DNA of 64,000 nucleotides from Methanosarcina flavescens (GTDB lineage: Archaea; Halobacteriota; Methanosarcinia; Methanosarcinales; Methanosarcinaceae): contig NZ_CP032683.1 of NCBI RefSeq assembly GCF_001304615.2, positions 372,001 to 436,000 of the forward strand, given 5' to 3'. The translations under genes were made by a program, and so were the position numbers. The stretch's first letter is position 1; each line of letters starts with the position of its first letter. This document shows positions 1 to 64,000 of the stretch, piece after piece. Under the pieces are notes generated by a model. It ran no database searches. It was not told the origin of the DNA and saw only the letters and a program-made list of their open reading frames with translations.

Positions 1-208
1 ATAAGTTACCCCCTCTTTTTCCCATCTTGATTTCAATTCTTTATATAGATTAAACTGATTAGACTGGTTAAACCCTTTACAGATAATATCAAAGTTTCAA
101 TATTTGAATCTTCACAAATGCCCGGTAAAATCAAGAAGAGAAAAGAAGAGAGAAGATGAGAAAAAGTGCCGGCCCTTACTTATACCGGGAAGTATATAAC
201 GCTCTTTA
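1..208. other. Intergenic lead-in upstream of mobB-moaE
   Basis: There is no supportable gene in these bases. The sequence is AT-rich for the first 120 bases. A TTATA stretch lies about 25-30 bases before the ATG at 209 and could act as a TATA box for a leaderless or short-leader transcript, but no BRE or Shine-Dalgarno site is convincing. Confidence 0.4.
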
Positions 209-1054
209 ATGAAAGTCATCTCAGTTGTCGGGTATAAGAAATCGGGCAAAACTGCCCTTGTCTCCGCTCTTGTCCGAAACCTTTCCGGGCTCGGGACCGT
301 AGGCACTGTAAAACATATGGGGGAACAGCGTCTCAATCCCGCAGATACCGATACGGGAAGGCACTTTGATGCAGGCGCTGACGTGGTAATAGGAATAACA
401 GGCACGGAAGCAGCAGGAACCGAACTTGTCAGCTTTTCCAGGAATTTTAATCTTGAGCATGCACTTGACCAGCTTTGCGACCAGGGCATAGATTTTGCCG
501 TGGTAGAAGGTTTTAAGGAGAGCAAGCTCCCGAAAATCGTGATTGGCGATCTGCAGGAAATTTCAAATGTAGTTTTTAGAGTGCCTACCGATATTGATAT
601 GCATGAAGAGCTTACATCCTCCCTTGTAGGAGTCGCCCTTGCCCAGCCAGACCGCTATACCCTGGAAGCCCTTATAAAGAAAGCCCGGAAAAATCCTGCC
701 ATCCGAAAAGCAGGCGCAATCGGCACTTTTACCGGAATAGTCCGCGAGCTGGCAGGAAATGAAAGAACCTCAAAGCTCGAGTTCGAGAAATACGAACCCG
801 AAGCCTCAAAAGCCCTTGACTGCATCCGGGAAGACCTGAAAAAGAAAGAAGGCATCCTTGAAGTCCTGATCCATCACAAAACAGGCGTTATCAAAGCCGG
901 AGAAGACATAGTCTACATCGTCATCGCAGCCGCCCACAGAACCGAACTTTTCCCTGCACTCAACGAAGCCATAGAACGCATAAAAGCCGAAGCCCCTATC
1001 TGGAAGAAAGAATTTACGGAAAAAGAAGAATTCTGGGTGCACGACAGAGAATAA
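209..1054 (+). CDS. MobB-MoaE fusion, molybdenum/tungsten cofactor biosynthesis
   Basis: The 281-residue protein joins two cofactor-biosynthesis modules. Residues 1 to about 160 are a MobB-type P-loop GTPase, with the Walker A motif GYKKSGKT at residues 8-15 and an EGFKES segment typical of MobB. Residues from about 165 to the end match MoaE, the large subunit of molybdopterin synthase: GAIGTFTGIVRE, then FEKYEP, an HHKTG segment and a C-terminal PIWKKE segment carrying the expected active-site lysines. MoaE transfers sulfur from MoaD thiocarboxylate to precursor Z, and MobB assists nucleotide attachment. The next gene on the same strand is mobA, which supports a small cofactor operon for formylmethanofuran or formate dehydrogenase-type enzymes. 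The ATG at 209 begins directly with the MobB beta strand, so this start is likely. Confidence 0.93.
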   Translation: MKVISVVGYKKSGKTALVSALVRNLSGLGTVGTVKHMGEQRLNPADTDTGRHFDAGADVVIGITGTEAAGTELVSFSRNFNLEHALDQLCDQGIDFAVVEGFKESKLPKIVIGDLQEISNVVFRVPTDIDMHEELTSSLVGVALAQPDRYTLEALIKKARKNPAIRKAGAIGTFTGIVRELAGNERTSKLEFEKYEPEASKALDCIREDLKKKEGILEVLIHHKTGVIKAGEDIVYIVIAAAHRTELFPALNEAIERIKAEAPIWKKEFTEKEEFWVHDRE

Positions 1055-1169
1055 GATGAAAAACAGATAAGAAACAAACCTGAGAGAGAAGATAAGAATT
1101 AAAAACCATAGGCAAGCAGAAGAAAAACAGAAAATTACACTAGAGCAATAAAACCCCGGAAATGAGCAA

Positions 1170-1835
1170 ATGAGCGGAAAAACAGAACCAGACAGGGAAC
1201 AGACAGAATTCAGAAGCGCAGTCGTGCTGGCGGGTGGCAGGGGCAGGCGAATTGGCATGGTTGAAAAATCCCTTCTAAAATTCGAAGAAAAAACTATTCT
1301 TGAACGCCTGCTAGAAAGCCTTTTCCGGGCTGTGGACGAAGTTATTCTCTCAGTCCGGGACAAAACCCAGGAAGAAAAGTTCAGACCTGCGCTTGAAAAA
1401 TTCCCTGCGTGCGAGATCCGTTTCTGTTTTGATACCCTGAAAGACGCCGGCCCCCTTGAAGGCATCCGGGCGGGACTGCTAGAATCCAGAGCAGAATACT
1501 CTTTTGTCTGCGCGGGGGATATGCCTTTTGTAAATTCCAGAGTTGTAGACCTGCTGTTTGAGAAAGCAAGTGGGCACGATGCTGCCCTTCCTAAATGGGA
1601 GAATAAGAAGTTTGAATCTCTGCATGCGGTTTATTCAAAGAAACTGATTCCTGAAATCGAAAAAGCCTTTGAGAGAGAAAAAAGATCTGTACTTGCGCCG
1701 GTTTTTGAAATGAAGGATGTAGTGTTTGTTGAGGTTTCGGAAATTAGGGAGATTGATCCTGAATTAAGGACTTTTGTGAATATTAACACGGTTGAGGATA
1801 TGAGAATTATTATAGGGTCTATGAGTAAAAAATAA
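1170..1835 (+). CDS. mobA: Molybdenum cofactor guanylyltransferase MobA
   Basis: This 221-residue protein belongs to the MobA nucleotidyltransferase family, which attaches GMP to molybdopterin to make MGD. After a polar N-terminal extension of about 17 residues comes the nucleotide-binding signature VLAGGRGRRIG, followed by a lysine-containing EKSLLKF segment. The metal/nucleotide-binding FVCAGDMPFV motif lies near the middle, with a DAGPLEGIRAGL segment just before it. Length and motif order are normal for the family. It follows mobB-moaE by 115 bases on the same strand and probably shares its transcript. An ATG eight bases upstream (1162) is out of frame; the ATG at 1170 is the first in-frame start. 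Confidence 0.9.
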   Translation: MSGKTEPDREQTEFRSAVVLAGGRGRRIGMVEKSLLKFEEKTILERLLESLFRAVDEVILSVRDKTQEEKFRPALEKFPACEIRFCFDTLKDAGPLEGIRAGLLESRAEYSFVCAGDMPFVNSRVVDLLFEKASGHDAALPKWENKKFESLHAVYSKKLIPEIEKAFEREKRSVLAPVFEMKDVVFVEVSEIREIDPELRTFVNINTVEDMRIIIGSMSKK

Positions 1836-2082
1836 GAAACTGAATTAAAAAGTGACTGCATATTCTCAATAATTTCCGAAATATCCAGATGACAGAACTT
1901 TATGTCCTATTCTTTTTGCCTTATATTTCCCAATTATCGCCTAATGTTAATTAGAGTAGGAAAGTATTTAAGTAAAAACTTATATTTTAAAATTTGGCAT
2001 CATTCTTATATATTATAATTTCAAGAATTGAGATTTATTACAAAAGTTGGTCTTTAATTATTTTTAGGGATGTGGGCTTTCA

Positions 2083-3747
2083 ATGGAATTGAGAGAGATC
2101 AAAGATCTGATTATAAAAGCTAAAGAAAGTAACGCGACTATGCTGGACCTTTCGTGTCAAAAACCAACTTCTCTGCCCCCTGAAATCTCCAAGCTGGAAA
2201 ATCTTAAGACACTTTGCATATCTTGCAATCAATTGACTTCGCTGCCTCCTGAAATCTCAAAGTTGGAGAATCTTACTGAACTTGAGATGTCTGAAAATCA
2301 ATTGACTTCGATGCCTCCTGAAATCTTCAAGCTGAAAAACCTTACTTCACTTGACATATCTAACAATCAGTTGACTTCGCTACCTCCTGAGATCTCCAAG
2401 CTGGAAAATCTTACTTCACTTGATATATCTAACAATCTATTGACTTCTCTGCCTCCTGAAATCTCAAGATTGGTAAATCTTAAAACACTTTACATATATG
2501 GCAATCAATTGACTCCACTGCCCCCAGAACTCTCAAGGTTGGAAAATCTTAAGACACTTCACATATCTTGCAATCAATTGATTTCGCTGCCTCCTGAGAT
2601 CTCCAAGTTGGTAAAACTCAGGACACTTTACATATCTTATAAACAATTAACTCCAAAACAGCTGATTCCACTGCCTCCAGAACTCTCAAGGTTGGAAAAC
2701 CTTACTGAACTTGACATATCTGACAATCGATTGAATTCACTGCCCCCAGGACTCTCCAGGCTGGAAAATCTTAAAAAACTTAACATATCTGGCAATCTAT
2801 TGACTTCGCTGCCTTCTGAACTCTCAAGGTTGGTAAATCTTAGAACACTTTATATATCTAACAATCAGTTGACTTCACTGCCTCCTGAAATCTCAAAGTT
2901 GGAGAATCTTACTGAACTTGAGATATATGGCAACGAATTGACTTCTCTGCCTTCTGAACTCTCAAGATTGGTAAATCTTAAAACACTTAACATATCTTGC
3001 AATCAATTGACTTCACTGCCTCCTGAAATCTCAAGATTGGTAAATCTTAAGACACTTTACATATATGGCAATCTATTGACTTCGCTGCCTTCTGAAATCT
3101 CAAGGTTGGAAAATCTTAAAACACTTGACATATCTAACAATCAGTTGACTTCATTGCCTCCTGAAATCTCAAAGTTGAGAAATCTTAAGAGATTTTACAT
3201 ATATGGCAATCAATTGACTTCTCTGCCTCCTGAGATCTCCAAGTTGGTAAAACTTAAGGCACTTGACATATCTGTCAATGAATTGACTTTACTGCCTCCA
3301 GAACTCTCAAGGTTGGAAAATCTTATAATACTTAACATATCTGTAAATAAATTGACTTCTCTGCCTCCTGAAATCTTCAAGCTGAAAAATCTTATTGAAC
3401 TTGACATATCTAGCAATCAACTGACTTCTCTGCCTCCTGAAATCTCCAAGTTGGAGAATCTTACTTCACTTGACATATCTGACAATCAATTGACCTCTCT
3501 ACCTCCTGAAATATCCAAGCTGAAAAATCTTACTTCACTTAACATATCTTGCAATCAATTGACTTCTCTGCCTCCTGAAATATTAGAGTTAGGTCTGGAT
3601 ATTAAATGGAAGTACCATTTCCTACAGGAAGGAATATTCCTCGAAGGAAACCCTCTTGAAAATCCTCCAATAGAAATTGTAAAAAAAGGTAGAGAGGCCG
3701 TTATAAATTATTTTAAGTCTCTTGAATATGAGAAATCTGACCATTAA
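2083..3747 (+). CDS. Leucine-rich-repeat protein, probably the N-terminal half of a broken Roco-type protein
   Basis: A 554-residue protein made almost entirely of 23-residue leucine-rich repeats of the pattern LTSLPPEISKLENLTxLDIS, about 20 copies, very similar to one another at DNA level (69-bp units). One unit near residues 190-200 has a short insertion (KQLTPKQLIPLPPEL). After the repeats the chain reads GNPLENPPIEIVKKGREAV and NYFKSLEYEK, the linker that in Roco proteins precedes the Roc GTPase domain. The frame then stops, while the next frame continues straight into a Roc P-loop (see next feature). The protein has no signal peptide or membrane segment and is probably cytoplasmic. The intact ancestor would be an LRR-Roc-COR GTPase. 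Whether the LRR part alone is still functional cannot be told. Confidence 0.85.
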   Translation: MELREIKDLIIKAKESNATMLDLSCQKPTSLPPEISKLENLKTLCISCNQLTSLPPEISKLENLTELEMSENQLTSMPPEIFKLKNLTSLDISNNQLTSLPPEISKLENLTSLDISNNLLTSLPPEISRLVNLKTLYIYGNQLTPLPPELSRLENLKTLHISCNQLISLPPEISKLVKLRTLYISYKQLTPKQLIPLPPELSRLENLTELDISDNRLNSLPPGLSRLENLKKLNISGNLLTSLPSELSRLVNLRTLYISNNQLTSLPPEISKLENLTELEIYGNELTSLPSELSRLVNLKTLNISCNQLTSLPPEISRLVNLKTLYIYGNLLTSLPSEISRLENLKTLDISNNQLTSLPPEISKLRNLKRFYIYGNQLTSLPPEISKLVKLKALDISVNELTLLPPELSRLENLIILNISVNKLTSLPPEIFKLKNLIELDISSNQLTSLPPEISKLENLTSLDISDNQLTSLPPEISKLKNLTSLNISCNQLTSLPPEILELGLDIKWKYHFLQEGIFLEGNPLENPPIEIVKKGREAVINYFKSLEYEKSDH

Positions 3748-3924
3748 ACGAAGTTAAAGTTTTACTGGTAGGAGACGGCGGTGCAGGCGAAACTTACTGG
3801 TAAAGAGGATCTCTGGAAGAGATTGATGGAAATTAAGCATATGCGTAAATGGGGATCAAAGAAGAGACTATTTTTCCATTATCCTCCAGATGTTCTAGGA
3901 GATGAAATAAAAAATTTACCTTGA
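3744..3924 (+). pseudogene. Roc GTPase remnant downstream of the LRR gene
   Basis: In the frame starting at 3744 the sequence reads LNEVKVLLVGDGGAGETYW and then stops. This is the first strand and P-loop of a Roc/Ras-like GTPase (consensus GDGGAGKTSL), with the invariant lysine replaced by Glu. A second shift inside the P-loop leads into LLVKRISGRD and another stop. A third frame is open from 3772 to 3924 and reads KEDLWKRLMEIKHMRKWGSK, then FFHYPPDVLGDEIKNLP and a stop; it has a GTG at 3781 preceded by GGAG. The simplest reading is a decayed Roc-COR region after frameshifts and a large internal deletion. The last 47-residue frame could alternatively be a small independent protein. Confidence 0.7.
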
Positions 3925-3956
3925 CCCTCGCTGATATTTTACTAATCCCTTTATTC

Positions 3957-4466
3957 TTACTTTCCCGCATCCTCTATCTCAAACTTTACATTCCTTTTCT
4001 TAAGCTCCTTCATAATCTCTTCCATAAACACCCCGGGTCCCGGTTCATGCCTGTGATGAAACTCTTTAATTTTGCCTGGCTCTCCGCCAACGCTTGTTAT
4101 TTCCACGCCGCAGGAGGGGCTTTTCGGAACGCCGACAATTTTTATATTTACGCCCCTGGCTGAGAGGTCTTCGAGCAGGTCTGCGATATGGGTAAAGATT
4201 TCCCGGCAAAAGCGCCGGTAGGCAGGATGGTCGAGCTGGTCTTTAGTAATTTCCCGGCGTCGCATGCCGAAAAACATGGCTTCGGGACAGGGAAGCTGGA
4301 TAACGTTTGCACCCCGCGTGTCGACCGGCTGGGCGGGTTTCACGCCTTTCACCCTTACAATGGGGTTGAGCAGGCAGTGGCCTATAACCAGAACCTCTTC
4401 TTTATCACCGCCGGCAGTCGGGTTTTCGGAAATTTGAGAATATCTGCAATTGTCCAGCTTTTTCAC
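3957..4466 (-). CDS. TudS/DUF523-related putative [4Fe-4S] desulfidase
   Basis: A 169-residue protein resembling the TudS/DUF523 group, in which a [4Fe-4S] cluster held by three cysteines removes sulfur from thiolated substrates such as thiouracil. Three well-placed cysteines are visible: GHCLLNP near residue 31, LPCPEAMFFG near 59 and SPSCGVE near 118. The segments VIGHCLLNPIVRVKG and VGVPKSPSCGV are the family hallmarks. An additional cysteine in the N-terminal NCRYS is unlikely to be a ligand. The start is a GTG with an AAGGTGATGAA Shine-Dalgarno region upstream. The gene stands alone; its leader is built of degenerate repeats. The substrate is unknown. Confidence 0.75.
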   Translation of the reverse strand: MKKLDNCRYSQISENPTAGGDKEEVLVIGHCLLNPIVRVKGVKPAQPVDTRGANVIQLPCPEAMFFGMRRREITKDQLDHPAYRRFCREIFTHIADLLEDLSARGVNIKIVGVPKSPSCGVEITSVGGEPGKIKEFHHRHEPGPGVFMEEIMKELKKRNVKFEIEDAGK

Positions 4467-4477
4467 TTCATCACCTT

Positions 4478-4690
4478 TATTTCGCCTTACCTGAGTTCTT
4501 TCTACCCATATCTGCCTTACCTGTATTCTTCCTACCTGTATTCGCCTTTATATGTATTCGCCTTCTACCTATATCTGCCTTTTATATGTCTGTTGTCCGC
4601 CTTCTACATATTTACTACTCAGCATCGATATGTTTACCATTTGCTTTCTGTCGGCTTACCATTTGCTTTCTGTCGGTTTACCGTTGCCTT
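4478..4690. repeat. Degenerate tandem repeats in the leader of the TudS-like gene
   Basis: The sequence consists of imperfect repeats of the type TTCGCCTTACCTGTATTC (18 bp, strongly drifted). It ends with an almost perfect 22-bp tandem pair at 4634-4655 and 4656-4677 (TTACCATTTGCTTTCTGTCGG core) and the start of a third copy. Long open frames here are low-complexity Tyr/Leu/Ser strings and are not convincing genes. Read on the minus strand the repeats are purine-rich and lie upstream of the gene at 4466. Confidence 0.7.
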
Positions 4691-4931
4691 CTGTATGTTT
4701 ACTGATTGCCTTAGTTCAACTTGGTATTCATTCAGCACTTTCTAGTATTCTTTTGGTATTCAGTGCATGCTTCTTCGTACGAAGACAAGAGATTTTATAT
4801 TTATCTTCCTGCATATGTACTCAAAAATGGTATCTGTGAGCCTGTATACAAGTTATACTTTTGCAAGCTGTCAGGATATGATTGCAAAAAGAATGTAGGC
4901 TCACTGCCTTTATACTGGAAGGTCACAGCAT

Positions 4932-5837
4932 ATGCATGAAGAATTTGGGACAGTACTCAACAGAGGATTCAAAACCTGGGTTAGAAATTTAAACATCTGT
5001 ATTCCGTATATGCTTAGTTCTTTTATTAGCCTGATTCTTTACCTCCTTTTCTTTGTGATAATGGGCTTGCTGTTCTTTACCTCAAGTACCGGAACTATTA
5101 TAGATCCTGCTACTCTTTCTAACGAAGAAATTTTTGCCATGTTGTGGGGAGGGTTTTCTAAAAATCTAGGACTATCAGTATTTCTGCTTCTCGGAGTTTT
5201 CCTGTTTGCGGCGTTCGCTCAGTCCTATTTCACAGCAGGGGCAATAGGGATGGCAAAGAAAGCCTCCGAGACAGGGGATACAGGAATCTCAGACATGCTG
5301 GTTTCGGGTTCGAAAAACACATTCAGACTCTTCCTGGCAGTCCTGCTAACTGCCCTGATCCTGCTTGTAGGAATCATATTTCTGGTGCCCGGTGCCCTTG
5401 CAGTAGGGAACTTAAGCGCGCTGGTTGAAAATCCGGAAGCGTCTATACATGGTATGACCGCGCTGGTTATAGGAGTCATTCTCTGGACAGTGTACATAGT
5501 AATTGTAAATCTCATGCTTTCCCTGAGCTCATATGCTCTTGTGATCGATGAACTCGGGCCCCTGGAAGCTCTAAGTACTAGCTTTATTTTCTTTATGAAC
5601 AATAAGCTTGATGTTTTCTTTATGTGGTTATTCACTGTAGGGCTGGTTTTAATCAACAATTACGTCGGCGAATTAGCAGGCCCGGGAAACAATCTGGTTG
5701 CAGCAGTTACATTATTCATTCCTCCTGCGGTTCTGCAACCTTTCACTGCTGTCCTGTGGACACGCCTCTACATGACCCGAAAAGGAAGGAAGCTATATAA
5801 CCCATCAGAACTGCTTTCAGACCCGGATAGCTTCTGA
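4932..5837 (+). CDS. Uncharacterised polytopic membrane protein
   Basis: A 301-residue integral membrane protein with about six hydrophobic segments (roughly residues 20-50, 78-102, 138-160, 170-200, 225-245 and 255-280). The short N-terminal region MHEEFGTVLNRGFKTW and the pattern of paired membrane helices resemble families often annotated as YciC-like or DUF4013-like membrane proteins. I cannot assign a specific function. The start codon follows GGAAGGT at a good distance. The C-terminus (SELLSDPDSF) is cytoplasmic-looking and acidic. The gene is convergent with ncsA, whose stop codon lies 44 bases downstream. Confidence 0.75.
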   Translation: MHEEFGTVLNRGFKTWVRNLNICIPYMLSSFISLILYLLFFVIMGLLFFTSSTGTIIDPATLSNEEIFAMLWGGFSKNLGLSVFLLLGVFLFAAFAQSYFTAGAIGMAKKASETGDTGISDMLVSGSKNTFRLFLAVLLTALILLVGIIFLVPGALAVGNLSALVENPEASIHGMTALVIGVILWTVYIVIVNLMLSLSSYALVIDELGPLEALSTSFIFFMNNKLDVFFMWLFTVGLVLINNYVGELAGPGNNLVAAVTLFIPPAVLQPFTAVLWTRLYMTRKGRKLYNPSELLSDPDSF

Positions 5838-5881
5838 AAAGTAGGTCTCTAGAGGGTCAGCTTTTGTTTTGATTTTTATTT

Positions 5882-6790
5882 TTAAGACCTGCCAAGCAAT
5901 TTACAGGCCTGGCAAAGATCCTCAGTGCAGGTTTCGCCGCAAATCCTGCATCTTTCGATTTTTGCGGAGGGCATTTCCTTTGAAAGAGCTCCTACAAGCT
6001 TATCAAAGCCCCTTAGCAGGGAATATTTGGTACCAGGATGCTTTGCCTCGAAGTTATTCAAAAGCTCCCTTATCTCCCCTCGCAGGGCTTCTCCGGCATA
6101 CGGGCATTCGCTAAAGTCCACAGGAAGGGAGTTTACCAGGGCATAGAGTGCTACTTCTTTTTCAGGAATATTCCTCAGGGGCTTTGCCCGCAGGACCAGG
6201 CCTTCAACCGCTGCAGGCGGTGCAAGCCTGACCATACGCTCCATATCTCCCCTGAAATAGTTGAGAAGGATTGTCTGTGCTTCGTCGTCCAGGTTATGCC
6301 CTGTGACGAGTTTTGTTGCACCGATCTCAAGCGCCGTCTTATTAAGGATATTTTTCCTGAGTACACCACAGTAGCTGCATGTGCCTTTTTCTCGATCCAT
6401 TGCTGCCAGCTCGTCCATGGTCACCCCATGCACATCTTTAAAAGATTTTATAATATGCCGTACCCCGAGTATCTCAGTGAGGTTTTTTGCAAGTTCAAGG
6501 GAATGTGGACGGTATCCGTGTATTCCTTCATCGATAGAAATTGCAACAATTTCAATGTCAGGCCTGATCCCCAGAATTTTGTGCACCACGTATAGGGCGA
6601 CCGAGCTATCCTTACCTCCGCTCAGAGCGACGGCTATAACTTCATTTTTGCGTATACTGTATTCTTTTCTGATAGTCAGTTTGATTTTCCTTTCGACATC
6701 CTCCACAAAATGCTTCTTGCAGAGGTGCATCCCGGAATACTTCTGAAAAATAATAGCTTCATTATTGCATTTTTTGCATTTGATTGTCAT
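5882..6790 (-). CDS. ncsA: tRNA 2-thiolation adenylyltransferase, NcsA/Ncs6/TtcA-like
   Basis: A 302-residue PP-loop enzyme that activates tRNA uridine (or cytidine) by adenylation for sulfur insertion, probably at the wobble position U34 as in archaeal NcsA. An N-terminal zinc finger CxxC...CKKH (residues 5-26) is followed by the PP-loop ALSGGKDSS near residues 54-62. Catalytic and cluster cysteines appear in CSYCGV near residue 138 and SECPYAGE near 229, and the signature GHNLDDEAQT is present near 164. A C-terminal zinc finger CRICGETC...CQAC closes the protein. This arrangement (TIGR00269-type) is typical for archaea. The ATG is preceded by AAAAGGA. The gene is divergent from the pirin gene. 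Confidence 0.9.
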   Translation of the reverse strand: MTIKCKKCNNEAIIFQKYSGMHLCKKHFVEDVERKIKLTIRKEYSIRKNEVIAVALSGGKDSSVALYVVHKILGIRPDIEIVAISIDEGIHGYRPHSLELAKNLTEILGVRHIIKSFKDVHGVTMDELAAMDREKGTCSYCGVLRKNILNKTALEIGATKLVTGHNLDDEAQTILLNYFRGDMERMVRLAPPAAVEGLVLRAKPLRNIPEKEVALYALVNSLPVDFSECPYAGEALRGEIRELLNNFEAKHPGTKYSLLRGFDKLVGALSKEMPSAKIERCRICGETCTEDLCQACKLLGRS

Positions 6791-7134
6791 TTAAATCCTT
6801 TTTTCTGCCAATTAACGAGGAATAACTGAAAAATTAAAATTTGATACGGAAATATAATTATATTTTTAGCTGAAGTATAATAAATTACTTCTAACTGTGC
6901 AGTGCACAATTCTTTTAGGAAAGGGACCGATAATATATATGGCTTTTTATGTTTTTATAGAAAAATCGTTTTTAAGCTCCTTTGTTTACTTTCTGTTATT
7001 CCTATCTACCCCTTTCAGGCCCTATAAATGTAGTTCAGAATCTCTGTTTCCAGGGGTATTATCCTTTTCAGCTAATAAAAATCTACATATTACTTAAGCA
7101 ATTATGTAATACTTGGGCAGCAGGGGGTTTTAAG
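6791..7134. other. Divergent intergenic region between ncsA and pirin
   Basis: The DNA is AT-rich and has no convincing gene. Short open frames here give Phe/Ser/Leu-rich peptides unlike any protein family I recognise. A TATA-like AATATAATTATATTTTT near 6851-6866 probably belongs to the ncsA promoter. The right end carries the CAGGGGG Shine-Dalgarno site (7121-7127) for pirin. Confidence 0.5.
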
Positions 7135-7845
7135 ATCAGAATTATTCCGGCAGAAGCAAGGTACTACAGGGATAAAGGCTGGGTTAAAAGCTATTTTCTT
7201 TTATCCTATTCTGACTACTACGATCCTAAAAATCTCAATTTCGGAAGCCTGCGGGCTTTTAATGAATTTATTCTTGAACAAGGAAAGGGTTTCTCATCTC
7301 ATCCACATGCCGAAGTGGAAATAACAACAATAGTGCTTGAAGGAGAAATCACTCACGAAGACAACATGGGAAACAGGGGGGTTCTGGGAAAAGAAGAAGT
7401 GCAGTGTATTACCACAGGCAGGGGCATCGAACATTCGGAGTTTAACAGAGGAAAGGAGCCCCTGCGTTTTTACCAGATCTGGATTTCTCCTTATAAAAAT
7501 AATCTGGAACCGACATACTCTAAAATGAAATTCGAGCCTTCAGGCTGGAAGAACAGGCTGCTTCCTCTGGCTTCAGGGCAGGGTTTTGAAGATGCCCTGA
7601 AAATTAATGCAGATGCGACAGTTTATCGTGCCAGCCTCGAAAAAGAAAATAAGCTTCATTTTAATTCAAAGGAAGGCAGGTTTGTTTTCATATATATCTC
7701 AACTGGAGAACTCTCTGTCAATGGCCAGAGTCTCGGGCGGGGAGACCAGGCACGTTTTGATGAGGAAGAAACTATTCACCTGGAAACGGCTACTTTTGCA
7801 GAGTTAGTGCTGATTGATGTACCTGTAAACCATGGAAATATATAA
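7135..7845 (+). CDS. Pirin family protein (YhhW-like cupin) with a probable non-canonical ATC start
   Basis: From 7135 the reading frame encodes a 236-residue pirin, close to the usual 230-240. The N-terminus RIIPAEARYYRDKGWVKSYF is the normal pirin beginning, followed by FSFADYYDP-like SYSDYYDPKNLNFG. The cupin metal ligands are present: two histidines in SSHPHAEVE, then HSEFN with the third His and the Glu. YhhW-type pirins bind one metal and some oxidise quercetin, but the substrate here is unknown. No ATG, GTG or TTG exists near the conserved N-terminus. The codon at 7135-7137 is ATC, seven bases after CAGGGGG. The nearest upstream in-frame ATG (6982) would add 51 residues without pirin similarity. 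The stop codon lies inside a tandem repeat. Confidence 0.85.
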   Translation: MRIIPAEARYYRDKGWVKSYFLLSYSDYYDPKNLNFGSLRAFNEFILEQGKGFSSHPHAEVEITTIVLEGEITHEDNMGNRGVLGKEEVQCITTGRGIEHSEFNRGKEPLRFYQIWISPYKNNLEPTYSKMKFEPSGWKNRLLPLASGQGFEDALKINADATVYRASLEKENKLHFNSKEGRFVFIYISTGELSVNGQSLGRGDQARFDEEETIHLETATFAELVLIDVPVNHGNI

Positions 7846-7930
7846 AAACCATGGGAATATATAAAAAAACCATAGAAATATATAAAAAACCATGGAAATA
7901 TATAAAAAACCATGGAAAATATATAAAAAG
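7828..7930 (+). repeat. Tandem repeat of about 20 bp, five copies
   Basis: The unit is close to AACCATGGAAATATATAAAA, repeated five times with small changes (CATGGGAAT, CATAGAAAT). The first copy includes the last codons and the TAA of the pirin gene, so the array grew from the 3' end of that gene. The units carry TATATAA boxes spaced about 20 bp apart. Confidence 0.9.
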
Positions 7931-7948
7931 GCATGAAAACAATAAATT

Positions 7949-8360
7949 ATGGATAAAGAAAATAACAAAAATGAGCTAAAATTAAAAGCAGAAAAAGAGG
8001 CACTGCATGAGTCCGAAACAAGCTGAGAGGGAAAGTGAAAGAAAGCACGAAAAACCTCGAAGAGGAAGTAATGGAAAGCGAGTGCAATCGGGAGAGGTTG
8101 AAAAGGAGCTGCCTCGAAGAGGAAGTTATAGGAAGCAGGAGCATTCGGTAGAAGTCGAAGAGGAACAACCTGACAGGGGGAGTGACAAAAGAGAGGAGCT
8201 GCCTGGAAGAGGAAGCGATAAAAGGCAGGAACAGCCAGGAAGAGGAAGTGGCTGAAAAACAAACCGTCATAAGAGAGGACTGGCTGGAAATTAAAGGCAG
8301 GATCATGAGAACTCGCATTGAAGGCAGGACTGCACCTAAAAAGAATTATGGAGAGGTTTA
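7949..8360 (+). pseudogene. Decayed, highly charged repetitive ORF
   Basis: An ATG at 7949 opens a frame reading MDKENNKNELKLKAEKEALH and soon stops. After a shift, the frame KESTKNLEEEVMESECNRER continues, is interrupted once near 8152, and ends with KQTVIREDWLEIKGRIMRTR followed by a stop near 8360. A competing frame from 8007 to 8255 gives an 82-residue protein with four PGRGS-like repeats. The DNA contains a degenerate repeat of about 60 bp (CCTCGAAGAGGAAGT). Purine bias and Glu/Lys/Arg content suggest a coiled-coil-type coding remnant, with the 8007 frame a possible shadow. A strong terminator follows at 8438, so transcription is plausible. The function is unknown. Confidence 0.35.
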
Positions 8361-8437
8361 GAAAAGGGTTGAGAATAAGTTTAGAGGAGAGTTAAAAGAA
8401 GTTCTGAAAAGAGTTAAAAGAAGTTTAGAAAAGAGTT

Positions 8438-8490
8438 GAAGTGAGAGGTAAAAATAGCTTAGAGAGGGATCTGCCTCTCACTTCTTTTTT
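8438..8490 (+). terminator. Hairpin plus T-run terminator
   Basis: A perfect 11-bp inverted repeat, GAAGTGAGAGG (8438-8448) and CCTCTCACTTC (8474-8484), is followed directly by six T residues. An alternative inner stem GAGAGG (8462-8467) also pairs with CCTCTC. It would end transcripts arriving from the repetitive ORF upstream. Confidence 0.75.
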
Positions 8491-8504
8491 GCTTCTAATA
8501 TTCC

Positions 8505-8720
8505 GGAATCCGGAGTGAGGAATGGCGAACCTCACTCCGTTTCCTTTTTGAAACCTCTCCTGAATTCAAACCTGAGGAATGGCAAAACCTCAAGATCTTT
8601 CCTATTCAGGCGGGGTTTCGGATTTATGGAGGGCAGGGTTGAGGAATGGCGAACCTCATATCCCTTGCTCTGCATTTTGCTAAATGCTACTCATGAACCC
8701 CATTCAATATTAGCATTTAG
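8505..8720 (+). ncRNA. Candidate structured RNA: hairpins with a shared AATGGCGAA loop
   Basis: Three hairpins present nearly the same loop. Hairpin 1 pairs CGGAGTGAGG (8511-8520) with CCTCACTCCG (8530-8539), ten perfect pairs around the loop AATGGCGAA; GGAA/TTCC adds an outer stem and TTTTT follows. Hairpin 2 is nested: GAAACC (8550-8555) pairs with GGTTTC (8614-8619), CCTGAAT (8559-8565) with ATTCAGG (8604-8610), and an inner TGAGG/CCTCA encloses AATGGCAAAA. Hairpin 3 has TGAGG (8640-8644) and CCTCA (8654-8658) around AATGGCGAA. A fourth stem pairs CTAAATGCTA (8680-8689) with TAGCATTTAG (8711-8720). The preserved loops and stems suggest a functional RNA. The strand is uncertain because the stems are palindromic; plus is chosen because of the T-run after hairpin 1. 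Confidence 0.55.
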
Positions 8721-9330
8721 AGCAGCAAGATATAGAATATCAGTCTTATATAAAACATAAGTGGAATTGATTTTTCTTTTACTTTGATGTGATAAAGGAA
8801 ACTCAAAATTTTTAAACGTTTTATCGTCTGGAAGGGCTATAATTATTCTTATTAGCTAATTTCCTTGATAATTATCCGAATTTAGACGTAAAATATTTAT
8901 GCTATAAATACCCTAAATTATTAGGGTAGATTTTTTATTCTATTACATTTTAAATTAATACATTAATTATGCAAATATTTTAAATTAATATACTACTTTT
9001 GCAAGTTGAAACATACATTTAGTATCTGGAATTTACATTTATATCATAGTGGTCTTTTTCCTCTTTATATAGTGTTTTCCTCTCACATATTCTGTCTTCT
9101 TTCAGCAATTCATCTCTATATTCTTTCACACAGTTTTTCTCTCTATTTTATCAATGCAAATTACTCAATCAATGCTATCATTCACTCAGCACCAATCTTT
9201 TTTTGTACTCACTCTGAAATGAAAAATAATTTTCTTCTCATACCGACTCATAAAATATCTATAAATAGAAATAATTGTAATTATTGTGTATAATCTAAAA
9301 TCTAAAATCAAGTCATCGGTGGTTGGCTGA
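8721..9330. other. AT-rich intergenic DNA
   Basis: No gene is supportable. An open frame at 9006-9293 encodes a Ser/Ile/His/Phe-rich peptide without a ribosome-binding site and is probably chance. The stretch is very AT-rich, with several TATA-like motifs (for example near 8751 and 9249). It probably contains the promoter of the permease gene at 9331. Confidence 0.45.
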
Positions 9331-10725
9331 GTGGAAGATATCTCCCTATTTTTACTTTTTTTATCAGTCTTGGGCGGTTACCTGCTTGGTATAATTTCCG
9401 GGCTTTTGCCAGGGATACATAACAATAATTTTGCACTTGCCCTTGTAGCCCTCGCGCCTTTCCTGGCTGAAAAAGGGCTTTCACCTTTTTATGTAGCCGT
9501 GATTATTCTTTCAAATGCACTCTCACAGACTTTTCATGATATTATCCCTTCAATATTTTTAGGGGCGCCTGATGGGGATACTGCGCTTACAGTCCTGCCA
9601 GGACACAGGCTTCTGATTGAAGGGGCAGGAGCTGAAGCAGTCCGGCTTTCAGCACTCGGAAGCGCAGGCTCAGTAGTTGCTTCCCTGATTTTCGTACTGC
9701 CATTCTCTCTTTTCTTCAAGGCTGTCTATCCCTATATTGAAGCGCATATGGCAGCGATTCTTATTCTAATAGTGTTTCTTATGCTTGCAACTGAGAAAGG
9801 TGAGGATCCAAATGAGAAAAAAGGTCCACTTGCAAAGTATAAGTACAAAGCTTTTGCCCTAGTGTTGTTTCTGATTACAGGAGTGCTTGGGCTCTTTGCT
9901 TTTGCCAGGGAATCGCTTATGGTTCCTATTGTTAATTTCGGGGAGCCTTCCATACTCCTGCCCCTGTTGAGCGGGCTCTTCGGCGCATCCCAGCTAATAA
10001 TAAGCCTTCTCACAAGCTCTAAAATTCCCGAGGAATCCGTGTCTGCACTCAGACTTTCCCGAAAAAGAATTCTAAGGGGAATTCTGACAGGCAGCGCAGC
10101 AGGCTCACTTGTGGCATGGCTGCCAGGTCTCTCCTCTGCTATTGCCGCACTTCTTACCGGGCTTGTTGCAAAAGTCGATTTTGACAGGATACCCCTCAAG
10201 AAAAAAGTTCCTGAACCCGAACTCGGAAGGCTCAAGTCCTCTCTTTATTCTGATCCCTATGCCGGTAACCCTGAGACGCTTGATAGTTCCAAAGAATTCA
10301 TAATTTCGAATTCCGGAGTAAATACATCTAACGCGATTTTCGGGCTGGTAGCGTTTGTAGTAATAGGAAGAACCCGAAGCGGGGCAATGGTTGCTATAGA
10401 AGACATCCTGGGAACGAATATACTTGATTTTCCTTCTTTGCTGCTTTTCTTTGCCGCTATGGTATTAACAGCCCTGCTTTCCTACTTTTCCACGATCTGG
10501 ATCGGAGATAATGCACATCTCATTCTAAAAAAAGTCGATTACAGCAAACTCTGCGCAGGGGTTCTTGTAGGGCTTGCAATAATGGTTTATCTCTTCACAG
10601 GACTCTTCGGGTTTTTCATCTTTGTAATTTCAACTCCCATAGGCATGCTGGCTTCCTTTATGAATGTCAGGAAATCTCATGCAATGGGAGTCATCTTACT
10701 GCCTGTGATTCTGTACTTTTTATAA
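9331..10725 (+). CDS. TctA-like (tripartite tricarboxylate transporter permease family) membrane protein
   Basis: A 464-residue polytopic membrane protein with about 11-12 hydrophobic segments. The N-terminal GIISGLLPGIHNNNFA and the internal repeat GSAAGSLVAWLPGLSSAIAA are the duplicated G-x-x-x-G-x-x-P-G signature of the TctA/DUF112 permease family. The loop IIPSIFLGAPDGDTALTVLPGH matches the conserved TctA loop (IPxIxxGxPG...LxGH). Bacterial TctA imports citrate-like acids together with a periplasmic binding protein and TctB; no such partners are nearby, so the substrate is unknown. The start is a GTG after GGTGGTTGGCTGA; no better start exists near the first membrane segment. Confidence 0.82.
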   Translation: MEDISLFLLFLSVLGGYLLGIISGLLPGIHNNNFALALVALAPFLAEKGLSPFYVAVIILSNALSQTFHDIIPSIFLGAPDGDTALTVLPGHRLLIEGAGAEAVRLSALGSAGSVVASLIFVLPFSLFFKAVYPYIEAHMAAILILIVFLMLATEKGEDPNEKKGPLAKYKYKAFALVLFLITGVLGLFAFARESLMVPIVNFGEPSILLPLLSGLFGASQLIISLLTSSKIPEESVSALRLSRKRILRGILTGSAAGSLVAWLPGLSSAIAALLTGLVAKVDFDRIPLKKKVPEPELGRLKSSLYSDPYAGNPETLDSSKEFIISNSGVNTSNAIFGLVAFVVIGRTRSGAMVAIEDILGTNILDFPSLLLFFAAMVLTALLSYFSTIWIGDNAHLILKKVDYSKLCAGVLVGLAIMVYLFTGLFGFFIFVISTPIGMLASFMNVRKSHAMGVILLPVILYFL

Positions 10726-10804
10726 AATGGCTTTTTATTTCCCTGAATTGCTTTTATCTTCCTGATTTTTTAATTCCCTAAGATTTTTTAATTCCTTCAG
10801 GTTG

Positions 10805-11524
10805 TTACTTTGCAGGGGCTTTTCCGGCAATTGCCCTCAAACCTTCTATCAGGTCATTTAGCAGGTTTACAGGAATCCCGACCGTTAACTCTGATTCCTC
10901 AATGCCGGTATAACTTCTGCTTCCCGAACAGCCCACTGTTATTCCCATTTTGCCTGTAAGGTAGGGCAGGGCAACGGCATCTGAACAAAGGCTTTGTTTG
11001 CCTGCAAACTCAGCTTCGAGCCTGCCGCCCTCATTATAAAGAATCGCCTGGGTCAGGAGCATTACCTGTTTTGCGTTACAGATAATCACAACAACATCAG
11101 GCATGAAAGTGGCACTCTCAAGTGGTGCATATATGCTTGCGATCTTTGACCCGGCCTCGATCCTGGGAATTTTCTCCAGGGTTTTTCGTGAGGCTTCGAG
11201 GGTTTTGAAATGCTTCAGGGTCTCGTAGTAGAACTCTCCACTTTCAACTTTAGGAGGCATCTTTCCTAGACCAAGGGCTGCTGCTCCTCCTTTGCAGGTC
11301 TCATCCTCAAGCGTTGCATAAAACTCTTCCCCGGTTTTACGCACACGGTCAACCATCTGACAGTGCCTGATACTTTCGTCAATCTTCTTTATTTTCTCAG
11401 GTACTTCGGTACCTTCCGGCACCAGGGCAACTGCTACAGGGGAAGTCTCCAGCTTAAGTAACTCGATCATCTCTTTACCGTACTCGTTAATTTCCTTAAT
11501 TTGCTCGGAACTGGCTGTTTCTAT
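10805..11524 (-). CDS. DUF169 domain protein, probable non-canonical ATA start
   Basis: DUF169 proteins are common in methanogens and of unknown function. Hallmarks are the KLETSPVAVALVPEG segment at the N-terminal end, a cysteine-rich middle (CKGGAAALGLG) and TVGCSGSRSYTGI near the C-terminus. The first ATG (11470) would leave only five residues before KLETSPVAV. The frame stays open upstream and encodes EQIKEINEYGKE, the helix expected before this motif. In that extension the only candidate start is ATA at 11524-11522, seven bases after GAGGG (within GAGGGTGA). With this start the protein has 239 residues; with the ATG it has 221. The conserved cysteines could bind a metal or a cofactor, which is inference. 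Confidence 0.8.
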   Translation of the reverse strand: METASSEQIKEINEYGKEMIELLKLETSPVAVALVPEGTEVPEKIKKIDESIRHCQMVDRVRKTGEEFYATLEDETCKGGAAALGLGKMPPKVESGEFYYETLKHFKTLEASRKTLEKIPRIEAGSKIASIYAPLESATFMPDVVVIICNAKQVMLLTQAILYNEGGRLEAEFAGKQSLCSDAVALPYLTGKMGITVGCSGSRSYTGIEESELTVGIPVNLLNDLIEGLRAIAGKAPAK

Positions 11525-11954
11525 AAAATCACCCTCATATAACCTTATTATACATAGTGTAACACTGATGGCTTAAATAGAACTCCGAAGTAATATTTCT
11601 TTTTCTTTCTGCATCCAGAAAGTTTTTTCCCGCATCTCAGAGATTATATCTTTTTAAGCCGGTTACGTATAAAAATATAAAACTTAAAATGTATTGGGCT
11701 GGAATTTACAGAAAGGAAAAAGCACATTATATTAAAAAACAGCAAATGAAACTATAGATAAAATCAAAAGATAAAATCATACTTAAATCAGGAGAGCCTG
11801 GCAAGAAAATAAAGGCAAAAGCGAGGTAAAATCTCAGGTAAAGTCGATTCTGAATCCAGAATGAAAGGCAAATCTAAATAGAATGGAGATTCAGAACGAA
11901 ATGAAGAAGTCTGAATAAAATGGAAGCAATTGATCAGAAGGGGTTTGTAGAAGT
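11525..11954. other. Intergenic region upstream of the PASTA gene
   Basis: No gene is seen. The right half is purine-rich with drifting short repeats (AAATCAGGAGAG, GGTAAAATC, GAATGGAG). A small hairpin ATTCTG-AATC-CAGAAT lies near 11849-11864. The promoter for the gene at 11955 presumably lies in the AT-rich part around 11670-11700 (AAAAATATAAAAC). Confidence 0.4.
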
Positions 11955-12455
11955 ATGAAAGCACAACTTGAACAGCGTTTAGCCGAGCTAAAGGCAGAAT
12001 ATGAGTCTGGGCAGAAAATCCTCAAAGACATCGAGTTAAAGCTTGCAGAGCTCGAAAAGCGGAAAAAGGGTCTTAATGAAACCCTCCTCCGCATTAGCGG
12101 TGCAATCGACCTGCTCGAAGAAGTGCTGGAAGGAAAAGAGGGCACATCGGAGCCAGAAATCAGAACAGGAGAAGGAACCGTAACAGGAAATTTGGAGGTT
12201 CCGAATGTTGTAAGACAGCCCCTTGAGAAAGCCGTGAAAATCCTGAAAGAATCCGGGTTCACCGCAGGAGAGATAGTCGAGCAAAAAGGAGTTTTTCCCA
12301 TAGGGATTATGATCGGAGAAGTTCTAAGGCAGGACCCAAAGCCAGGCATGATGCTCCCTGCCGGATCGGCTGTAAAGCTTGTAGTTGCGGCAAAGGGAAA
12401 ATTTCTTCCACCTGAAGGTCGCTCAATGTGCGGCTCTTTTTCCGACCATAGCTGA
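11955..12455 (+). CDS. PASTA-domain protein with N-terminal coiled coil
   Basis: A 166-residue protein. Residues 1-62 form a heptad-rich coiled coil (AELKAEYESG...LAELEKRKKGL...ISGAIDLLEEVLEG). After a Gly/Glu-rich linker, residues 80-149 form one PASTA domain: the segment EVPNVVRQPLEKAVKILKES is followed by VLRQDPKPGMMLPAGSAVKL, matching the family's VPxVxGxxxxxAxxxL...V..Q.P.pGt.v..Gs.V.l pattern. PASTA domains in bacteria bind cell-wall fragments; Methanosarcina has no peptidoglycan and this protein has no signal peptide, so the role must differ. The last 16 residues look like a read-out tail. The next gene probably begins 22 bases after the stop. Confidence 0.8.
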   Translation: MKAQLEQRLAELKAEYESGQKILKDIELKLAELEKRKKGLNETLLRISGAIDLLEEVLEGKEGTSEPEIRTGEGTVTGNLEVPNVVRQPLEKAVKILKESGFTAGEIVEQKGVFPIGIMIGEVLRQDPKPGMMLPAGSAVKLVVAAKGKFLPPEGRSMCGSFSDHS

Positions 12456-12477
12456 AAAAGGCAAAGGAGGGCTTAAA

Positions 12478-13671
12478 ACGGAGGCTTATCCTTCCAGAAT
12501 AAACAATTCCCTGAACGAGCTTAGAGATCACTGCAGGGCAGCAATCTCAGCTTTTACTGCACTTGAGCAGTCCGGGAGCCAGGCGTCCCTGAGGCTGTGC
12601 CTGGGAAAGTTCCTCAATGAATGCCAGAGTGTTTCAGCGATCTTATGGCGAAATAACGATAAAATACTCGGGAAAACATTCAGATCCGTACTCTCGATCT
12701 CAGGCAATTCCCCCCTTTCTCCAGCGGGTTTCTCCGGGCTGAAAGCTGTGATTAAAGGAATAGAGAAAGAGAAAAACGAAGGAAAAGAAAAAACTGAGGG
12801 AATATCTGGTACTGAAGGAAAACCGGCAGCTTTCTCGTATAATATGGTAACAAAATCACTTACATTTCACGGGGAAAACTATGAAATCCTGCCTATTTTC
12901 CTGGCTGTAAGAGACCTTTATGCCTCCCTCCCGTTCTTCGAGGAGCTGCAGTACTGCACTGAAAGGCTTGAAAAAGATCCTCAGGACGCCACAGCCCTCT
13001 TTCAGAAGGCGGTGCTCATGTATAAAACCAGGCGGTTTGAGACTGCCCTGCAGCTTACTGCACAGGTTCTGAAAATCGCTCCTGAAGATCACAGGGTGTG
13101 GTATAACAGAGGCGTTATCCTCTCAGAGCTGGGCCGGCTTGAAGAAGCGCTTGCTGCTTATGACAGGACTATTGAGCTTGAACCGACTTTTGAAGTTGCC
13201 TGGGACAATAAAGGGGTTGTTCTTGCCAGGCTTGGCAGGTTTGAGGAAGCCCTGGAGACCTATGAAAAAATCATTTTGAAATATCCCGGATACGCTGAAG
13301 CCTGGGCAGGCAAAGGTTCCATACTTTCGGCTCTCGGCAGAGAAGAAGAAGCCTTTGAAGCTTACAGTTCCGCTCTTCGAATAAGGCCCGATTACCTTGA
13401 AGCCCTTACCTCGGCTGGAAGTCTGCTCTCCAGACTCAGCAGGTTAGAGGAAGCCCTGAAAATTTATGATAAGGCACTTGAGCTTGCCCCGACCGAACCC
13501 CGCCTCTGGGCAGCCAGAGGTTTTGTCCTTTCCGAAATTGGTAAACACGATGAAGCCCTGCAAAATTGCAACCAGGCTCTCGAACTGAAACCGGGCTTTG
13601 TTCCTGCACTTGAAACCAAGGTAAAGATACTCTCGGAAATCCAGAGGCAGAAGGCCAGATCTTCTCAATAA
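12478..13671 (+). CDS. TPR-repeat protein, possible ACG start
   Basis: The C-terminal 240 residues contain about seven tetratricopeptide repeats (for example VWYNRGVILSELGRLEEALA, AWDNKGVVLARLGRFEEALE). The N-terminal 150 residues form a helical domain ending in a low-complexity EKEKNEGKEKTEG linker. TPR arrays mediate protein-protein contacts in the cytoplasm; the partner is unknown. An ATG at 12385 gives a 428-residue product but overlaps the PASTA gene by 71 bases and adds residues that look like frame noise. A better-placed signal is GGAGGG (12466-12471) followed six bases later by ACG at 12478, giving 397 residues. There is no ATG, GTG or TTG between these points and the conserved domain. 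The start therefore stays uncertain. Confidence 0.78.
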   Translation, partial: TEAYPSRINNSLNELRDHCRAAISAFTALEQSGSQASLRLCLGKFLNECQSVSAILWRNNDKILGKTFRSVLSISGNSPLSPAGFSGLKAVIKGIEKEKNEGKEKTEGISGTEGKPAAFSYNMVTKSLTFHGENYEILPIFLAVRDLYASLPFFEELQYCTERLEKDPQDATALFQKAVLMYKTRRFETALQLTAQVLKIAPEDHRVWYNRGVILSELGRLEEALAAYDRTIELEPTFEVAWDNKGVVLARLGRFEEALETYEKIILKYPGYAEAWAGKGSILSALGREEEAFEAYSSALRIRPDYLEALTSAGSLLSRLSRLEEALKIYDKALELAPTEPRLWAARGFVLSEIGKHDEALQNCNQALELKPGFVPALETKVKILSEIQRQKARSSQ

Positions 13672-13933
13672 CCCTTTTTTAATTTTTCCAGTCATCACTT
13701 TGCCATTTCACTTCTTTTTATCTGTTGTTTTATTTCCTGTCCGTAATATTATTCTGCCAGCCTTATTATCCTGTGCACAAGGCTTTGAGCTTAAAATAAC
13801 TGTGTTTTAATTAAAGGACAGTTTTTATATTCGGTAAAATTCCAATCAGAAAAGGTATATTGCATTGAAAACAAAAGTGCAGAATACCAGTTTTAGCTCT
13901 GGTTCCATGTATGAGATGTAAAAACGGCTAGGT

Positions 13934-14569
13934 GTGGCAAAAACCCGGAAGGGGTCCGGAATGGGCTTTCACTTAAAAAGCGAGGATTCCGATATGACAG
14001 AAGAAAATGCGAGTACGAAGATGAATAAGGCAAAGCAAGAGGAGTCGGAAGCGACAGGAACAACAGAAGAACCAGAGGATCCCAGAAAACTCCTTACAAA
14101 AGCCAGTGAGACTGATAATTACGAGGACAAACTCAGGCTATATGATAAAGCCTTAACACTGGATCCCTTATACTTCGATGCGTGGATTCAGAAAGGTTTT
14201 GCCCTGGACAGGACTGGAAAATCAAAAGAGGCTCTTGCCTGCTATGATAAAGCTCTTGAAATCGATCCTGAAAACCTGGGAATTAAGTGTCTCAAGGGAT
14301 TTGCCTTCAATAACTTAAAGGAATTTGAAAAATCGATCGAGTCTTACGACGAGGTACTGAAAATAAAGCCCGATGATGTATTCTCACTATATCAGAAGGG
14401 CTTGGCTCTGGAAAACCTTGATAGATATGGGGAAGCTATGAAGTGTTACGACAGAGCGCTTGAGATCGATCCGACTGATGTTCTTATCAGAGAGAAGCAA
14501 ATGAGACTTCTTGAGCTGATTTACAAAAAAGGAACAATGGTGAACTCTCCGGACAGCGGCTATAACTAA
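13934..14569 (+). CDS. Small TPR-repeat protein
   Basis: A 211-residue protein with an acidic, low-complexity N-terminus (about 60 residues rich in Glu, Lys, Thr) followed by four TPR units: KLRLYDKALTLDPLYFDAW, EALACYDKALEIDPENLG, KSIESYDEVLKIKPDDVFSL and EAMKCYDRALEIDPTD. It is cytoplasmic and probably a scaffold. The GTG at 13934 lacks a clear Shine-Dalgarno site. Alternative starts are ATG at 13961 (after GGAAGGGG) and ATG at 13994. The neighbouring gene is another TPR protein, but 262 bases separate them, so they need not be one operon. Confidence 0.8.
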   Translation: MAKTRKGSGMGFHLKSEDSDMTEENASTKMNKAKQEESEATGTTEEPEDPRKLLTKASETDNYEDKLRLYDKALTLDPLYFDAWIQKGFALDRTGKSKEALACYDKALEIDPENLGIKCLKGFAFNNLKEFEKSIESYDEVLKIKPDDVFSLYQKGLALENLDRYGEAMKCYDRALEIDPTDVLIREKQMRLLELIYKKGTMVNSPDSGYN

Positions 14570-14772
14570 ATTTAATTAAATTAAATAAATTAAATTAACT
14601 GAACCTAAAAATCTTAAAGGCCTGAAATGGATTTTTAAATCAGAGATAAGTCGTAAGCAGATCAAAAAAGAATTGAAGGGATCACAAGAAGAAAATGAGT
14701 GCTGTCAAAAGAATCACACGGATTATAAAAAGGAAAGCATAGATAAAAAAATGTAAGAATCATAAAGAGTAA

Positions 14773-14820
14773 AGCAATATTGGAGAAAAAAAGCAATATT
14801 GGAGAAAAAAAGCAATATTG
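14773..14820. repeat. 19-bp tandem repeat, about 2.5 copies
   Basis: The unit AGCAATATTGGAGAAAAAA occurs at 14773 and 14792, with a third partial copy at 14811. The surrounding intergenic DNA (14570-14875) also has AATTAAATTAAATAAATTAAA stretches and no gene. Confidence 0.85.
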
Positions 14821-14859
14821 CCAAAAAGGACTGGAAAATTCCTGGAAGGGAGTGGAGAG

Positions 14860-14884
14860 GGCCGGATTACGGCCTTTATTTTTT
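14860..14884 (+). terminator. Possible terminator between convergent genes
   Basis: GGCCG (14860-14864) and CGGCC (14870-14874) form a stem with loop GATTA, followed by TTTATTTTTT on the plus strand. It lies at the 3' end of the minus-strand cooC gene and would stop plus-strand transcription from the TPR gene about 300 bases upstream. Confidence 0.45.
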
Positions 14885-15655
14885 GCTCGCTTCTTCCTTT
14901 CTGATCTCTTCAACAATTTCCATAAGTTTTTCCTTAATTTTTACTATGGCGTCCACAGCCTCGCCGCCTACCTCAATAGGAGCCCGTTTTTCGAGGTCGG
15001 CTTTCATTAACATAGGGTCAAAGGGAATCTCACCAAGCACCGGGATACCAAGCTCTTCAAGTTTATCATTAACTTTACCAGAGCTTCCTTTATTAATTAC
15101 GGCAGCAAGGTGTTTTACCCCTATTTCAGAAGAGAGCTTTCTTATTCTCTCGGCCGTCTCAAGTGATCTTGCTCCGGGCTCAACTACCACGATCATGAGG
15201 TCCATTCCTCTTGTAGTGCCCCTCCCGAGATGTTCGATCCCGGCTTCCATATCAAGGATAACTGCACTTTTTTCCCTGTACATAAGGTGCCTGAGAAGAG
15301 CTCTAAGGAAAGCTGAAGCAGGACACATGCACCCGCTTCCTCCGCGGTCCACGGTGCCCATGACAAGCATTCTTACTCCATCGGGGCCTATAACTCCGTA
15401 TTTGCTCGCAATATCATCGACTTTAGGGTTATAGATGAAGGCCCCACCTTCGGCACCTGCCCTTTCCCTAATAAGGTCTTTGAAATCTGTCAGGGGCTTT
15501 GGTGGGTTTTCTATCCCAAGCGAAGATGCCAGATTCATATCCGGGTCTGCATCTATTGCCAGTACCTCGTATCCATCCCTTGCAAGCAGTCTTGCCAGAG
15601 TACCTGAGAGAGTTGTTTTTCCAACGCCGCCTTTTCCGGTAATTGCTATTTTTAT
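14876..15655 (-). CDS. cooC: CooC-type nickel-insertion ATPase, probable ATA start
   Basis: A 259-residue MinD/ParA-class P-loop ATPase of the CooC group, which inserts nickel into CO dehydrogenase/acetyl-CoA synthase. From 15655 the frame reads KIAITGKGGVGKTTLSGTLA after the start codon, giving the deviant Walker A motif GKGGVGKTT, then AIDADPDMNLASSLG. The CooC nickel-binding CxC is present as SGCMCPASAF, and ILDMEAGIEHLGRGT is the Walker B/switch region. The first ATG in frame (15538) would remove the whole P-loop. The codon at the expected start is ATA (15655-15653), seven bases after CAGGGGG (15669-15663). Upstream of it the only isoleucine-type alternative is ATC at 15661, too close to the Shine-Dalgarno site. 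The gene stands alone, 36 kb from cooS. Confidence 0.88.
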   Translation of the reverse strand: MKIAITGKGGVGKTTLSGTLARLLARDGYEVLAIDADPDMNLASSLGIENPPKPLTDFKDLIRERAGAEGGAFIYNPKVDDIASKYGVIGPDGVRMLVMGTVDRGGSGCMCPASAFLRALLRHLMYREKSAVILDMEAGIEHLGRGTTRGMDLMIVVVEPGARSLETAERIRKLSSEIGVKHLAAVINKGSSGKVNDKLEELGIPVLGEIPFDPMLMKADLEKRAPIEVGGEAVDAIVKIKEKLMEIVEEIRKEEASKK

Positions 15656-15902
15656 GAGGATTCCCCCTGAACATTGATTCAGATTAACTACAATGATTTT
15701 TAAGCAGGGATAAGAACCTCAAACTGTTTATACCTGTTCATTTATCCCCGACTTCGTTTCGTAATACCTTATAGAATATTGTTTAAAGTACTTCCATTTA
15801 ATGAAGATTTAGGAATTAATATACCTGATTACACATTAAAAATACTTTTTCTTTATTTATCGAAGAAAGAATTCATATCTTTTTATGAAACTTGAAATTA
15901 AC
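15656..15902. other. Intergenic region between cooC and asnB
   Basis: This stretch contains the cooC leader with CAGGGGG at 15663-15669 and AT-rich DNA with candidate TATA motifs (for example TTTTTAAGC near 15697 and AAAATACTTTTT near 15839). No gene is seen. Confidence 0.4.
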
Positions 15903-17372
15903 TCACCTTGTTATAAAATTGAACCCTTTGTCTGCAGCAACCTGTTTAAGGTACTTCTCAATATGGTTTCCTTCCTTTTTTGAGAATCCCGCATCCCGGG
16001 CAAGCCTGTCGAGTACCTTTTGAACTCCTGTCCCATACTGGATTGCTTTCTTTTCCTTCCAGAGAAGCTCCGGCGGGAGCAGGCCGTCTGCGGCTTTTCT
16101 CAGGATGTACTTTCTTATATAGCGGTCACTTCTTTTAAGGACTTTAAGTTCGGGGCGGATTGCAAGCCCCGTTATTATTACTTCCTTATCCAGGAAAGGT
16201 GCCCTGAGTTTCACGGAATTGGCCGTGGTGACCATATCGTCTCTCTCAAGGTTTATAGTTGAAATCTGTTTGAGGTCTGAGTAGATCTCTCTGTCAAGGA
16301 CCTCAAGCCCCTGCTCAAAAAAACCTTCATGCCTGCTGTAACCGCCAAAGAGCTCGTCTGCGCCCTGCCCCGTAAGAAGAACTCGCTTCCCATCTTCTTT
16401 TACAGTTTTCGCAACAAAATAAAGGGGAAGTCCTATTGCAATTTTCATTGGGTCTATCGATTCTGTCGAATATATTATATCAGGGATTGCGGCTTCGATT
16501 TCTTCGGGGGAAAGAAGGCGGATTTTGAGGGAGTCCAGCATGCCAGCCGCTTCAGCCGCAAACTCAGCCTGAGCCAGATCATGAGAATTCGGAAGCCCTA
16601 CGGTATAAAGTGGAACCGAGGGATCAATTCTTTTTGCAAGGGCCGCTAAAAAGGTACTGTCAATGCCTCCTGAGAATGCGATTCCTGTTGTTTTTGTGAG
16701 CCTTATCTCCACAGCTTTTTCGAGGGTCGCCTTCAGCCGGAAAGCCGCTTCATGCTCTTCCATGATCCTCTCTTGTGGAAGTTCAATTCCAAGAAATTTC
16801 TCCTTAACATCTCCGCTCGATTGAGCATTGAAACTCATTATGCTGCCAGGAGGGAAAGGCTGTATATTACTTCTTCCATCGCAGAAAGCTTTCCTTTCAG
16901 AGGCAAAGAAGATTTTCGGTTTTTCTGCCTCCTTCTCCAGGGAATAAAACAGAGGTTTGATTCCAACAGGATCTCTGGCGAGTACAAGCTCATTATCCAG
17001 GACATAAGCTAGGGCATAACCTCCGTTTGCGCCAGAAAGTGCGGAAGAGACTGCGTTTATCGGGGAATATCCTTCCTTAATTTTCTTTTCTACCAGAGTA
17101 AAGAGCATTTCAATATCGGAATCGATTTTTACCCCCTGCTCGGCCCCGAGTTCCCTGAAATTGAAAATCTCTCCATCGAATACGAGAGCCCCTTTTCCAA
17201 CCAGTGGTTGGGGCATATCGCCTGTAATTTTAAGCAGAGTATTTCCTGTACTCAGTCCTTCGACTTGATATGTTCCACAAGCATTGGTCCTTCTGTGTCC
17301 TAGGGCTACAAGCCTTCTTTTTACTTTTTCATTGATATCAGGAGCCCCGGCTGCTCCTGCTATTCCACACAT
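15903..17372 (-). CDS. asnB: Asparagine synthase (glutamine-hydrolysing), AsnB family
   Basis: A 489-residue two-domain enzyme that makes asparagine from aspartate, ATP and glutamine. The N-terminal class II amidotransferase domain begins MCGIAG, with Cys2 as nucleophile after removal of Met. It contains LGHRRTNACGTY and LVFDGEIFNFRELG; the usual RLSIxD is altered to LLKITGD. The synthetase domain has the PP-loop GIAFSGGIDSTFLAALA and the acceptor-site segment LLTGQGADELFGGYSRH near residue 335, followed by LRAPFLDKEV. The length is near that of archaeal short forms. The ATG follows AAAAAAGGAGT at a good spacing. The gene appears monocistronic. Confidence 0.92.
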   Translation of the reverse strand: MCGIAGAAGAPDINEKVKRRLVALGHRRTNACGTYQVEGLSTGNTLLKITGDMPQPLVGKGALVFDGEIFNFRELGAEQGVKIDSDIEMLFTLVEKKIKEGYSPINAVSSALSGANGGYALAYVLDNELVLARDPVGIKPLFYSLEKEAEKPKIFFASERKAFCDGRSNIQPFPPGSIMSFNAQSSGDVKEKFLGIELPQERIMEEHEAAFRLKATLEKAVEIRLTKTTGIAFSGGIDSTFLAALAKRIDPSVPLYTVGLPNSHDLAQAEFAAEAAGMLDSLKIRLLSPEEIEAAIPDIIYSTESIDPMKIAIGLPLYFVAKTVKEDGKRVLLTGQGADELFGGYSRHEGFFEQGLEVLDREIYSDLKQISTINLERDDMVTTANSVKLRAPFLDKEVIITGLAIRPELKVLKRSDRYIRKYILRKAADGLLPPELLWKEKKAIQYGTGVQKVLDRLARDAGFSKKEGNHIEKYLKQVAADKGFNFITR

Positions 17373-17479
17373 ATTTACTCCTTTTTTCCGTTCTAGTCGG
17401 TGTATACACGTGTCATATCCCTATTTATTGTTTTTTATCGTTTTTTAATTCAATAGAGTACACCAATTAGGATAAGAAA

Positions 17480-17655
17480 AGTTATGAGTTTACGAATTAT
17501 AAAGTTACGAACTAAGAAGAATAAAGAATTATAAAGCTATGAATTAAAAAGGATAAAAGTTATAAAATCATAAATTAAAAATAATAAAATTATAAGGTTA
17601 TGAATTAAGAAAAGCAAGAAACAGCAAGTTAAGAATATAAAAGTTGCGATTTAAA
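17480..17655. repeat. Degenerate tandem repeat of about 32 bp
   Basis: The unit is close to GAATTATAAAGTTATGAATTAAAAAGAATAAA, repeated about five times with drift (GAATTATAAAGTTACGAACT, GAATTATAAAGCTATGAATT, TATAAAATCATAAATT, TTATAAGGTTATGAATT). It fills the leader of the asnB gene on the minus strand. Confidence 0.75.
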
Positions 17656-17690
17656 AAAGGGAATTCCGTTTTTATTTCCGCTTTTTAGCT

Positions 17691-17945
17691 TCAGATTCTT
17701 GCCTTTATCCCAGTCTCATCCGGAGATTCTTCCCTTACGACTTCGATTGCATAGACTGGGTCCCCTTTCAGGGCAGCAAAAGGGTTCATCGCGCTCTTCT
17801 CATCCCCTATCCAGATTGAGTTTGCACAGTAAAGACAGCAACAGCGGGTCGGATACAGGATGTTCTCAGGTCTGTAGACGCTGCAGCAGTTACTTCCTCG
17901 CAGAACTCCGTATTTACAGAGGACAAGTTGCCTTGTAAGGTGCAA
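17691..17945 (-). CDS. Small cysteine-rich protein of unknown function
   Basis: An open frame of 84 residues whose C-terminal half looks like a genuine folded protein (CANSIWIGDEKSAMNPFAAL, then DPVYAIEVVREESPDE). It has seven cysteines, including a CCCLYC cluster and a CC pair, compatible with a metal- or cluster-binding fold. The first start codon is TTG at 17945 and the ribosome-binding GGAG lies too close to it, so the true start may be internal or the N-terminus may be damaged. I do not recognise the family. A longer overlapping frame on the same strand (17807-18058) looks like a shadow. Confidence 0.5.
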   Translation of the reverse strand: MHLTRQLVLCKYGVLRGSNCCSVYRPENILYPTRCCCLYCANSIWIGDEKSAMNPFAALKGDPVYAIEVVREESPDETGIKARI

Positions 17946-18625
17946 CTCCTATTCAAGGCTATCCTGGTTATACTTCTGGCTATTCGGTTCATTAAAATCC
18001 AGAATTTCACCCCATTTATAATATGTAATATATACTTTAAAAACTTCTGGATTTGCACCTTATCATAAATAATTTTGAATGTTATAATCTAAAATAAATT
18101 TTTTAGTTCCTTATTTTATCTCAATAAAAATAGCCGGATAGGATGCTCATCAAGCGAGAAATCTGATCAAAAGACACTTCTGCCCCTGCATCCCTCTACC
18201 GAGCCCTAACGCAATTTCCGGAGAATCGTTAATGGGTTCATGCATATCATCCCCTTATGGCGGGACAGAAACGGAAAAATCCGGATACTGCTTTAACAGG
18301 AGGAACTGTCTGTCTGTAGACATTTAAATTTACGTAGAACTTATATTTAACACTTTTCTTATAAATCGTAATAATAAATTGAACTGTACTGGGTTATATT
18401 ATTAAATAAGTTTTCACTAAAAGATACGGGTAAAAAAATAACAACTTGAGCGAAAAGAGGTTGGATAAAATTAAAATATCCATGCTAGTCAAGGTGAGTG
18501 TTCCGAAAAATTAAAAATGGATTTCCTGAGAGCTGAAACAGAAGTTAGGAGGAATTAAAAAGCTGAGTATTAAAGATAGCGAAAATTAATAAAGTAAAAA
18601 GATTAGATTGAATCTTCCGTGCCAG
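17946..18625. other. Long intergenic region with a GC-richer island and small ORFs
   Basis: Most of this stretch is AT-rich. Between about 18130 and 18330 the composition changes and both strands are open. On the minus strand 18150-18245 encodes 31 residues (MHEPINDSPEIALGLGRGMQ...) with AAGGGG five bases before the ATG. On the plus strand the frame from 18142 to 18327 is open for 61 codons, with an ATG at 18232 (MGSCISSPYGGTETEKSGYC...) after CCGGAG. Either could be a small gene or a remnant of one; I cannot decide. Confidence 0.3.
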
Positions 18626-19159
18626 TCAATCTCTGGTATTTTCTATAACGTGCTTTCCCCTTTCTGCAGGCACAATTGTCAGTTCAGCATCTGGAAATTC
18701 CCTCTCAAGCGGCTCTCCATCTGCGATCCTGTCCATGGTAATAGCAATTGCTGCAACTTCGGAATGGGGCTGGCTTCCAACTGCGACGTTCCAGTCCGCG
18801 AGCTGGTAAATTTCAGGAGGGACTTTTTCTGCTCCTACGACAATCATAAGCCTGTCACAGCTTTTAAGCTCATCAGTGACGCCGGGAAGATTGACTCCGT
18901 ACATAGAAAGATGGCAGACTTTTCCGCCAGCATCTTTCCATTCCCGGATCTCCTGCTTAAAATTGACGTTATTCTTAACGTAGAAGTTCCCGCCCCAGCG
19001 CCTGACAACATCCTCAAGCGTCTGTACTATTCCTGGGTCGTCTGAGGCGAGGAGCATACCTTCTGCACCGAGCAGACGGGCAGTTAAGCCCACATGGGTG
19101 GTAATTCTCTTATCCCTTTCCGGGCGGTGCCCAAGGCGCAGTAGAACAATCCTTTTCAT
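18626..19159 (-). CDS. trm56: tRNA (cytidine-56-2'-O)-methyltransferase, aTrm56
   Basis: A 177-residue SPOUT methyltransferase that methylates the ribose of C56 in the T-loop of archaeal tRNA. The start MKRIVLLRLGHRPERDKRI is the standard aTrm56 N-terminus, followed by THVGLTARLLGA. The C-terminal SAM-binding knot is seen as RLMIVVGAEKVPPEIY...WNVAVGSQPHSEVAAIAI. The frame extends 13 codons further upstream to 19198, but those residues are not conserved-looking and the ATG at 19159 is preceded by AGGGTG. The gene follows deoA on the same strand and is probably co-transcribed with it. Confidence 0.93.
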   Translation of the reverse strand: MKRIVLLRLGHRPERDKRITTHVGLTARLLGAEGMLLASDDPGIVQTLEDVVRRWGGNFYVKNNVNFKQEIREWKDAGGKVCHLSMYGVNLPGVTDELKSCDRLMIVVGAEKVPPEIYQLADWNVAVGSQPHSEVAAIAITMDRIADGEPLEREFPDAELTIVPAERGKHVIENTRD

Positions 19160-19214
19160 GCTCGTGCTAACACCCTGCAAGGTATTAAAAGATTTCACTG
19201 AAAAAAAGAGAAGA

Positions 19215-20735
19215 TTACTGGAACCCGTAGGTTCCGGGGACCCTTCTTAGAAGCATGCCCTCAACAACTATCGGATTTGTTCTCTGTGCAGTTGCCAATG
19301 CGTTTTCTAACTTGAATTCTTTCTCAGCATAGATTGTGAGGATTGAGTCTCCTTTTCGAACAGACTCACCCATTTTCTTATGGATAGAGACTCCGGCCCC
19401 CTTGTCATTAGGAGCACCTGCAAGCCTGGCTATCTCGATTATCCATCTATTGTCAAATTCGATGACATACCCGTCTGCAGAAGCAAAGATATCGGCTGTA
19501 TATTGCCCTACCTGTATATCATCCGATTTTATGTTCGGATCTCCGCCCTGGGCTTCAATGATCTGTCTCATCTTCTCAAGGGCTTTCCCGCTCCGCAGGG
19601 TTTCAAGTGCAATTTCTTTTCCGCGCTCTCTTGGAGCCGCACCTCCCATTTCTAGCATAATACCCGCAATTGCAGCACTCTTCTCAATAAGGCTGTTTGG
19701 ACCTTCCATGCTTTCCAGCACTTTCATAGCCTCCCGTACTTCCAGCGAAGGTCCAACTTTTCTTCCTATGGGCGAGGAGCCGTAGGTAATTGCACACTCG
19801 ACGTTCATTCCAAGCCTGTGCCCAAGATTAATCAGGTCTCCTGCAAGTTTTTGTCCGTCCTGAACAGTGGGAACCTTTGTACTTGGACCGACAGGGATAT
19901 CCATCACCACATTGTCGGCTCCTATAGCTCCTTTTTTTGCCATAATCGAGGCAAGCATCTGATAGTAAGGGTCAATGGAGAGTGGGTATTCAACCCTAAT
20001 GAGCTTGTCATCAGCAGGCGCGATATTGGTGGCTCCACCCCAGACAAGTGCACCCCCTACTTTTTCGGTTATTTCTTTGACTTCCTGGGAACTGAATTCT
20101 ACAGGACAGAGCACTTCCATGAGGTCGGCAGTCCCGCCTGCCCCTGTAATCGCCCTGGAACTTGTTTTCGGAATAAGAAGCCCATTTGCAGCTACAATAG
20201 GGACAACCAGCAAAGAGATCTTATTACCGGGAACTCCTCCTATTGAATGTTTGTCCATTATTGGGTGAGTATCAAATTCAATCGTGTCCCCACTCTCGAT
20301 CATAGCCTTTGTTAGCCATTCGACCTCGTCATCTGTCATTCCGTGGATATAGGAAGATGTTATAAAAGCGGAGAGTTCGATATCACTGAGATTCTCTTCC
20401 ACGATATCGTTTACGAGTATTTTGATATCATCCTGCACTACAGGTTTTTTATCCATGAGTTTCTTGATTACAGTTACAGATTTTGAGCGGTATGCCGGGA
20501 CAACCTCAACAGGTTTATCCCAATCCCGAAAGTGCTCATATACTTCGTAAAAAATTCCCAGCGTGCCCGGAGGAACCATATCATCCGTTGTATCCACAAT
20601 GGCAGAAAGGCTTTCATGCCCATGGATACGGACTCTATCTCCCTCATTAACCCCCAGTTCCTTCGCGTCGGCAATATTTAGCAACACTTTGTGCTGCCCA
20701 ATTTTTATATTGAAATGTTCAAGCTTCAACTGCAT
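19215..20735 (-). CDS. deoA: AMP phosphorylase (archaeal DeoA family)
   Basis: A 506-residue enzyme of the archaeal thymidine phosphorylase-like group that converts AMP and phosphate to adenine and ribose-1,5-bisphosphate, feeding the archaeal Rubisco pathway. The N-terminal extension of about 80 residues (GVNEGDRVRIHGHES) is specific to the archaeal enzymes. The phosphorylase core shows MDKHSIGGVPGNKISL and TSSRAITGAGGTADLMEVL, the phosphate and base-binding segments, and GAIGADNVVMDIPVGPSTKV. The length is normal. The start ATG follows GGAAGGAGT. It lies just upstream of trm56 (55 bases to that ATG). Confidence 0.94.
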   Translation of the reverse strand: MQLKLEHFNIKIGQHKVLLNIADAKELGVNEGDRVRIHGHESLSAIVDTTDDMVPPGTLGIFYEVYEHFRDWDKPVEVVPAYRSKSVTVIKKLMDKKPVVQDDIKILVNDIVEENLSDIELSAFITSSYIHGMTDDEVEWLTKAMIESGDTIEFDTHPIMDKHSIGGVPGNKISLLVVPIVAANGLLIPKTSSRAITGAGGTADLMEVLCPVEFSSQEVKEITEKVGGALVWGGATNIAPADDKLIRVEYPLSIDPYYQMLASIMAKKGAIGADNVVMDIPVGPSTKVPTVQDGQKLAGDLINLGHRLGMNVECAITYGSSPIGRKVGPSLEVREAMKVLESMEGPNSLIEKSAAIAGIMLEMGGAAPRERGKEIALETLRSGKALEKMRQIIEAQGGDPNIKSDDIQVGQYTADIFASADGYVIEFDNRWIIEIARLAGAPNDKGAGVSIHKKMGESVRKGDSILTIYAEKEFKLENALATAQRTNPIVVEGMLLRRVPGTYGFQ

Positions 20736-21466
20736 GAGTAAACTCCTTCCGTTTCGTTCTCATTATAATTGTGAATTTGTCACTATAATTCATTTCCCCT
20801 GAGCTCCGACTTTATACCTGTTTTTTATCAGGAAACTGACAGCCGGCCTGAGAAATCCTGTAGATAATTAATATACCTGTGATATGTGTAAATAATAAAT
20901 ATTAAACTGAGGTAACATATTAACCTTCATATTATTTTAAGTAAATCCGCAAAAACTTTAAGACAGGTAAAAAAAGCTTAAAAATTATATAAAAGGAAGA
21001 TCAATAGGTATGCCAATATTTGGCTCCCCAAATGCCTGTATCGCATAGAGATATTAAAGATCTCAAAAACTTTCAAGAGCTTAAACCGACCCTAATAAGG
21101 ATTTAAGAAATAAATTAAGTTGGAAATTGTACTTCTTTTTTCAATATATCAAGTGATACTGTTTTAATAGTTATTTAACCATAATTCAGGCATTGTTTAG
21201 CTATTAGTCAGTCATTATCATGGATTGCCAATCTACTACTGTTTAGTTATATCTATGATCGGTCCAAGAATACCGGTTCATTATTTTATCCTATTAAATT
21301 ATTTCACGTTTCCAGATTAAATTTCCGGATTATATTATACATATTATCTTCTAGCTTAATTTGCTACTTCTTTAGCTTAATTTGGCTACAGTTCAGTATC
21401 CAATACAAATCGTCACCATGCAGCTGCATTATAATCAATAATTACTCAGATCACTTACTCATCTTG
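20736..21466. other. AT-rich intergenic DNA
   Basis: No gene is seen. One short hairpin ATTTGG-CTCC-CCAAAT lies near 21017-21032. The deoA promoter is expected in the left part, where TATA-like motifs occur. The rest, up to the small membrane protein, shows nothing I can interpret. Confidence 0.4.
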
Positions 21467-21682
21467 TTATTTACCGTAGTCACGCCTGGATATGGAAACA
21501 AGCCCTTTTGCAACCACCAGTGAAATAATTCCTATAAGCGCTGCAGTTAAGAGCACCATAAGCAGGTTTTCCTCGTCAGCAAATCTAAACATTAAAATGA
21601 ACAAAATAATGTTAAATACAGCTCCAACGGCCAGCAAGACTATTGCCGGGCCTCTTAAAGCTTTTCCAGTATCCCTAACCAT
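21467..21682 (-). CDS. Small two-helix membrane protein
   Basis: A 71-residue protein with two hydrophobic helices, about residues 12-33 (PAIVLLAVGAVFNIILFILM) and 40-62 (LMVLLTAALIGIISLVVAKG), joined by a short acidic loop, with positively charged ends. The ATG is preceded by AGGATGG. Composition and length fit a real small membrane protein, but I do not recognise the family. It stands alone in AT-rich DNA. Confidence 0.6.
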   Translation of the reverse strand: MVRDTGKALRGPAIVLLAVGAVFNIILFILMFRFADEENLLMVLLTAALIGIISLVVAKGLVSISRRDYGK

Positions 21683-22386
21683 TTGTCCAATCCATCCTGA
21701 AACAAGTCGTTAAATTAAGGTTTAAAGGCCTATAATACCAAATTCCCGAATAAACTAATTAAATTTTAATGAAATAGACTGTTTCCATAACCGAAACCAG
21801 ATGCTAAAACTCATGAATAACGTGAATCTGTAGCCAAGCGTAATGGTTACTGTGATTTATCAAAGAATTGAGGTAATTGCATATAAATCTTAGGTAATTG
21901 AAATTCCTCAAATTCAGGCAAACCGGGAAACTCAAATTTTAAAAACAGATTGTTTAAGAACAGCAAAGAAAGCGTACGCGTTAATATTACTAAACTCCAT
22001 CTTTAATATAGCATGCCCAATAATTATTGAAAACTATACTAAAAATTATACTAGAATTATACCAAAAATTATACTAAAAATTATACCAAAAATTATACTA
22101 AAAATTATACTAAAAATTATACCAATATTTTAAGCAAGTAGGTTAATATCTAAATAAACACCTGCTCTAAAGTACTTTGCAGAATCAATATCAAGAGAAT
22201 GCTGGCAAGTTGACAGCTTTCATCTCCACCTGCAATCTTCCGGTTCCCATCGGAAGCTTCCGAGGGAGGGAACTTCCCACCTTAGAATTAAATATCCTTT
22301 TACTCTCTGGTTAAATGGATTATTATTTAGTAGAAATTTTCTTTGTCAGAAGGCATCTACAAAATCGGACTCATTAAAGATCCATA
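21683..22386. other. Intergenic DNA with repeats
   Basis: No gene is seen. It holds the 12-bp repeat array described separately and, near 22237-22276, competing inverted repeats (CTTCCG, CGGAAG, CTTCCG, then GGGAGGGAACTTCCC). Confidence 0.4.
22030..22124. repeat. 12-bp tandem repeat, about eight copies
   Basis: The unit AAAAATTATACT, alternating with AAAAATTATACC, is repeated about eight times; one copy is 11 bp. Confidence 0.9.
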
Positions 22387-22629
22387 TCAGAGAAATTCAA
22401 GACATAACGATACGTAGTACTCTCTTGCGATCTTCTTGAGCCATTCAGGCACCAGACAGTATTTGTCAACTATAAGCTCATTCAAGTAATACAGAGCCTC
22501 CTCAGTTTTACAGTCACAGAGCCGCCTTACTGCCGTCCTCCTTCCCCATGCTGATCTCTCATCATCCAGAGCTTCAAGGTAAAGCTGGTATTCTCTATTA
22601 TTTTCCATTACATTATAAATATCTACCAA
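22387..22629 (-). CDS. Small hypothetical protein, possible HEAT-like helical pair
   Basis: An open frame of 80 residues rich in helix-forming residues: ENNREYQLYLEALDDERSAW, GRRTAVRRLCDCKTEEALYY. The alternating aliphatic pattern, with RRTAVRRLCDCKTEEALYYL, resembles a HEAT/armadillo helical pair. The first start is TTG at 22629; ATG at 22608 (MENNREY) is more likely. No clear Shine-Dalgarno site is present. The composition is clearly protein-like, but the gene is isolated and could be a fragment. Confidence 0.5.
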   Translation of the reverse strand: MVDIYNVMENNREYQLYLEALDDERSAWGRRTAVRRLCDCKTEEALYYLNELIVDKYCLVPEWLKKIAREYYVSLCLEFL

Positions 22630-23370
22630 TCAATATAAATATTTGTATTGTACTATGAACTAAAACATGTTAAGTACATCCTGCCGTAAATTTTCCTGAG
22701 CTTTTCCGGAGGTTAAAAACAGCTAATAAGTCTAACAAAAAACTGATGAATCTACAAGTTACAGGAGAAACTACAAAATTCCCATGTACGAAATGATTAT
22801 TAGGAAACTATTATATAAAAAATTGACCAAGTGCTTCTGAAGAATGTGTAAAAACGCTGCAAAATATCATACAAAACGAGAAAATAAGAAAATAGAATTC
22901 TCATACAGTGATCAGTTGATGAGAATTCTTGCACAAGGTCTTGTTCGCTATGCTCTAGTATGTAAAACAATAGCTAAAAACGATATATAATTAACGGGAA
23001 TTAAATTTTAAACCCGGAGAGATATTGGTCGGTATTGAAATGTTTAATTGGAGCGATTATTTTAACCATGTTGCTAATTTTTTGCTGGAGTAAATTATTT
23101 AGGAGGAAAGCACAAAAAAAGAGATGAAACAGAGAAAAAGAAAGGATATTGGAGTTCGCAAAATCTTTAAAGAATTTTAACTTAATACACCTTGGTTTAG
23201 ATAAAACTATTGCCATAATTGTGTAGATTCATCAGTGAGATTTGAGTTATTTGTTAATAGTTGATGGATTCGCAGACAAGAATTAGCCAGACTCACTTTG
23301 TACTTATAATAAACTCGCTATAATAAACCCGCAGGTAACAGCATAATGACCTATATCATTTTTAATGGCT
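22630..23370. other. Intergenic DNA with an 11-bp inverted repeat
   Basis: No convincing gene. AGAATTCTCAT (22894-22904) and ATGAGAATTCT (22919-22929) form a perfect inverted repeat with a 14-base loop. An open frame at 23001-23216 on the minus strand gives a Phe/Leu/Lys-rich peptide without a ribosome-binding site and was not accepted. Confidence 0.5.
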
Positions 23371-24540
23371 TCATCTTGAGCTTATGGCTTTTACTGGGTC
23401 GAGTTTTGCTGCCTGCTGAGCAGGATATATACCCGCAATTAAATTCAGAAGGAAAACCGCAATTATAGTAAATAGAATATCTTGTGCCCGAATTACGATG
23501 GGAATTGTGGTAGGACCTCCATAGATTTCGGGAGAAGTACCTGGGATTTCATACTGGCCTATTGCCATAGCTATTGCAACCCCTGTCAGGGTACCGACAA
23601 GAGCTCCTAGCAAGCCGAGAATGCCGCTTTGAAGAAGGAAAATTGTCCGGATACCCGAAACTGTGGCACCCATAGCGCGAAGCATACCTATCTGGCGTGT
23701 CGCGCCTATAACTGCCAGATTCAAAGTGCTGACCACGCCGAAAGAAGCAATTACGACAATCAAGCCGAGCACGACGGTATTAGAGGTACTCTCAATGGCA
23801 ATAGTCCTAAGAATTTCGGGATTGGTTTCAGTCCAGCCTCTTGCATTATAGCCTGTTTTTTCGATCTCGGCAGCTACTTCCATGTCCCTGTTAAAATCCT
23901 CAAGCCTTACAGAAAGTCCGTTAATTACATCCGCAACATCATAAAATTCCTGGGCGGTATCCAGGGAAGTATAAGTGAGGGATTCATCCAGAGGAGAGCC
24001 AGTATGAAAGATCCCGACAACCCTTAGGGAGAGAGGATTAGCATTGGGAAAAGACACATCAACGGAATCGCCCAGATTAACCTCAAGTTTATCTGCCAGC
24101 ATCGAGCCGATTACTACCGTGTTTCTGGAATATTCAAGTTCCCTGAAGTTTCCTTCTACCATATCGGCTTCAATATCACTGATATTGTTTTCCTGTTGAG
24201 GAAGTACGCCTCTTAGCTCGGCGTTGAGTGAATTTGTCTTGAACCTGAAGGAAGCTTCTCCAGTAAGAAAGGGAGAAACCGTAGAAACACCTTCGATCTT
24301 AGATATATCGCCTGCCAGGGTCCTGTAAAGATAGATATAGTCTTCACCTTCCCTCGGTGAGACTAAGACGTGAGAAAGTTTATTCACTGTAGTGTCGTAG
24401 AGTTCGCCCGTGAAACCAACCATAAGCGCCTGGGAAACGGTAAGTATCATAACGGCGAGAGCTATCGCTCCAACTGAAAGAATTGTCTGAAATCTTCTTG
24501 CCCGTATCTGCCTTAATGAAATAAAGAATTCGTAGCGCAT
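23371..24540 (-). CDS. ABC transporter permease, MacB/FtsX family
   Basis: A 389-residue permease with the FtsX architecture: one membrane helix near the N-terminus (FQTILSVGAIALAVMILTVSQ), an extracytoplasmic MacB-type domain of about 220 residues containing GSMLADKLEVNLGDSVDV, and three C-terminal helices (VVLGLIVVIASFGVVSTLNL; a segment around GILGLLGALVGTLTGV; ILFTIIAVFLLNLIAGIYPA). The motif ATRQIGMLRAMGATVSGIRTIF is the usual coupling region with the ATPase. It ends with the family's PAxxAAKLDPVKAI. No ABC ATPase gene is adjacent within the window, so its partner must be elsewhere. ATG 24540 (MRYEFF) matches the family; an ATG at 24576 adds 12 residues. A secreted PGF-CTERM protein is encoded just upstream. 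Confidence 0.85.
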   Translation of the reverse strand: MRYEFFISLRQIRARRFQTILSVGAIALAVMILTVSQALMVGFTGELYDTTVNKLSHVLVSPREGEDYIYLYRTLAGDISKIEGVSTVSPFLTGEASFRFKTNSLNAELRGVLPQQENNISDIEADMVEGNFRELEYSRNTVVIGSMLADKLEVNLGDSVDVSFPNANPLSLRVVGIFHTGSPLDESLTYTSLDTAQEFYDVADVINGLSVRLEDFNRDMEVAAEIEKTGYNARGWTETNPEILRTIAIESTSNTVVLGLIVVIASFGVVSTLNLAVIGATRQIGMLRAMGATVSGIRTIFLLQSGILGLLGALVGTLTGVAIAMAIGQYEIPGTSPEIYGGPTTIPIVIRAQDILFTIIAVFLLNLIAGIYPAQQAAKLDPVKAISSR

Positions 24541-24621
24541 TGGTTCACAGCTCTGCTTCTTAAGTTTCCCTGTCATTCCTATTTTGGAGTTCTCTCAGTT
24601 AATGTCGCTTTGAATTTTATA

Positions 24622-24747
24622 TTTCTTTGAATCTGTTTCTTTGAATCTGTTTCTTTGAATCTGTTTCTTTGAATCTGTTTCTTTGAATCTGTTTCTTTGA
24701 ATCTGTTTCTTTGAATCTGTTTCTTTGAACCTATTTCTTTGAACCTT
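24622..24747. repeat. 14-bp tandem repeat, nine copies
   Basis: The unit TTTCTTTGAATCTG is perfectly repeated seven times and followed by two variant copies (TTTCTTTGAACCTA, TTTCTTTGAACCTT). It lies between the surface-protein gene and the permease gene. Because 14 is not a multiple of three and the minus-strand reading has many stops, it is non-coding. Confidence 0.95.
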
Positions 24748-24764
24748 ATACTTAAATGACAGAT

Positions 24765-25925
24765 TCATCTCCGAGTTTTCCTCAAAAAGACCGACACCAG
24801 AATAAGTCCTATAATTCCCGCAACTGAAGGAAACCCGGGAATTCCATCTTTATCATTCTCACCCGGGGTTACTGTCCTGTTGTCGGTATTATTTATCTGA
24901 CTTACATTTGAAACCGTTGAAAGGTCGGATTCGATTATAGTTTCCCTGCGCTCAATAATGTCACCATCGTTTCCCAGAAGCTCGATCTCAAGCCTGTAGA
25001 CTCCTTCCGGAAGCCTCTTATTCCAGGCAACCTCAACAGTTTCATCGTCATTGTTCAGGAGCACAGGAACCCTTGTTCGGACAGATTCTATCAGCCCTGA
25101 GGTTCTATCTCCTGAATTTTCAGCCAGTCCATATACAGAAAATATTAGATCTCCCTCAAAGGGCACCTGGGAGCGCCCAAAAACCGTTGCACTGGCTCCG
25201 GTTTCATCTTCGTAGATATCGGTAATCTCAGCATCGTCCCTAGCAGTAAACCTTTCGCTTGAACTTATAAATTCCCTTTGAGGAGAATATGTCTGAATTT
25301 TGACCCGGCCTACATATTCCTTATTGTTCTCAAGAAGTGTACCCCAGGGAGTGGAAAAGACATCTGGGGCGCTGGTAAGGGATAATTTTTCGGACTTTGT
25401 GGAGTAAACAACGTCCGAGCCGCTTATAAGCATGTATTCGATGTCAAAAAGTGAGGCTTCTTTTGGGGAAAGTGCAACACTTATTCCCTGGGAATTAGGG
25501 ACCAGATCATTGACCTGTAGCTTTGGAGCAGAACTGCTGCCGTAAGCAAAGTTATATTCCATCTCTGAAACAACCTGCCTCCCGTCAAGAAGCCGGGCCT
25601 TTGCTATATAAGCTCCGCGTTCAGGATTGCTGACGCTCCAGAAACCAACCTTTGTAACTTCAACACCCGCAGGAAAACTGCCAAGTAAAAGCACCTGTCT
25701 GTCAAGCGTTCTCTCACGCATCCTTTCGGAACTTACAAGGAGTACCTCAAGACTAAGGTTTTCTTCGGGCTGGGTCGAATAAAGAGTAACATCAAAGGAT
25801 TCAATATCACTATAAAGTTCGGTTATGTGAACCGTATTATTTTCTCCGGAAGGAGAAACGTCTGCTGCAAATGCTGGAGTGGTGGAAAGGATAGATAAAA
25901 CAAATAAAAAAAACACGGCTTTCAT
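24765..25925 (-). CDS. Secreted surface protein with PGF-CTERM-type sorting signal
   Basis: A 386-residue exported protein. The N-terminus MKAVFFLFVLSILSTTPAFA is a clear signal peptide with cleavage after AFA. The mature part is beta-rich, with repeated extracellular-domain character. The C-terminus has DKDGIPGFPSVAGIIGLILV followed by FLRKTRR: a PGF motif, a membrane helix and a basic tail, the arrangement processed by archaeosortase. A Thr/Asn-rich stretch just before it provides N-glycosylation sequons (NVS, NNT, NRT). The frame begins at TTG 25946, but ATG 25925 directly starts the signal peptide. It is upstream of and on the same strand as the FtsX-type permease and may work with it. 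Confidence 0.85.
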   Translation of the reverse strand: MKAVFFLFVLSILSTTPAFAADVSPSGENNTVHITELYSDIESFDVTLYSTQPEENLSLEVLLVSSERMRERTLDRQVLLLGSFPAGVEVTKVGFWSVSNPERGAYIAKARLLDGRQVVSEMEYNFAYGSSSAPKLQVNDLVPNSQGISVALSPKEASLFDIEYMLISGSDVVYSTKSEKLSLTSAPDVFSTPWGTLLENNKEYVGRVKIQTYSPQREFISSSERFTARDDAEITDIYEDETGASATVFGRSQVPFEGDLIFSVYGLAENSGDRTSGLIESVRTRVPVLLNNDDETVEVAWNKRLPEGVYRLEIELLGNDGDIIERRETIIESDLSTVSNVSQINNTDNRTVTPGENDKDGIPGFPSVAGIIGLILVSVFLRKTRR

Positions 25926-25946
25926 TGTCTTTTTTCCCCGATTCAA

Positions 25947-26329
25947 TTGTCAGAAAGATTGTTTTGATGTTATTTAAAAGAAATGTAACTTGAGGAAAGA
26001 TAGTTTTTTGGTTTAGAGAAAAACATAAGCCGATCAGGGATGGAAAATGGGAAAGGACGCACTAGGTTAAAGGCAAAAAATAAGAAAACAAACCTCAGAA
26101 GATAAATACCTGAAATCAGTCAGTTTTTAAAGTAAATAAACAAAACCTGTAGTGAATCCGAAAGTATTTATTCTTTAGTTGAGGTATATGAGGAGGAATA
26201 TTAAAAATAAACAAGTTTACTTGATTTGCATCCTCAGGAGAAAACAATCGCCAACTTATTAGAATTACAAACGTAAGTATAAAAATAAGTTTTAAAAATA
26301 GGGTTTTCGAGCAAAAGGTGTGGTAAAAA
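25947..26329. other. Divergent intergenic region upstream of cobQ
   Basis: No gene is seen. The region is AT-rich and holds divergent promoters; a candidate TATA motif for cobQ is AAAAATAAGTTTTAAAAATA near 26279-26299. The cobQ ATG follows AAAAGGTG. Confidence 0.4.
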
Positions 26330-27787
26330 ATGGAAAAGAAAAGTGTCTTGATCCTGGGAACCGCCTCCCACGTTGGGAAAAGTTCAGTCGTGACTGCCAT
26401 ATGCAGGATCCTGTCGAGAGAGTACAGGGTTGCCCCTTTCAAGGCTCAGAACATGAGCCTGAATTCCTGGATCACAAAGGATGGAAAGGAAATCGGAATT
26501 GCCCAGGCAATCCAGGCAAAAGCCGCAGGTACCGAACCCACTGCCGATATGAACCCTGTTCTTCTCAAACCCAAAGGAGACTGCGTTTCCCAGATAATCC
26601 TTCTGGGAGAGCCTTATGCTGACAGGAGTGCAGGTCAGTATTACGATTCCATTGCAGAGATGAATGAAGTTCTCGCAGGAGCTCTCGAAAGACTTTACAA
26701 GGAACATGATATTATTGTTATGGAAGGGGCTGGGGGAGCTGCAGAGATTAACCTTTATGAGAGGGATATCGTGAATATTGGCACTGCAAGGCTTACGCAG
26801 GCTCCTATAATCCTTGTTGGGGATATAGAAAGAGGAGGCGTTTTTGCAAGCCTTTACGGCACAGTTGAACTTCTTCCTGAGGATGTACGGAAAAATGTCA
26901 GGGGTTTTATTATCAATAAATTCAGAGGCGACCTGGAAATCCTGAAACCAGGTCTCAAGCAGCTTGAAGAAAAGACAGGCATCCCTGTACTTGGAGTCCT
27001 TCCTTTTTTCAAGTTCAATATTCCCTCGGAAGATTCGGTCTCGATTGAGGATAAAGAAGAAACAAAAAACGAAAAACCGATAGAAATCGCAGTTATCCGC
27101 CTTCCCAGGATTTCGAATTTTACGGACTTCGAACCCTTGGAAAGGTTTGCTAAAGTTCGCTACGTGGAGATTGATGAAGATCTCGGAAACCCGGACGCAA
27201 TCATGATCCCGGGCACAAAGAATACAGTTAATGACCTGCTCGACCTTAAAGCAAGTGGTATGGCTGAAAAAATTCAAGCCTTCAAGGGAAGAATCCCGAT
27301 TTTCGGAATCTGTGGCGGCTACCAGATGCTTGGCAAGATAATTTACGATTCCGGAGTCGAAAACGGAGTTGAAGCGCAATTTGAAGGTCTTGGACTTCTG
27401 GATATAAGGACAAGATTCGGAGAATACAAAAAGCGAACGGTCCAGGTTACAAAGAAAGTGAATGCTTATGGCCCCATACTGGCTCCTATAGACGGCGAGG
27501 AGATCAAAGGATATGAGATCCATATGGGAATAACCGACTCCTACCGCAATGTCTTCGGGGATGATGGTGCAATTGACGAAGCCGGTCTGGTAATTGGCAC
27601 CTATCTGCACGGGCTCTTTGACAACAAAAATATAAGAGATGCACTTATGAGATACCTCTATGAGAAAAAAGGGCTTGAGTACAGGCCTGATAATGCCATG
27701 ACCGAAAACGACGCCTACGAAGAACTCGCAAATGTAGTCGAGCAGAATCTTGAAATGGAAAAAATCTACGAGATAATCGGAATCTAA
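26330..27787 (+). CDS. cobQ: Cobyric acid synthase CobQ/CbiP
   Basis: A 485-residue glutamine-dependent amidotransferase that amidates four carboxylates of adenosyl-cobyrinate a,c-diamide in cobamide biosynthesis, needed for methanogen corrinoid methyltransferases. The N-terminal dethiobiotin-synthase-like ATPase has the P-loop ILGTASHVGKSSVV (residues 7-20) and AGGAAEINL. The C-terminal class I glutaminase-like domain carries the nucleophile in IFGICGGYQML near residue 332 and the His motif YLHGLFDN. The length matches the family. There is no neighbouring cobamide gene, and no cobalamin riboswitch was recognised upstream. Confidence 0.95.
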   Translation: MEKKSVLILGTASHVGKSSVVTAICRILSREYRVAPFKAQNMSLNSWITKDGKEIGIAQAIQAKAAGTEPTADMNPVLLKPKGDCVSQIILLGEPYADRSAGQYYDSIAEMNEVLAGALERLYKEHDIIVMEGAGGAAEINLYERDIVNIGTARLTQAPIILVGDIERGGVFASLYGTVELLPEDVRKNVRGFIINKFRGDLEILKPGLKQLEEKTGIPVLGVLPFFKFNIPSEDSVSIEDKEETKNEKPIEIAVIRLPRISNFTDFEPLERFAKVRYVEIDEDLGNPDAIMIPGTKNTVNDLLDLKASGMAEKIQAFKGRIPIFGICGGYQMLGKIIYDSGVENGVEAQFEGLGLLDIRTRFGEYKKRTVQVTKKVNAYGPILAPIDGEEIKGYEIHMGITDSYRNVFGDDGAIDEAGLVIGTYLHGLFDNKNIRDALMRYLYEKKGLEYRPDNAMTENDAYEELANVVEQNLEMEKIYEIIGI

Positions 27788-27888
27788 AAAAGGTTTTTAC
27801 AGTGTGTACGCATTGTATAAATATAAAATATAACAATAATCAGGATCTACCAGATAGAAAAACCTGATAAAGCTTATTTTAGAAAAGG

Positions 27889-28000
27889 ATTGAGCGGTTT
27901 CAGGAGAGTATTGGGAATAGTTGGAACAAAAAAATTATATAATCGGGGAATAGGTACAGTGTTCGCGGAGGGTATGACCGGCCTCTGGAAACCGCTCAAT
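27889..28000. ncRNA. 112-bp long-stem hairpin, candidate non-coding RNA or small mobile element
   Basis: ATTGAGCGGTTTC (27889-27901) and GAAACCGCTCAAT (27988-28000) are perfect 13-bp inverted arms. Just inside, AGAG (27905-27908) can pair with CTCT (27983-27986), extending the stem with a bulge. The interior contains a TATA-like ATTATATAAT followed about 25 bases later by a GC-rich stretch (TTCGCGGAGGGTATGACCGG). It could be a folded RNA or the remnant of a MITE with 13-bp terminal repeats; I see no obvious target-site duplication. Confidence 0.45.
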
Positions 28001-28117
28001 AATAAGTGATCTATTGCTAGTTATTTATATATTGTGAATTTGTTCGATTATAATTTCAAATTTTAACATTTATGTTAAAATCCCCCGAAATCTCCTGACC
28101 AGAAAGATACATAATCC

Positions 28118-28159
28118 GTTGACCTGAAACCGCTGACCTGAAACCGCTGACCTGAAACC
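28118..28159. repeat. 14-bp tandem repeat, three copies
   Basis: The unit GCTGACCTGAAACC (first copy GTTGACCTGAAACC) is repeated three times in a row. It is followed by two direct copies of GCGCCGG. Confidence 0.9.
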
Positions 28160-28340
28160 GTTGCGCCGGTTTATCGCGCCGGAGAGGATTTGGGGATAAG
28201 GTTCTCAAATCCAAAAACCATATCATTTTTGATCAAATTTTTCTTAAAAACTTATAGGATTTGGGAGAAAATAAGTAAAGTTTCTATCACATAAATAAGC
28301 CCTAAGCCCTCTTGAGCGAACGAAGTGAGCGAAAAGGGCA

Positions 28341-28440
28341 GCGTGCTCCCGAAGCGCAATTCGGGGCGTGCTCCCGAGGCGCAATTCGGGGCGTGCTCCC
28401 GAGGCGCAATTCGGGGCGTGCTCCCGAGGCGCAATTCGGG
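28341..28440. repeat. 25-bp tandem array of four hairpin units
   Basis: The unit GCGTGCTCCCGAGGCGCAATTCGGG occurs four times in perfect register (28341, 28366, 28391, 28416); the first differs at one base (CCCGAAGC). Each unit contains a 6-bp stem CCCGAA/TTCGGG (one G-T pair in the later copies) with a GCGCAA loop. It is much more GC-rich than its surroundings and lies 18 bases from the stop of the alanine dehydrogenase gene. Confidence 0.95.
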
Positions 28441-28458
28441 CGAGACGGAACTCGGGTT

Positions 28459-29439
28459 TTAGAACATCTTGACCTTCATGCCGAGTCCATTACTGACAGC
28501 CCTCTCATAAACAAGGTGCGCGCTTGCAACATCCTGAATGGCAAGACCTGTTGAGTCAAAAATAGTAATTTCCTCTTCACTTGTCCTGCCTGGCTTCAGG
28601 CCGACAATCACCTCGCCAAGCTGGGCATGAATATCATTTTCCGAAATGTAGTGTTTTGAGAGAGGGACATTTACTTCTCCTGAATGGAGGGCTTGGACCA
28701 TATCGTCCACAATAATCTTGGACCGAATTAAAAGTTCGGGGTCAAGTTCTTCTTTTCCTATAGCATCGGCGCCTATTGCGTTTATGTGAGTGCCTTCTTT
28801 GATCCACTGAGCCTTTACTATAGGTTTCCGAGTAGGAGTAGCCGTGACGAGAATATCACAATCACAGACCTTCTCAATGCTATCTTCATAATGGATTTCA
28901 CAGGGGGTGATGCCTGCCATTTCCCGGATAAGCTGCTCAGAACTTTCTTTTGTCCTGGAGGTAACTCTCACAAGTCCGGGCTCAAAAATCTCACAGAGAG
29001 CTTCGAGCTGGGTTTTTGCCTGGTTTCCGGCTCCTACCAGGCCTATGACCTTTGAGTCTTTTCTTGCAAGGTATTTTGCGGCTATCCCGCCTGCAGCTCC
29101 GGTCCGGACATCGGTCAGGTAGGTTCCGTCCATAACTGCTATAGGAGCACCTGTTTCCGGGGAAATGAGGACAATAAGCGCCATTACTGTGGGGAGTCCA
29201 CGAGCAGGGTTTCCAGGGTGGACGTTTACAATTTTCACGCCAGTAATATTCTCTTCCTCAAGATACGCGGGCATTGTACGCAGGTCTCCGTTATAGGCCG
29301 TATAATAGAGATACGATTTGGGAGGCATCTGGACTCTTCCAAACCCATGCTGCCTGAAAGCCTGTTCCACGACCTGCATAACAGAACTCATATCCATAAC
29401 ACTTTTTACTTCTTCTTGAGCCAGCCATAAGACATCCAT
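28459..29439 (-). CDS. ala: Alanine dehydrogenase / ornithine cyclodeaminase family
   Basis: A 326-residue NAD-dependent enzyme of the ornithine cyclodeaminase/mu-crystallin superfamily; archaeal members of this type are alanine dehydrogenases that interconvert alanine and pyruvate plus ammonia. The N-terminal region has MPPKSYLYY and the substrate-binding segment TGVKIVNVHPGNPARGLPTV. The Rossmann NAD motif GLVGAGNQAKTQLEAL is near residues 134-149, preceded by LTDVRTGAAGGIAAKYLAR. The C-terminal IFDSTGLAIQDVASA is conserved in the superfamily. The substrate (alanine or another amino acid) is inferred. The ATG is preceded by GGAGGGTT. It is divergent from the DUF434 gene. Confidence 0.85.
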   Translation of the reverse strand: MDVLWLAQEEVKSVMDMSSVMQVVEQAFRQHGFGRVQMPPKSYLYYTAYNGDLRTMPAYLEEENITGVKIVNVHPGNPARGLPTVMALIVLISPETGAPIAVMDGTYLTDVRTGAAGGIAAKYLARKDSKVIGLVGAGNQAKTQLEALCEIFEPGLVRVTSRTKESSEQLIREMAGITPCEIHYEDSIEKVCDCDILVTATPTRKPIVKAQWIKEGTHINAIGADAIGKEELDPELLIRSKIIVDDMVQALHSGEVNVPLSKHYISENDIHAQLGEVIVGLKPGRTSEEEITIFDSTGLAIQDVASAHLVYERAVSNGLGMKVKMF

Positions 29440-29563
29440 AGTATAACCCTCCAGCCTGAACCGTGAGCTGGCTCACAGCTGAAAACCAAGATAAAATTGA
29501 ACAGAACCGAAACAAAAACCTAAGATACAAACCTACGGCCTGAGACCACACATTATCATTTTT

Positions 29564-29586
29564 ATTTGCGCAAATATGTATATATA
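29564..29586. promoter_or_regulatory. Palindromic operator-like site in the divergent promoter
   Basis: ATTTGCGCAAAT (29564-29575) is a perfect 12-bp palindrome placed next to TATATATA (29579-29586) in the divergent region between the alanine dehydrogenase and DUF434 genes. Its position beside the TATA box fits a dimeric repressor or activator site. A related TTGCGCAA is found upstream of iscS (37971-37978). Confidence 0.45.
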
Positions 29587-29640
29587 ACATATATCTTCAC
29601 TCATTTAAAGAACTCCCTTCCTAAAAGGAGACAACCGTTA

Positions 29641-30366
29641 ATGAGAGATATGCATGAAAGTTCAGCTGATTTTTCAGGTTCCTGTATGAAAGAGGAAGTG
29701 CTCAAAGGAAAATTGCTCAGGCCTGCGCGGGATATCAGGAGCATACTCAGGTGGGGTTATCCCAAGTTTTCGACTATCCGATTTGTGGCTGACCATTTTC
29801 AGCTCAGCTTGGAAGAAAGGCATATTCTCACAAGGGTAATTATGCCCCCTGACAGGATCGTCTCCAGGATCAGCAAGAGAATCGACTGCTCAGGCATAAA
29901 AGATAGAAAACTTCTCCTTGACGGGTACAATGTTCTCCTTAGTGTGGACAGCCTGCTAAAAAAAGAACCCATGTGGTTCTGCGATGACGGGTATATAAGA
30001 GACACCAGATACTATTTCAGCAAGGCAAAACAGGCTGAAGATATCGAAGAAGCCCTTGATGTAGTCCTGGGATTTCTTTCCGAAACCAGCCCAGAATCAG
30101 TTTTTTTTCTTTTTGACGCCCAGATAAGTCGCAGCGGGGAACTTGCAGGTTTCACCCGCCATAAATTGAAAGAATATAAAATTTCAGGCGAGGCAAAGAC
30201 CTCAAAAATCGCGGATTTTGAGCTTAAAACCGAAGGAGGAAATCCAGAAAGAAATGTGATTGTGGCAACTTCCGATGGAATTATCATAGATTCGGTCAAA
30301 GAGGTGCTGGATATTCCTGCCTGCCTGATGGAAAAAATGAGAATTGAACCGGTCAGGCTGTATTGA
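29641..30366 (+). CDS. DUF434 domain protein
   Basis: A 241-residue soluble protein resembling the DUF434/DUF5616 pair found in methanogens. Visible conserved segments are RPARDIRSILRWGYPKFSTI, RFVADHFQLS and LLLDGYNVLLSVDSLL; the latter, with an Asp at a strand end, together with VFFLFDAQISRSGEL and VIVATSDGIIID resembles a PIN/NYN-like nuclease fold with acidic residues at strand ends. That nuclease reading is my inference from pattern only. The ATG at 29641 follows AAAAGGAG; upstream in-frame ATG 29566 would add 25 atypical residues. It is convergent with the next TPR gene, with four bases between the stops. Confidence 0.8.
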   Translation: MRDMHESSADFSGSCMKEEVLKGKLLRPARDIRSILRWGYPKFSTIRFVADHFQLSLEERHILTRVIMPPDRIVSRISKRIDCSGIKDRKLLLDGYNVLLSVDSLLKKEPMWFCDDGYIRDTRYYFSKAKQAEDIEEALDVVLGFLSETSPESVFFLFDAQISRSGELAGFTRHKLKEYKISGEAKTSKIADFELKTEGGNPERNVIVATSDGIIIDSVKEVLDIPACLMEKMRIEPVRLY

Positions 30367-30370
30367 TCGG

Positions 30371-31423
30371 TTACCAGGCACTTCGTTTAAACAACTCAGC
30401 CTGCCTGTAAATTTCTTCGGCATCTGCGTACTGCCCTTTCTCTTTTAGCAAATCCGCGTACCCACGAAGGGTTCCGAGATGTCCGGGGTCAAGCTCAAGG
30501 GCTTTTTTATACTGGACTTCGGCTTCGTGCCTGTGCCCAAACCTCGCAAGTAGCCTGGCGTACTCGCAATGAGCCTCAACATCTTCAGGGTTCAGTTTAA
30601 GAGCATACCTGAAGTGTGCTCTTGCCCCATGAATGAACCCATGTTCTGCAAGCAGACGGGCATAGAAAAGATGAGGGCGCGGATCATCAGGATCGGCTTT
30701 GAGGGCTACTATGTAATGTTTTTCAGCATCAAGGGGTTCCCCATTTTCTTCAAGGAGGCGAGCATAACGGAAATTGGATTCCACATGACCAGGTTCAAGC
30801 TTAAGAGCTTGAGTATAGTGATATCTTGCCTCGGCGCTTTCCCCTCGTTTTGAAAGCAGAATCCCGTACCCACAATGGGCGTTCACATTCTCATTATCAA
30901 GAAGCAGAGCTCTGCTGTACATCTCTTCGGCTTCGTCTGTTTTTTTGAGCCTGTAAAGGAGGCAGCCGTAGTTGCAAAGAGTTTCCACGTGGAAAGGGTT
31001 AAGTTTGAGGGCTTTTTCATACTGAGCCTGTGCAGCTTCAGTTTCCCCCATTCTCGCCAGGACTATCCCGTATCCGCAAAGCGCTTCGACATTTTCAGAA
31101 TTCTCAGAGAGCACTTCTTTGAATTCGCGTACTGCAAGTTCGTCAAATCCCAGCAGAAAAGCCGTTTTTCCCGCCTCCATAAGCGCATCTTCCCGGGTTT
31201 TTCCTGAGAATAGCGAAGCACAGGCTCTGGAAATTACATATTTTTCCCTGTGCATAGATTCTTTGCCAAAAATAGATGAGAGTTTCAGCAGGGTTTCCTG
31301 AGAAAGCGCATGCTCATTTGAGAAGGAAACGACAAACTCAATGACCTCATCCAGGTCACAGTTATCGGCTGCAACGTCTTCAATTACATGAAAAACAAGC
31401 TTGTTTACAGCATCAATCTCCAT
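30371..31423 (-). CDS. TPR-repeat protein, paralog of the gene at 33501
   Basis: A 350-residue protein with an N-terminal helical domain (residues 1-110: MEIDAVNKLVFHVIEDVAAD...) and about seven 34-residue TPR units of the kind VEALCGYGIVLARMGETEAA and VNAHCGYGILLSKRGESAEA. The N-terminal domain and layout are shared with the protein encoded at 33501-34688, so the two are paralogs. The frame runs upstream to 31528 but the ATG at 31423 follows AGGAGG at nine bases, which decides the start. It probably acts as a cytoplasmic scaffold; the partner is unknown. Confidence 0.85.
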   Translation of the reverse strand: MEIDAVNKLVFHVIEDVAADNCDLDEVIEFVVSFSNEHALSQETLLKLSSIFGKESMHREKYVISRACASLFSGKTREDALMEAGKTAFLLGFDELAVREFKEVLSENSENVEALCGYGIVLARMGETEAAQAQYEKALKLNPFHVETLCNYGCLLYRLKKTDEAEEMYSRALLLDNENVNAHCGYGILLSKRGESAEARYHYTQALKLEPGHVESNFRYARLLEENGEPLDAEKHYIVALKADPDDPRPHLFYARLLAEHGFIHGARAHFRYALKLNPEDVEAHCEYARLLARFGHRHEAEVQYKKALELDPGHLGTLRGYADLLKEKGQYADAEEIYRQAELFKRSAW

Positions 31424-31719
31424 GCCTAAAGACCTCCTGAAATTTACCTCTAAAGAGAGTTTATCCGGCAGGATATAAATAGTTGGCTGTATAAGTATAT
31501 TAATAAACAGTGAATGTTTGCTCCTCACAATGTCATAAGGAAATCAAAAACTACAGTTTGAAAAACGAGATACTGGAAAGAAAAGATTAAATGGACTGAT
31601 CCTGCCTGAATCTCGATCTAAATATTTTTTAATTTCCTCATGTCCTGCTTACACAAACTGGCTGTATCCTGATGCTCTGCCCTTCTTCCGGATCCACTCA
31701 GGCAGTTCTTTCCATCTAT

Positions 31720-32109
31720 TTAGACTCTGCTTACATGTAAACTGTAGCGCGTTTCTACGTCATATGTACCTTTAAGTTCTTCTTCGGTCAGAATTCCTTT
31801 ATCAATCAATCTGCTGAGAGTTCTTCTATCGACTGATTCGACTATATCCCAGAGGTCTTTCTTCATGAGGTAGGGTTTTAACCTGTTGATGCGCCAGAGT
31901 TTCCATTCAACCTTCTGCCGCTTGATTTCTACGTTCCCTATTCTCAACACATCAATATCTTTTTCTGTAAGGGTGTTGAGGATACGAGTTCTCAATTCCT
32001 CTCTGCGCTTCTCCAGAATCGAGATTGCAGAGACAATATCATCGTACTCAAGTACAACATCCGCAAGATCCATGTCTTCAGGATCCTGCTCATTAATATC
32101 AAGTTCCAC
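31720..32109 (-). CDS. Hypothetical acidic helical protein
   Basis: A 129-residue protein starting with GTG after GGGGGGCAGAATA. The N-terminal third is acidic (NEQDPEDMDLADVVLEYDDI), then comes a heptad-like helix (ISILEKRREELRTRILNTLT) and a basic C-terminal half with WKLWRINRLKPYLMKKDLWD. The combination resembles phage or plasmid accessory proteins with a coiled coil plus winged-helix-like end, but I do not recognise the family. It is isolated between a TPR gene and the phosphatase. Confidence 0.65.
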   Translation of the reverse strand: MELDINEQDPEDMDLADVVLEYDDIVSAISILEKRREELRTRILNTLTEKDIDVLRIGNVEIKRQKVEWKLWRINRLKPYLMKKDLWDIVESVDRRTLSRLIDKGILTEEELKGTYDVETRYSLHVSRV

Positions 32110-32157
32110 TATTCTGCCCCCCGGTGTGTATTTAGGATAAAAACTTTTATGATTTTG

Positions 32158-32290
32158 TTTAATTGATTGATTCTTTAATTAACTGAATTCTTAACTGAGT
32201 GGATTTTTAATTGAATGAATTTTTGATTAAGTAGGTTTTTGATATCTGGACTTCTAATTGACTGACTTCAAATTGCTTGGATTTTTAAGC
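32158..32290. repeat. Degenerate repeat with unit of about 18 bp
   Basis: Drifting copies of TTAATTGACTGAATTTTT (TTAATTAACTGAATTCTT, TTAATTGAATGAATTTTT, TAATTGACTGACTTC) fill the leader between the hypothetical gene and the phosphatase gene. No gene is seen in it. Confidence 0.6.
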
Positions 32291-32485
32291 TTATTAATAC
32301 TTGATTTTAGACTTTGACATTTATAAGCCTGCCTTTACAAAAGGAAATTGAAAACCTTAGCGTATTGGGCGCTCGAAGAGTTTCTCTTGAGGTTTGGAAA
32401 CGTTTATTGTATAAAAATTCCTTTGGTATATGGAAGAAAAACTCGGATTTGCATCCCTGAGAGGTTCTTGAGTAGAGGTGACCCC

Positions 32486-33292
32486 GTGGTATCAAAAAAG
32501 GTTTTCAGGAAAATTGCCGCAAAAGAAGAGCTGCTTCTCCTTTTACCGGAGATAGACCGCATTTTTGATTCGGAACATGCTGTGTTTAGAATTGATACTG
32601 AACCGGTGATGATCGTAGGGGATATTCACGGGGATTTACAGGCACTGGAATACGTAATAGAAAAAAGGGAAGAAATGAATTGTAAGAACTTTCTTTTTCT
32701 CGGGGATTACGTGGATAGAGGACCTCAGGGTACCGAGGTTCTTATAAGGCTTTTCCGGATGAAGCTTGAAGACCCGGATCATATCTTCCTGTTAAGGGGA
32801 AATCACGAAACTGTGGATATGAACATCTACTATGGTTTTTTAGCGGAGATCGGATTTGATGAGGAATTTCTCCTTAGAGTAAGCCAGACATATGATAAAA
32901 TGCCGATAGCGGCTGTACTATCAGGGCACACATTCTGCGTACATGGAGGGATCAATGGGATAGGCAGCATTAATGATATCAGGAAGGAAAAAGCTTTTCC
33001 CTATCTCTGGAATGATCCTTCGAACCGTCCCGGACTCACCACTTCGAGGAGAGGTTCAACTGTAAAGGAATTCGGGCCTGACATTGTAGATGGATTTTTA
33101 AAGACAAATCATCTGAAAAGAATAGTGAGAGGTCATACAGCCCTTGACAAAGGGTACAGGTGGTGGTTTGACGGAAAACTGCTCTCACTTTTTTCCTGCC
33201 CGGACTATGTCGGACTTGGGAATACAGCAGCTTTTGCCCTGTTTGAAAAAGAGAATATAAAGCTGTTCGTCTTCGGGAATCAGCAGGAATAA
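32486..33292 (+). CDS. Serine/threonine protein phosphatase, PPP family
   Basis: A metallophosphatase of the PP1/PP2A (PPP) family with all signature motifs: GDIHGD (metal ligands), GDYVDRGPQG, RGNHETVDMN, then HTFCVHGGI and RGHTALDKG. It dephosphorylates phospho-Ser/Thr proteins in the cytoplasm. The frame is open from ATG 32348, but GTG 32486 follows GAGGTGA, a perfect anti-SD match, with five bases between; it also places the family start correctly, giving 268 residues. The extra 46 residues from 32348 look unlike the family. The gene is flanked by two paralogous TPR genes (30371 and 33501), an arrangement that suggests, but does not prove, a functional link. Confidence 0.9.
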   Translation: MVSKKVFRKIAAKEELLLLLPEIDRIFDSEHAVFRIDTEPVMIVGDIHGDLQALEYVIEKREEMNCKNFLFLGDYVDRGPQGTEVLIRLFRMKLEDPDHIFLLRGNHETVDMNIYYGFLAEIGFDEEFLLRVSQTYDKMPIAAVLSGHTFCVHGGINGIGSINDIRKEKAFPYLWNDPSNRPGLTTSRRGSTVKEFGPDIVDGFLKTNHLKRIVRGHTALDKGYRWWFDGKLLSLFSCPDYVGLGNTAAFALFEKENIKLFVFGNQQE

Positions 33293-33500
33293 AAGAAAGT
33301 TTACTCTTATTGAACCACTAATTTCCAGAAAAATTCTATCTGTAATGTGTCTTCTGAGAACTCTACTCGGAAATGCCCGAGAATCTCGTTTCATATCCTG
33401 GGATTAATCAAAGTAAAAAAGAAAATGCCGGGTTGGATGCTATTATAGGCAGGATAACAGATTCGAAAAGCCTGATGACATAAAGATCCAGACTTTTATC

Positions 33501-34688
33501 TTAGTCCAGAATTATCCAGGTTTCTGTCATCTTGCTTCCTATATCCGGATCGAGCTGCATGGCCTTCATATATTCCTTTTTGGCTTCATCAAAGCGACCC
33601 ATCTTTCTCATAAGAAGGCCGTAGCTGTAGTGAAGGGGAGGGTAATACGGATTTAGGGCAAGTGCCTTCTTATATTCTTCCTCGGCTTCGGATAAGCGTC
33701 CAATTTCTGAAAGAAGGTTTCCGTAGCTGTAATGTCCTTCTGCACTCTCAGGGTCCAGACTGAGCGCTTTCTTGTATTCCATCTCAGCTTCATACCGCCT
33801 TCCAAAACGAGCAAGGAGATTTGCATAATTAGTATGAACTTTTGCATCGTTTTGATCAAGGGCAAGAGCTTCCATGTACTGAGCCTCTGCTTCTGAGACC
33901 CTGCCTTCTCTTGCGAGGAGATTCCCATAATTAAAAAGAGTACGCCTATGCCTGGGGTTGAGAGAGAGAGCCTTTCTGTACTCGACTTCGGCTTCTGAAG
34001 AACGCCCCAGGAAAGAGAGCAGGACCCCATAGTTGTGGTGGAGGCTTGGATCTTCAGGGTCCAATTCTATTGCACGCCTGTACTCCTTTTCCGCATCTCT
34101 CAGTCTTCCCAGCTCAAAAAGCAGGTTTGCGTACCCGCCTCGTGCAGGGACATAGTCAGGATCAACCGTAAGCGCCCTTAAATAGTACTCTTCAGCTTCC
34201 CTTACATACCCGTAATCGGTCAGGAGATGAGCGTATCCTGCATTCGCCTTTACATGCTGTGGTGAAGCTTTAAGTACGGTTTTATATTCCTTCTCAGCAT
34301 CCTCAGTCTTTCCAAGTTCCAAAAGAAGTTCAGCGTAGGCACACCTTACATCTCCGTTCTCTGGATTTTCTTTCAGAGCCTCCAGATAACTTGCCTTCGC
34401 CTCAGGGAAAAAGCCCAGAACATGAGCCGCAGTGCCAAGTGCAAAGCAGGCGTCCTCACGGAGTTTTCCGGAGGCTCGAGTAAAGCATGCTTTTGCGAAA
34501 ACATATTCTTCCATGACCATTTTCTGCTGCTTGCAAGCACTGGAAAGATCAAGCAAGATTGTGAGGGAAATGGATTTCCTTTCCGCAAGTTCCAGGGCAA
34601 AGTCAACTGCAGAGCACAGATTTTTCTGGTCGGATCCGATTATTCCAACAACATTATATACAAAGTCATCAATTGCATCGAAGTCCAT
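33501..34688 (-). CDS. TPR-repeat protein, paralog of the gene at 30371
   Basis: A 395-residue protein with the same N-terminal helical domain as its neighbour (MDFDAIDDFVYNVVGIIGSD...) and about eight 34-residue TPR units such as VRCAYAELLLELGKTEDAEK and LHHNYGVLLSFLGRSSEAEV. The repeat units share strong internal similarity, with the YGNLL/YANLL start and AEKEYKKAL end. It is probably a cytoplasmic scaffold. The start ATG lies 17 bases after GAGGTGCC, a weak distance. The flanking arrangement around the phosphatase gene is noted there. Confidence 0.85.
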   Translation of the reverse strand: MDFDAIDDFVYNVVGIIGSDQKNLCSAVDFALELAERKSISLTILLDLSSACKQQKMVMEEYVFAKACFTRASGKLREDACFALGTAAHVLGFFPEAKASYLEALKENPENGDVRCAYAELLLELGKTEDAEKEYKTVLKASPQHVKANAGYAHLLTDYGYVREAEEYYLRALTVDPDYVPARGGYANLLFELGRLRDAEKEYRRAIELDPEDPSLHHNYGVLLSFLGRSSEAEVEYRKALSLNPRHRRTLFNYGNLLAREGRVSEAEAQYMEALALDQNDAKVHTNYANLLARFGRRYEAEMEYKKALSLDPESAEGHYSYGNLLSEIGRLSEAEEEYKKALALNPYYPPLHYSYGLLMRKMGRFDEAKKEYMKAMQLDPDIGSKMTETWIILD

Positions 34689-35328
34689 ACATCCGGCACC
34701 TCAGAAAAGCCATTTTTTTAGGGGGATAAGTGAAACTATCTCTGTAACATCCGGACTATATTTTACATTTGATAGAATATATTAGTGCGTGAGTATTGCA
34801 AAGTATCTGGGGTATATTATTATTTTATAAATAGTGCGTTAGATCACGAACATAATATTATACCTATCATATAACAGGCTATCCCTTTTTCTCGCTAAAT
34901 CAAACAGTTGCCTGCTTAGAGCAACAACACTTTCCTGGTAAAACAGGCTTTTCAGAATAAGGGTAGCCCTGTTAAAGTAGAATGACTTAAAAAATAAATA
35001 GAAATTTATAAAATGAAGTAATTATTTCCTGTAAAAAGAAAGAAAATACAATTAACTAAAATAGGTTGAGAATAATTAATCTACTTTGAACAACAGTATT
35101 TAAATTTAAGGATATAAAATCAAGAATGAGGAGTTTATGAGATATTCATACATTTATAAAACTCTCCGGCAATAGTGTTCTCTTGGAAATAACCCAAAGG
35201 AAAATATATAAGAAGGGTAGTAGCTCCTCACGGTAAGATTTAAAATTAACATTTAAATTACTGATAATACGTATTGGGAATTATTAATAAGTACATCTCA
35301 ATACTAATAAATATCCAAAATCCTGAAA
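34689..35328. other. AT-rich intergenic DNA upstream of fxsA
   Basis: No gene or clear repeat is seen across these 640 bases. There are several TATA-like motifs (near 34821, 35205 and 35279); one presumably drives fxsA. ATAGTGCGTTAG and TTAGTGCGTGAG near 34784 and 34830 are two similar 12-mers. Confidence 0.4.
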
Positions 35329-35742
35329 ATGATCAGTATGTTTTTTAAACTTTTGTCTATTTTCCTGATTATCCCAATTATTGAGCTTTACTTACTCATC
35401 AAAATAGGGAAAGTCATCGGGGCATTAAATACCGTGCTCATTATTTTAATAACTGCAAGCCTGGGCGCTTACCTGACAAAATCCCAGGGTTTCCGCGTGC
35501 TCCGCGAGATCCAGGAGGCAACGAGCAGAGGTTACATGCCAGGAAATGAGCTTCTTCACGGGTTCTTCGTACTGGTTGGCGGCTTTGCCCTTCTAACTCC
35601 GGGTTTCCTGTCCGATATAATAGGGCTCTCCATGCTCATACCCCAGATGAGGGAAATTTATGTGGGATTCGCAAAAGGGATTATAAGAAAAAAGATACAG
35701 AGCGGTCAGTGGCAGATGAGAATGTATACTAATTTTCGATAA
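35329..35742 (+). CDS. fxsA: FxsA family membrane protein
   Basis: A 137-residue membrane protein of the FxsA family. The N-terminus FLIIPIIELYLLIKIGKVIG contains the characteristic PxxE signature, followed by TVLIILITASLGAYLTKSQG and a C-terminal hydrophobic LLTPGFLSDIIGLSMLIP segment in which the TPGFxTDxxG motif is typical. In bacteria FxsA overproduction relieves phage exclusion, but the true function is unknown. Two to three membrane segments with a basic C-terminal tail are visible. The ATG at 35329 (MISMFF) and 35338 (MFFKLL) are both possible. Confidence 0.9.
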   Translation: MISMFFKLLSIFLIIPIIELYLLIKIGKVIGALNTVLIILITASLGAYLTKSQGFRVLREIQEATSRGYMPGNELLHGFFVLVGGFALLTPGFLSDIIGLSMLIPQMREIYVGFAKGIIRKKIQSGQWQMRMYTNFR

Positions 35743-35915
35743 CTTTAAGTATTCACTTTTGCCCTGACAAAAGAATCAAAAACTCATTAATCATTTTAAG
35801 CTTGTTCTGATAACTTGGATGAAATATCTGGCAACTCCTGCTTTGAAAAGGTAGAAAACGTATAATATGAAAAGGAGCAGTGTAAATCCTTCTATCAAAG
35901 TTATTTGCCTCATTA

Positions 35916-36191
35916 CTACTTGTCTGATTGATTTCCGACCGATGAGCCGGAATCGGCCACATCCTTCACCCGTTCTTTTGCTACCTTCTCAGCGTCGTCA
36001 AGGATTTCTATCCGGTATCCTTTCTCAGAGAGAACCCTGATTCGTTCTCCCGAGAGTGTTCCCTGGATCTCAAATGAACCATCCGCAAGCTGCTTTGCCG
36101 TTTGGCCAAAGACATCAAGATCATACAGGCTTTGAAGATCGCGCAACCGGTCCCATGTATCGGTGCGTATCCTTACAATATAAAGACCCAC
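35916..36191 (-). CDS. Free-standing copy of the M14 peptidase N-terminal domain
   Basis: A 91-residue protein that aligns along its length with the N-terminal domain of the adjacent carboxypeptidase: GLYIVRIRTDTWDRLRDLQS here against AIYSVQITAKTLEELRALDR there, then AKQLADGSFEIQGTL against ARQLAADRFMVPGIL and VAKERVKDV against VAEERVQEV. It looks like a small alpha/beta domain, possibly acting as a propeptide or inhibitor; that role is inference. The start is a GTG. It lies 57 bases downstream of the peptidase gene on the same strand and is likely in its operon. No signal peptide is seen. Confidence 0.75.
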   Translation of the reverse strand: MGLYIVRIRTDTWDRLRDLQSLYDLDVFGQTAKQLADGSFEIQGTLSGERIRVLSEKGYRIEILDDAEKVAKERVKDVADSGSSVGNQSDK

Positions 36192-36248
36192 GAAAATCAG
36201 TCCTTCCTTCAGGGATCTTTACCCTGGAAAAGCCGTTAAGATCGAGGA

Positions 36249-37607
36249 TTACTGCCCTGCTGCAGCCAGGCAAAGTTCATTCATGGCGGCGCAGACATCC
36301 TGAATAATATTGCTCATATCACTGAAAGGTGGAACGAATTCCTGCCCGAACTCGATAGTATAAGCGTAAACTTTCCTGTTAAGTCTGTTTACTATATGAC
36401 GGCTAAAAGCATAGTCGTCTGATGTCGCGGATGTCGGATAGAGTCCTACAGACTGTTGAACGGTGTAATTCTCCCCACGTACTGCCGCCAGTGCGTTATT
36501 CATACGTTCGGCTAGACTTATAATCCTGTCTTTATCCTGAGTGGATATGAACTCTCCGTAAATTGTGTCATTTAGATTTCCGCGTTTTCCATCATATGTG
36601 GGATTCAAAAAGTTCTGTTCAGAATCAGTAGTCTGGTTATTGTCATCTCCCCAATTATACAGTATAAGTCCGCCATAGCTGTGCACATCCACAAAGTAAC
36701 CGATATTCGGGTAAGTATCAAAGAGATAGCGTACATTGCGGGTTTCCGGCTCGGAAAATGCACTTTGTCCTTTGTACGTGAAACTCGATGGGCTTGAGGA
36801 GGTTCCAATTCCACTGCTCCACAGGAAATCGAAATTCCGGTTTAGATCCACACCCTGAGAGGAAGCCCCAGCGTTGGTATTCGGTTTTCGGTTTTTACGC
36901 CACCAGAAATGCTGGGGATCACCTGAGTTTGGATTATAGGTCTGGCTGTAGTGTTTGCCATCCGGGTTCACATCAGGAAAAACAAACACATCAAGGTTTT
37001 CAAGAATTGCACGGACCTGATCTGCAGGGAAACTCTTTCCTCCATAGGTTAGCTCGCTGCCGGCACGGTAAGCATTGATGAGATTGACCAGAAAGTTTAC
37101 GCAGATATCCGAACCGCCCCATTCCCGCGCATGTATACTGCCGGTGAACAGTACACCAGTTCGGTCTGTGTTCGTTCCAGTGCGTATACGGACAGCATGA
37201 GATATCCTATTCTCCCAGGTGCGATGAGGGAGTTCAATGAGAGTTACGAGATCGGGGTGCATAGCCTGGAGATTGACAAGTGCGGACTCAACCTCATCTG
37301 CGGTCATGTAGCCCATTATTGCACGTTCTTTAAATCCCGAAAGCCCGGCAACTTCGGCAAAGCGGTTTACAGGCGAGACTTCCTGCACTCGTTCCTCAGC
37401 TACCTGTGAAAGGTCGGAGACTTTCTCCACGATGTAACCTGCCGCTTTGACCTGCCGAACCTGTTCCTCCGTTAAAATACCCGGAACCATAAAACGATCA
37501 GCAGCCAGTTGCCGCGCAGAGCTATACTTTAAATCAAGCTCGAATCTATCAAGGGCCCTCAATTCTTCAAGAGTTTTAGCAGTGATTTGAACCGAATAAA
37601 TTGCCGT
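36249..37607 (-). CDS. M14 family zinc carboxypeptidase, probable ACG start
   Basis: A 452-residue protein. Residues 1-90 form the small N-terminal domain duplicated in the next gene; the rest is an M14 carboxypeptidase. Zinc ligands are visible in GSIHAREWGG (HxxE) and the later FVDVHSYGG; the substrate-binding arginine appears in the DLNRNFDFLW motif and the catalytic Glu in YAYTIEFGQE. The first standard start is TTG 37562, which would cut into the first strand. The frame is open five to fifteen codons further; alignment with the paralogous domain puts the start at ACG 37607-37605, eight bases after GAGGGGG. No signal peptide is seen, so location is uncertain. The peptidase cleaves C-terminal residues; its specificity cannot be read. 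Confidence 0.85.
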   Translation of the reverse strand, partial: TAIYSVQITAKTLEELRALDRFELDLKYSSARQLAADRFMVPGILTEEQVRQVKAAGYIVEKVSDLSQVAEERVQEVSPVNRFAEVAGLSGFKERAIMGYMTADEVESALVNLQAMHPDLVTLIELPHRTWENRISHAVRIRTGTNTDRTGVLFTGSIHAREWGGSDICVNFLVNLINAYRAGSELTYGGKSFPADQVRAILENLDVFVFPDVNPDGKHYSQTYNPNSGDPQHFWWRKNRKPNTNAGASSQGVDLNRNFDFLWSSGIGTSSSPSSFTYKGQSAFSEPETRNVRYLFDTYPNIGYFVDVHSYGGLILYNWGDDNNQTTDSEQNFLNPTYDGKRGNLNDTIYGEFISTQDKDRIISLAERMNNALAAVRGENYTVQQSVGLYPTSATSDDYAFSRHIVNRLNRKVYAYTIEFGQEFVPPFSDMSNIIQDVCAAMNELCLAAAGQ

Positions 37608-38004
37608 TTAGATTACCCCCTCTAATGATTCTCCTTATCCTACCTATGCAGGTACGAATTCCTGCTGGTATTGAGCATGAGCGCCACAGAATCTTCAGCA
37701 GGCAGTTATTCAGATAAGCTCTTCCAGGCAGTTATCCAATAAGCTCTCAGTTCTCACATAATCTTGAAAGAATCAATAGCTAGAAAGAATAGACTGCTGT
37801 ACACCGGTCATTTCAGCAGAGCAGTCTCAGACCTGTACCCTATGCCCCTTCATAACTGTATGCCATATTGCTCAGCGCTTTGACTCTGACCTGTGTTTGT
37901 ATATATTGATTATTATATAAAAATGGACTCGTGCACAGTTCAGGGAAGCAAAATATACAATAAATTCATATTGCGCAAACCCCTATTTTCATAGGGGAGT
38001 TCTG
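37608..38004. other. Intergenic region with hairpin, direct repeat and iscS promoter
   Basis: No gene is seen. A 26-bp period direct repeat (CAGGCAGTTAT...ATAAGCTCT) lies at 37699 and 37725. AGACTGCT (37791-37798) and AGCAGTCT (37820-37827) form a perfect 8-bp stem. TATATATTGATTATTATATAAA near 37901-37922 holds TATA boxes, and TTGCGCAA (37971-37978) is a palindrome close to the iscS start, which follows AGGGGAG. Confidence 0.55.
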
Positions 38005-39195
38005 ATGGCAGAAAAGCGCTTTGTTTACATGGATCATGCAGCCACTACCTTTACAAAACCTGAAGTGGTTGAAGCTATGCTGCCTTTTTTAAAGGAACAT
38101 TTCGGAAATCCTTCTTCTCTGTATTCAATAGGGAGAGAAGGTAAAGAGGCAGTAGAAGCCGCTCGTGAGCAGCTTGCAAAAGCTCTGGGGGCTAATTCTG
38201 AAGAGATATATTTTACATCAGGGGGAACAGAGTCCGATAACTGGGCTATTAAAGGAACGGCTTTTGCCAGGAGAAAGAGAGGGAAACACATCATCACGAC
38301 ACCAATCGAACATCATGCCGTGCTTTACCCCTGTGAGTACCTGGAAACACAGGGCTTTGATGTTACCTATCTGCCTGTAGATGGGTACGGGCTTGTAGAC
38401 CCTGCAGAGGTTGAGGCTGCAATCAGGGAGGATACTATTCTTATCTCGGTAATGTATGCAAACAATGAGATTGGGACAATAGAGCCGATTTCTGAGATAG
38501 GTGAGATCGCACAAGAGCATGAGATTCCTTTTCATACCGATGCCGTGCAGGTGATAGGTAAAATACCCCTAGATATGAAAAAGAAAGAGAGGAACGTTGA
38601 CATGCTTTCCCTTTCCGCTCACAAGTTCTATGGGCCCAAGGGAATTGGAGCGCTCTATCTGCGGGAAGGGATAGAAATCGACAACTGCATGCATGGAGGT
38701 GGCCAGGAGCGCAAAAAACGAGCAGGAACCGAGAATGTTGCAGGTATAGTTGGATTGGGAAAGGCAATAGAGCTTGCATCAGCAAAGCTTGAGGAGCACG
38801 ACAGGAAGATGAGAAAAATGAGAGACAGGCTTCTTGCTGGACTTCTGAGAATTCCTCATTGCAGGTTAAACGGACACCCGGAAAAACGTCTTCCAGACAA
38901 CCTCAACTTAAGTTTTGAATATATTGAAGGGGAATCCCTGCTTCTTATGCTTGACGAGATGGGAGTCTGCTGTTCTACAGGCAGTGCCTGTTCTTCAGGT
39001 TCCCTTGAACCCTCGCATGTGCTCAGGGCAATAGGACTGCCTCCGGAAATAACTCAGGGTACGCTTCGCCTGACTCTTGGGGATGAAAATACTGAAGAAG
39101 ATATTGATTATGTACTTGAAGTCCTGCCTGAAATTGTCGGAAAACTGAGAGCTATATCTCCTTTCTATAAACCCGAAAATATATGTGAGAAATAA
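38005..39195 (+). CDS. iscS: Cysteine desulfurase, NifS/IscS family
   Basis: A 396-residue PLP enzyme that removes sulfur from cysteine for iron-sulfur cluster assembly. The N-terminus FVYMDHAATTFTKPEVVEAM is standard; TSGGTESDNWA binds cofactor; LSLSAHKFYGPKGIGALYLR contains the PLP lysine; and the catalytic cysteine is in CCSTGSACSSGSLEPSHVL. The GGGQERKKRAGTENVAGI segment binds the phosphate. The gene is followed by iscU 35 bases downstream, the usual pairing. The start has AGGGGAG five bases upstream. Confidence 0.95.
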   Translation: MAEKRFVYMDHAATTFTKPEVVEAMLPFLKEHFGNPSSLYSIGREGKEAVEAAREQLAKALGANSEEIYFTSGGTESDNWAIKGTAFARRKRGKHIITTPIEHHAVLYPCEYLETQGFDVTYLPVDGYGLVDPAEVEAAIREDTILISVMYANNEIGTIEPISEIGEIAQEHEIPFHTDAVQVIGKIPLDMKKKERNVDMLSLSAHKFYGPKGIGALYLREGIEIDNCMHGGGQERKKRAGTENVAGIVGLGKAIELASAKLEEHDRKMRKMRDRLLAGLLRIPHCRLNGHPEKRLPDNLNLSFEYIEGESLLLMLDEMGVCCSTGSACSSGSLEPSHVLRAIGLPPEITQGTLRLTLGDENTEEDIDYVLEVLPEIVGKLRAISPFYKPENICEK

Positions 39196-39230
39196 AAAGA
39201 CGTATAAAATAACAAGGTATGGGGGATTAT

Positions 39231-39620
39231 ATGTATAATAAAAAAGTTATGGATCACTTCATGAATCCCAGGAACGTAGGGGAAATTGAGGATGCTGACG
39301 GCGTTGGAGAAGCAGGAAACCCACATGGGGATCACATGAAGATTTTCCTGAAAATCAGGGATAACCGCATTGAGGACGTAAAGTTCAAGACATTTGGTTG
39401 TGCGGCAGCAATTGCATCCAGCAGCATGGCGACTGAAATGATAAAAGGCAAAACCCTGGAAGAGGCCTGGAACCTGACAAACGAGGCAGTTGCTGAAGCT
39501 CTTGAAGGTTTGCCTTCAGGCAAACTGGAGTGTTCAGTTGTTTCCAGGGAAGCTATCCACAGGGCAATTAATGATTACAGGAAAAAGCAGGGGCTGGAAA
39601 CACTTCCGGAGCAGACCTGA
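39231..39620 (+). CDS. iscU: Iron-sulfur cluster scaffold, NifU/IscU family
   Basis: A 129-residue scaffold on which IscS-derived sulfur and iron are assembled. The start MYNKKVMDHFMNPRNVGEIE is the family N-terminus; the upstream ATG at 39219 would add MGDY, while ATG 39231 follows GGGGGATTAT. The expected first cysteine-containing stretch (DADGVGEAGNPHGDHMKIFL) has Gly-Asn-Pro-His in place of the usual GNPxCGD, so the first ligand cysteine is missing. The second cysteine (KFKTFGCAAAIASSSM) and the third (GKLECSVVSREAI) are present. Loss of the first Cys is notable and may change cluster chemistry. Function as scaffold is otherwise inferred from the iscS neighbour. Confidence 0.9.
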   Translation: MYNKKVMDHFMNPRNVGEIEDADGVGEAGNPHGDHMKIFLKIRDNRIEDVKFKTFGCAAAIASSSMATEMIKGKTLEEAWNLTNEAVAEALEGLPSGKLECSVVSREAIHRAINDYRKKQGLETLPEQT

Positions 39621-39812
39621 AAGAAAAGAACAAAAAAACAATCTTACTCGATTTAACTTTTAAGCTTACTGAAAAGCCGCCTCCCTTACCATAATCACAC
39701 GAGAGATGCACAAAATCTTTTAGATGTACTGCATTCCGCATCTGCTTACATATCCGTATCTGCTTTACTTACTTATCGTAAAGTTGATCTGGTATTCTCC
39801 TGATGATACTCC

Positions 39813-40799
39813 ATGAAAAAAGTAGGAATTATAGTTACTGACCCTGAAGACTGGACAGCCAGAGCACTTACTGATGCAGCAAGAAAGAAAGGTTTTTCTC
39901 CTTTTATTCTGGACCTCAGAGCTGCAGAGGTCGGCATTAATACGATAACTGACGAGCCAATAGCCAGGAAATTAACGACAGTCTTTAAAGTAGGAAATAT
40001 AGATCTCAGCGATCTTGATGCTATAATTGTAAGGGACGTAGGCGCAGGAGCCTTTGAAGGCGTATCTTTAAGGTTTGATATTCTGCGGGAACTGGAAGCC
40101 GAAGGAATCCCTGTTGTCAATTCCCCTGAAGCCATCCGGAATGCCGCAAACAAGTACCATGCTTCCTATCTTCTGGCAAGAGACGGACTGCCAGTACCCG
40201 AAACTGTGGCAGTACAGGATGTAGAGTCGGCTCTGAGAGTAATATCAAGATTCGGAGATGCTGTTATAAAGCCTGTATTTGGGTATAAGGGAAAGGACAT
40301 TGCAAGAGTAAAGCATGGGAAAATCAGGTTTTCGGACAGAAAGATAGAATCTTCATCCCTGGAAACAATCTTCAATAAGTTGCTTGAAGAGAGAGGTATG
40401 CTCTATATTCAGGAGTTTATAGAGAATCCTGGAAGGGATATTAGAGCCTTTGTCGTTGGCGGGAAGGCTATAGGGGCTATTTACCGTAAAGCGGTATCCG
40501 GCTCCTGGATTAACAACCTTAGCCAGGGAGGAAGCGCAGACCGGTGTTCGCTTACGGAAGAGCAAAAAGAAATTGCTGAGAAAGCTGCACTGGCAGTAGG
40601 CACAGCTTTTGCAGGTGTAGATATTGTAGAAGGTATGACTGACAATCTAGGAAAAGAAGTTAAGGTTCATTCCAGCCAGACAGGAGGAAGTCCTAAAATT
40701 CTTGAGGTCAACGGAACACCGTCAGGAAGAGGTATTTTTGATGCCTGGGGAATAAACCCTGCAGAATATATCATAGAATACATTGTAAGTATATTGTGA
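39813..40799 (+). CDS. mptN: ATP-grasp ligase, probable tetrahydromethanopterin:L-glutamate ligase (MptN-like)
   Basis: A 328-residue RimK-type ATP-grasp enzyme. In Methanosarcina the coenzyme is tetrahydrosarcinapterin, made by adding glutamate to tetrahydromethanopterin, and MptN is the enzyme of this family for that step. The N-terminal domain ([20 protein letters not shown]) is followed by the ATP-grasp motifs [14 protein letters not shown]-like [31 protein letters not shown] and [18 protein letters not shown]. The Mg-binding end is [20 protein letters not shown] 15-residue insertion ([16 protein letters not shown]) lies just before it. CofF or another alpha-glutamate ligase is the alternative. 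Confidence 0.78.
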
Positions 40800-41005
40800 A
40801 AGAATTATAAATGAAATTCTCCATATAATAACTGAAATCAACTCTTCAAGTAAAGGCCTTAAGTTTATTATTTTTTATGTAGCCAAACCGACAGCAATTG
40901 AAATGATCTGAAAATAAGTGTAGAAACCGAGATGTAGATGGATTTGGCAATCGTATCAAAAACCTTTAAGAAATAGATGCGCTTTGAATAAACCCGAGGC
41001 AAAGG

Positions 41006-41353
41006 ATGAGTGAATATAAACAGTGTATAGTCACGAGAGACGATTTGAAACTTTCTAAAGGCAAGTTTGCAGTACAGGTAGCTCATGCTGCCATTTCTGC
41101 TGCTGAATGGGCAAGCAAAAGTGATCTTGAAAAGTGGAAGGAAGGCGGGCAGAAGAAAATTGTCCTGAGAGTCCCTACAATTAAAGATCTTTATGAGCTT
41201 AAGGAAAAGGCAAAGCGGGAAGGACTTCCTACCGCCCTTATACAGGATGCAGGGCTTACGGAAATTCCACCGGGAACGGTTACAGCTCTAGGAATAGGGC
41301 CGGCAAAGGGAGAGCTTATAGATAAAATTACGCGGGATCTTAAACTTGTTTAA
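41006..41353 (+). CDS. pth2: Peptidyl-tRNA hydrolase, Pth2 family
   Basis: A 115-residue enzyme that releases peptides from stalled peptidyl-tRNA. The N-terminus [20 protein letters not shown] followed by AHAAISAA is the Pth2 signature, with the conserved Lys and His; [20 protein letters not shown] and the C-terminal [20 protein letters not shown] complete the fold. The length is exactly typical. The ATG is preceded by GGCAAAGG. It probably heads a same-strand group with the transglutaminase-like gene and truD. Confidence 0.96.
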
Positions 41354-41472
41354 GTGCTAGAAACCTGAAAACCAGGTTTAGAGAAGCTACATTGAAATTA
41401 AGTAGTAGGAGTTATCAATACGATATCTCCTCCGATGACAGATGTTCTGTTGGTATCCGGTCAGGAGGGGTC

Positions 41473-42714
41473 ATGAGAGAACCAGAGGATTCGGGAAAGG
41501 AGACAGCCTCAATAATTGCTGTTTTATGCGTATGCCTTATACTTGCCGCACTTACCGGGGTACTGTCTTCGGATTCTATTGAGAATCTTAAAGATGAAGT
41601 AACAGGTTATATTATATCAGGACTGGAACCCGGAAGCCAGGAGGTTGTTTTTACACCTGAACCGGCTTTATTTACTTCACCTGCAATACCCAAATATTCT
41701 CCCAGGAAAAGTGAACCCACGCCAATCCTGCGAACACCGTTGCAGCCTGGTTTCTCTCTGAGCAGCAACTACCAGACCTCAGAGTTTTTCCAGGGAGGGG
41801 TGGGGTATATAAGGGCCAGCATTAAAAATGAAGGGCGAAATCCGATTTTTATTGATAGGTACGGTGTTTCGGTTAGCTCTTCCGAAAGCCGGATTTATTC
41901 TGAGGACTGTGGAGTTTTGATTCCTCCCGGTGAGGAGAAGAACCTCGGAGTAATCGCTGTTCAGATTCCTGAAGAAGAAAGCGCCAGTTTCAAGATTGTC
42001 CTCTGGCTACTCGCCTCCACTTCTGAGGGTAAATGGCATGAGTACGAATCCTATTCCCTTAAAGATTTCACTGTAAACCTGAAACCAATGCCAGAGAAAT
42101 CGGCTCCAGTTTACCTATACAATCCTGCTTCTTGCTTTAAAACCATAAACCGACTTGTTGAGCCAGCCGAACCTAGTGTAAGGGGAAAGGCAGCCGAAGT
42201 GGCTCGCTTATATCCGGGATCATATAATATCTATCAGATCTGCGCCCTCTTTGACATGGTAAAAGAGGAAATCGAATACGTCAGCGACCCAAGGGGTAAT
42301 GATATCTGGGAGCCTGCCAACGTTACTCTGAAAATAGGAGCCGGAGACTGTGAAGACCAGGCAATCCTTCTTTCGTCCATGCTTGAGGCTATAGGAGGCA
42401 CAACCCGGGTTTACCTGACCAACACCCATGCCTTTGCAGCTGTTTATATAGGTAATGGAACCAATGCAACAGAGACCTCAGTAGAAGGAATCAGAGCTTA
42501 TTACGGAGACGTCGATGTAAATTACCTTACCGACGAATACGGCTCCTGGCTGATGCTCGACCCAACGTCAAGCCTTTATGCAGGCGGACTTCCCGGAAAA
42601 ACAGCCCAGGTGAGAATTAAGGCAACTGAAGGAGATGAAGCATACAGGAGCTGGACTTTCGTAAACACGAGTGAAGTAAGGGTTATTGATATCAACCCAA
42701 GGTGGCCTTTATAA
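41473..42714 (+). CDS. Membrane-anchored transglutaminase-like protein
   Basis: A 413-residue protein with an N-terminal membrane anchor (SIIAVLCVCLILAALTGVLS) and a large outside domain. The C-terminal half has a transglutaminase/papain-like core: the Cys in GAGDCEDQAILLSSML, the His in TNTHAFAAVYIGNG, and the Asp in WLMLDPTSSL form the expected triad. The middle has a beta domain (GVGYIRASIKNEGRNPIFID). Such proteins in archaea may be proteases or protein-modifying enzymes on the cell surface; the substrate is unknown. The frame opens at 41392, but ATG 41473 follows AGGAGGGGTC and is chosen. Confidence 0.83.
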   Translation: MREPEDSGKETASIIAVLCVCLILAALTGVLSSDSIENLKDEVTGYIISGLEPGSQEVVFTPEPALFTSPAIPKYSPRKSEPTPILRTPLQPGFSLSSNYQTSEFFQGGVGYIRASIKNEGRNPIFIDRYGVSVSSSESRIYSEDCGVLIPPGEEKNLGVIAVQIPEEESASFKIVLWLLASTSEGKWHEYESYSLKDFTVNLKPMPEKSAPVYLYNPASCFKTINRLVEPAEPSVRGKAAEVARLYPGSYNIYQICALFDMVKEEIEYVSDPRGNDIWEPANVTLKIGAGDCEDQAILLSSMLEAIGGTTRVYLTNTHAFAAVYIGNGTNATETSVEGIRAYYGDVDVNYLTDEYGSWLMLDPTSSLYAGGLPGKTAQVRIKATEGDEAYRSWTFVNTSEVRVIDINPRWPL

Positions 42715-42751
42715 CTTCACCAGATACATAATAAAGGAGAGCTTTTTAATC

Positions 42752-44068
42752 ATGCAAGTGCCGGAAATTGAAAAACAGATAGGAATAAACCTTTACTCCA
42801 CAGATACCGACGGTCTTGGAGGACAGCTCCGCCAGGAAGTGGAAGATTTTATTGTTAAAGAGATTACGAATCGGGAAGAAGGACAGGAAGGAAAATATCT
42901 TATCCTTGAACTCGTAAAACGAGATTGGGATACACACCATTTTACCCGGACCCTTGCGAAAATTCTTAAGATAAGCCAGAAAAGGATCAGTGTTGCAGGC
43001 ACAAAGGATAAACGTGCACTTACCACTCAAAAAATCAGCATTTTTGATATTGATGCCTCCGAAATTGAAAAAATTCATTTAAAAGACATTGAGCTGAAAG
43101 TCCTGGGCCGCTCCCGTAAACCCGTAGAATTAGGAGACCTTTGGGGAAATGATTTCATAATTACTATACGGAACATAGCCCGTTCGACTGAGGAAACAGG
43201 CAAACTGTTAGAAAAGACTACAAACGAGATCGTAGCTCAGGGCGGCGTCCCAAACTTCTTCGGAATCCAGCGTTTTGGTTCTGTACGCCCTGTTACACAT
43301 CTGGTAGGGAAAGCCATTGTAGAGGGAGATTTCGAAAAAGCCGCCATGCTCTATATTGCCGAACCCTTCCCTTATGAGCCAGAAGAAACAAAACAGGCTC
43401 GCCAGTTCGTTAAGGAAACCCGTAATTTTAAGGAGGGGCTAAAAATCTATCCTTTACGCCTTGGGCATGAAAGGGCAATGATGAACCATCTGATAGCTAA
43501 CCCTGATGACTTCGCAGGCGCTTTTCTGGTGCTCCCGAAAAACCTGTATAGAATATTCGTGCATGGTTACCAGTCGTATATTTATAATACCATCCTGTGC
43601 AGAAGAATTGAAAAAGGTCTTCCCTTAAATCAGGCTGTGGAAGGCGATATTGTCTGTTTTAAGAATGAGCTCGGTCTGCCTGATTCATCAAAAACTGAAA
43701 AAGTTACCGCTGAGACTGTAAATGCCATGAACAACCTGATTAAAAGAAAAAGGGCATTCATAACCGCTCCCCTTCCGGGCTATGATACTGAGTTTGCTTC
43801 AGGCGTTCCGGGAGAGATCGAACAGGCGGTTCTTGAAGAATTAAAAGTTCCTCTGCAGGGTTTCAATATTGAAGAAATTCCGGAAATGAGTTCGAAAGGC
43901 GCCAGGAGGGAAATCCTCCTTCAGGTTGAACCGAAATTTGAGGTTAACGAAGATGAACTTAATCCCGGAAAATCAAAGGCTGTGCTTGAATTTATGCTGC
44001 CAAAGGGAAGTTATGCAACAACCGTACTCAGGGAATATATGAAGGTAGATCCTCTGCAGATGAGCTGA
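42752..44068 (+). CDS. truD: tRNA pseudouridine-13 synthase TruD
   Basis: A 438-residue TruD-family enzyme that makes pseudouridine 13 (or 35) in tRNA. The N-terminus MQVPEIEKQIGINLYSTDTD and QEVEDFIVKEI are typical; the catalytic aspartate is in SVAGTKDKRALTTQKIS and the signature NFFGIQRFGSVRPVTHLVGK is intact. The insertion domain and the C-terminal KGARREILL segment follow. The start MQVPEI has AAAGGAG upstream; 22 extra codons to 42686 overlap the previous gene and are unlikely. It lies 37 bases after the transglutaminase-like gene. Confidence 0.95.
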   Translation: MQVPEIEKQIGINLYSTDTDGLGGQLRQEVEDFIVKEITNREEGQEGKYLILELVKRDWDTHHFTRTLAKILKISQKRISVAGTKDKRALTTQKISIFDIDASEIEKIHLKDIELKVLGRSRKPVELGDLWGNDFIITIRNIARSTEETGKLLEKTTNEIVAQGGVPNFFGIQRFGSVRPVTHLVGKAIVEGDFEKAAMLYIAEPFPYEPEETKQARQFVKETRNFKEGLKIYPLRLGHERAMMNHLIANPDDFAGAFLVLPKNLYRIFVHGYQSYIYNTILCRRIEKGLPLNQAVEGDIVCFKNELGLPDSSKTEKVTAETVNAMNNLIKRKRAFITAPLPGYDTEFASGVPGEIEQAVLEELKVPLQGFNIEEIPEMSSKGARREILLQVEPKFEVNEDELNPGKSKAVLEFMLPKGSYATTVLREYMKVDPLQMS

Positions 44069-44257
44069 GAGGCTGATAACTCAAAAGAAGGTTAAATTAA
44101 AGCAGAAACTGATTAATCCAGCTATCTACCTGCTCTTTTTAACCCGGGAAGCTTCTTACTTCCCAGTACCCGGATTCTTATACGCGAAAGGCAAGCAGTT
44201 TTCCTGGGAATTTAATTAGTTTATTTTCAGAAATGGGGGATTTTTTTCTACTCTCCT

Positions 44258-46105
44258 TTATTTCCCCCTTTTCCGGAGCCCAAAGACAAGAAATATAATG
44301 CCAAACAGCAATATCACACCCAGGGCACATAAGACCAGAAAAGTCAGCAATCCGAATATATCCCATGCAATGAAATATGGCTGTATAGCTATAAATGAAA
44401 GCAAAAGAACTCCCACAAGAGCTATCAACCAGTAACCAAGAACAAGGGTTTTGTTTTCATTTTTTCTGAGAAGGAAGGACAGCAGAAAAAGCATTCCAGC
44501 AGTAGCAACTGGGGGCAAGTAAAGGATAGCAGAATCCTCGAGGCCTCTGGTAAAGAATAATCCTCCTTCCCCGTGCTCAAAGGCATATAATACTCCGTCA
44601 CTTGAGACCAGATACAATTTATCTTTGTAAAGTGTTGGTTCTGATAGTGCAGCACCTTTTATCCTGCTGCTCCATACAGGTTCCCCTGTGACGGGATCGA
44701 AAACCCTTATCTTGCACCCGGATGTGGAATATACATATTCATCAGTAACCGCGGACGATGAGAAATACCGTTCTGAACAGGGGAGCTCTTCCAAAATTTC
44801 TCCTGTGTTCACATCTAAAAATACAGACCTGCGGGAATAGTTAGATAATTCCTCCTTAACAACTAATTTACCATTCTTTATTTCAGTACTTATTACCCAT
44901 CCGTTAGTATCTGTTTTCCAAACTTCCTCACCCGATTTAGCGGATAGCGCAACAATTTCTTCGCCTCCAATATAGATCAAATCTTTATAGAAGAGAGGAT
45001 CAGGGGAGTGTTCTCTTAAATCCGTATATCTCCAGACCTCTTTTCCTGTATCTATATCGAGTGCGATTAAACCATGTTCGTAAGGAATATCATATAAATT
45101 AGATCGGAGTGCGAGAATATTTCCGTTTGTCTGGAGACCTGATATATAATAACTATTAGTATTTCTATTTCCAGAGCCTGTTAAATTAATTTCATAGTCC
45201 CATTTCAGAGCGCTGCTCTCAATATCAATGGCAGTCACATACCTGCTACCATACTCGCTCACAAACAAAGTATCCCCAAAAATAAGGGGAATATCCGGCC
45301 AACCACCCTGATAGCCTCTACTCCATAAAAGTTCACCGTTCTTTGCATTCAGTGCATCAACAGTTGGATAGCTTAAAACAATTAGAACCCCATCCTTATA
45401 CCCGAGGTGACCCTGCCCTGTAAGCTTCTTATCCCAGAGTAACTCACCTGTTTCTGCATCAATCGCTGTAACACTGGTTTCAGAATAACCCTGACAAATA
45501 AAGAGAACCCCATCCGCAGCAAGAATTTCGAATTCCGGTGCCCCGTGTATTAATCTCCAAGGAAATTTATAGGTCCAGGCGACTTCTAAAGGCGGAGCCA
45601 GAGTTACAGGTTCGACTTCACTTAAATGAAGTGAAAGATTATAGAACTCAAAGTCATCATAATTACTGCGGTTAGCGTTACTCCCGGAGCTAATTTTTAT
45701 GGTGTTGGTCCCCGGATCAAAAAAAGAATGATGAATCGGAATTTTAATGCTCACCGAGGCAGAATCCGGGGTTTCTGCCGGAACATAGTCGTTAAGGGTT
45801 CCGATTTCTATTTCATTGAGATATACCTTATCCAGAAACTCTTTTGTCGGCCCCGGAACAATACTTTTTCCTGTCATTGTAAGTTCTGCACTTTCTATAT
45901 CCGCTGAAGGGTCCAGGGTAAAAGTAGCTGTATAAACCAGCCCTTCCGGGTCACCAGGGTTCAATTCTTCTTTAAAATTATCCCCAAGGTGGTGATGTTC
46001 GGTGTCAAGAACTATATCGGTCGCAGAAGCAACTGAAACAGAAGCAAATAAAGAAAAAAATAAGAGTAATGCGAGAATTAATGAATTTTTTATCACAGGA
46101 TGCAT
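44258..46105 (-). CDS. Surface PQQ-like beta-propeller protein with C-terminal membrane helices
   Basis: A 615-residue protein. A signal peptide (MHPVIKNSLILALLLFFSLF...SVASA) is followed by a beta-sandwich domain of about 140 residues and then a PQQ-binding-like propeller with the recurring A-x-(D/N)-x-x-(T/S)-G-(E/K)-x-x-W pattern: AIDAETGELLWDKKL, ALNAKNGELLWSRGY, ALDIDTGKEVWRY, ALSAKSGEEVWKTD, VFDPVTGEPVWSSR. The last 100 residues hold three to four membrane helices ending FLVFGLRKRGK. The true role (carbohydrate contact, assembly or sensing) is unknown. The TTG at 46114 also opens the frame, but ATG 46105 is preferred. It is the last gene of a minus-strand surface-protein cluster. Confidence 0.82.
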   Translation of the reverse strand: MHPVIKNSLILALLLFFSLFASVSVASATDIVLDTEHHHLGDNFKEELNPGDPEGLVYTATFTLDPSADIESAELTMTGKSIVPGPTKEFLDKVYLNEIEIGTLNDYVPAETPDSASVSIKIPIHHSFFDPGTNTIKISSGSNANRSNYDDFEFYNLSLHLSEVEPVTLAPPLEVAWTYKFPWRLIHGAPEFEILAADGVLFICQGYSETSVTAIDAETGELLWDKKLTGQGHLGYKDGVLIVLSYPTVDALNAKNGELLWSRGYQGGWPDIPLIFGDTLFVSEYGSRYVTAIDIESSALKWDYEINLTGSGNRNTNSYYISGLQTNGNILALRSNLYDIPYEHGLIALDIDTGKEVWRYTDLREHSPDPLFYKDLIYIGGEEIVALSAKSGEEVWKTDTNGWVISTEIKNGKLVVKEELSNYSRRSVFLDVNTGEILEELPCSERYFSSSAVTDEYVYSTSGCKIRVFDPVTGEPVWSSRIKGAALSEPTLYKDKLYLVSSDGVLYAFEHGEGGLFFTRGLEDSAILYLPPVATAGMLFLLSFLLRKNENKTLVLGYWLIALVGVLLLSFIAIQPYFIAWDIFGLLTFLVLCALGVILLFGIIFLVFGLRKRGK

Positions 46106-46135
46106 ATGCCTCAATCCTTAATCAGAAAAATCAGG

Positions 46136-47470
46136 TCAACGCCTCTTTAGAATGAAGGCTGAAATTAAAATCACTAACAAAGTAAATATTGCTCCGAGAC
46201 CAGAAACATTCACGGGTTTCCGTGTATCTTCAGTCGATCCTTCAGTTTTGTTAGTTTCTTCAGCTCCTGATGGTTCTTCGGCTTTCTCGATGTCGTCTAC
46301 TGCCTTCTCTACGATTCCCTCATCTACTTGAACAAATCCTTCATGTTTGAACGCAACAGGCACATCGGCAACTCCAATCTCTTTTCCTGCCTGGTCAAAT
46401 ACTTCATGGATATTATCAAGGGTAGAATTGTTAACTTCCGAACCTTCCAGAATTCCTACTCCTACACGGTTTTCAATACCCCAACCATAGCTTATAACTG
46501 GTCCTTGGGGATAAGTGTAAGGCTCCATATAATTTCTCGCAATTTTGCAGATTGTATCGAGTTTCTTGTACCATTCTCGTCTCTGGTCTTCAATATAGAA
46601 CTCCCGCTCCTTTCCGTAAGTTGCAATTAATGTATCTTTCTTTTGATAAATAGCTCATTCGATGGTTCAGAATTTCATCCGTAAGTTGCAATTAATGTAT
46701 CTTTCTTTTGAGCTTCAATGCTTTTAAGCCCCAGTTTTGCAAATACGCGAACAGTCTCATCTTCATCGTTCAGAGCGGTTGTAAGCGGCCCAATTGCACG
46801 TTCGCCTCCAATCCTACCGAGTGCTTCAGCCGCACGCACCCGGACATTGGGGTCTCCGTCACCAAGGGCTGTGATTAAAGGCTCTACGGCTGGTTCACCC
46901 ATCAGACCAAGATTATAACCCAGATCTGCTTGAAGCTCCGGTTTTTCTTTGAGTGCCTTAATCATGGGCTGAACTGCTCTTTCATCTTTTATCCCAGCAA
47001 GGACTGCAGTGACCTTCATCTGGAGAAACACATTTTCGTTTTCATCCTGTAGGATCTTAATGAGAGGTTCTACAGCAGGTTCTCCTATCTCAACAAGAGC
47101 GTTAGTTGCAGCACTTTCAACTTCCCACTCCTGATCCGTCAGCAGTTTAATGAGTGGTTGCACAGCTCTTTCATCCTTTATTTTGCCGAGAGTAATAGCT
47201 GCATTTTCACGGACTTCCGGGTCTCTGGAATCCAGTGACAGGATTAAAGGTTCTACTGCAGGCTCCTCCAGCTTCAACCAGGGCTTTTACTGAATCCGCT
47301 TTAAGGTTTACATCCTGAGAATTAAAATTCTGGATTAATGCCTCGATCTCCTGTTCATCTGAGGCTGCGCTGGCTACTTGAACACTGGAAAATGTAAACA
47401 ACTGGATAACTATCAGCGCAAAAAATGTAAAAATGGTTATTAAAGGAGTTCTCAACTTTCTAACCTTCAC
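46136..47470 (-). pseudogene. Broken HEAT-repeat surface protein gene
   Basis: Read on the minus strand, a GTG at 47470 after AGGTGATCAA starts a signal peptide (FFALIVIQLFTFSSVQVASA) and the first HEAT unit. A single extra G near 47263-47268 (GGAGGAG for GGAGAG) shifts the frame; the next frame (to 46675) holds about five further HEAT repeats of the type VEPLIKILxDExxxVRxxAAxALGxIGxERA. It then stops after KKDTLIATYG, inside a 65-bp insertion that duplicates 34 bases. Removing that insertion joins KDTLIATYG directly to KEREFYIEDQRREWYKK and the C-terminal domain, which ends with a membrane helix and basic tail (LGAIFTLLVILISAFILKRR). The ancestor was therefore one anchored HEAT protein with two lesions. 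The 130-residue C-terminal frame (ATG 46528) remains open. Confidence 0.85.
46613..46711. repeat. 34-bp direct repeats flanking a 31-bp insert
   Basis: The 34 bases beginning TCCGTAAGTTGCAATTAATG occur identically at 46613-46646 and 46678-46711. The 31 bases between them are unrelated to either flank. Removing one repeat plus the insert (65 bp) restores the HEAT gene reading frame. Confidence 0.95.
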
Positions 47471-47582
47471 TTGATCACCTAATCAATATTACTCTAGCGT
47501 TAAAGCCTTGAAACAGGAATACGGGTCTGGACAATCTAAATTAAGACTAAATTAAAAACTGAATTAAAAAGTTTAATTATTT

Positions 47583-48122
47583 TTATTCTATTACTGTAAC
47601 TATATTGAGAGATACCAATCTCCTTACTTCTTCTTTCGGGAGAAGATATCCATTGTAACTATCAAGTTTTGGATCTGACGGATCTACCCCATATTTCTCA
47701 ATATAGGCTGCCTCTGCCTCCCTTATAATTCTTAACATTTCCTGTTCGCTCACCACCACATCATAGTCCACACCTTCTTTCAAGCCTTCTGGAGGCTCGC
47801 CTGTCTCAGTGACCAGCGCTCTTGTGGTACTTTGCAAAACTGTGCCTTCCAGATAATTTGGAAGTTCACCCCTGGCAAATTTGAGGTCATTTTCTGTAAT
47901 ATTATATCTTTGATACAAAGCCTGTAGTTCTTCGTCAGTATAACTTATATTAGTGGATATATTATCTACAACCTCATTTTTAGCCTGAACTTCTCTATCT
48001 GTGTAACTTTTACCATCAGGAAAAATCACTTTAAATGCTACCTGGTTATGATATTCATAAATACTCAGGATTATAGCAATACATGCAAGACCTATAACCA
48101 TGATTACTTTTGTTCTATTCAT
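47583..48122 (-). CDS. Hypothetical secreted or membrane-anchored protein
   Basis: A 179-residue protein with an N-terminal hydrophobic segment (MNRTKVIMVIGLACIAIILS) and an outside-facing domain that is acidic and Tyr/Glu-rich. It contains two SYTD(R/E)E sequences (residues 39-44 and 60-65) and helices around YQRYNITENDLKFARGEL and EMLRIIREAEAAYIEKYGVD. No family is recognised. It is upstream of the HEAT pseudogene on the same strand and is part of the surface-protein cluster. Confidence 0.7.
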   Translation of the reverse strand: MNRTKVIMVIGLACIAIILSIYEYHNQVAFKVIFPDGKSYTDREVQAKNEVVDNISTNISYTDEELQALYQRYNITENDLKFARGELPNYLEGTVLQSTTRALVTETGEPPEGLKEGVDYDVVVSEQEMLRIIREAEAAYIEKYGVDPSDPKLDSYNGYLLPKEEVRRLVSLNIVTVIE

Positions 48123-48397
48123 TTTTTATCTCGAAGATTCATAAATTTTACAATAAGTTTTAAAAGGTTAACAGGCTTCAGACATATATATTTTTTTAAT
48201 CTATTGAAAGAGTTTAACAGATTCATGACAAAAAGCAGTTCTGAGAATTTTGAATAAAGAACGGAATATTTCAAGTTGACAAGAAATAAATCAGTAGAAT
48301 ACTTATTTAAAATTCTCAAAATAAAATTGGTGGGAACGGCGGGAATTATCCCGGAACCTTCTCACACACTACATAGAAAAGGAACACTTATTAAGGA

Positions 48398-48532
48398 TTA
48401 TTTTTTCTTCTTTGCCTTTGCAAGCTTCTTCTTAGCATCCTTGCTGCCTGAGGAAGCAAGTTTTTCAAGCTCTGCAATCTTTTCTCTCTTAGCGTTCTTC
48501 TTTTTCTCCATATCTTTTTTAGACATTGCCAT
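48398..48532 (-). CDS. 44-residue lysine-rich basic protein
   Basis: A small gene encoding MAMSKKDMEKKKNAKREKIA, then ELEKLASSGSKDAKKKLAKA and KKKK. It is almost entirely helical, strongly positively charged, and similar in style to small nucleic-acid-associated or ribosome-associated proteins. The ATG follows GAAGGTACGCACT. It lies 48 bases downstream of pyrG on the same strand and is probably co-transcribed. The function is unknown. Bases 48123-48397 between this gene and the next are AT-rich and show no gene. Confidence 0.75.
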   Translation of the reverse strand: MAMSKKDMEKKKNAKREKIAELEKLASSGSKDAKKKLAKAKKKK

Positions 48533-48580
48533 AGTGCGTACCTTCATAATTTTAGTGAAGTTGTGATGTATGTACAGGCA

Positions 48581-50185
48581 TTATTGTCCTTCTCTCTCCT
48601 TCCTGTATTTGCACATTGCTGCAACAAGCCCGTTGAATGGGGGAGACGGTCTGCCCGGTCTTGACTTGAATTCGGGGTGGAATTGTGAGCCAAAGAAGAA
48701 ACGCTTGCCAGGGATCTCAGCAATCTCCATTCTGTTTTTGTTTTTACCGGAGAAGACAATACCAAAGGACTCAAGCTTGTCCACGAACTCAGGGTTAACT
48801 TCGTACCTGTGGCGGTGCCGCTCCACAATGTAATTGGTCCCATAGATTTTTGAGGCAATCGAACCTTCTTTAAGGATAGCCTCATAGTCCCCGAGGCGCA
48901 TTGTACCGCCCATGTCCGCAACACAGGTCTGCTCAGGCAGGATATCAATCACAGGATAAGGAGTATCTTCGTCAAACTCTGTGCTGTTTGCATTCTCAAG
49001 TTTAACCACATTCCTCGCAAACTCGATGACTGCAAGCTGCATGCCCAGGCAAATTCCCAGGAACGGAATATCGTTTTCCCTGGCGAACTTGATTGCCAGT
49101 ATTTTCCCTTCAGTGCCGCGCTCTCCAAAGCCGCCCGGAATAAGAATCCCATCGTACTGTCTCAGCTTCTCAATTTCGGCAGGGTTCTCTTCCAGGGTCT
49201 CGGCTTCAACCATGTTAACTTCAACCCTGCACTTATTATCAATCCCTCCATGTTTAAGAGCCTCAAGGATGCTGAGATAAGAGTCCTCAAGATTTGTATA
49301 TTTACCTATAATTGCCAGTCTAACCGTATCGGTTGTGGACTTCATCTTTGCGACCATCTCTTTCCACCCGCCGTTTTCGACGCTGGACTCCAGTTGCAGG
49401 TGTTTCATAAGCTGGGTGGTCAGGCCCTGCTCTTCTATCGAAAGAGGCACCTCATAAATGTCGCCGGCATCATAGGCGCTGATAACCAGTTCCTGAGGCA
49501 CGTCACAGAAGAGCGCAATTTTTTCTTTGGTATTTTCCTGAAGAGGAGTTTTAGATCTTGCAACAATCACTTCTGGGCTGAGACCAAGGGCTCGGAGTTC
49601 CTTTACAGAGTGCTGGGTAGGCTTGGTTTTCTGCTCACCCTGAAGGTCTTCCATAACCAGGGTCACATGAATGAACACAATATTTTCGGAAGGCTCTTCC
49701 CTGTGCATCTGGCGTACAGCCTCAAGGAAAGGCATGCTCTCAATATCCCCAACTGTGCCTCCTATTTCAATAAGACAGATATCGGCCCCGCTCCGGGCTG
49801 CAACCTTCCTGATCCTGCTTTTGATCTCATTTGTGACATGGGGAATAATCTGGACAGTTTTTCCAAGATAGTCTCCTCTTCTTTCTTTGGAAATTACTTC
49901 CTGGTAAATCTTGCCTGTAGTAAGGTTATGGTCCCTTGTAAGTTCCGTATCAAGGAAACGCTCGTAATTCCCAAGATCCAGGTCGACTTCACCTCCGTCC
50001 TTGAGCACGAAGACTTCCCCGTGCTGGTAGGGGCTCATGGTGCCTGCATCTATATTGATGTAAGGGTCGATTTTGATAGCTGTAACTTTATAACCTTTGT
50101 TTTTAAGATTTCTGCCAATGGATGCGATGGTAATGCCTTTTCCAAGCCCGCTCATCACTCCACCGGTAACTACTATATACTTCAT
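48581..50185 (-). CDS. pyrG: CTP synthase
   Basis: A 534-residue enzyme that aminates UTP to CTP. The N-terminal synthase domain starts [20 protein letters not shown] (P-loop type) and shows [20 protein letters not shown] and [17 protein letters not shown]. The C-terminal class I glutaminase has the nucleophile in [19 protein letters not shown] and the His/Glu pair in [20 protein letters not shown]. The length matches the family. ATG 50185 (MKYIVV) is preferred over the TTG at 50200. It is followed by the 44-residue basic protein gene. Confidence 0.97.
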
Positions 50186-50624
50186 GGGTAGCTTCCTCAA
50201 TGATTTTCCTAATAACTGTTTCAGACTAAAAGATAATTATGTTGAATTAGACAGGAAAATGATCAAATTAATAACTTTTAAGATATCTGTCATTAATCCT
50301 CTGGTACGAACACAATACCAATATCCTCATTGTATAAAAACACTCTCTACTTCTAAAAAAGTAAAGGCTCAAATAAGAAGTGGAAGTAAGAGAATAGATC
50401 TGCATAAAGACGAATAACCTTTCTGATTATTTTAGAATATTTATGTGAAGTTTAGCAGCAGAAAAAACCCAGAGAAGGAGAGGAAAGTACAAAAAAGTAC
50501 AATTTTTCCAGGTAATTTGGTGATCCCTTGATTATGAATATTTTGAATAGTTACCATGCTTTTCTCGACTGTAAACCCGAGTTAACAGGTGTAAAATGGG
50601 ATAGAAATGAGTTTTTATAAGGGT
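50186..50624. other. Intergenic region upstream of pyrG
   Basis: No gene is seen. The region is AT-rich with an AGTACAAAAAAGTACAATTTTT stretch near 50486. The open frame that runs from the pyrG gene into this region is a shadow. Confidence 0.4.
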
Positions 50625-51374
50625 TTAACCTTCCTCTGCAATCTTTAGCAGGATATATGTCATACAGGTCACAAACAGGATTGAAAATAAAAGCGACTGC
50701 ACAAAACTAACTTTGAATTGCAGACCTGATGGCAGAATAAAGTAGAGGAAGAACAGACCTATAAGTAACAAAATGCCTCCGAAAGCCATATTCAAAGAAA
50801 GTCTTTCGTTCCCACCTACATTCCTGTAAGTTCTTCTTCCTGCTGAAGCCGGAAATCCTCCTGTAAAGCCTCTACGGATAAAAGACGAAAACCCTCTAGA
50901 CCCGTTTGCAGATCTGGAACCAGAGATCCTCTTTGCAGGCTTTTGAGAATTCAGTTCCTCTTCCTCATCCACTACATAGGCTTCGTCCCTCGGATGCTCC
51001 TGCGGTTCTGAGTCCGTCTTTCCAAGCTGAACTGAGAAACCTTTCTTTCTTGATCCGTAACCTGCTGTGATATAGATTTGCCCTTTGGTTAGTATCCTTC
51101 CTTCTTGCGGGATTCTTGCAACTGCGGAAATGTACTCTTTTTGAAGCACATACGGGTTATCCCTCAGAAAAGTAATCTGGCCTTTTAATTCATCACTTAC
51201 CGAGAGATGAATATGAGTAGGGGACCCGTAGTTTGTTATCAGGATCTCAAAGGTCTCTTCTCCTCCGGGAGAAAGAGGAATCTCGATGCTTTCCTTTTCA
51301 AACTCAATTGAGTTTAATTCCTGTCGGTTAATAATAACATTCTGGAATATCTGCTGCAAGTTTAACCCCCACAT
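50625..51374 (-). CDS. Uncharacterised membrane protein with N-terminal beta domain (DUF7524-like)
   Basis: A 249-residue protein. The N-terminal 120 residues look like a soluble beta-sandwich (IEIPLSPGGEETFEILITNY, GSPTHIHLSVSDELKGQITF), then an Arg/Ser/Gly-rich linker of about 70 residues (SGSRSANGSRGFSSFIRRGF), and two C-terminal membrane helices (MAFGGILLLIGLFFLYFILP and FVQSLLFSILFVTCMTYILL). It resembles the DUF7524-type proteins seen in haloarchaea, but that assignment is from memory of the pattern. Its ATG overlaps the stop of the Trm112-like gene (TGATG), so the two are translationally coupled. Confidence 0.72.
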   Translation of the reverse strand: MWGLNLQQIFQNVIINRQELNSIEFEKESIEIPLSPGGEETFEILITNYGSPTHIHLSVSDELKGQITFLRDNPYVLQKEYISAVARIPQEGRILTKGQIYITAGYGSRKKGFSVQLGKTDSEPQEHPRDEAYVVDEEEELNSQKPAKRISGSRSANGSRGFSSFIRRGFTGGFPASAGRRTYRNVGGNERLSLNMAFGGILLLIGLFFLYFILPSGLQFKVSFVQSLLFSILFVTCMTYILLKIAEEG

Positions 51375-51556
51375 CAGTTCCTGAGGTCAGGAGGAAGCAG
51401 GTTTGGGATTCCCTCATCTATTGGATAGTGCTCCTTGCATACGGGGCAATACAGGGTTCCTAAGACGACCTCTTCTTTATTTTCTTCAACAACGTTCAAA
51501 ATCAGGTCGCCCTTGCATACAGGGCAAGCCAGAACATCCATAAGATCTTTTTTCAC
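51374..51556 (-). CDS. trm112: Trm112 family zinc-binding protein
   Basis: A 60-residue Trm112-type protein, the small activator of several methyltransferases acting on tRNA, rRNA and release factors. It has two CxxC zinc pairs (LACPVCKGDL and LYCPVCKEHY) and ends with the family signature YPIDEGIPNLLPPD. The length is typical. Its stop overlaps the following membrane-protein gene. The methyltransferase partner is not encoded nearby. Confidence 0.92.
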   Translation of the reverse strand: MKKDLMDVLACPVCKGDLILNVVEENKEEVVLGTLYCPVCKEHYPIDEGIPNLLPPDLRN

Positions 51557-52061
51557 TAAAATTCACCGCTAAAGCCGCTTTTCCTATAGGGAAGAGAGAA
51601 TTTTATTATAGTCGAATATTTTATTGTTTTCCTCACATTCTTTTAATCCTGTGAGTTTATCCTGCTATTTACGGTATACAACGCATCCTCTTATTTAATG
51701 TAATCTATATTTACCGGCACATATGATTTCAGTTCTTATAAGTTTTATCGGGTATTACTACTTTATATATGAGGCGAAATGCGGCATTTTCAAAAAGTTT
51801 ATAAAACAGTATCATTTGATAATTCTGAAGGGTTTCTGGATTAGCCGGTTTTAGATCATATAGAACGCATTACCAGGTATGGAGCACGGGATCAGGAACC
51901 GGAATGTTATCTCAGAAAAATGAGAAGCGCTCGGGCTATTTAATTCAGGAACATATACTTAAGATTAATATTATTTAAGGAAGTTAGTTGCCTAAATCCG
52001 AGTACTGGAACCTAAAATCACGGATAGATCAAAAAGTATAAAGAAAATTTTGGGATATGAG
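51557..52061. other. Intergenic region and leader of the cooS gene
   Basis: No gene is seen. A TATA box candidate TTTATATATG lies near 51762-51771, which would give an mRNA leader of about 260 bases before cooS, unusually long. The leader includes a GC-richer stretch (GCATTACCAGGTATGGAGCACGGGATCAGGAACCGGAATG) around 51868-51907. That long leader could hold regulation. Confidence 0.4.
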
Positions 52062-53976
52062 ATGGAACAGGAAGTATACGAGAGAAGCATTGACCCTGCA
52101 ACCCTAACCATGCTTCAGAAAGCCAAAGAAGAAGGCGCTGAAACCGCCTGGGAAAGGTATGAGAAGCAATTACCTCAGTGCAGCTTCGGACAGCTAGGAA
52201 TCTGCTGCCGGAATTGCAATATGGGTCCATGCCGGATAGATCCTTTCGGGGAAGAAGCCGACAGGGGAATATGCGGTGCTACCGCAGATATCATAGTTGC
52301 AAGAAATCTCCTAAGATCAATTGCTGCAGGTGCAGCGGCTCATTCCGATCATGCAAGAGACACGGTGCTGACCTTCAAGAAAATGAGTGAGGGAAAGGCT
52401 GAAAGTTATAGAATAAAAGACACAGCAAAATTGTTATCCCTTGCGTCGGAATATGGAATTTCCTCCGAAGGGGGAAGCCTTGAGGAAGTAGCAGCAAGAC
52501 TCGCCGACATACTGCTTCTGGAATTTGGAAAACAGGAAGGACCCATCCTGTGTACCAGAAGAGCTCCCGAGATAAGGCTCAAACTCTGGGCAGAACTTGG
52601 AATAGAGCCAAGGGGAATTGACCGGGAAATCGTGGAGTGCATGCACAGAACCCACATGGGTGTGGATAATAATGCAGTCCATATCCTGCTGCAAGGGCTG
52701 CGCACAGGGCTTTCGGACGGTTGGGGAGGCTCGATGATCGCCACCGATATCCAGGATATACTCTTCGGAACTCCGCAGCCGAGAAGAAGTACTGTTAATC
52801 TGGGAGTGCTGTCCAGGGATAAAGTAAATGTAATCGTCCACGGGCATGAGCCAATTCTTTCAGAAATGATCGTGGAAGCTGCGGAAGATCCCGAGCTTCT
52901 TGAGCTCGCAGAAGAAAAAGGTGCAGCAGGCATCAACGTTGCTGGGATTTGCTGCACTGGCAATGAGACCCTGATGCGCCACGGGACTCCCATGGCAGGA
53001 ACTTTCCTCCAGCAGGAGCTTGCAGTAATTACAGGCGCTGTAGAGGCTATGGTAGTAGATGTCCAGTGTGTCATGCCGTCACTTGGAGAGCTTGCAGGCT
53101 GCTATCATACGAAATTTATATCTACATCCCCAAAAGCTGACTTTCCAAATACTGTAAGAATGGAATTTCACGAAGATAGGGCTTATGAAACTGCAAAAGA
53201 GATCGTAAGAGCAGCCGTCGAGAACTTCCCTAACAGAGTTCCGGAAAAGGTTACCATACCTGATGAAAAGCAGGAGTGCATGGTCGGTTTCAGTGTCGAA
53301 GCCATCCTGAATGCGCTTGGAGGAACCCCTGATCCTCTCATTGAAGCGATAAAAAGTGGAGCAGTTCGAGGAGTCGGGGCTGTTGTCGGCTGCAACAATG
53401 TAAAAGTGAAGCATAATTACGGGCATGTTAATCTTGTTAAGGAACTGATCAAAAACAACGTGCTCGTGGTGACAACTGGCTGCAATGCAATTGCCTGTGC
53501 TGAGGCAGGTCTGCTTTTGCCGGAAGCTTCCGAACTTGCGGGCGACGGGTTGAATTCTGTCTGTAAAGCCCTTGGCATACCTCCGGTCCTGCACATTGGG
53601 CTCCTGTGTTGATATCAGCCGTATCCTTGTGCTTTCATCTGCGCTTGCAAACTGCCTGGGCGTAGACATAAGTGACCTCCCGGCAGCGGGAGCGGCTCCA
53701 GAATGGATGAGCGAAAAAGCAGTCAGTATCGGGGCTTATGTGGTTTCGTCGGGTGTATTCACTGTGCTAGGTACTGCTCCGGCGGTGCTCGGAAGTCAGG
53801 CTGTTACGTCCCTTCTGACAGGAGGCTTAAACGATGTGATCGGAGCAACTTTCGCTGTTGAGCCCGATCCTTTCAAAGCGGCGGGCCTGATGCTTGAGCA
53901 CATTGACGGAAAAAGAGAGGCATTGGGTTTGATTACAGAGAAAGGAAAGGCACTGGGACTGACCTCAGAGAGATGA
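52062..53976 (+). pseudogene. cooS: Carbon monoxide dehydrogenase catalytic subunit, CooS, with a single-base frameshift
   Basis: The gene encodes a monofunctional Ni-Fe CO dehydrogenase (CO oxidation to CO2, electrons to CooF). N-terminal cysteines for the D and B clusters are in CSFGQLGICCRNCNMGPCRI. The C-cluster His is in VHGHEPILSE and ligands follow in AGICCTGNE, DVQC, VGCNNVK and TTGCNAIACAEAGL. At about 53598-53601 a GGG replaces GG: frame 1 ends in HIGLLC and a stop, whereas the next frame continues GSCVDISRILVLSSALANCL to the normal end, giving 637 residues if repaired. The last cluster ligand, Cys in GSCVD, lies after the shift. The TTG at 52050 also opens the frame; ATG 52062 is preferred. 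cooF starts six bases after. Confidence 0.9.
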
Positions 53977-53982
53977 TTTACA

Positions 53983-54492
53983 ATGAGAGATATAATGATT
54001 TGGCCCGAACGTTGCCTGGGCTGTCGCTCCTGTGAGATTGCCTGTGCAGTTGCACATTCCGAGAGCAAGAATCTTTTTTCGGCTATAGGAGAAAAGCCAG
54101 CCCCCAAAAAACGCATTAATCTGGAGTACGTACCTGACATTGAAACCTCTCTCCCCATTACCTGCCGCCACTGTAAGGATGCTCCCTGCGTTTCGGTTTG
54201 CCCTACAGAAGCTCTCTGCCAGGATGAGATTACCAGTACGGTAACTCATAACTCTGAATGCTGTGTAAACTGCTGGGCCTGTTCTACGGTATGCCCCCGC
54301 TTTATTTCTCTATACAAGATGATTCTCGTTATGGGCTGCTGGACCAGTTCCATGAACTCCAATCACGGAGTGATTAACAGGCAGGTTGAAGCAGGAATAA
54401 AATGTGATCTCTGTGAAGGCAGGGTTTTGCCTGCCTGTGTAGAAGCCTGCCCAACACATGCCCTTACTTTGTTCGAGACGGAAGAGAGTTAA
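53983..54492 (+). CDS. cooF: CooF-like 4Fe-4S ferredoxin, CO dehydrogenase electron carrier
   Basis: A 169-residue polyferredoxin of the HycB/CooF type with four cysteine clusters: CLGCRSCEIAC near residue 11, CRHCKDAPCVSVCP near 61, CCVNCWACSTVCP near 92 and CDLCEGRVLPACVEACP near 139. It accepts electrons from CooS and passes them to a hydrogenase or other acceptor. The third cluster is followed by an unusual RFISLYKMILVMGCWTSSMN segment instead of the standard PFGAI spacing. It starts six bases after the cooS end, so it is clearly co-transcribed. Confidence 0.9.
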   Translation: MRDIMIWPERCLGCRSCEIACAVAHSESKNLFSAIGEKPAPKKRINLEYVPDIETSLPITCRHCKDAPCVSVCPTEALCQDEITSTVTHNSECCVNCWACSTVCPRFISLYKMILVMGCWTSSMNSNHGVINRQVEAGIKCDLCEGRVLPACVEACPTHALTLFETEES

Positions 54493-54660
54493 AAGCTGAA
54501 ATAACCTGGAAATGTTCAGGAACTCTTAAAATAAACTAAATCGACTGGCGCATTCTGCTCCGGACAACAGAGTCTGCTTGCGCCATCGTTCCTTTCCCGA
54601 ATAAGAGTATTAAAGTAGCATTTCCTATTAAATGGGGAACTTAAAAATAGGGAGTCAGGC
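54493..54660. other. Intergenic region upstream of first usp gene
   Basis: A short AT-rich region with no gene. The usp ATG is preceded by GGGAGTCAGGC. Confidence 0.4.
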
Positions 54661-55119
54661 ATGATAAGCAGTATTTACAGGAAGATAATGGTTGCAACCG
54701 ACGGTTCGGAAAATGTCAGAAAAGCAGTCGAAACAGCAATTGAAATCGCAAAAATAAGCGGAGCAAAATTGTATGCTGTGTATGTAATCAACTATGGAGG
54801 ACCTTCGATAACTTATCCCGGGAATGTAGGATGGGAGAGAGTCGCTCTCGATTATTTCAAGACCGAAGGCAGGGAAGCGACCACTTATGTCGAAAACCTG
54901 GCGAAAGTTGAAAATGTTAATGTCGAATCCGTACTTCTGGAAGGAAATCCTGCGAATGAGATTGTCGATTTTGCTGAAGAAAACGATATTGACCTTATTG
55001 TTACGGGTACACTTGGAAGAACTGGAATTCAAAGATTCCTGCTGGGAAGCGTGGCTGAAAATGTGGTGAGGCACTCGAAAAAGGCAGTACTTGTCGTAAG
55101 AGGAGAAACTGCCGGATAA
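54661..55119 (+). CDS. Universal stress protein (UspA family), copy 1
   Basis: A 152-residue Usp with the ATP-binding form of the motif: KIMVATDGSENVRKAVETAI at the N-terminus and GTLGRTGIQRFLLGSVAENV (G-2x-G-9x-GS) at the C-terminus. It ends AVLVVRG. ATP-binding Usp proteins act as stress-related sensors or regulators in the cytoplasm. It lies just before a gate-domain membrane protein, perhaps a regulator of it. Two similar genes (56913, 57487) follow, so this is a local family. Confidence 0.93.
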   Translation: MISSIYRKIMVATDGSENVRKAVETAIEIAKISGAKLYAVYVINYGGPSITYPGNVGWERVALDYFKTEGREATTYVENLAKVENVNVESVLLEGNPANEIVDFAEENDIDLIVTGTLGRTGIQRFLLGSVAENVVRHSKKAVLVVRGETAG

Positions 55120-55214
55120 GGCAAATAAACATATAAAAACTAAAATTTTTCAAAGAAAGAGTCCAAGAGCCTTTCCGGATATATTAATTTACATCCCTAT
55201 ACAAATAACTAACA

Positions 55215-56150
55215 ATGATAGACCTTTTAATCCAGGTACTTGATTTTGTGCTTCCCGTACTTGCAATGATTTTTGTGGGGCTTGTAGGCACAGGTATACT
55301 TGTAGAACTGGGTCTAATGCAGAAGTTCTCAAAACTTGTAAGCCCTATTTTCGCCTACACCAACCTGCCCGATACCTGTGCTTCAGCCTTCCTGGTATCA
55401 ATAGGGTCTACTGTAGCTGCAAACAGCATGCTTTTCCAGGCAAAGAAAGAAAATTGCCTGGAGGACAGGGAAGTCCTGCTCTGCTCGATGATGAATGCTA
55501 CACCTGCTTACTTTCGGGAACTTTTCACCTACCAGATTCCAGTAGTCCTGCCTGCTCTCGGCTTTGTGGTAGGGGGATTCTATTCCCTTGTGTTTATAGT
55601 CACTGCAGTGGTTAAAATCCTGGTAATTGTGATTGCAAGCAAATTGTTTCTTAAAGACAACTCCTGCAGGGTTCTTGAGCCGGAAGCCAGGAAGAAGGTA
55701 TCCATAAAAACTGCAGTTAGCCGGGCTTTCAGGAAAGAGTTCAGGGCTTTTTTAAAGATTGCAGGGGTTTACCTTATTGCAACTACAATTGTCTTCGTAC
55801 TTCAGGAACAAGGAGTCTTCGAAATTTTCAGCGTGCTGCCGCTTGCTGAGATTTTTAAAATCCCTGCTGTGTCAATTGTCCCGCTGACAAGCTACGTAGC
55901 CAGCCCTATCCTTGGAATCTCACTTCTGGGTCCCATGATTCACTCAGGGGAGATAACAAACATACAGGCTATGATTGTGCTCATGCTTGGCAGTATGTTT
56001 ATGCTCCCAATTTTTGCGCTTCGCAGCCAGATCCCAAGTAAAGTAGCGATCTTCGGTACGCGCCTTGGTGTTCAGATTGTCGTGTACTCGACTGCAATAA
56101 GCGTGTTCGTAAGGCTTGCAATCCTGTTATTACTACTAAGTATTGCATAA
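55215..56150 (+). CDS. Nucleoside recognition (gate) domain membrane protein
   Basis: A 311-residue membrane protein with about eight to nine helices, resembling the SpmA/SpmB and nucleoside-recognition (Gate) family. The N-terminal VLPVLAMIFVGLVGTGILVE and TCASAFLVSIGSTVAANSML followed by MMNATPAYFRELFTYQIPVV are characteristic; the central KEFRAFLKIAGVYLIATTIV begins the second half. Members probably transport or bind nucleosides or ions; the substrate is unknown. It lies 95 bases after a usp gene on the same strand. The ATG has no strong Shine-Dalgarno site. Confidence 0.78.
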   Translation: MIDLLIQVLDFVLPVLAMIFVGLVGTGILVELGLMQKFSKLVSPIFAYTNLPDTCASAFLVSIGSTVAANSMLFQAKKENCLEDREVLLCSMMNATPAYFRELFTYQIPVVLPALGFVVGGFYSLVFIVTAVVKILVIVIASKLFLKDNSCRVLEPEARKKVSIKTAVSRAFRKEFRAFLKIAGVYLIATTIVFVLQEQGVFEIFSVLPLAEIFKIPAVSIVPLTSYVASPILGISLLGPMIHSGEITNIQAMIVLMLGSMFMLPIFALRSQIPSKVAIFGTRLGVQIVVYSTAISVFVRLAILLLLLSIA

Positions 56151-56364
56151 TATAGGAAAGGCAAAAGTAAGCTATATAGAAATTACCAATGTAAGGGTCA
56201 TCAGCACCGGAATTTCGGGTAAAGTAATTAATAGTATAGAATTTGCTGGAAAACTCTCTTTAAAGAGCCTATAAAAAATAGAAAAGATCATTTAAAAGGA
56301 AGAAAAATAGAGAGAATAACTAAAAATTACTTGTATAAACTTAGTAAAGATATAAAAACACAGC

Positions 56365-56450
56365 AGTGAACGGGGGTTTTTGAAGGAGGTTAAAATATGT
56401 TGGATATAATTATTGTCAATAATATTTGATTTTGAGTTCACCCGTTCACT
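56365..56450 (+). promoter_or_regulatory. Hairpin enclosing a Shine-Dalgarno site and a 10-codon ORF
   Basis: AGTGAACGGG (56365-56374) and CCCGTTCACT (56441-56450) are perfect 10-bp inverted arms. The 66-base interior contains AGGAGGT (56384-56390), an ATG six bases later, and a 10-codon ORF. A TATAAAAA box at 56351-56358 lies just upstream. The stem could fold in RNA as a regulatory leader, or in DNA as an operator pair. Confidence 0.55.
56397..56429 (+). CDS. 10-residue micropeptide ORF
   Basis: Starting at 56397 the codons read MLDIIIVNNI and stop at 56427-56429. The Shine-Dalgarno site AGGAGGT is perfect and six bases upstream. The peptide has Ile-rich character. It may be a leader peptide or a small protein; no downstream gene within 480 bases shares its transcript obviously. 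Translation is not proven. Confidence 0.4.
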   Translation: MLDIIIVNNI

Positions 56451-56912
56451 ACTCCCCTCTGTAGGTTAAGCTATATATATGTATTTTGGTGTCTCAAAAA
56501 GGTATTATCTTTTTGTGCTAAAACAATCATGAAGCGATCGGATTATAAGGATTTTTTTGTCCTCTTGATTATATAAAACATTATTAAAATGTTATTAAAA
56601 TATTATTAAAACATTGCTAAAATAATGCTATAAAATGTTAGAAAAGATTAAAGAAGCATTAAGAAAGTATTAATGATATAAAACGGCTTATTTAATTCAT
56701 CTCATATGATTCTCCAAGTATAGCATGATATAATAATTTAAAGGATATAAAGTAGAATCTGTCGAATAAAAGTTGTAATATAAAAATTAAAGAAAGAATT
56801 AAAGAAAAAAGTCATTACTTAAAAGCTGCAGTAAACTCTAATGCAAGAGTATAATGCAAAAACTCGAATTTAAAAATAATATAAAGATGTATAATGACCA
56901 GGGGATCTTAAT

Positions 56913-57362
56913 GTGGAAGGCAAGAGTTATACAAAAGTGATGATTACAACCGACGGTTCAAGGAATGCAAGGAAAGCAATTGACGCAGGAATCCAGCTTG
57001 CTAAACTCGCAGGAGCAAAGCTTTACGCTGTATACGTCATCGTTTCTGCAGGCTATACTCCTAGAGATTTCGGCTGGGAAGCATCATTGAGAGAATCTCT
57101 GGAGTTGGAAGCGAAAAAAGCTATTAATTTTGTTGAGGATGCCGGAAGAGCCGCAGGCATTGAGGTTGAACCCGTAATTCTTGAAGGGCATCCTGCAGAC
57201 AAAATTCTGGAGTTTTCAGAACAGGAAAGCGTGGACTTGATAGTTATGGGAACACTTGGAAGAACTGGGCTTGACAGATTCCTACTCGGGAGTGTAGCTG
57301 AGAAGGTGATAAGGCATTCAAAGATCCCGGTCATGGTCGTAAAAGGCGAAGCCGAGAAATAA
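56913..57362 (+). CDS. Universal stress protein (UspA family), copy 2
   Basis: A 149-residue ATP-binding-type Usp: KVMITTDGSRNARKAIDAGI and GTLGRTGLDRFLLGSVAEKV with the G-2x-G-9x-GS motif. The start is GTG with AGGGGA seven bases upstream. It is followed 124 bases later by a third copy. These two are more alike than either is to copy 1. Confidence 0.93.
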   Translation: MEGKSYTKVMITTDGSRNARKAIDAGIQLAKLAGAKLYAVYVIVSAGYTPRDFGWEASLRESLELEAKKAINFVEDAGRAAGIEVEPVILEGHPADKILEFSEQESVDLIVMGTLGRTGLDRFLLGSVAEKVIRHSKIPVMVVKGEAEK

Positions 57363-57486
57363 GGGAAAAATTCTTTCTCAAATTGAGTTTTATTAAAACA
57401 TATTTATCAAAACACACCCTATGGAAACATTTTAAAAAACAGAAGCTTAAAACAGAGCCTAAAATAAACTAATTGAGGGGATTGGT

Positions 57487-57936
57487 ATGAGAGGGGGGGC
57501 TTATCAAAGAATAATGATTGCAACCGACGGTTCAGAATTAGGTAAAAAAGCAGTTGTAACTGGAATTGACATTGCTAAACTAAGCGGAGCAAAAGTATAC
57601 GCCGTATATGTAGTAACCCCTGTGGCCTATACTGCAAGGGATCTTGGATGGGTGAGAGCCAGCATGGAAAACTTCAGAGCTGAAGGGAAAAGAGCTACAG
57701 CTTTCGTGGAAGATATCGCTAAAGCTGCAAACGTAGAGGTTGAATCAGTAATACTTGAAGGACATCCGGCAGAAGAAATCGTAGAGTTTGCAGAGCACAA
57801 TGGCATGGATTTGATAGTTATGGGAACACTTGGAAAAACAGGGTTTGATAGGTTCCTGCTTGGAAGTGTGGCCGAAAACGTTATCAGGCATTCAAAGACC
57901 CCTGTGCTTGTTGTAAAAGGCGAAAAATCCAGGTAA
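57487..57936 (+). CDS. Universal stress protein (UspA family), copy 3
   Basis: A 149-residue Usp of the ATP-binding type with RIMIATDGSELGKKAVVTGI and GTLGKTGFDRFLLGSVAENV. The start ATG follows GAGGGGATTGGT. It ends TPVLVVKGEKSR. Together with copies 1 and 2 it forms a tandem family; duplication is the likely origin, since copies 2 and 3 are adjacent. The next gene is convergent (pmbA). Confidence 0.93.
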   Translation: MRGGAYQRIMIATDGSELGKKAVVTGIDIAKLSGAKVYAVYVVTPVAYTARDLGWVRASMENFRAEGKRATAFVEDIAKAANVEVESVILEGHPAEEIVEFAEHNGMDLIVMGTLGKTGFDRFLLGSVAENVIRHSKTPVLVVKGEKSR

Positions 57937-58050
57937 AGTCGAAAAACGATAAGAATAAAAGACTTTCGTTTGTATTCGATTAAGAGGCGAAATAATCAAG
58001 AAAGCTATCTTTAAACCCTGGATCATTAGTAATAAACGTAACAAATATTG

Positions 58051-58075
58051 GAAAAAAGGCTCTTGAGGAGCCTTT
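58051..58075 (-). terminator. Terminator at the end of the pmbA transcript
   Basis: Read on the minus strand, AAAGGCTC, loop CTCAA, GAGCCTTT forms an 8-bp stem that ends in TTTTTT. The stem begins at the pmbA stop codon, so it should terminate the lonB-tldD-pmbA transcript. Confidence 0.75.
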
Positions 58076-59384
58076 AACCTACCACGCTCATATTCGAAAC
58101 CCGGATAGAAGGCGTAATTATTCCTCCGACTTTCCTGACATCAAAGCCTGCCCCTGTAATTTGCTTTAAGAGTTCGAAGGCATTGCCCGAAATCATTAGC
58201 GATTTTACAGGTTTATCAAGAGCCCCGTCTTTAATCGTGAAGGCATTTCTGGCTTCTACGGAGAAATCTCCTGAAATTGAATTTGCAGTATGTGCGCCGA
58301 TTACCGTATTTACGAAGACCCCGGACTGGGTATCAGCAATAACATCAGTCTGAGGGTAATCGATAATAAAGTTCCTGAGCCCTACGGAAGGTGGACTTGT
58401 ATAAGAAAACCTCGAGCCGTTTCCTGTGCTCTTTACGCCTGCTTTTCCTGCGGTATAACTGTCATAGAGATAAGTCTCAAGCACGCCTTTTTCAATTACA
58501 GTGGTGCGCTGCGAAGGTACACCCTCGTCATCCGAAGCTGAAGTTTCAATTCCGGCCTCAACCAGCCCGTCATCATAGATATTCAGTTCCGGTACTGCCA
58601 GCTCTTCCCCGAGTTTATCTATTAAACCTGATCTTCCCTTCTGGATATTGTCCGCATCAAGGGAAGGGGCAAGCGCTTCCTCAATAATGTCGGATAAAGC
58701 AAACGGATGGAAAATCACGTCAGTCTTTTGAGGTTCGATTTTTATACCACCGTTAGACTTCAATGCAAGTTCGGCTGCATTCTTTCCGAGGGCGAAGAAA
58801 TCAATATCAAGAGAACGCGATACCGCAAAGTCATAAGCTGTCGAAGTCTGCCCGTTAACCGTAATGACATCTACAAAACCGGAAACAGCTGTTGATTCCT
58901 CTTCTATCTCTATGCCGTTTGTGTTCAGAATAAGCCGCTTACCTTTTGCACGGTTAAAGCCTCCTGAAGTCGGATGTGTGCCCGGAACCTCCTTTGTGCC
59001 TTCAATAAGGGCAAGGGCATATTCAATACAGGCTTCAAGTTCCAGAGCCTCAACTTTTTTATCAAAAATACCAGAAACCGTGGGATATTTCCCGTTAGAA
59101 GGAAGGCTCACCCAATCAGGGTCGCTTTCCCTTACTTTTGCTTCGGCAACAGCGACCTCTACGGCATTTTCTATCTGTGCTGCTGAATTCGTACTGGCAA
59201 AGCCAACGGCTCCGTTCACTATAGCCCGGATTCCTATACCTTCCGAAAAACGGTCTTTAGCATGTTCTATGGCATCCTTTTTGAAGTTCACGCCTGTTGA
59301 GCGATTTGCAGCGTAATAGATCTCTGCTTCTTCGGCCCCTGCACTTTCCGCAAGCCTGAGAGCTTTCCTTGCAAGCTCGTACAT
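58074..59384 (-). CDS. pmbA: PmbA/TldE-type metalloprotease partner
   Basis: A 436-residue protein of the TldD/TldE family. In bacteria TldD and TldE (PmbA) form a heterodimeric metalloprotease that degrades or processes peptides; TldE lacks the active metal site. This copy has no HExxxH motif and shows the PmbA-type features GVNFKKDAIEHAKDRFSEGI, NGEAVGFASTNS-like AIVNGAVGFASTNSAAQI, TSASDDEGVPSQRTTVIEKG and GDFSVEARNAFTIKDG. ATG 59384 (MYELARK) is the family start; the frame extends to 59471 but that overlaps tldD. Two bases separate it from tldD, so the two form an operon with lonB. Confidence 0.92.
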   Translation of the reverse strand: MYELARKALRLAESAGAEEAEIYYAANRSTGVNFKKDAIEHAKDRFSEGIGIRAIVNGAVGFASTNSAAQIENAVEVAVAEAKVRESDPDWVSLPSNGKYPTVSGIFDKKVEALELEACIEYALALIEGTKEVPGTHPTSGGFNRAKGKRLILNTNGIEIEEESTAVSGFVDVITVNGQTSTAYDFAVSRSLDIDFFALGKNAAELALKSNGGIKIEPQKTDVIFHPFALSDIIEEALAPSLDADNIQKGRSGLIDKLGEELAVPELNIYDDGLVEAGIETSASDDEGVPSQRTTVIEKGVLETYLYDSYTAGKAGVKSTGNGSRFSYTSPPSVGLRNFIIDYPQTDVIADTQSGVFVNTVIGAHTANSISGDFSVEARNAFTIKDGALDKPVKSLMISGNAFELLKQITGAGFDVRKVGGIITPSIRVSNMSVVG

Positions 59385-59386
59385 AT

Positions 59387-60727
59387 TCAGGCACCTCCAA
59401 CAAGGGCTTTTGAGATAGCCAGATGGGGAGAACCATCTGATACTGGTGCAAGCTGCCCGGCTTTTCCACATCTCCCTGCGGTCATTTTCAGGTCGTTGCC
59501 TACAAGAACTACGTGGTTGAGTATCTCAAGGGTTTTACCTGAGAGAGAAACATCCTTTATAAGTTCAGCGAGTTCTCCATTTTTTATAAGGTATCCTTTC
59601 TCAGCATTGAACTGAAAAATTCCTTCCCCGGTATTCACCTGTCCTCCTCTGGACCCTATAAGATACATCCCGTCCTTTATCTCTTCAAGTATTTCTTCAA
59701 ATCTGGCATCCCCGTTATCTATGAAGGTATTGCTCATCCTGACAATGGGCATGGAATAACCCTGGGCCCTGCAATTCCCTGGAGTTCCTCCGAGTTTTGC
59801 TGCGGTTTCACGGGAATGAAGATAGGAATTAAAGACTCCGTTCTTGATTATTTCTGTCCTTCTTGATTGTGCCCCTTCGGCATCAAAAGGATAGTATCCG
59901 AATTCGTGAAGGGTAGGATCATCGATAATCGTAATAAGGGGAGATGCAATCTGTTCTCCGATTCTGTTTTCAAGAATAGAATCTCCTTCAAGGACAAGAT
60001 CAGCCTCGGATGCATGTCCAACGGCTTCGTGGGCAAAGACGCCAGCCAGTTCTTGATCAAGAATTACAGGCATTTCTCCGCCTTTAGGAGTTTTCGCATT
60101 GAGAAGTTCAACTGCGGTATTTCCTGCCTTGCCAGCAAGTTCCAGAACGTTTTCGTTTTCAAAAAGCTCATATCCGTACCCAAAACGGCTCTCCCTGCCT
60201 GCTTGATACACGCCGTTCTCGGAGGCAACCGCAGAAACTACAAAACCGACGTTCATAAGCTCATAACCCGACTCAATACCATCTGAACTCCTGTATTCGA
60301 CTTTAAACTCGGATTCCAGGTACATCACTTTGGTACTGTTAACGCCCTTTACTTTTGCACTGTTTTCTATGCTCTTTAAAAGATCGACTTTTTCCTCAAT
60401 AGAGACATCCCTCGGGTCAATCCTGATTTCAGGAAGGTCCTTCACCTCAGGAGGATTTATGACCGCAAGTTCTACATCTTCCTTTGGGGTACTGGCATTC
60501 ATAGAAAAAGCAAGTTTTGAGGCAGCATCGACTCCTTTTTTAAGGTCGATATCCCCTTCTACCGAGGTATAACCCCAAGAACCTCCACAGAGGGCCCTTA
60601 CGCCGGCTCCTCTTGTGAAGTTTCTGGAGATCTCCTCAATTTTTCCGTTATCCAGAATAATTGAGGTAGAACTACCCTCAATTACCCTGCAGTCATAAAA
60701 TTTAATATCCTGCATAATATCTGTCAT
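59387..60727 (-). CDS. tldD: TldD metalloprotease subunit
   Basis: The catalytic partner of PmbA. The metal-binding motif is in GVFAHEAVGHASEADLVLEG (HExxxH, with further ligands downstream), and GAGVRALCGGSWGYTSVEGD lies in the N-terminal domain. The C-terminal GSRGGQVNTGEGIFQFNAEK is conserved in TldD. ATG 60727 (MTDIMQDIKF) starts three bases after lonB; ATG 60742 would overlap lonB. The protein has 446 residues. It probably degrades peptides left by LonB or other proteases, which is inference. Confidence 0.93.
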   Translation of the reverse strand: MTDIMQDIKFYDCRVIEGSSTSIILDNGKIEEISRNFTRGAGVRALCGGSWGYTSVEGDIDLKKGVDAASKLAFSMNASTPKEDVELAVINPPEVKDLPEIRIDPRDVSIEEKVDLLKSIENSAKVKGVNSTKVMYLESEFKVEYRSSDGIESGYELMNVGFVVSAVASENGVYQAGRESRFGYGYELFENENVLELAGKAGNTAVELLNAKTPKGGEMPVILDQELAGVFAHEAVGHASEADLVLEGDSILENRIGEQIASPLITIIDDPTLHEFGYYPFDAEGAQSRRTEIIKNGVFNSYLHSRETAAKLGGTPGNCRAQGYSMPIVRMSNTFIDNGDARFEEILEEIKDGMYLIGSRGGQVNTGEGIFQFNAEKGYLIKNGELAELIKDVSLSGKTLEILNHVVLVGNDLKMTAGRCGKAGQLAPVSDGSPHLAISKALVGGA

Positions 60728-60729
60728 AA

Positions 60730-62832
60730 TCAGTTCCTGCACCCAAAAAGATTCTTAGCCTGTACGGTAGCAGGTGAAACTTCAGGAATATCAAAGCTGA
60801 GCCTTGTAATACATCGAAGTTTTTCAATAATTGAATTCTTTTTCGGACCTACAAGGCTGTGTTCCATTACCTCAGCAATAGAGGAAACAGGGATAATCTG
60901 AATCTTTTCCCTATATGATTTCTCGATAAGAACATCTGCCTCATTTGCTTTAGGAATAATGACTTTCTTCAAGCCGGCCTGGGCCGCAGCCTCAATCTTA
61001 TAGGTAACTCCGCCTACAGGCAAGACATCACCCCTGACTGAAAGGGAACCTGTCATTGCTACAGTCTGGTCCACAGGAATCTTTTCTATTGCAGATATAA
61101 CAGCAGTTGCAATGGAAACCGATGCACTGTCTCCCTCTACACCTTCGTAGGTTCCTACAAACTGGATATGGACATCATGCCTGGAGATGTCCGTGCCGGT
61201 CATATTTTTAATCACAGCAGAGACGTTTTGCACCGCTTCTTTTGCAATCGTCTTGAGTTTGCCTGTTGCTATAATTCTTCCTTCGGCTCCGGAGATTGCA
61301 GGAGTGACTTCGGATACAATAGGGAGTACAATCCCTGAGTCTCCGCCCATGACTGCTAGCCCGTTAACCCTGCCCACAGCAGAACCTTTTCTGAGGAAGG
61401 ACTCGTAATCCTTGCGCTGTTCCAGGTAGCTGTCTGCAAGCTGCTGTTCAATAGATCTTGCAATTCTCTTTGCCGCAAGTACGTGCTCTGCAGTTGTCAA
61501 TGGAGCGCCTTCGGAATGGGCAATATCTCCTGCCACACGCACAAGACCGCCAAGGTCACGCAGCTTGAGAGTAAGGTGTCCTTTCCTGCCTGCCCGCCTT
61601 CTGGCTTCACGAATCACTTCTTTTACTGCGCCTTCATCGAAGTGAGGGATATGACCGTCTCTGACAACTTCCTGAGCCACGAAGCGGACCAATTTCCTCC
61701 GGTTCTCGGGAGTGTCTTCCATCGAGTCCCGCATGTATACTTCGTAACCGTAGCCTTTTATTCTCGACCTGAGCGCAGGGTGCATTTTCTGCACGGCATC
61801 CAGATTTCCTGCAGAGACCATGATAAAGTCACAGGGTACAGGTTCGGTTTTGACAAGTGCTCCCGAACTTCTCTCGGACTGCCCGGTAATTGGATATTCC
61901 TTCTCCTGCAGCGCAGTCAGAAGACTTTGCTGGGATTCCAGCCTGAGAGTATTGATTTCGTCAATAAAGAGTACACCCTTGTGGGCCTTGTGGATATCTC
62001 CTGCCTCTACCCTATCGTGAGCAGGGGTTTCGAGCCCGCCTGACTGGAATGGGTCGTGCCTTACATCGCCGAGCAGGGCTCCTGCGTGAGCTCCGGTTGC
62101 ATCGATGTAGGGTGCGTGCTCTTTATCGTAATTGGAAACCGCCATTTTCGGAATCATCATTTCTTCTTTAGGCAAGAACTGGCGGGTTAACATGAGAATC
62201 ATAATGCCTGCAATAATACCCCATAGTAACTGGGCAACAAAATAAGAGTAGATAATAATGCCCACAACAAAAAGCATCATAAGCATATTTCTGGCCTGGG
62301 CTTTCTTCCTAGCTTCCATCTTGTGAGCCATGACGATTTCTCTGCCCTTTCCGGCAGGAACCTCCCTTATTTTGGGATTGTTCAGGTCCTCCATGTTAGG
62401 GTATACAAGAATATCCTTGAGCTCCTCTTTAGGAAGAAGTTCTGCCATTGCTTTTGCAAGAAGGGATTTCCCTGTTCCTGGGGTCCCTATCATCATGATG
62501 TGCCGTCTCTGGCTGGCTGCCTTTTTCACGACTTCTACGGCATGCTCCTGCCCCAGCACCTGGTCGATAAGAAGTTTGGGTACATCTATATTAGAAGTAT
62601 CTTCAAAATGGAAGCCAATGTCAATATCTTCATCTTCGTCCATGTCCTGATCGGACTCAGACGCGGCCTTAATCTGGTTGGGTTCAGGCTCAGTCATACC
62701 CCTACCGGACTCATCCCTCTTCTGGTTGGCCGCAGACTTGTCTACGTCCTGAATGGACTCGCCCATATTTTGAGCGGGATCGTCCATCTTCCCCGAAGAC
62801 TCGTCTATGTTCTGATTATTATTATACACCAT
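60730..62832 (-). CDS. lonB: ATP-dependent archaeal Lon protease, LonB
   Basis: A 700-residue membrane-anchored protease of the archaeal LonB type. After an acidic, repeat-like N-terminal extension of about 80 residues (Asn/Asp/Glu-rich), the AAA+ domain has the P-loop MIGTPGTGKSLLAKAM. Two membrane helices are inserted in the AAA+ domain (LMMLFVVGIIIYSYFVAQLL and WGIIAGIMILMLT), typical for LonB. The protease domain carries the Ser in VEGDSASVSIATAVISA and the Lys in LPVGGVTYKIEAAAQAGLK. It degrades unfolded membrane and soluble proteins. The start has little Shine-Dalgarno signal. Confidence 0.95.
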   Translation of the reverse strand: MVYNNNQNIDESSGKMDDPAQNMGESIQDVDKSAANQKRDESGRGMTEPEPNQIKAASESDQDMDEDEDIDIGFHFEDTSNIDVPKLLIDQVLGQEHAVEVVKKAASQRRHIMMIGTPGTGKSLLAKAMAELLPKEELKDILVYPNMEDLNNPKIREVPAGKGREIVMAHKMEARKKAQARNMLMMLFVVGIIIYSYFVAQLLWGIIAGIMILMLTRQFLPKEEMMIPKMAVSNYDKEHAPYIDATGAHAGALLGDVRHDPFQSGGLETPAHDRVEAGDIHKAHKGVLFIDEINTLRLESQQSLLTALQEKEYPITGQSERSSGALVKTEPVPCDFIMVSAGNLDAVQKMHPALRSRIKGYGYEVYMRDSMEDTPENRRKLVRFVAQEVVRDGHIPHFDEGAVKEVIREARRRAGRKGHLTLKLRDLGGLVRVAGDIAHSEGAPLTTAEHVLAAKRIARSIEQQLADSYLEQRKDYESFLRKGSAVGRVNGLAVMGGDSGIVLPIVSEVTPAISGAEGRIIATGKLKTIAKEAVQNVSAVIKNMTGTDISRHDVHIQFVGTYEGVEGDSASVSIATAVISAIEKIPVDQTVAMTGSLSVRGDVLPVGGVTYKIEAAAQAGLKKVIIPKANEADVLIEKSYREKIQIIPVSSIAEVMEHSLVGPKKNSIIEKLRCITRLSFDIPEVSPATVQAKNLFGCRN

Positions 62833-63363
62833 GGTTAGCTCACATATTCGAACGTTGTTGAATAGACGTTACTGATAAATATAAATACTTGAAGTTTTCG
62901 AAAAATAATGGGATTAGTGATAAAATGATGGGTAAAAAGCGGATGTTACAATAACTAATTTTTAATGTTATTGTACCCTCTCCATACTTTCGGCTAATTA
63001 TATAAACTTACTGTATATAAAATTAACCTACCATTGTATATACAATATATAGAAACCTCTTATTATATACTATTTGCTAGTTGGACATCCATCTGATTCG
63101 AAAGCGCAATCGAAAATCAATTCTCAAATCAATGTTTAAGGAGTCTCAAATCTTTTATGATATCTCCCCTATAATATCTCCCCTATATATACATTGAGCA
63201 TGTGCGTCAACTCGGGATTAACTCAAAGCTGGACTGAGTTGATTCAAAGCTGACCCAAGGTCGATTCAAAGCTGATTCAAGGTTAATTCAATGCCATGTC
63301 TTTCTGGTTGCCCATAAACCGGTATCGACAGCTATTTAAAAAAACAAGGTACATTTTTCTTTT
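62833..63363. other. Divergent intergenic region with short repeats
   Basis: No gene is seen. ATATCTCCCCTATA is repeated in tandem near 63160-63190, and GATTCAAAGCTGA-type units recur near 63220-63290. TATA boxes for lonB and the TPR gene are likely in the AT-rich middle (ATATACAATATATAG near 63040). Confidence 0.5.
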
Positions 63364-64000
63364 ATGTCCAGAAGCAAGGTAAGAAATCTTCTCCTTCTTA
63401 AGCAGATTCATAGTGCTGTAGCCCATATCAAGAAAGGTAAGCTGGATAAAGCCCTTGAAACCCTAGATAAAGCCGAAAACTCGGCAAGAAAGTCAAAATC
63501 CACTAACGCCCTCTATTATATTCTTTTTACGCGCGGAAGCATTCTTTATACTGCGGCAAAATATGATGATGCCCTTGAGACCTATGAGAGGGCGCTTGGC
63601 GCAGGTTCAGAACTGCTTAAAGCCGATCCTGAGAATATCGATTACCTGCACTATATGGGCACAACCCTGAGCAATACCGGAAACCTGCTTAAAAAGAAAG
63701 GTGAAATTTCACGATCTGCCGAATATTACACTCGAGCCCGTGAAACCTATGCAAACCTCCTGGCAAAAGAGCCTGAGAATGCGGTTTTCCGATCCTATGC
63801 CGGCGAGAACCTGAATAATTATGCAGCTCTCCTCGCGGATATGGGCTCTTTTGAAGAAGCACATGAGGTTCTCAGGCAGGCAATTGAGCTTTACGAGAAG
63901 CTTCTTGAAGAAAAGCCAGACAACCTCGGCTACCAGGCGGAACTTTCAGTCGCACTCAGCCAGCTTGGAAATTGTCTTATCCAGCAAGGCCCGGAAAAAC
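63364..64000 (+). CDS. TPR-repeat protein, truncated by the window end
   Basis: An open frame from ATG 63364 to the last base, 212 codons visible, with at least four TPR-like units: AHIKKGKLDKALETLDKAEN, ALYYILFTRGSILYTAAKYD followed by DALETYERALGAG, LLKKKGEISRSAEYYTRARE and ALLADMGSFEEAHEVLRQAI. The basic N-terminus (MSRSKVRNLLLLKQIHSAV) and YTRARETYANLLAKEPENAV continue the pattern. It is cytoplasmic; the role is unknown. The C-terminus lies outside this window. Confidence 0.85.
   Translation, partial: MSRSKVRNLLLLKQIHSAVAHIKKGKLDKALETLDKAENSARKSKSTNALYYILFTRGSILYTAAKYDDALETYERALGAGSELLKADPENIDYLHYMGTTLSNTGNLLKKKGEISRSAEYYTRARETYANLLAKEPENAVFRSYAGENLNNYAALLADMGSFEEAHEVLRQAIELYEKLLEEKPDNLGYQAELSVALSQLGNCLIQQGPEK

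Follow-up and report, generated by a model that had tools for sequence, protein, structure and literature searches.

In the 64,000-nucleotide window of Methanosarcina flavescens DNA analysed here, a block of about 400 bp (about 8425-8830), conserved as a unit between poorly conserved flanks, very probably encodes an RNA of ~300 nt in which three hairpins present the same loop, as judged from comparative sequence analysis. This RNA is, with high probability, transcribed in the minus-strand direction. The account that we favour, with a probability of roughly 0.4, is that of a small RNA (sRNA) acting in trans as a multivalent regulator, whose likeliest ligand would be mRNA start regions. The element appears to fit an archaeal intergenic sRNA, having a putative promoter, a conserved structure, and no conserved reading frame. 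The parts of the proposed gene are the following.

8425..8727, minus strand: candidate sRNA gene body, ~300 nt, proposed from structure and conservation, with the strand taken from promoter position and wobble changes
near 8727 and near 8425, minus strand: predicted 5' end and predicted 3' end, respectively, of the candidate sRNA
8728..8830, minus strand: putative promoter and upstream region, unstructured and conserved (identity 0.70-0.91 per 20-nt bin)
8748..8755, minus strand: TATA box TTTTATAT of the putative promoter, nearly invariant and resembling SRP RNA promoters
8770-8786, minus strand: A-rich tract in the upstream region
8680..8720, minus strand: P1, the 5' hairpin (the fourth stem of the preliminary description), 9 bp plus an inner UGAA/UUCA, loop UGGGG, almost invariant
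8631..8671 (core 8641-8657), minus strand: P2, presentation hairpin GAGG-UUCGCCAUU-CCUC, with a covarying outer stem
8550..8619 (core 8574-8591), minus strand: P3, presentation hairpin GAGG-UUUUGCCAUU-CCUC, carried on a longer stem
8511..8539 (core 8517-8533), minus strand: P4, presentation hairpin GAGG-UUCGCCAUU-CCUC
8438..8484, minus strand: P5, 11-bp hairpin GAAGUGAGAGG/CCUCUCACUUC, putative 3' terminator hairpin
8420..8437, minus strand: pyrimidine-/U-rich tract directly after P5, at which conservation ends (21 species listed)

Structure and Conservation of the Element

The three hairpins named in the preliminary description were found where it had placed them, with loops that read AATGGC(G/A)A on the plus strand. 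Hairpin 1 (P4) is formed by CGGAGTGAGG (8511-8520) and CCTCACTCCG (8530-8539) around the loop AATGGCGAA, which recurs in hairpin 3 (P2) between GAGG (8641-8644) and CCTC (8654-8657). The core of hairpin 2 (P3) consists of GAGG (8574-8577) and CCTC (8588-8591) enclosing AATGGCAAAA, and it is nested in CCTGAAT (8559-8565)/ATTCAGG (8604-8610) and, outermost, in GAAACC (8550-8555)/GGTTTC (8614-8619). The fourth stem reported to follow them is also present (CTAAATGCT, 8680-8688, and AGCATTTAG, 8712-8720), and the outer pairing CTTGCT...AGCAAG that the window's own fold adds to it is not common to other species. Within the window there are two exact copies of the 17-mer GAGGAATGGCGAACCTC, both in the element, and the 3.28-Mb genome as a whole has no others; two matches, with 3 mismatches permitted, arose in only 1 of 100 dinucleotide shuffles. 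Folding z values against shuffles were -4.7 for 8500-8740 on the plus strand and -6.7 for 8425-8728 on the minus strand, with a mean of about -4 on either strand across 25 orthologues, while the upstream region 8728-8830 gave mean values of -0.1 to -0.4 (about -0.2). The limits of 8505-8720 given in the preliminary description are too narrow for the element, since conservation covers ~8425-8830: in 20-nt bins, identity to the window is 0.61-0.98 over 8430-8829 versus mostly 0.1-0.6 on each side.

The earlier proposal that the loop is the conserved part was borne out, as the ATGGC core is unchanged in 84 of 84 hairpins (28 sequences) while the outer stems change. In the same sequences the closing pairs GAGG/CCTC are nearly invariant and the stems beyond them vary. 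Paired positions, on whose conservation the preliminary description had made its RNA reading depend, are preserved, with several pairs passing from G-C to A-U via a wobble intermediate; in P5, six outer pairs are invariant and the inner pairs covary from A-U to G-C. A pair-count shuffle test alone was not significant, as most stem pairs never vary. Because the cores of hairpins 1 and 3 are identical and were mispaired by RNAalifold when it was run on the MAFFT alignment, helices were verified by script. Loop length ranges from 8 to 12 nt across copies and species. In nearly all species, hairpin 2 retains a loop of its own, AATGGC followed by a run of A, which suggests that selection, and not a recent duplication, probably keeps the three loops similar. 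The spacing between hairpins differs by one or two bases among the sequences; this variation, together with indels that do not come in threes, leaves no conserved reading frame. A small protein gene was accordingly rejected. The tiny ORF MLILNGVHE(SI), of 9-11 codons, lies near the predicted 5' end (8675-8720, minus strand) and is readable in most species; it is frameshifted in two sequences (L052/L053) and altered in others.

Distribution and Genomic Neighbourhood

A search with 8440-8800 identified a single orthologous locus in most Methanosarcina genomes. The near-invariant fourth hairpin occurs in 25 of 31 genomes of the genus (22 of the 24 of good quality), and it was not found in G013 (99% complete) nor in G011. 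A more divergent copy (L049) pointed to a second genus (g21), in which 4 genomes also carry the element. A covariance model (R1) of the P1-P2 part gave no match in other genera of the order, and the element was not found in plasmids or viral contigs. At locus L034 (genome G005), hairpin 2 is split by a MITE-like insertion of ~75 bases with AGTGTCG/CGACACT ends, and the right end, which is the promoter side, is missing; this copy is probably decaying.

In the window, the element lies between a pirin-like gene on the left (to 7845, plus strand, Pfam PF02678) and a TctA-family gene on the right (9331-10725, plus strand, PF01970). Among genomes whose locus extends that far, most have TctA as a neighbour, about 0.4 to 3.3 kb from the element, and several loci lack pirin (for example L016, L022, and L029, where a TtuA-like gene is next instead). 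This varying distance and the missing pirin mark the element as an independent unit, and they led us to discard both a 5' leader of TctA and a 3' UTR of pirin.

Several further features were observed around the element. Right after the pirin stop codon (7840-7935), a unit like aaccatggaaatatataaaa is repeated about five times in tandem, and every copy contains a TATA-like ATATATAAAA. An 82-codon repetitive ORF (8007-8255, plus strand) with repeats like LPGRGSDKRQEQ has no Pfam match and is recognisable, at 41-73% identity and with a variable number of repeats, at several Methanosarcina loci; it could encode a small repeat protein or else be tandem-repeat DNA. Some 55 bp upstream of the TATA box, a near-palindrome at 8805-8820 is conserved in both genera, reading CTTCAAAATTTTCAAG in g21 and in the M. 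mazei-like group, and it might be bound by a regulator. A second terminator-like hairpin, TACCCTAAATTATTAGGGTA followed by a T-rich stretch, lies on the plus strand beyond the right end of the element (8909-8928).

Probable Strand and Transcription Unit

The preliminary description had read the element on the plus strand, which is probably wrong: the TATA-bearing stretch on its right reads leftwards, no conserved TATA box or other promoter is present on its left, and the wobbles favour the minus strand. A TATA box alone gives no direction; what indicates it is where the box sits with respect to the structured body. The minus-strand box sits ~22 nt before the structured part, which ends at ~8727; in the SRP RNA genes of the genus, TTTATAT is found ~22 nt before the RNA 5' end in 7 of 11. 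On the left, conservation stops at the pyrimidine-rich tract directly after the last minus-strand hairpin, which also supports the minus strand. The hairpin at 8438-8484, earlier described as a strong terminator preceding the element, is instead a conserved hairpin of the same element and would form the RNA's own 3' end on the minus strand; P5 may stop transcription in both directions. The promoter motif was also considered as a regulon signal and rejected, as the extra matches (G007 C16, G100, and G010) look like chance; one extra match falls inside an SMR-like gene start.

Of 868 paired cells in the helices judged most reliable, 14 show A.C on the plus strand, equivalent to G.U on the minus strand, and 1 shows the reverse. 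When these were grouped by relationship, a grouping that is our own, 8 events versus 1 favoured the minus strand (one-sided sign test, about 0.02). The outermost core pair shifts from G-C to A-T via a minus-strand wobble intermediate in hairpins 1 and 2, and P1 shows wobbles on the minus strand in three events and on the plus strand in one. An RNA on the plus strand that ends in the T-rich tract at 8770-8786 is improbable. In its favour, this tract (GATTTTTCTTTTTCTTTG) is conserved in length, changes in the outer stems are mixed as to strand, with some of them and some below the cores being plus-strand wobbles, and raw folding energy is lower on the plus strand in 19 of 25 orthologues. The energy effect vanishes after shuffle correction, however, and the wobble events in the surest helices, the lack of a conserved promoter on the left, and the conservation that runs on past the tract to 8830 without structure all argue against a plus-strand RNA.

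Proposed Mode of Action and Alternative Readings

The favoured reading is that of an independent gene, transcribed on the minus strand from ~8727 to ~8425 under the TATA promoter at 8748-8755, whose transcript would terminate at a hairpin with a U-rich tract behind it. The RNA would contain five hairpins, of which the one at the 5' end is near-invariant and three keep GCCAUU single-stranded within a GAGG/CCUC clamp. A loop that recurs unchanged three times is most readily accounted for by repeated binding of a single ligand, and in the trans-acting multivalent regulator proposed here each loop would supply one copy of that ligand's site. On the minus strand the loop sequence is UUCGCCAUU or UUUUUUGCCAUU, which is complementary to an AUGGC start. 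Within the genus, sRNA154 of M. mazei offers a precedent for mRNA binding by loops, as LhrC of Listeria does for one motif repeated in a single sRNA. Because GCCAU complements AUGGC, which is a Met-Ala start, pairing with start regions is suggested and mRNA start regions are rated the most likely ligand; short loop-to-start-codon pairing would block or protect translation, with three sites per molecule. The preliminary description had looked to the loop complement for targets, and a search for it on both strands across the whole genus found nothing conserved. Leaving the element itself aside, the 11-nt complement is neither enriched nor shared in the genus, with about 16 sites outside the element versus 33 for the reversed control pattern and zero such sites in many genomes; pairing would thus need short seeds. 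Pairing with the start regions of pirin and TctA gave mostly ordinary energies in what is a weak test, as whole-length duplexes were computed, and neither neighbour stands out as a target. A kissing interaction between the 5' loop GAAUGGGG and CCAUUC in the three presentation loops, which is possible in most sequences, was rejected on account of uncompensated changes in L021/L022, L030, and L052/L053.

A protein ligand is nearly as likely as an mRNA ligand. The same minus-strand RNA, with its three identical hairpins as sites for one RNA-binding protein, may tentatively be seen as a CsrB/RsmZ-like sponge or scaffold. Three copies of one hairpin whose closing GAGG/CCUC stem and loop are both conserved are what a protein site needs, and the lack of a conserved long mRNA complement points the same way, whereas no candidate protein is known and the variable loop length, both between copies and between species, would be unusual for a strict protein site. 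Readings in which no RNA is made appear considerably weaker. The three similar inverted repeats could be an array of DNA regulator sites (the imperfect palindrome TGAGG-N9-CCTCA, three times) controlling a neighbour gene, and TctA is indeed the divergent neighbour in most genomes; this is quite unlikely, since the spacer that forms the loop is invariant while a half-site pair changes in a compensating way, the spacing between sites varies, the long outer stems covary, and the neighbour lies up to 3.3 kb away. Least likely by far is functionless mobile or local repeat DNA, to which the internal repetition and the repeat-rich stretch directly to the left (7840-8440) might point. Such DNA would not be expected as one copy per genome at the same place in two genera, an orthology that contradicts local repeat DNA, nor does its absence from the viral contigs and plasmids searched agree with mobility.

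Comparison with Known RNAs

No Rfam family (release 15) scored above the gathering threshold over the window, and only sub-threshold chance matches fell at 8380-8900. No description of the element was found in the literature searched. RNA-seq of M. mazei yielded, as far as table 1 of PMC5867862 lists them, 242 sRNAs, dozens of them intergenic, and the element may be an unnamed entry in that 2009 list.

Among characterised RNAs of the genus, sRNA154 of M. mazei is about 130 nt long, lies between MM3337 and MM3338, and has the NrpR operator GGTA-N6-TACC in its promoter (PMC3177094); its loops are reported to contact mRNAs, one of them masking a ribosome-binding site (PMC5867862), and a leaderless ORF of 20 aa is reported for it (PMC11456600). 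The element resembles it as an intergenic sRNA of the same genus, conserved there, with a stable structure that displays loops, but sRNA154 has two loops and the element three identical ones. The NrpR operator was absent, on inspection, from the conserved upstream sequences, and the size of the body (~300 nt), the neighbours, and the promoter set the element apart from sRNA154. Likewise, sRNA162 and sRNA171 of M. mazei (191 nt, three stem-loops, a 39-nt single-stranded linker, beside ArsR-family genes), with homologues reported from M. acetivorans and M. barkeri alone (PMC3510493), resemble the element as structured intergenic sRNAs of the genus with a conserved promoter. They differ from it in their neighbours, which in our case are pirin, TctA, and the TtuA-like gene and not ArsR, and in length (191 versus ~300 nt).

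To our knowledge, the mode of action is established for very few archaeal sRNAs, and Methanosarcina include genetically tractable species. The element is large, single-copy, and conserved through Methanosarcina, with its presumed binding site repeated three times; in tractable hosts, a single experiment with loop mutants could therefore reveal the ligand of a multi-site sRNA. It would also add a family absent from Rfam and would probe whether RNAs that titrate a ligand or act on several targets are used by archaea.

The closest parallels in design come from bacteria. The LhrC family of Listeria carries several copies of one loop motif, and every copy can base-pair with start regions of mRNAs (PMC8079631). 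The element likewise has several copies of one unpaired motif, its three loops with ATGGC/GCCAT in 84 of 84, but the LhrC RNAs are bacterial, shorter, and unrelated in sequence, and their CU-rich UCCC motif serves for the Shine-Dalgarno sequence, whereas GCCAUU in the element would meet the start codon. In CsrB and RsmZ sponge RNAs, repeated hairpins present one motif, GGA, to the bacterial protein CsrA; the element shares the repeated hairpins with a single motif, although this is GCCAUU and not GGA, and we know of no archaeal counterpart of CsrA for it. At somewhat less than even odds, the element would represent a genus-wide archaeal sponge or multivalent RNA, a counterpart of the CsrB or LhrC type that binds an RNA-binding protein or AUGGC start sites.
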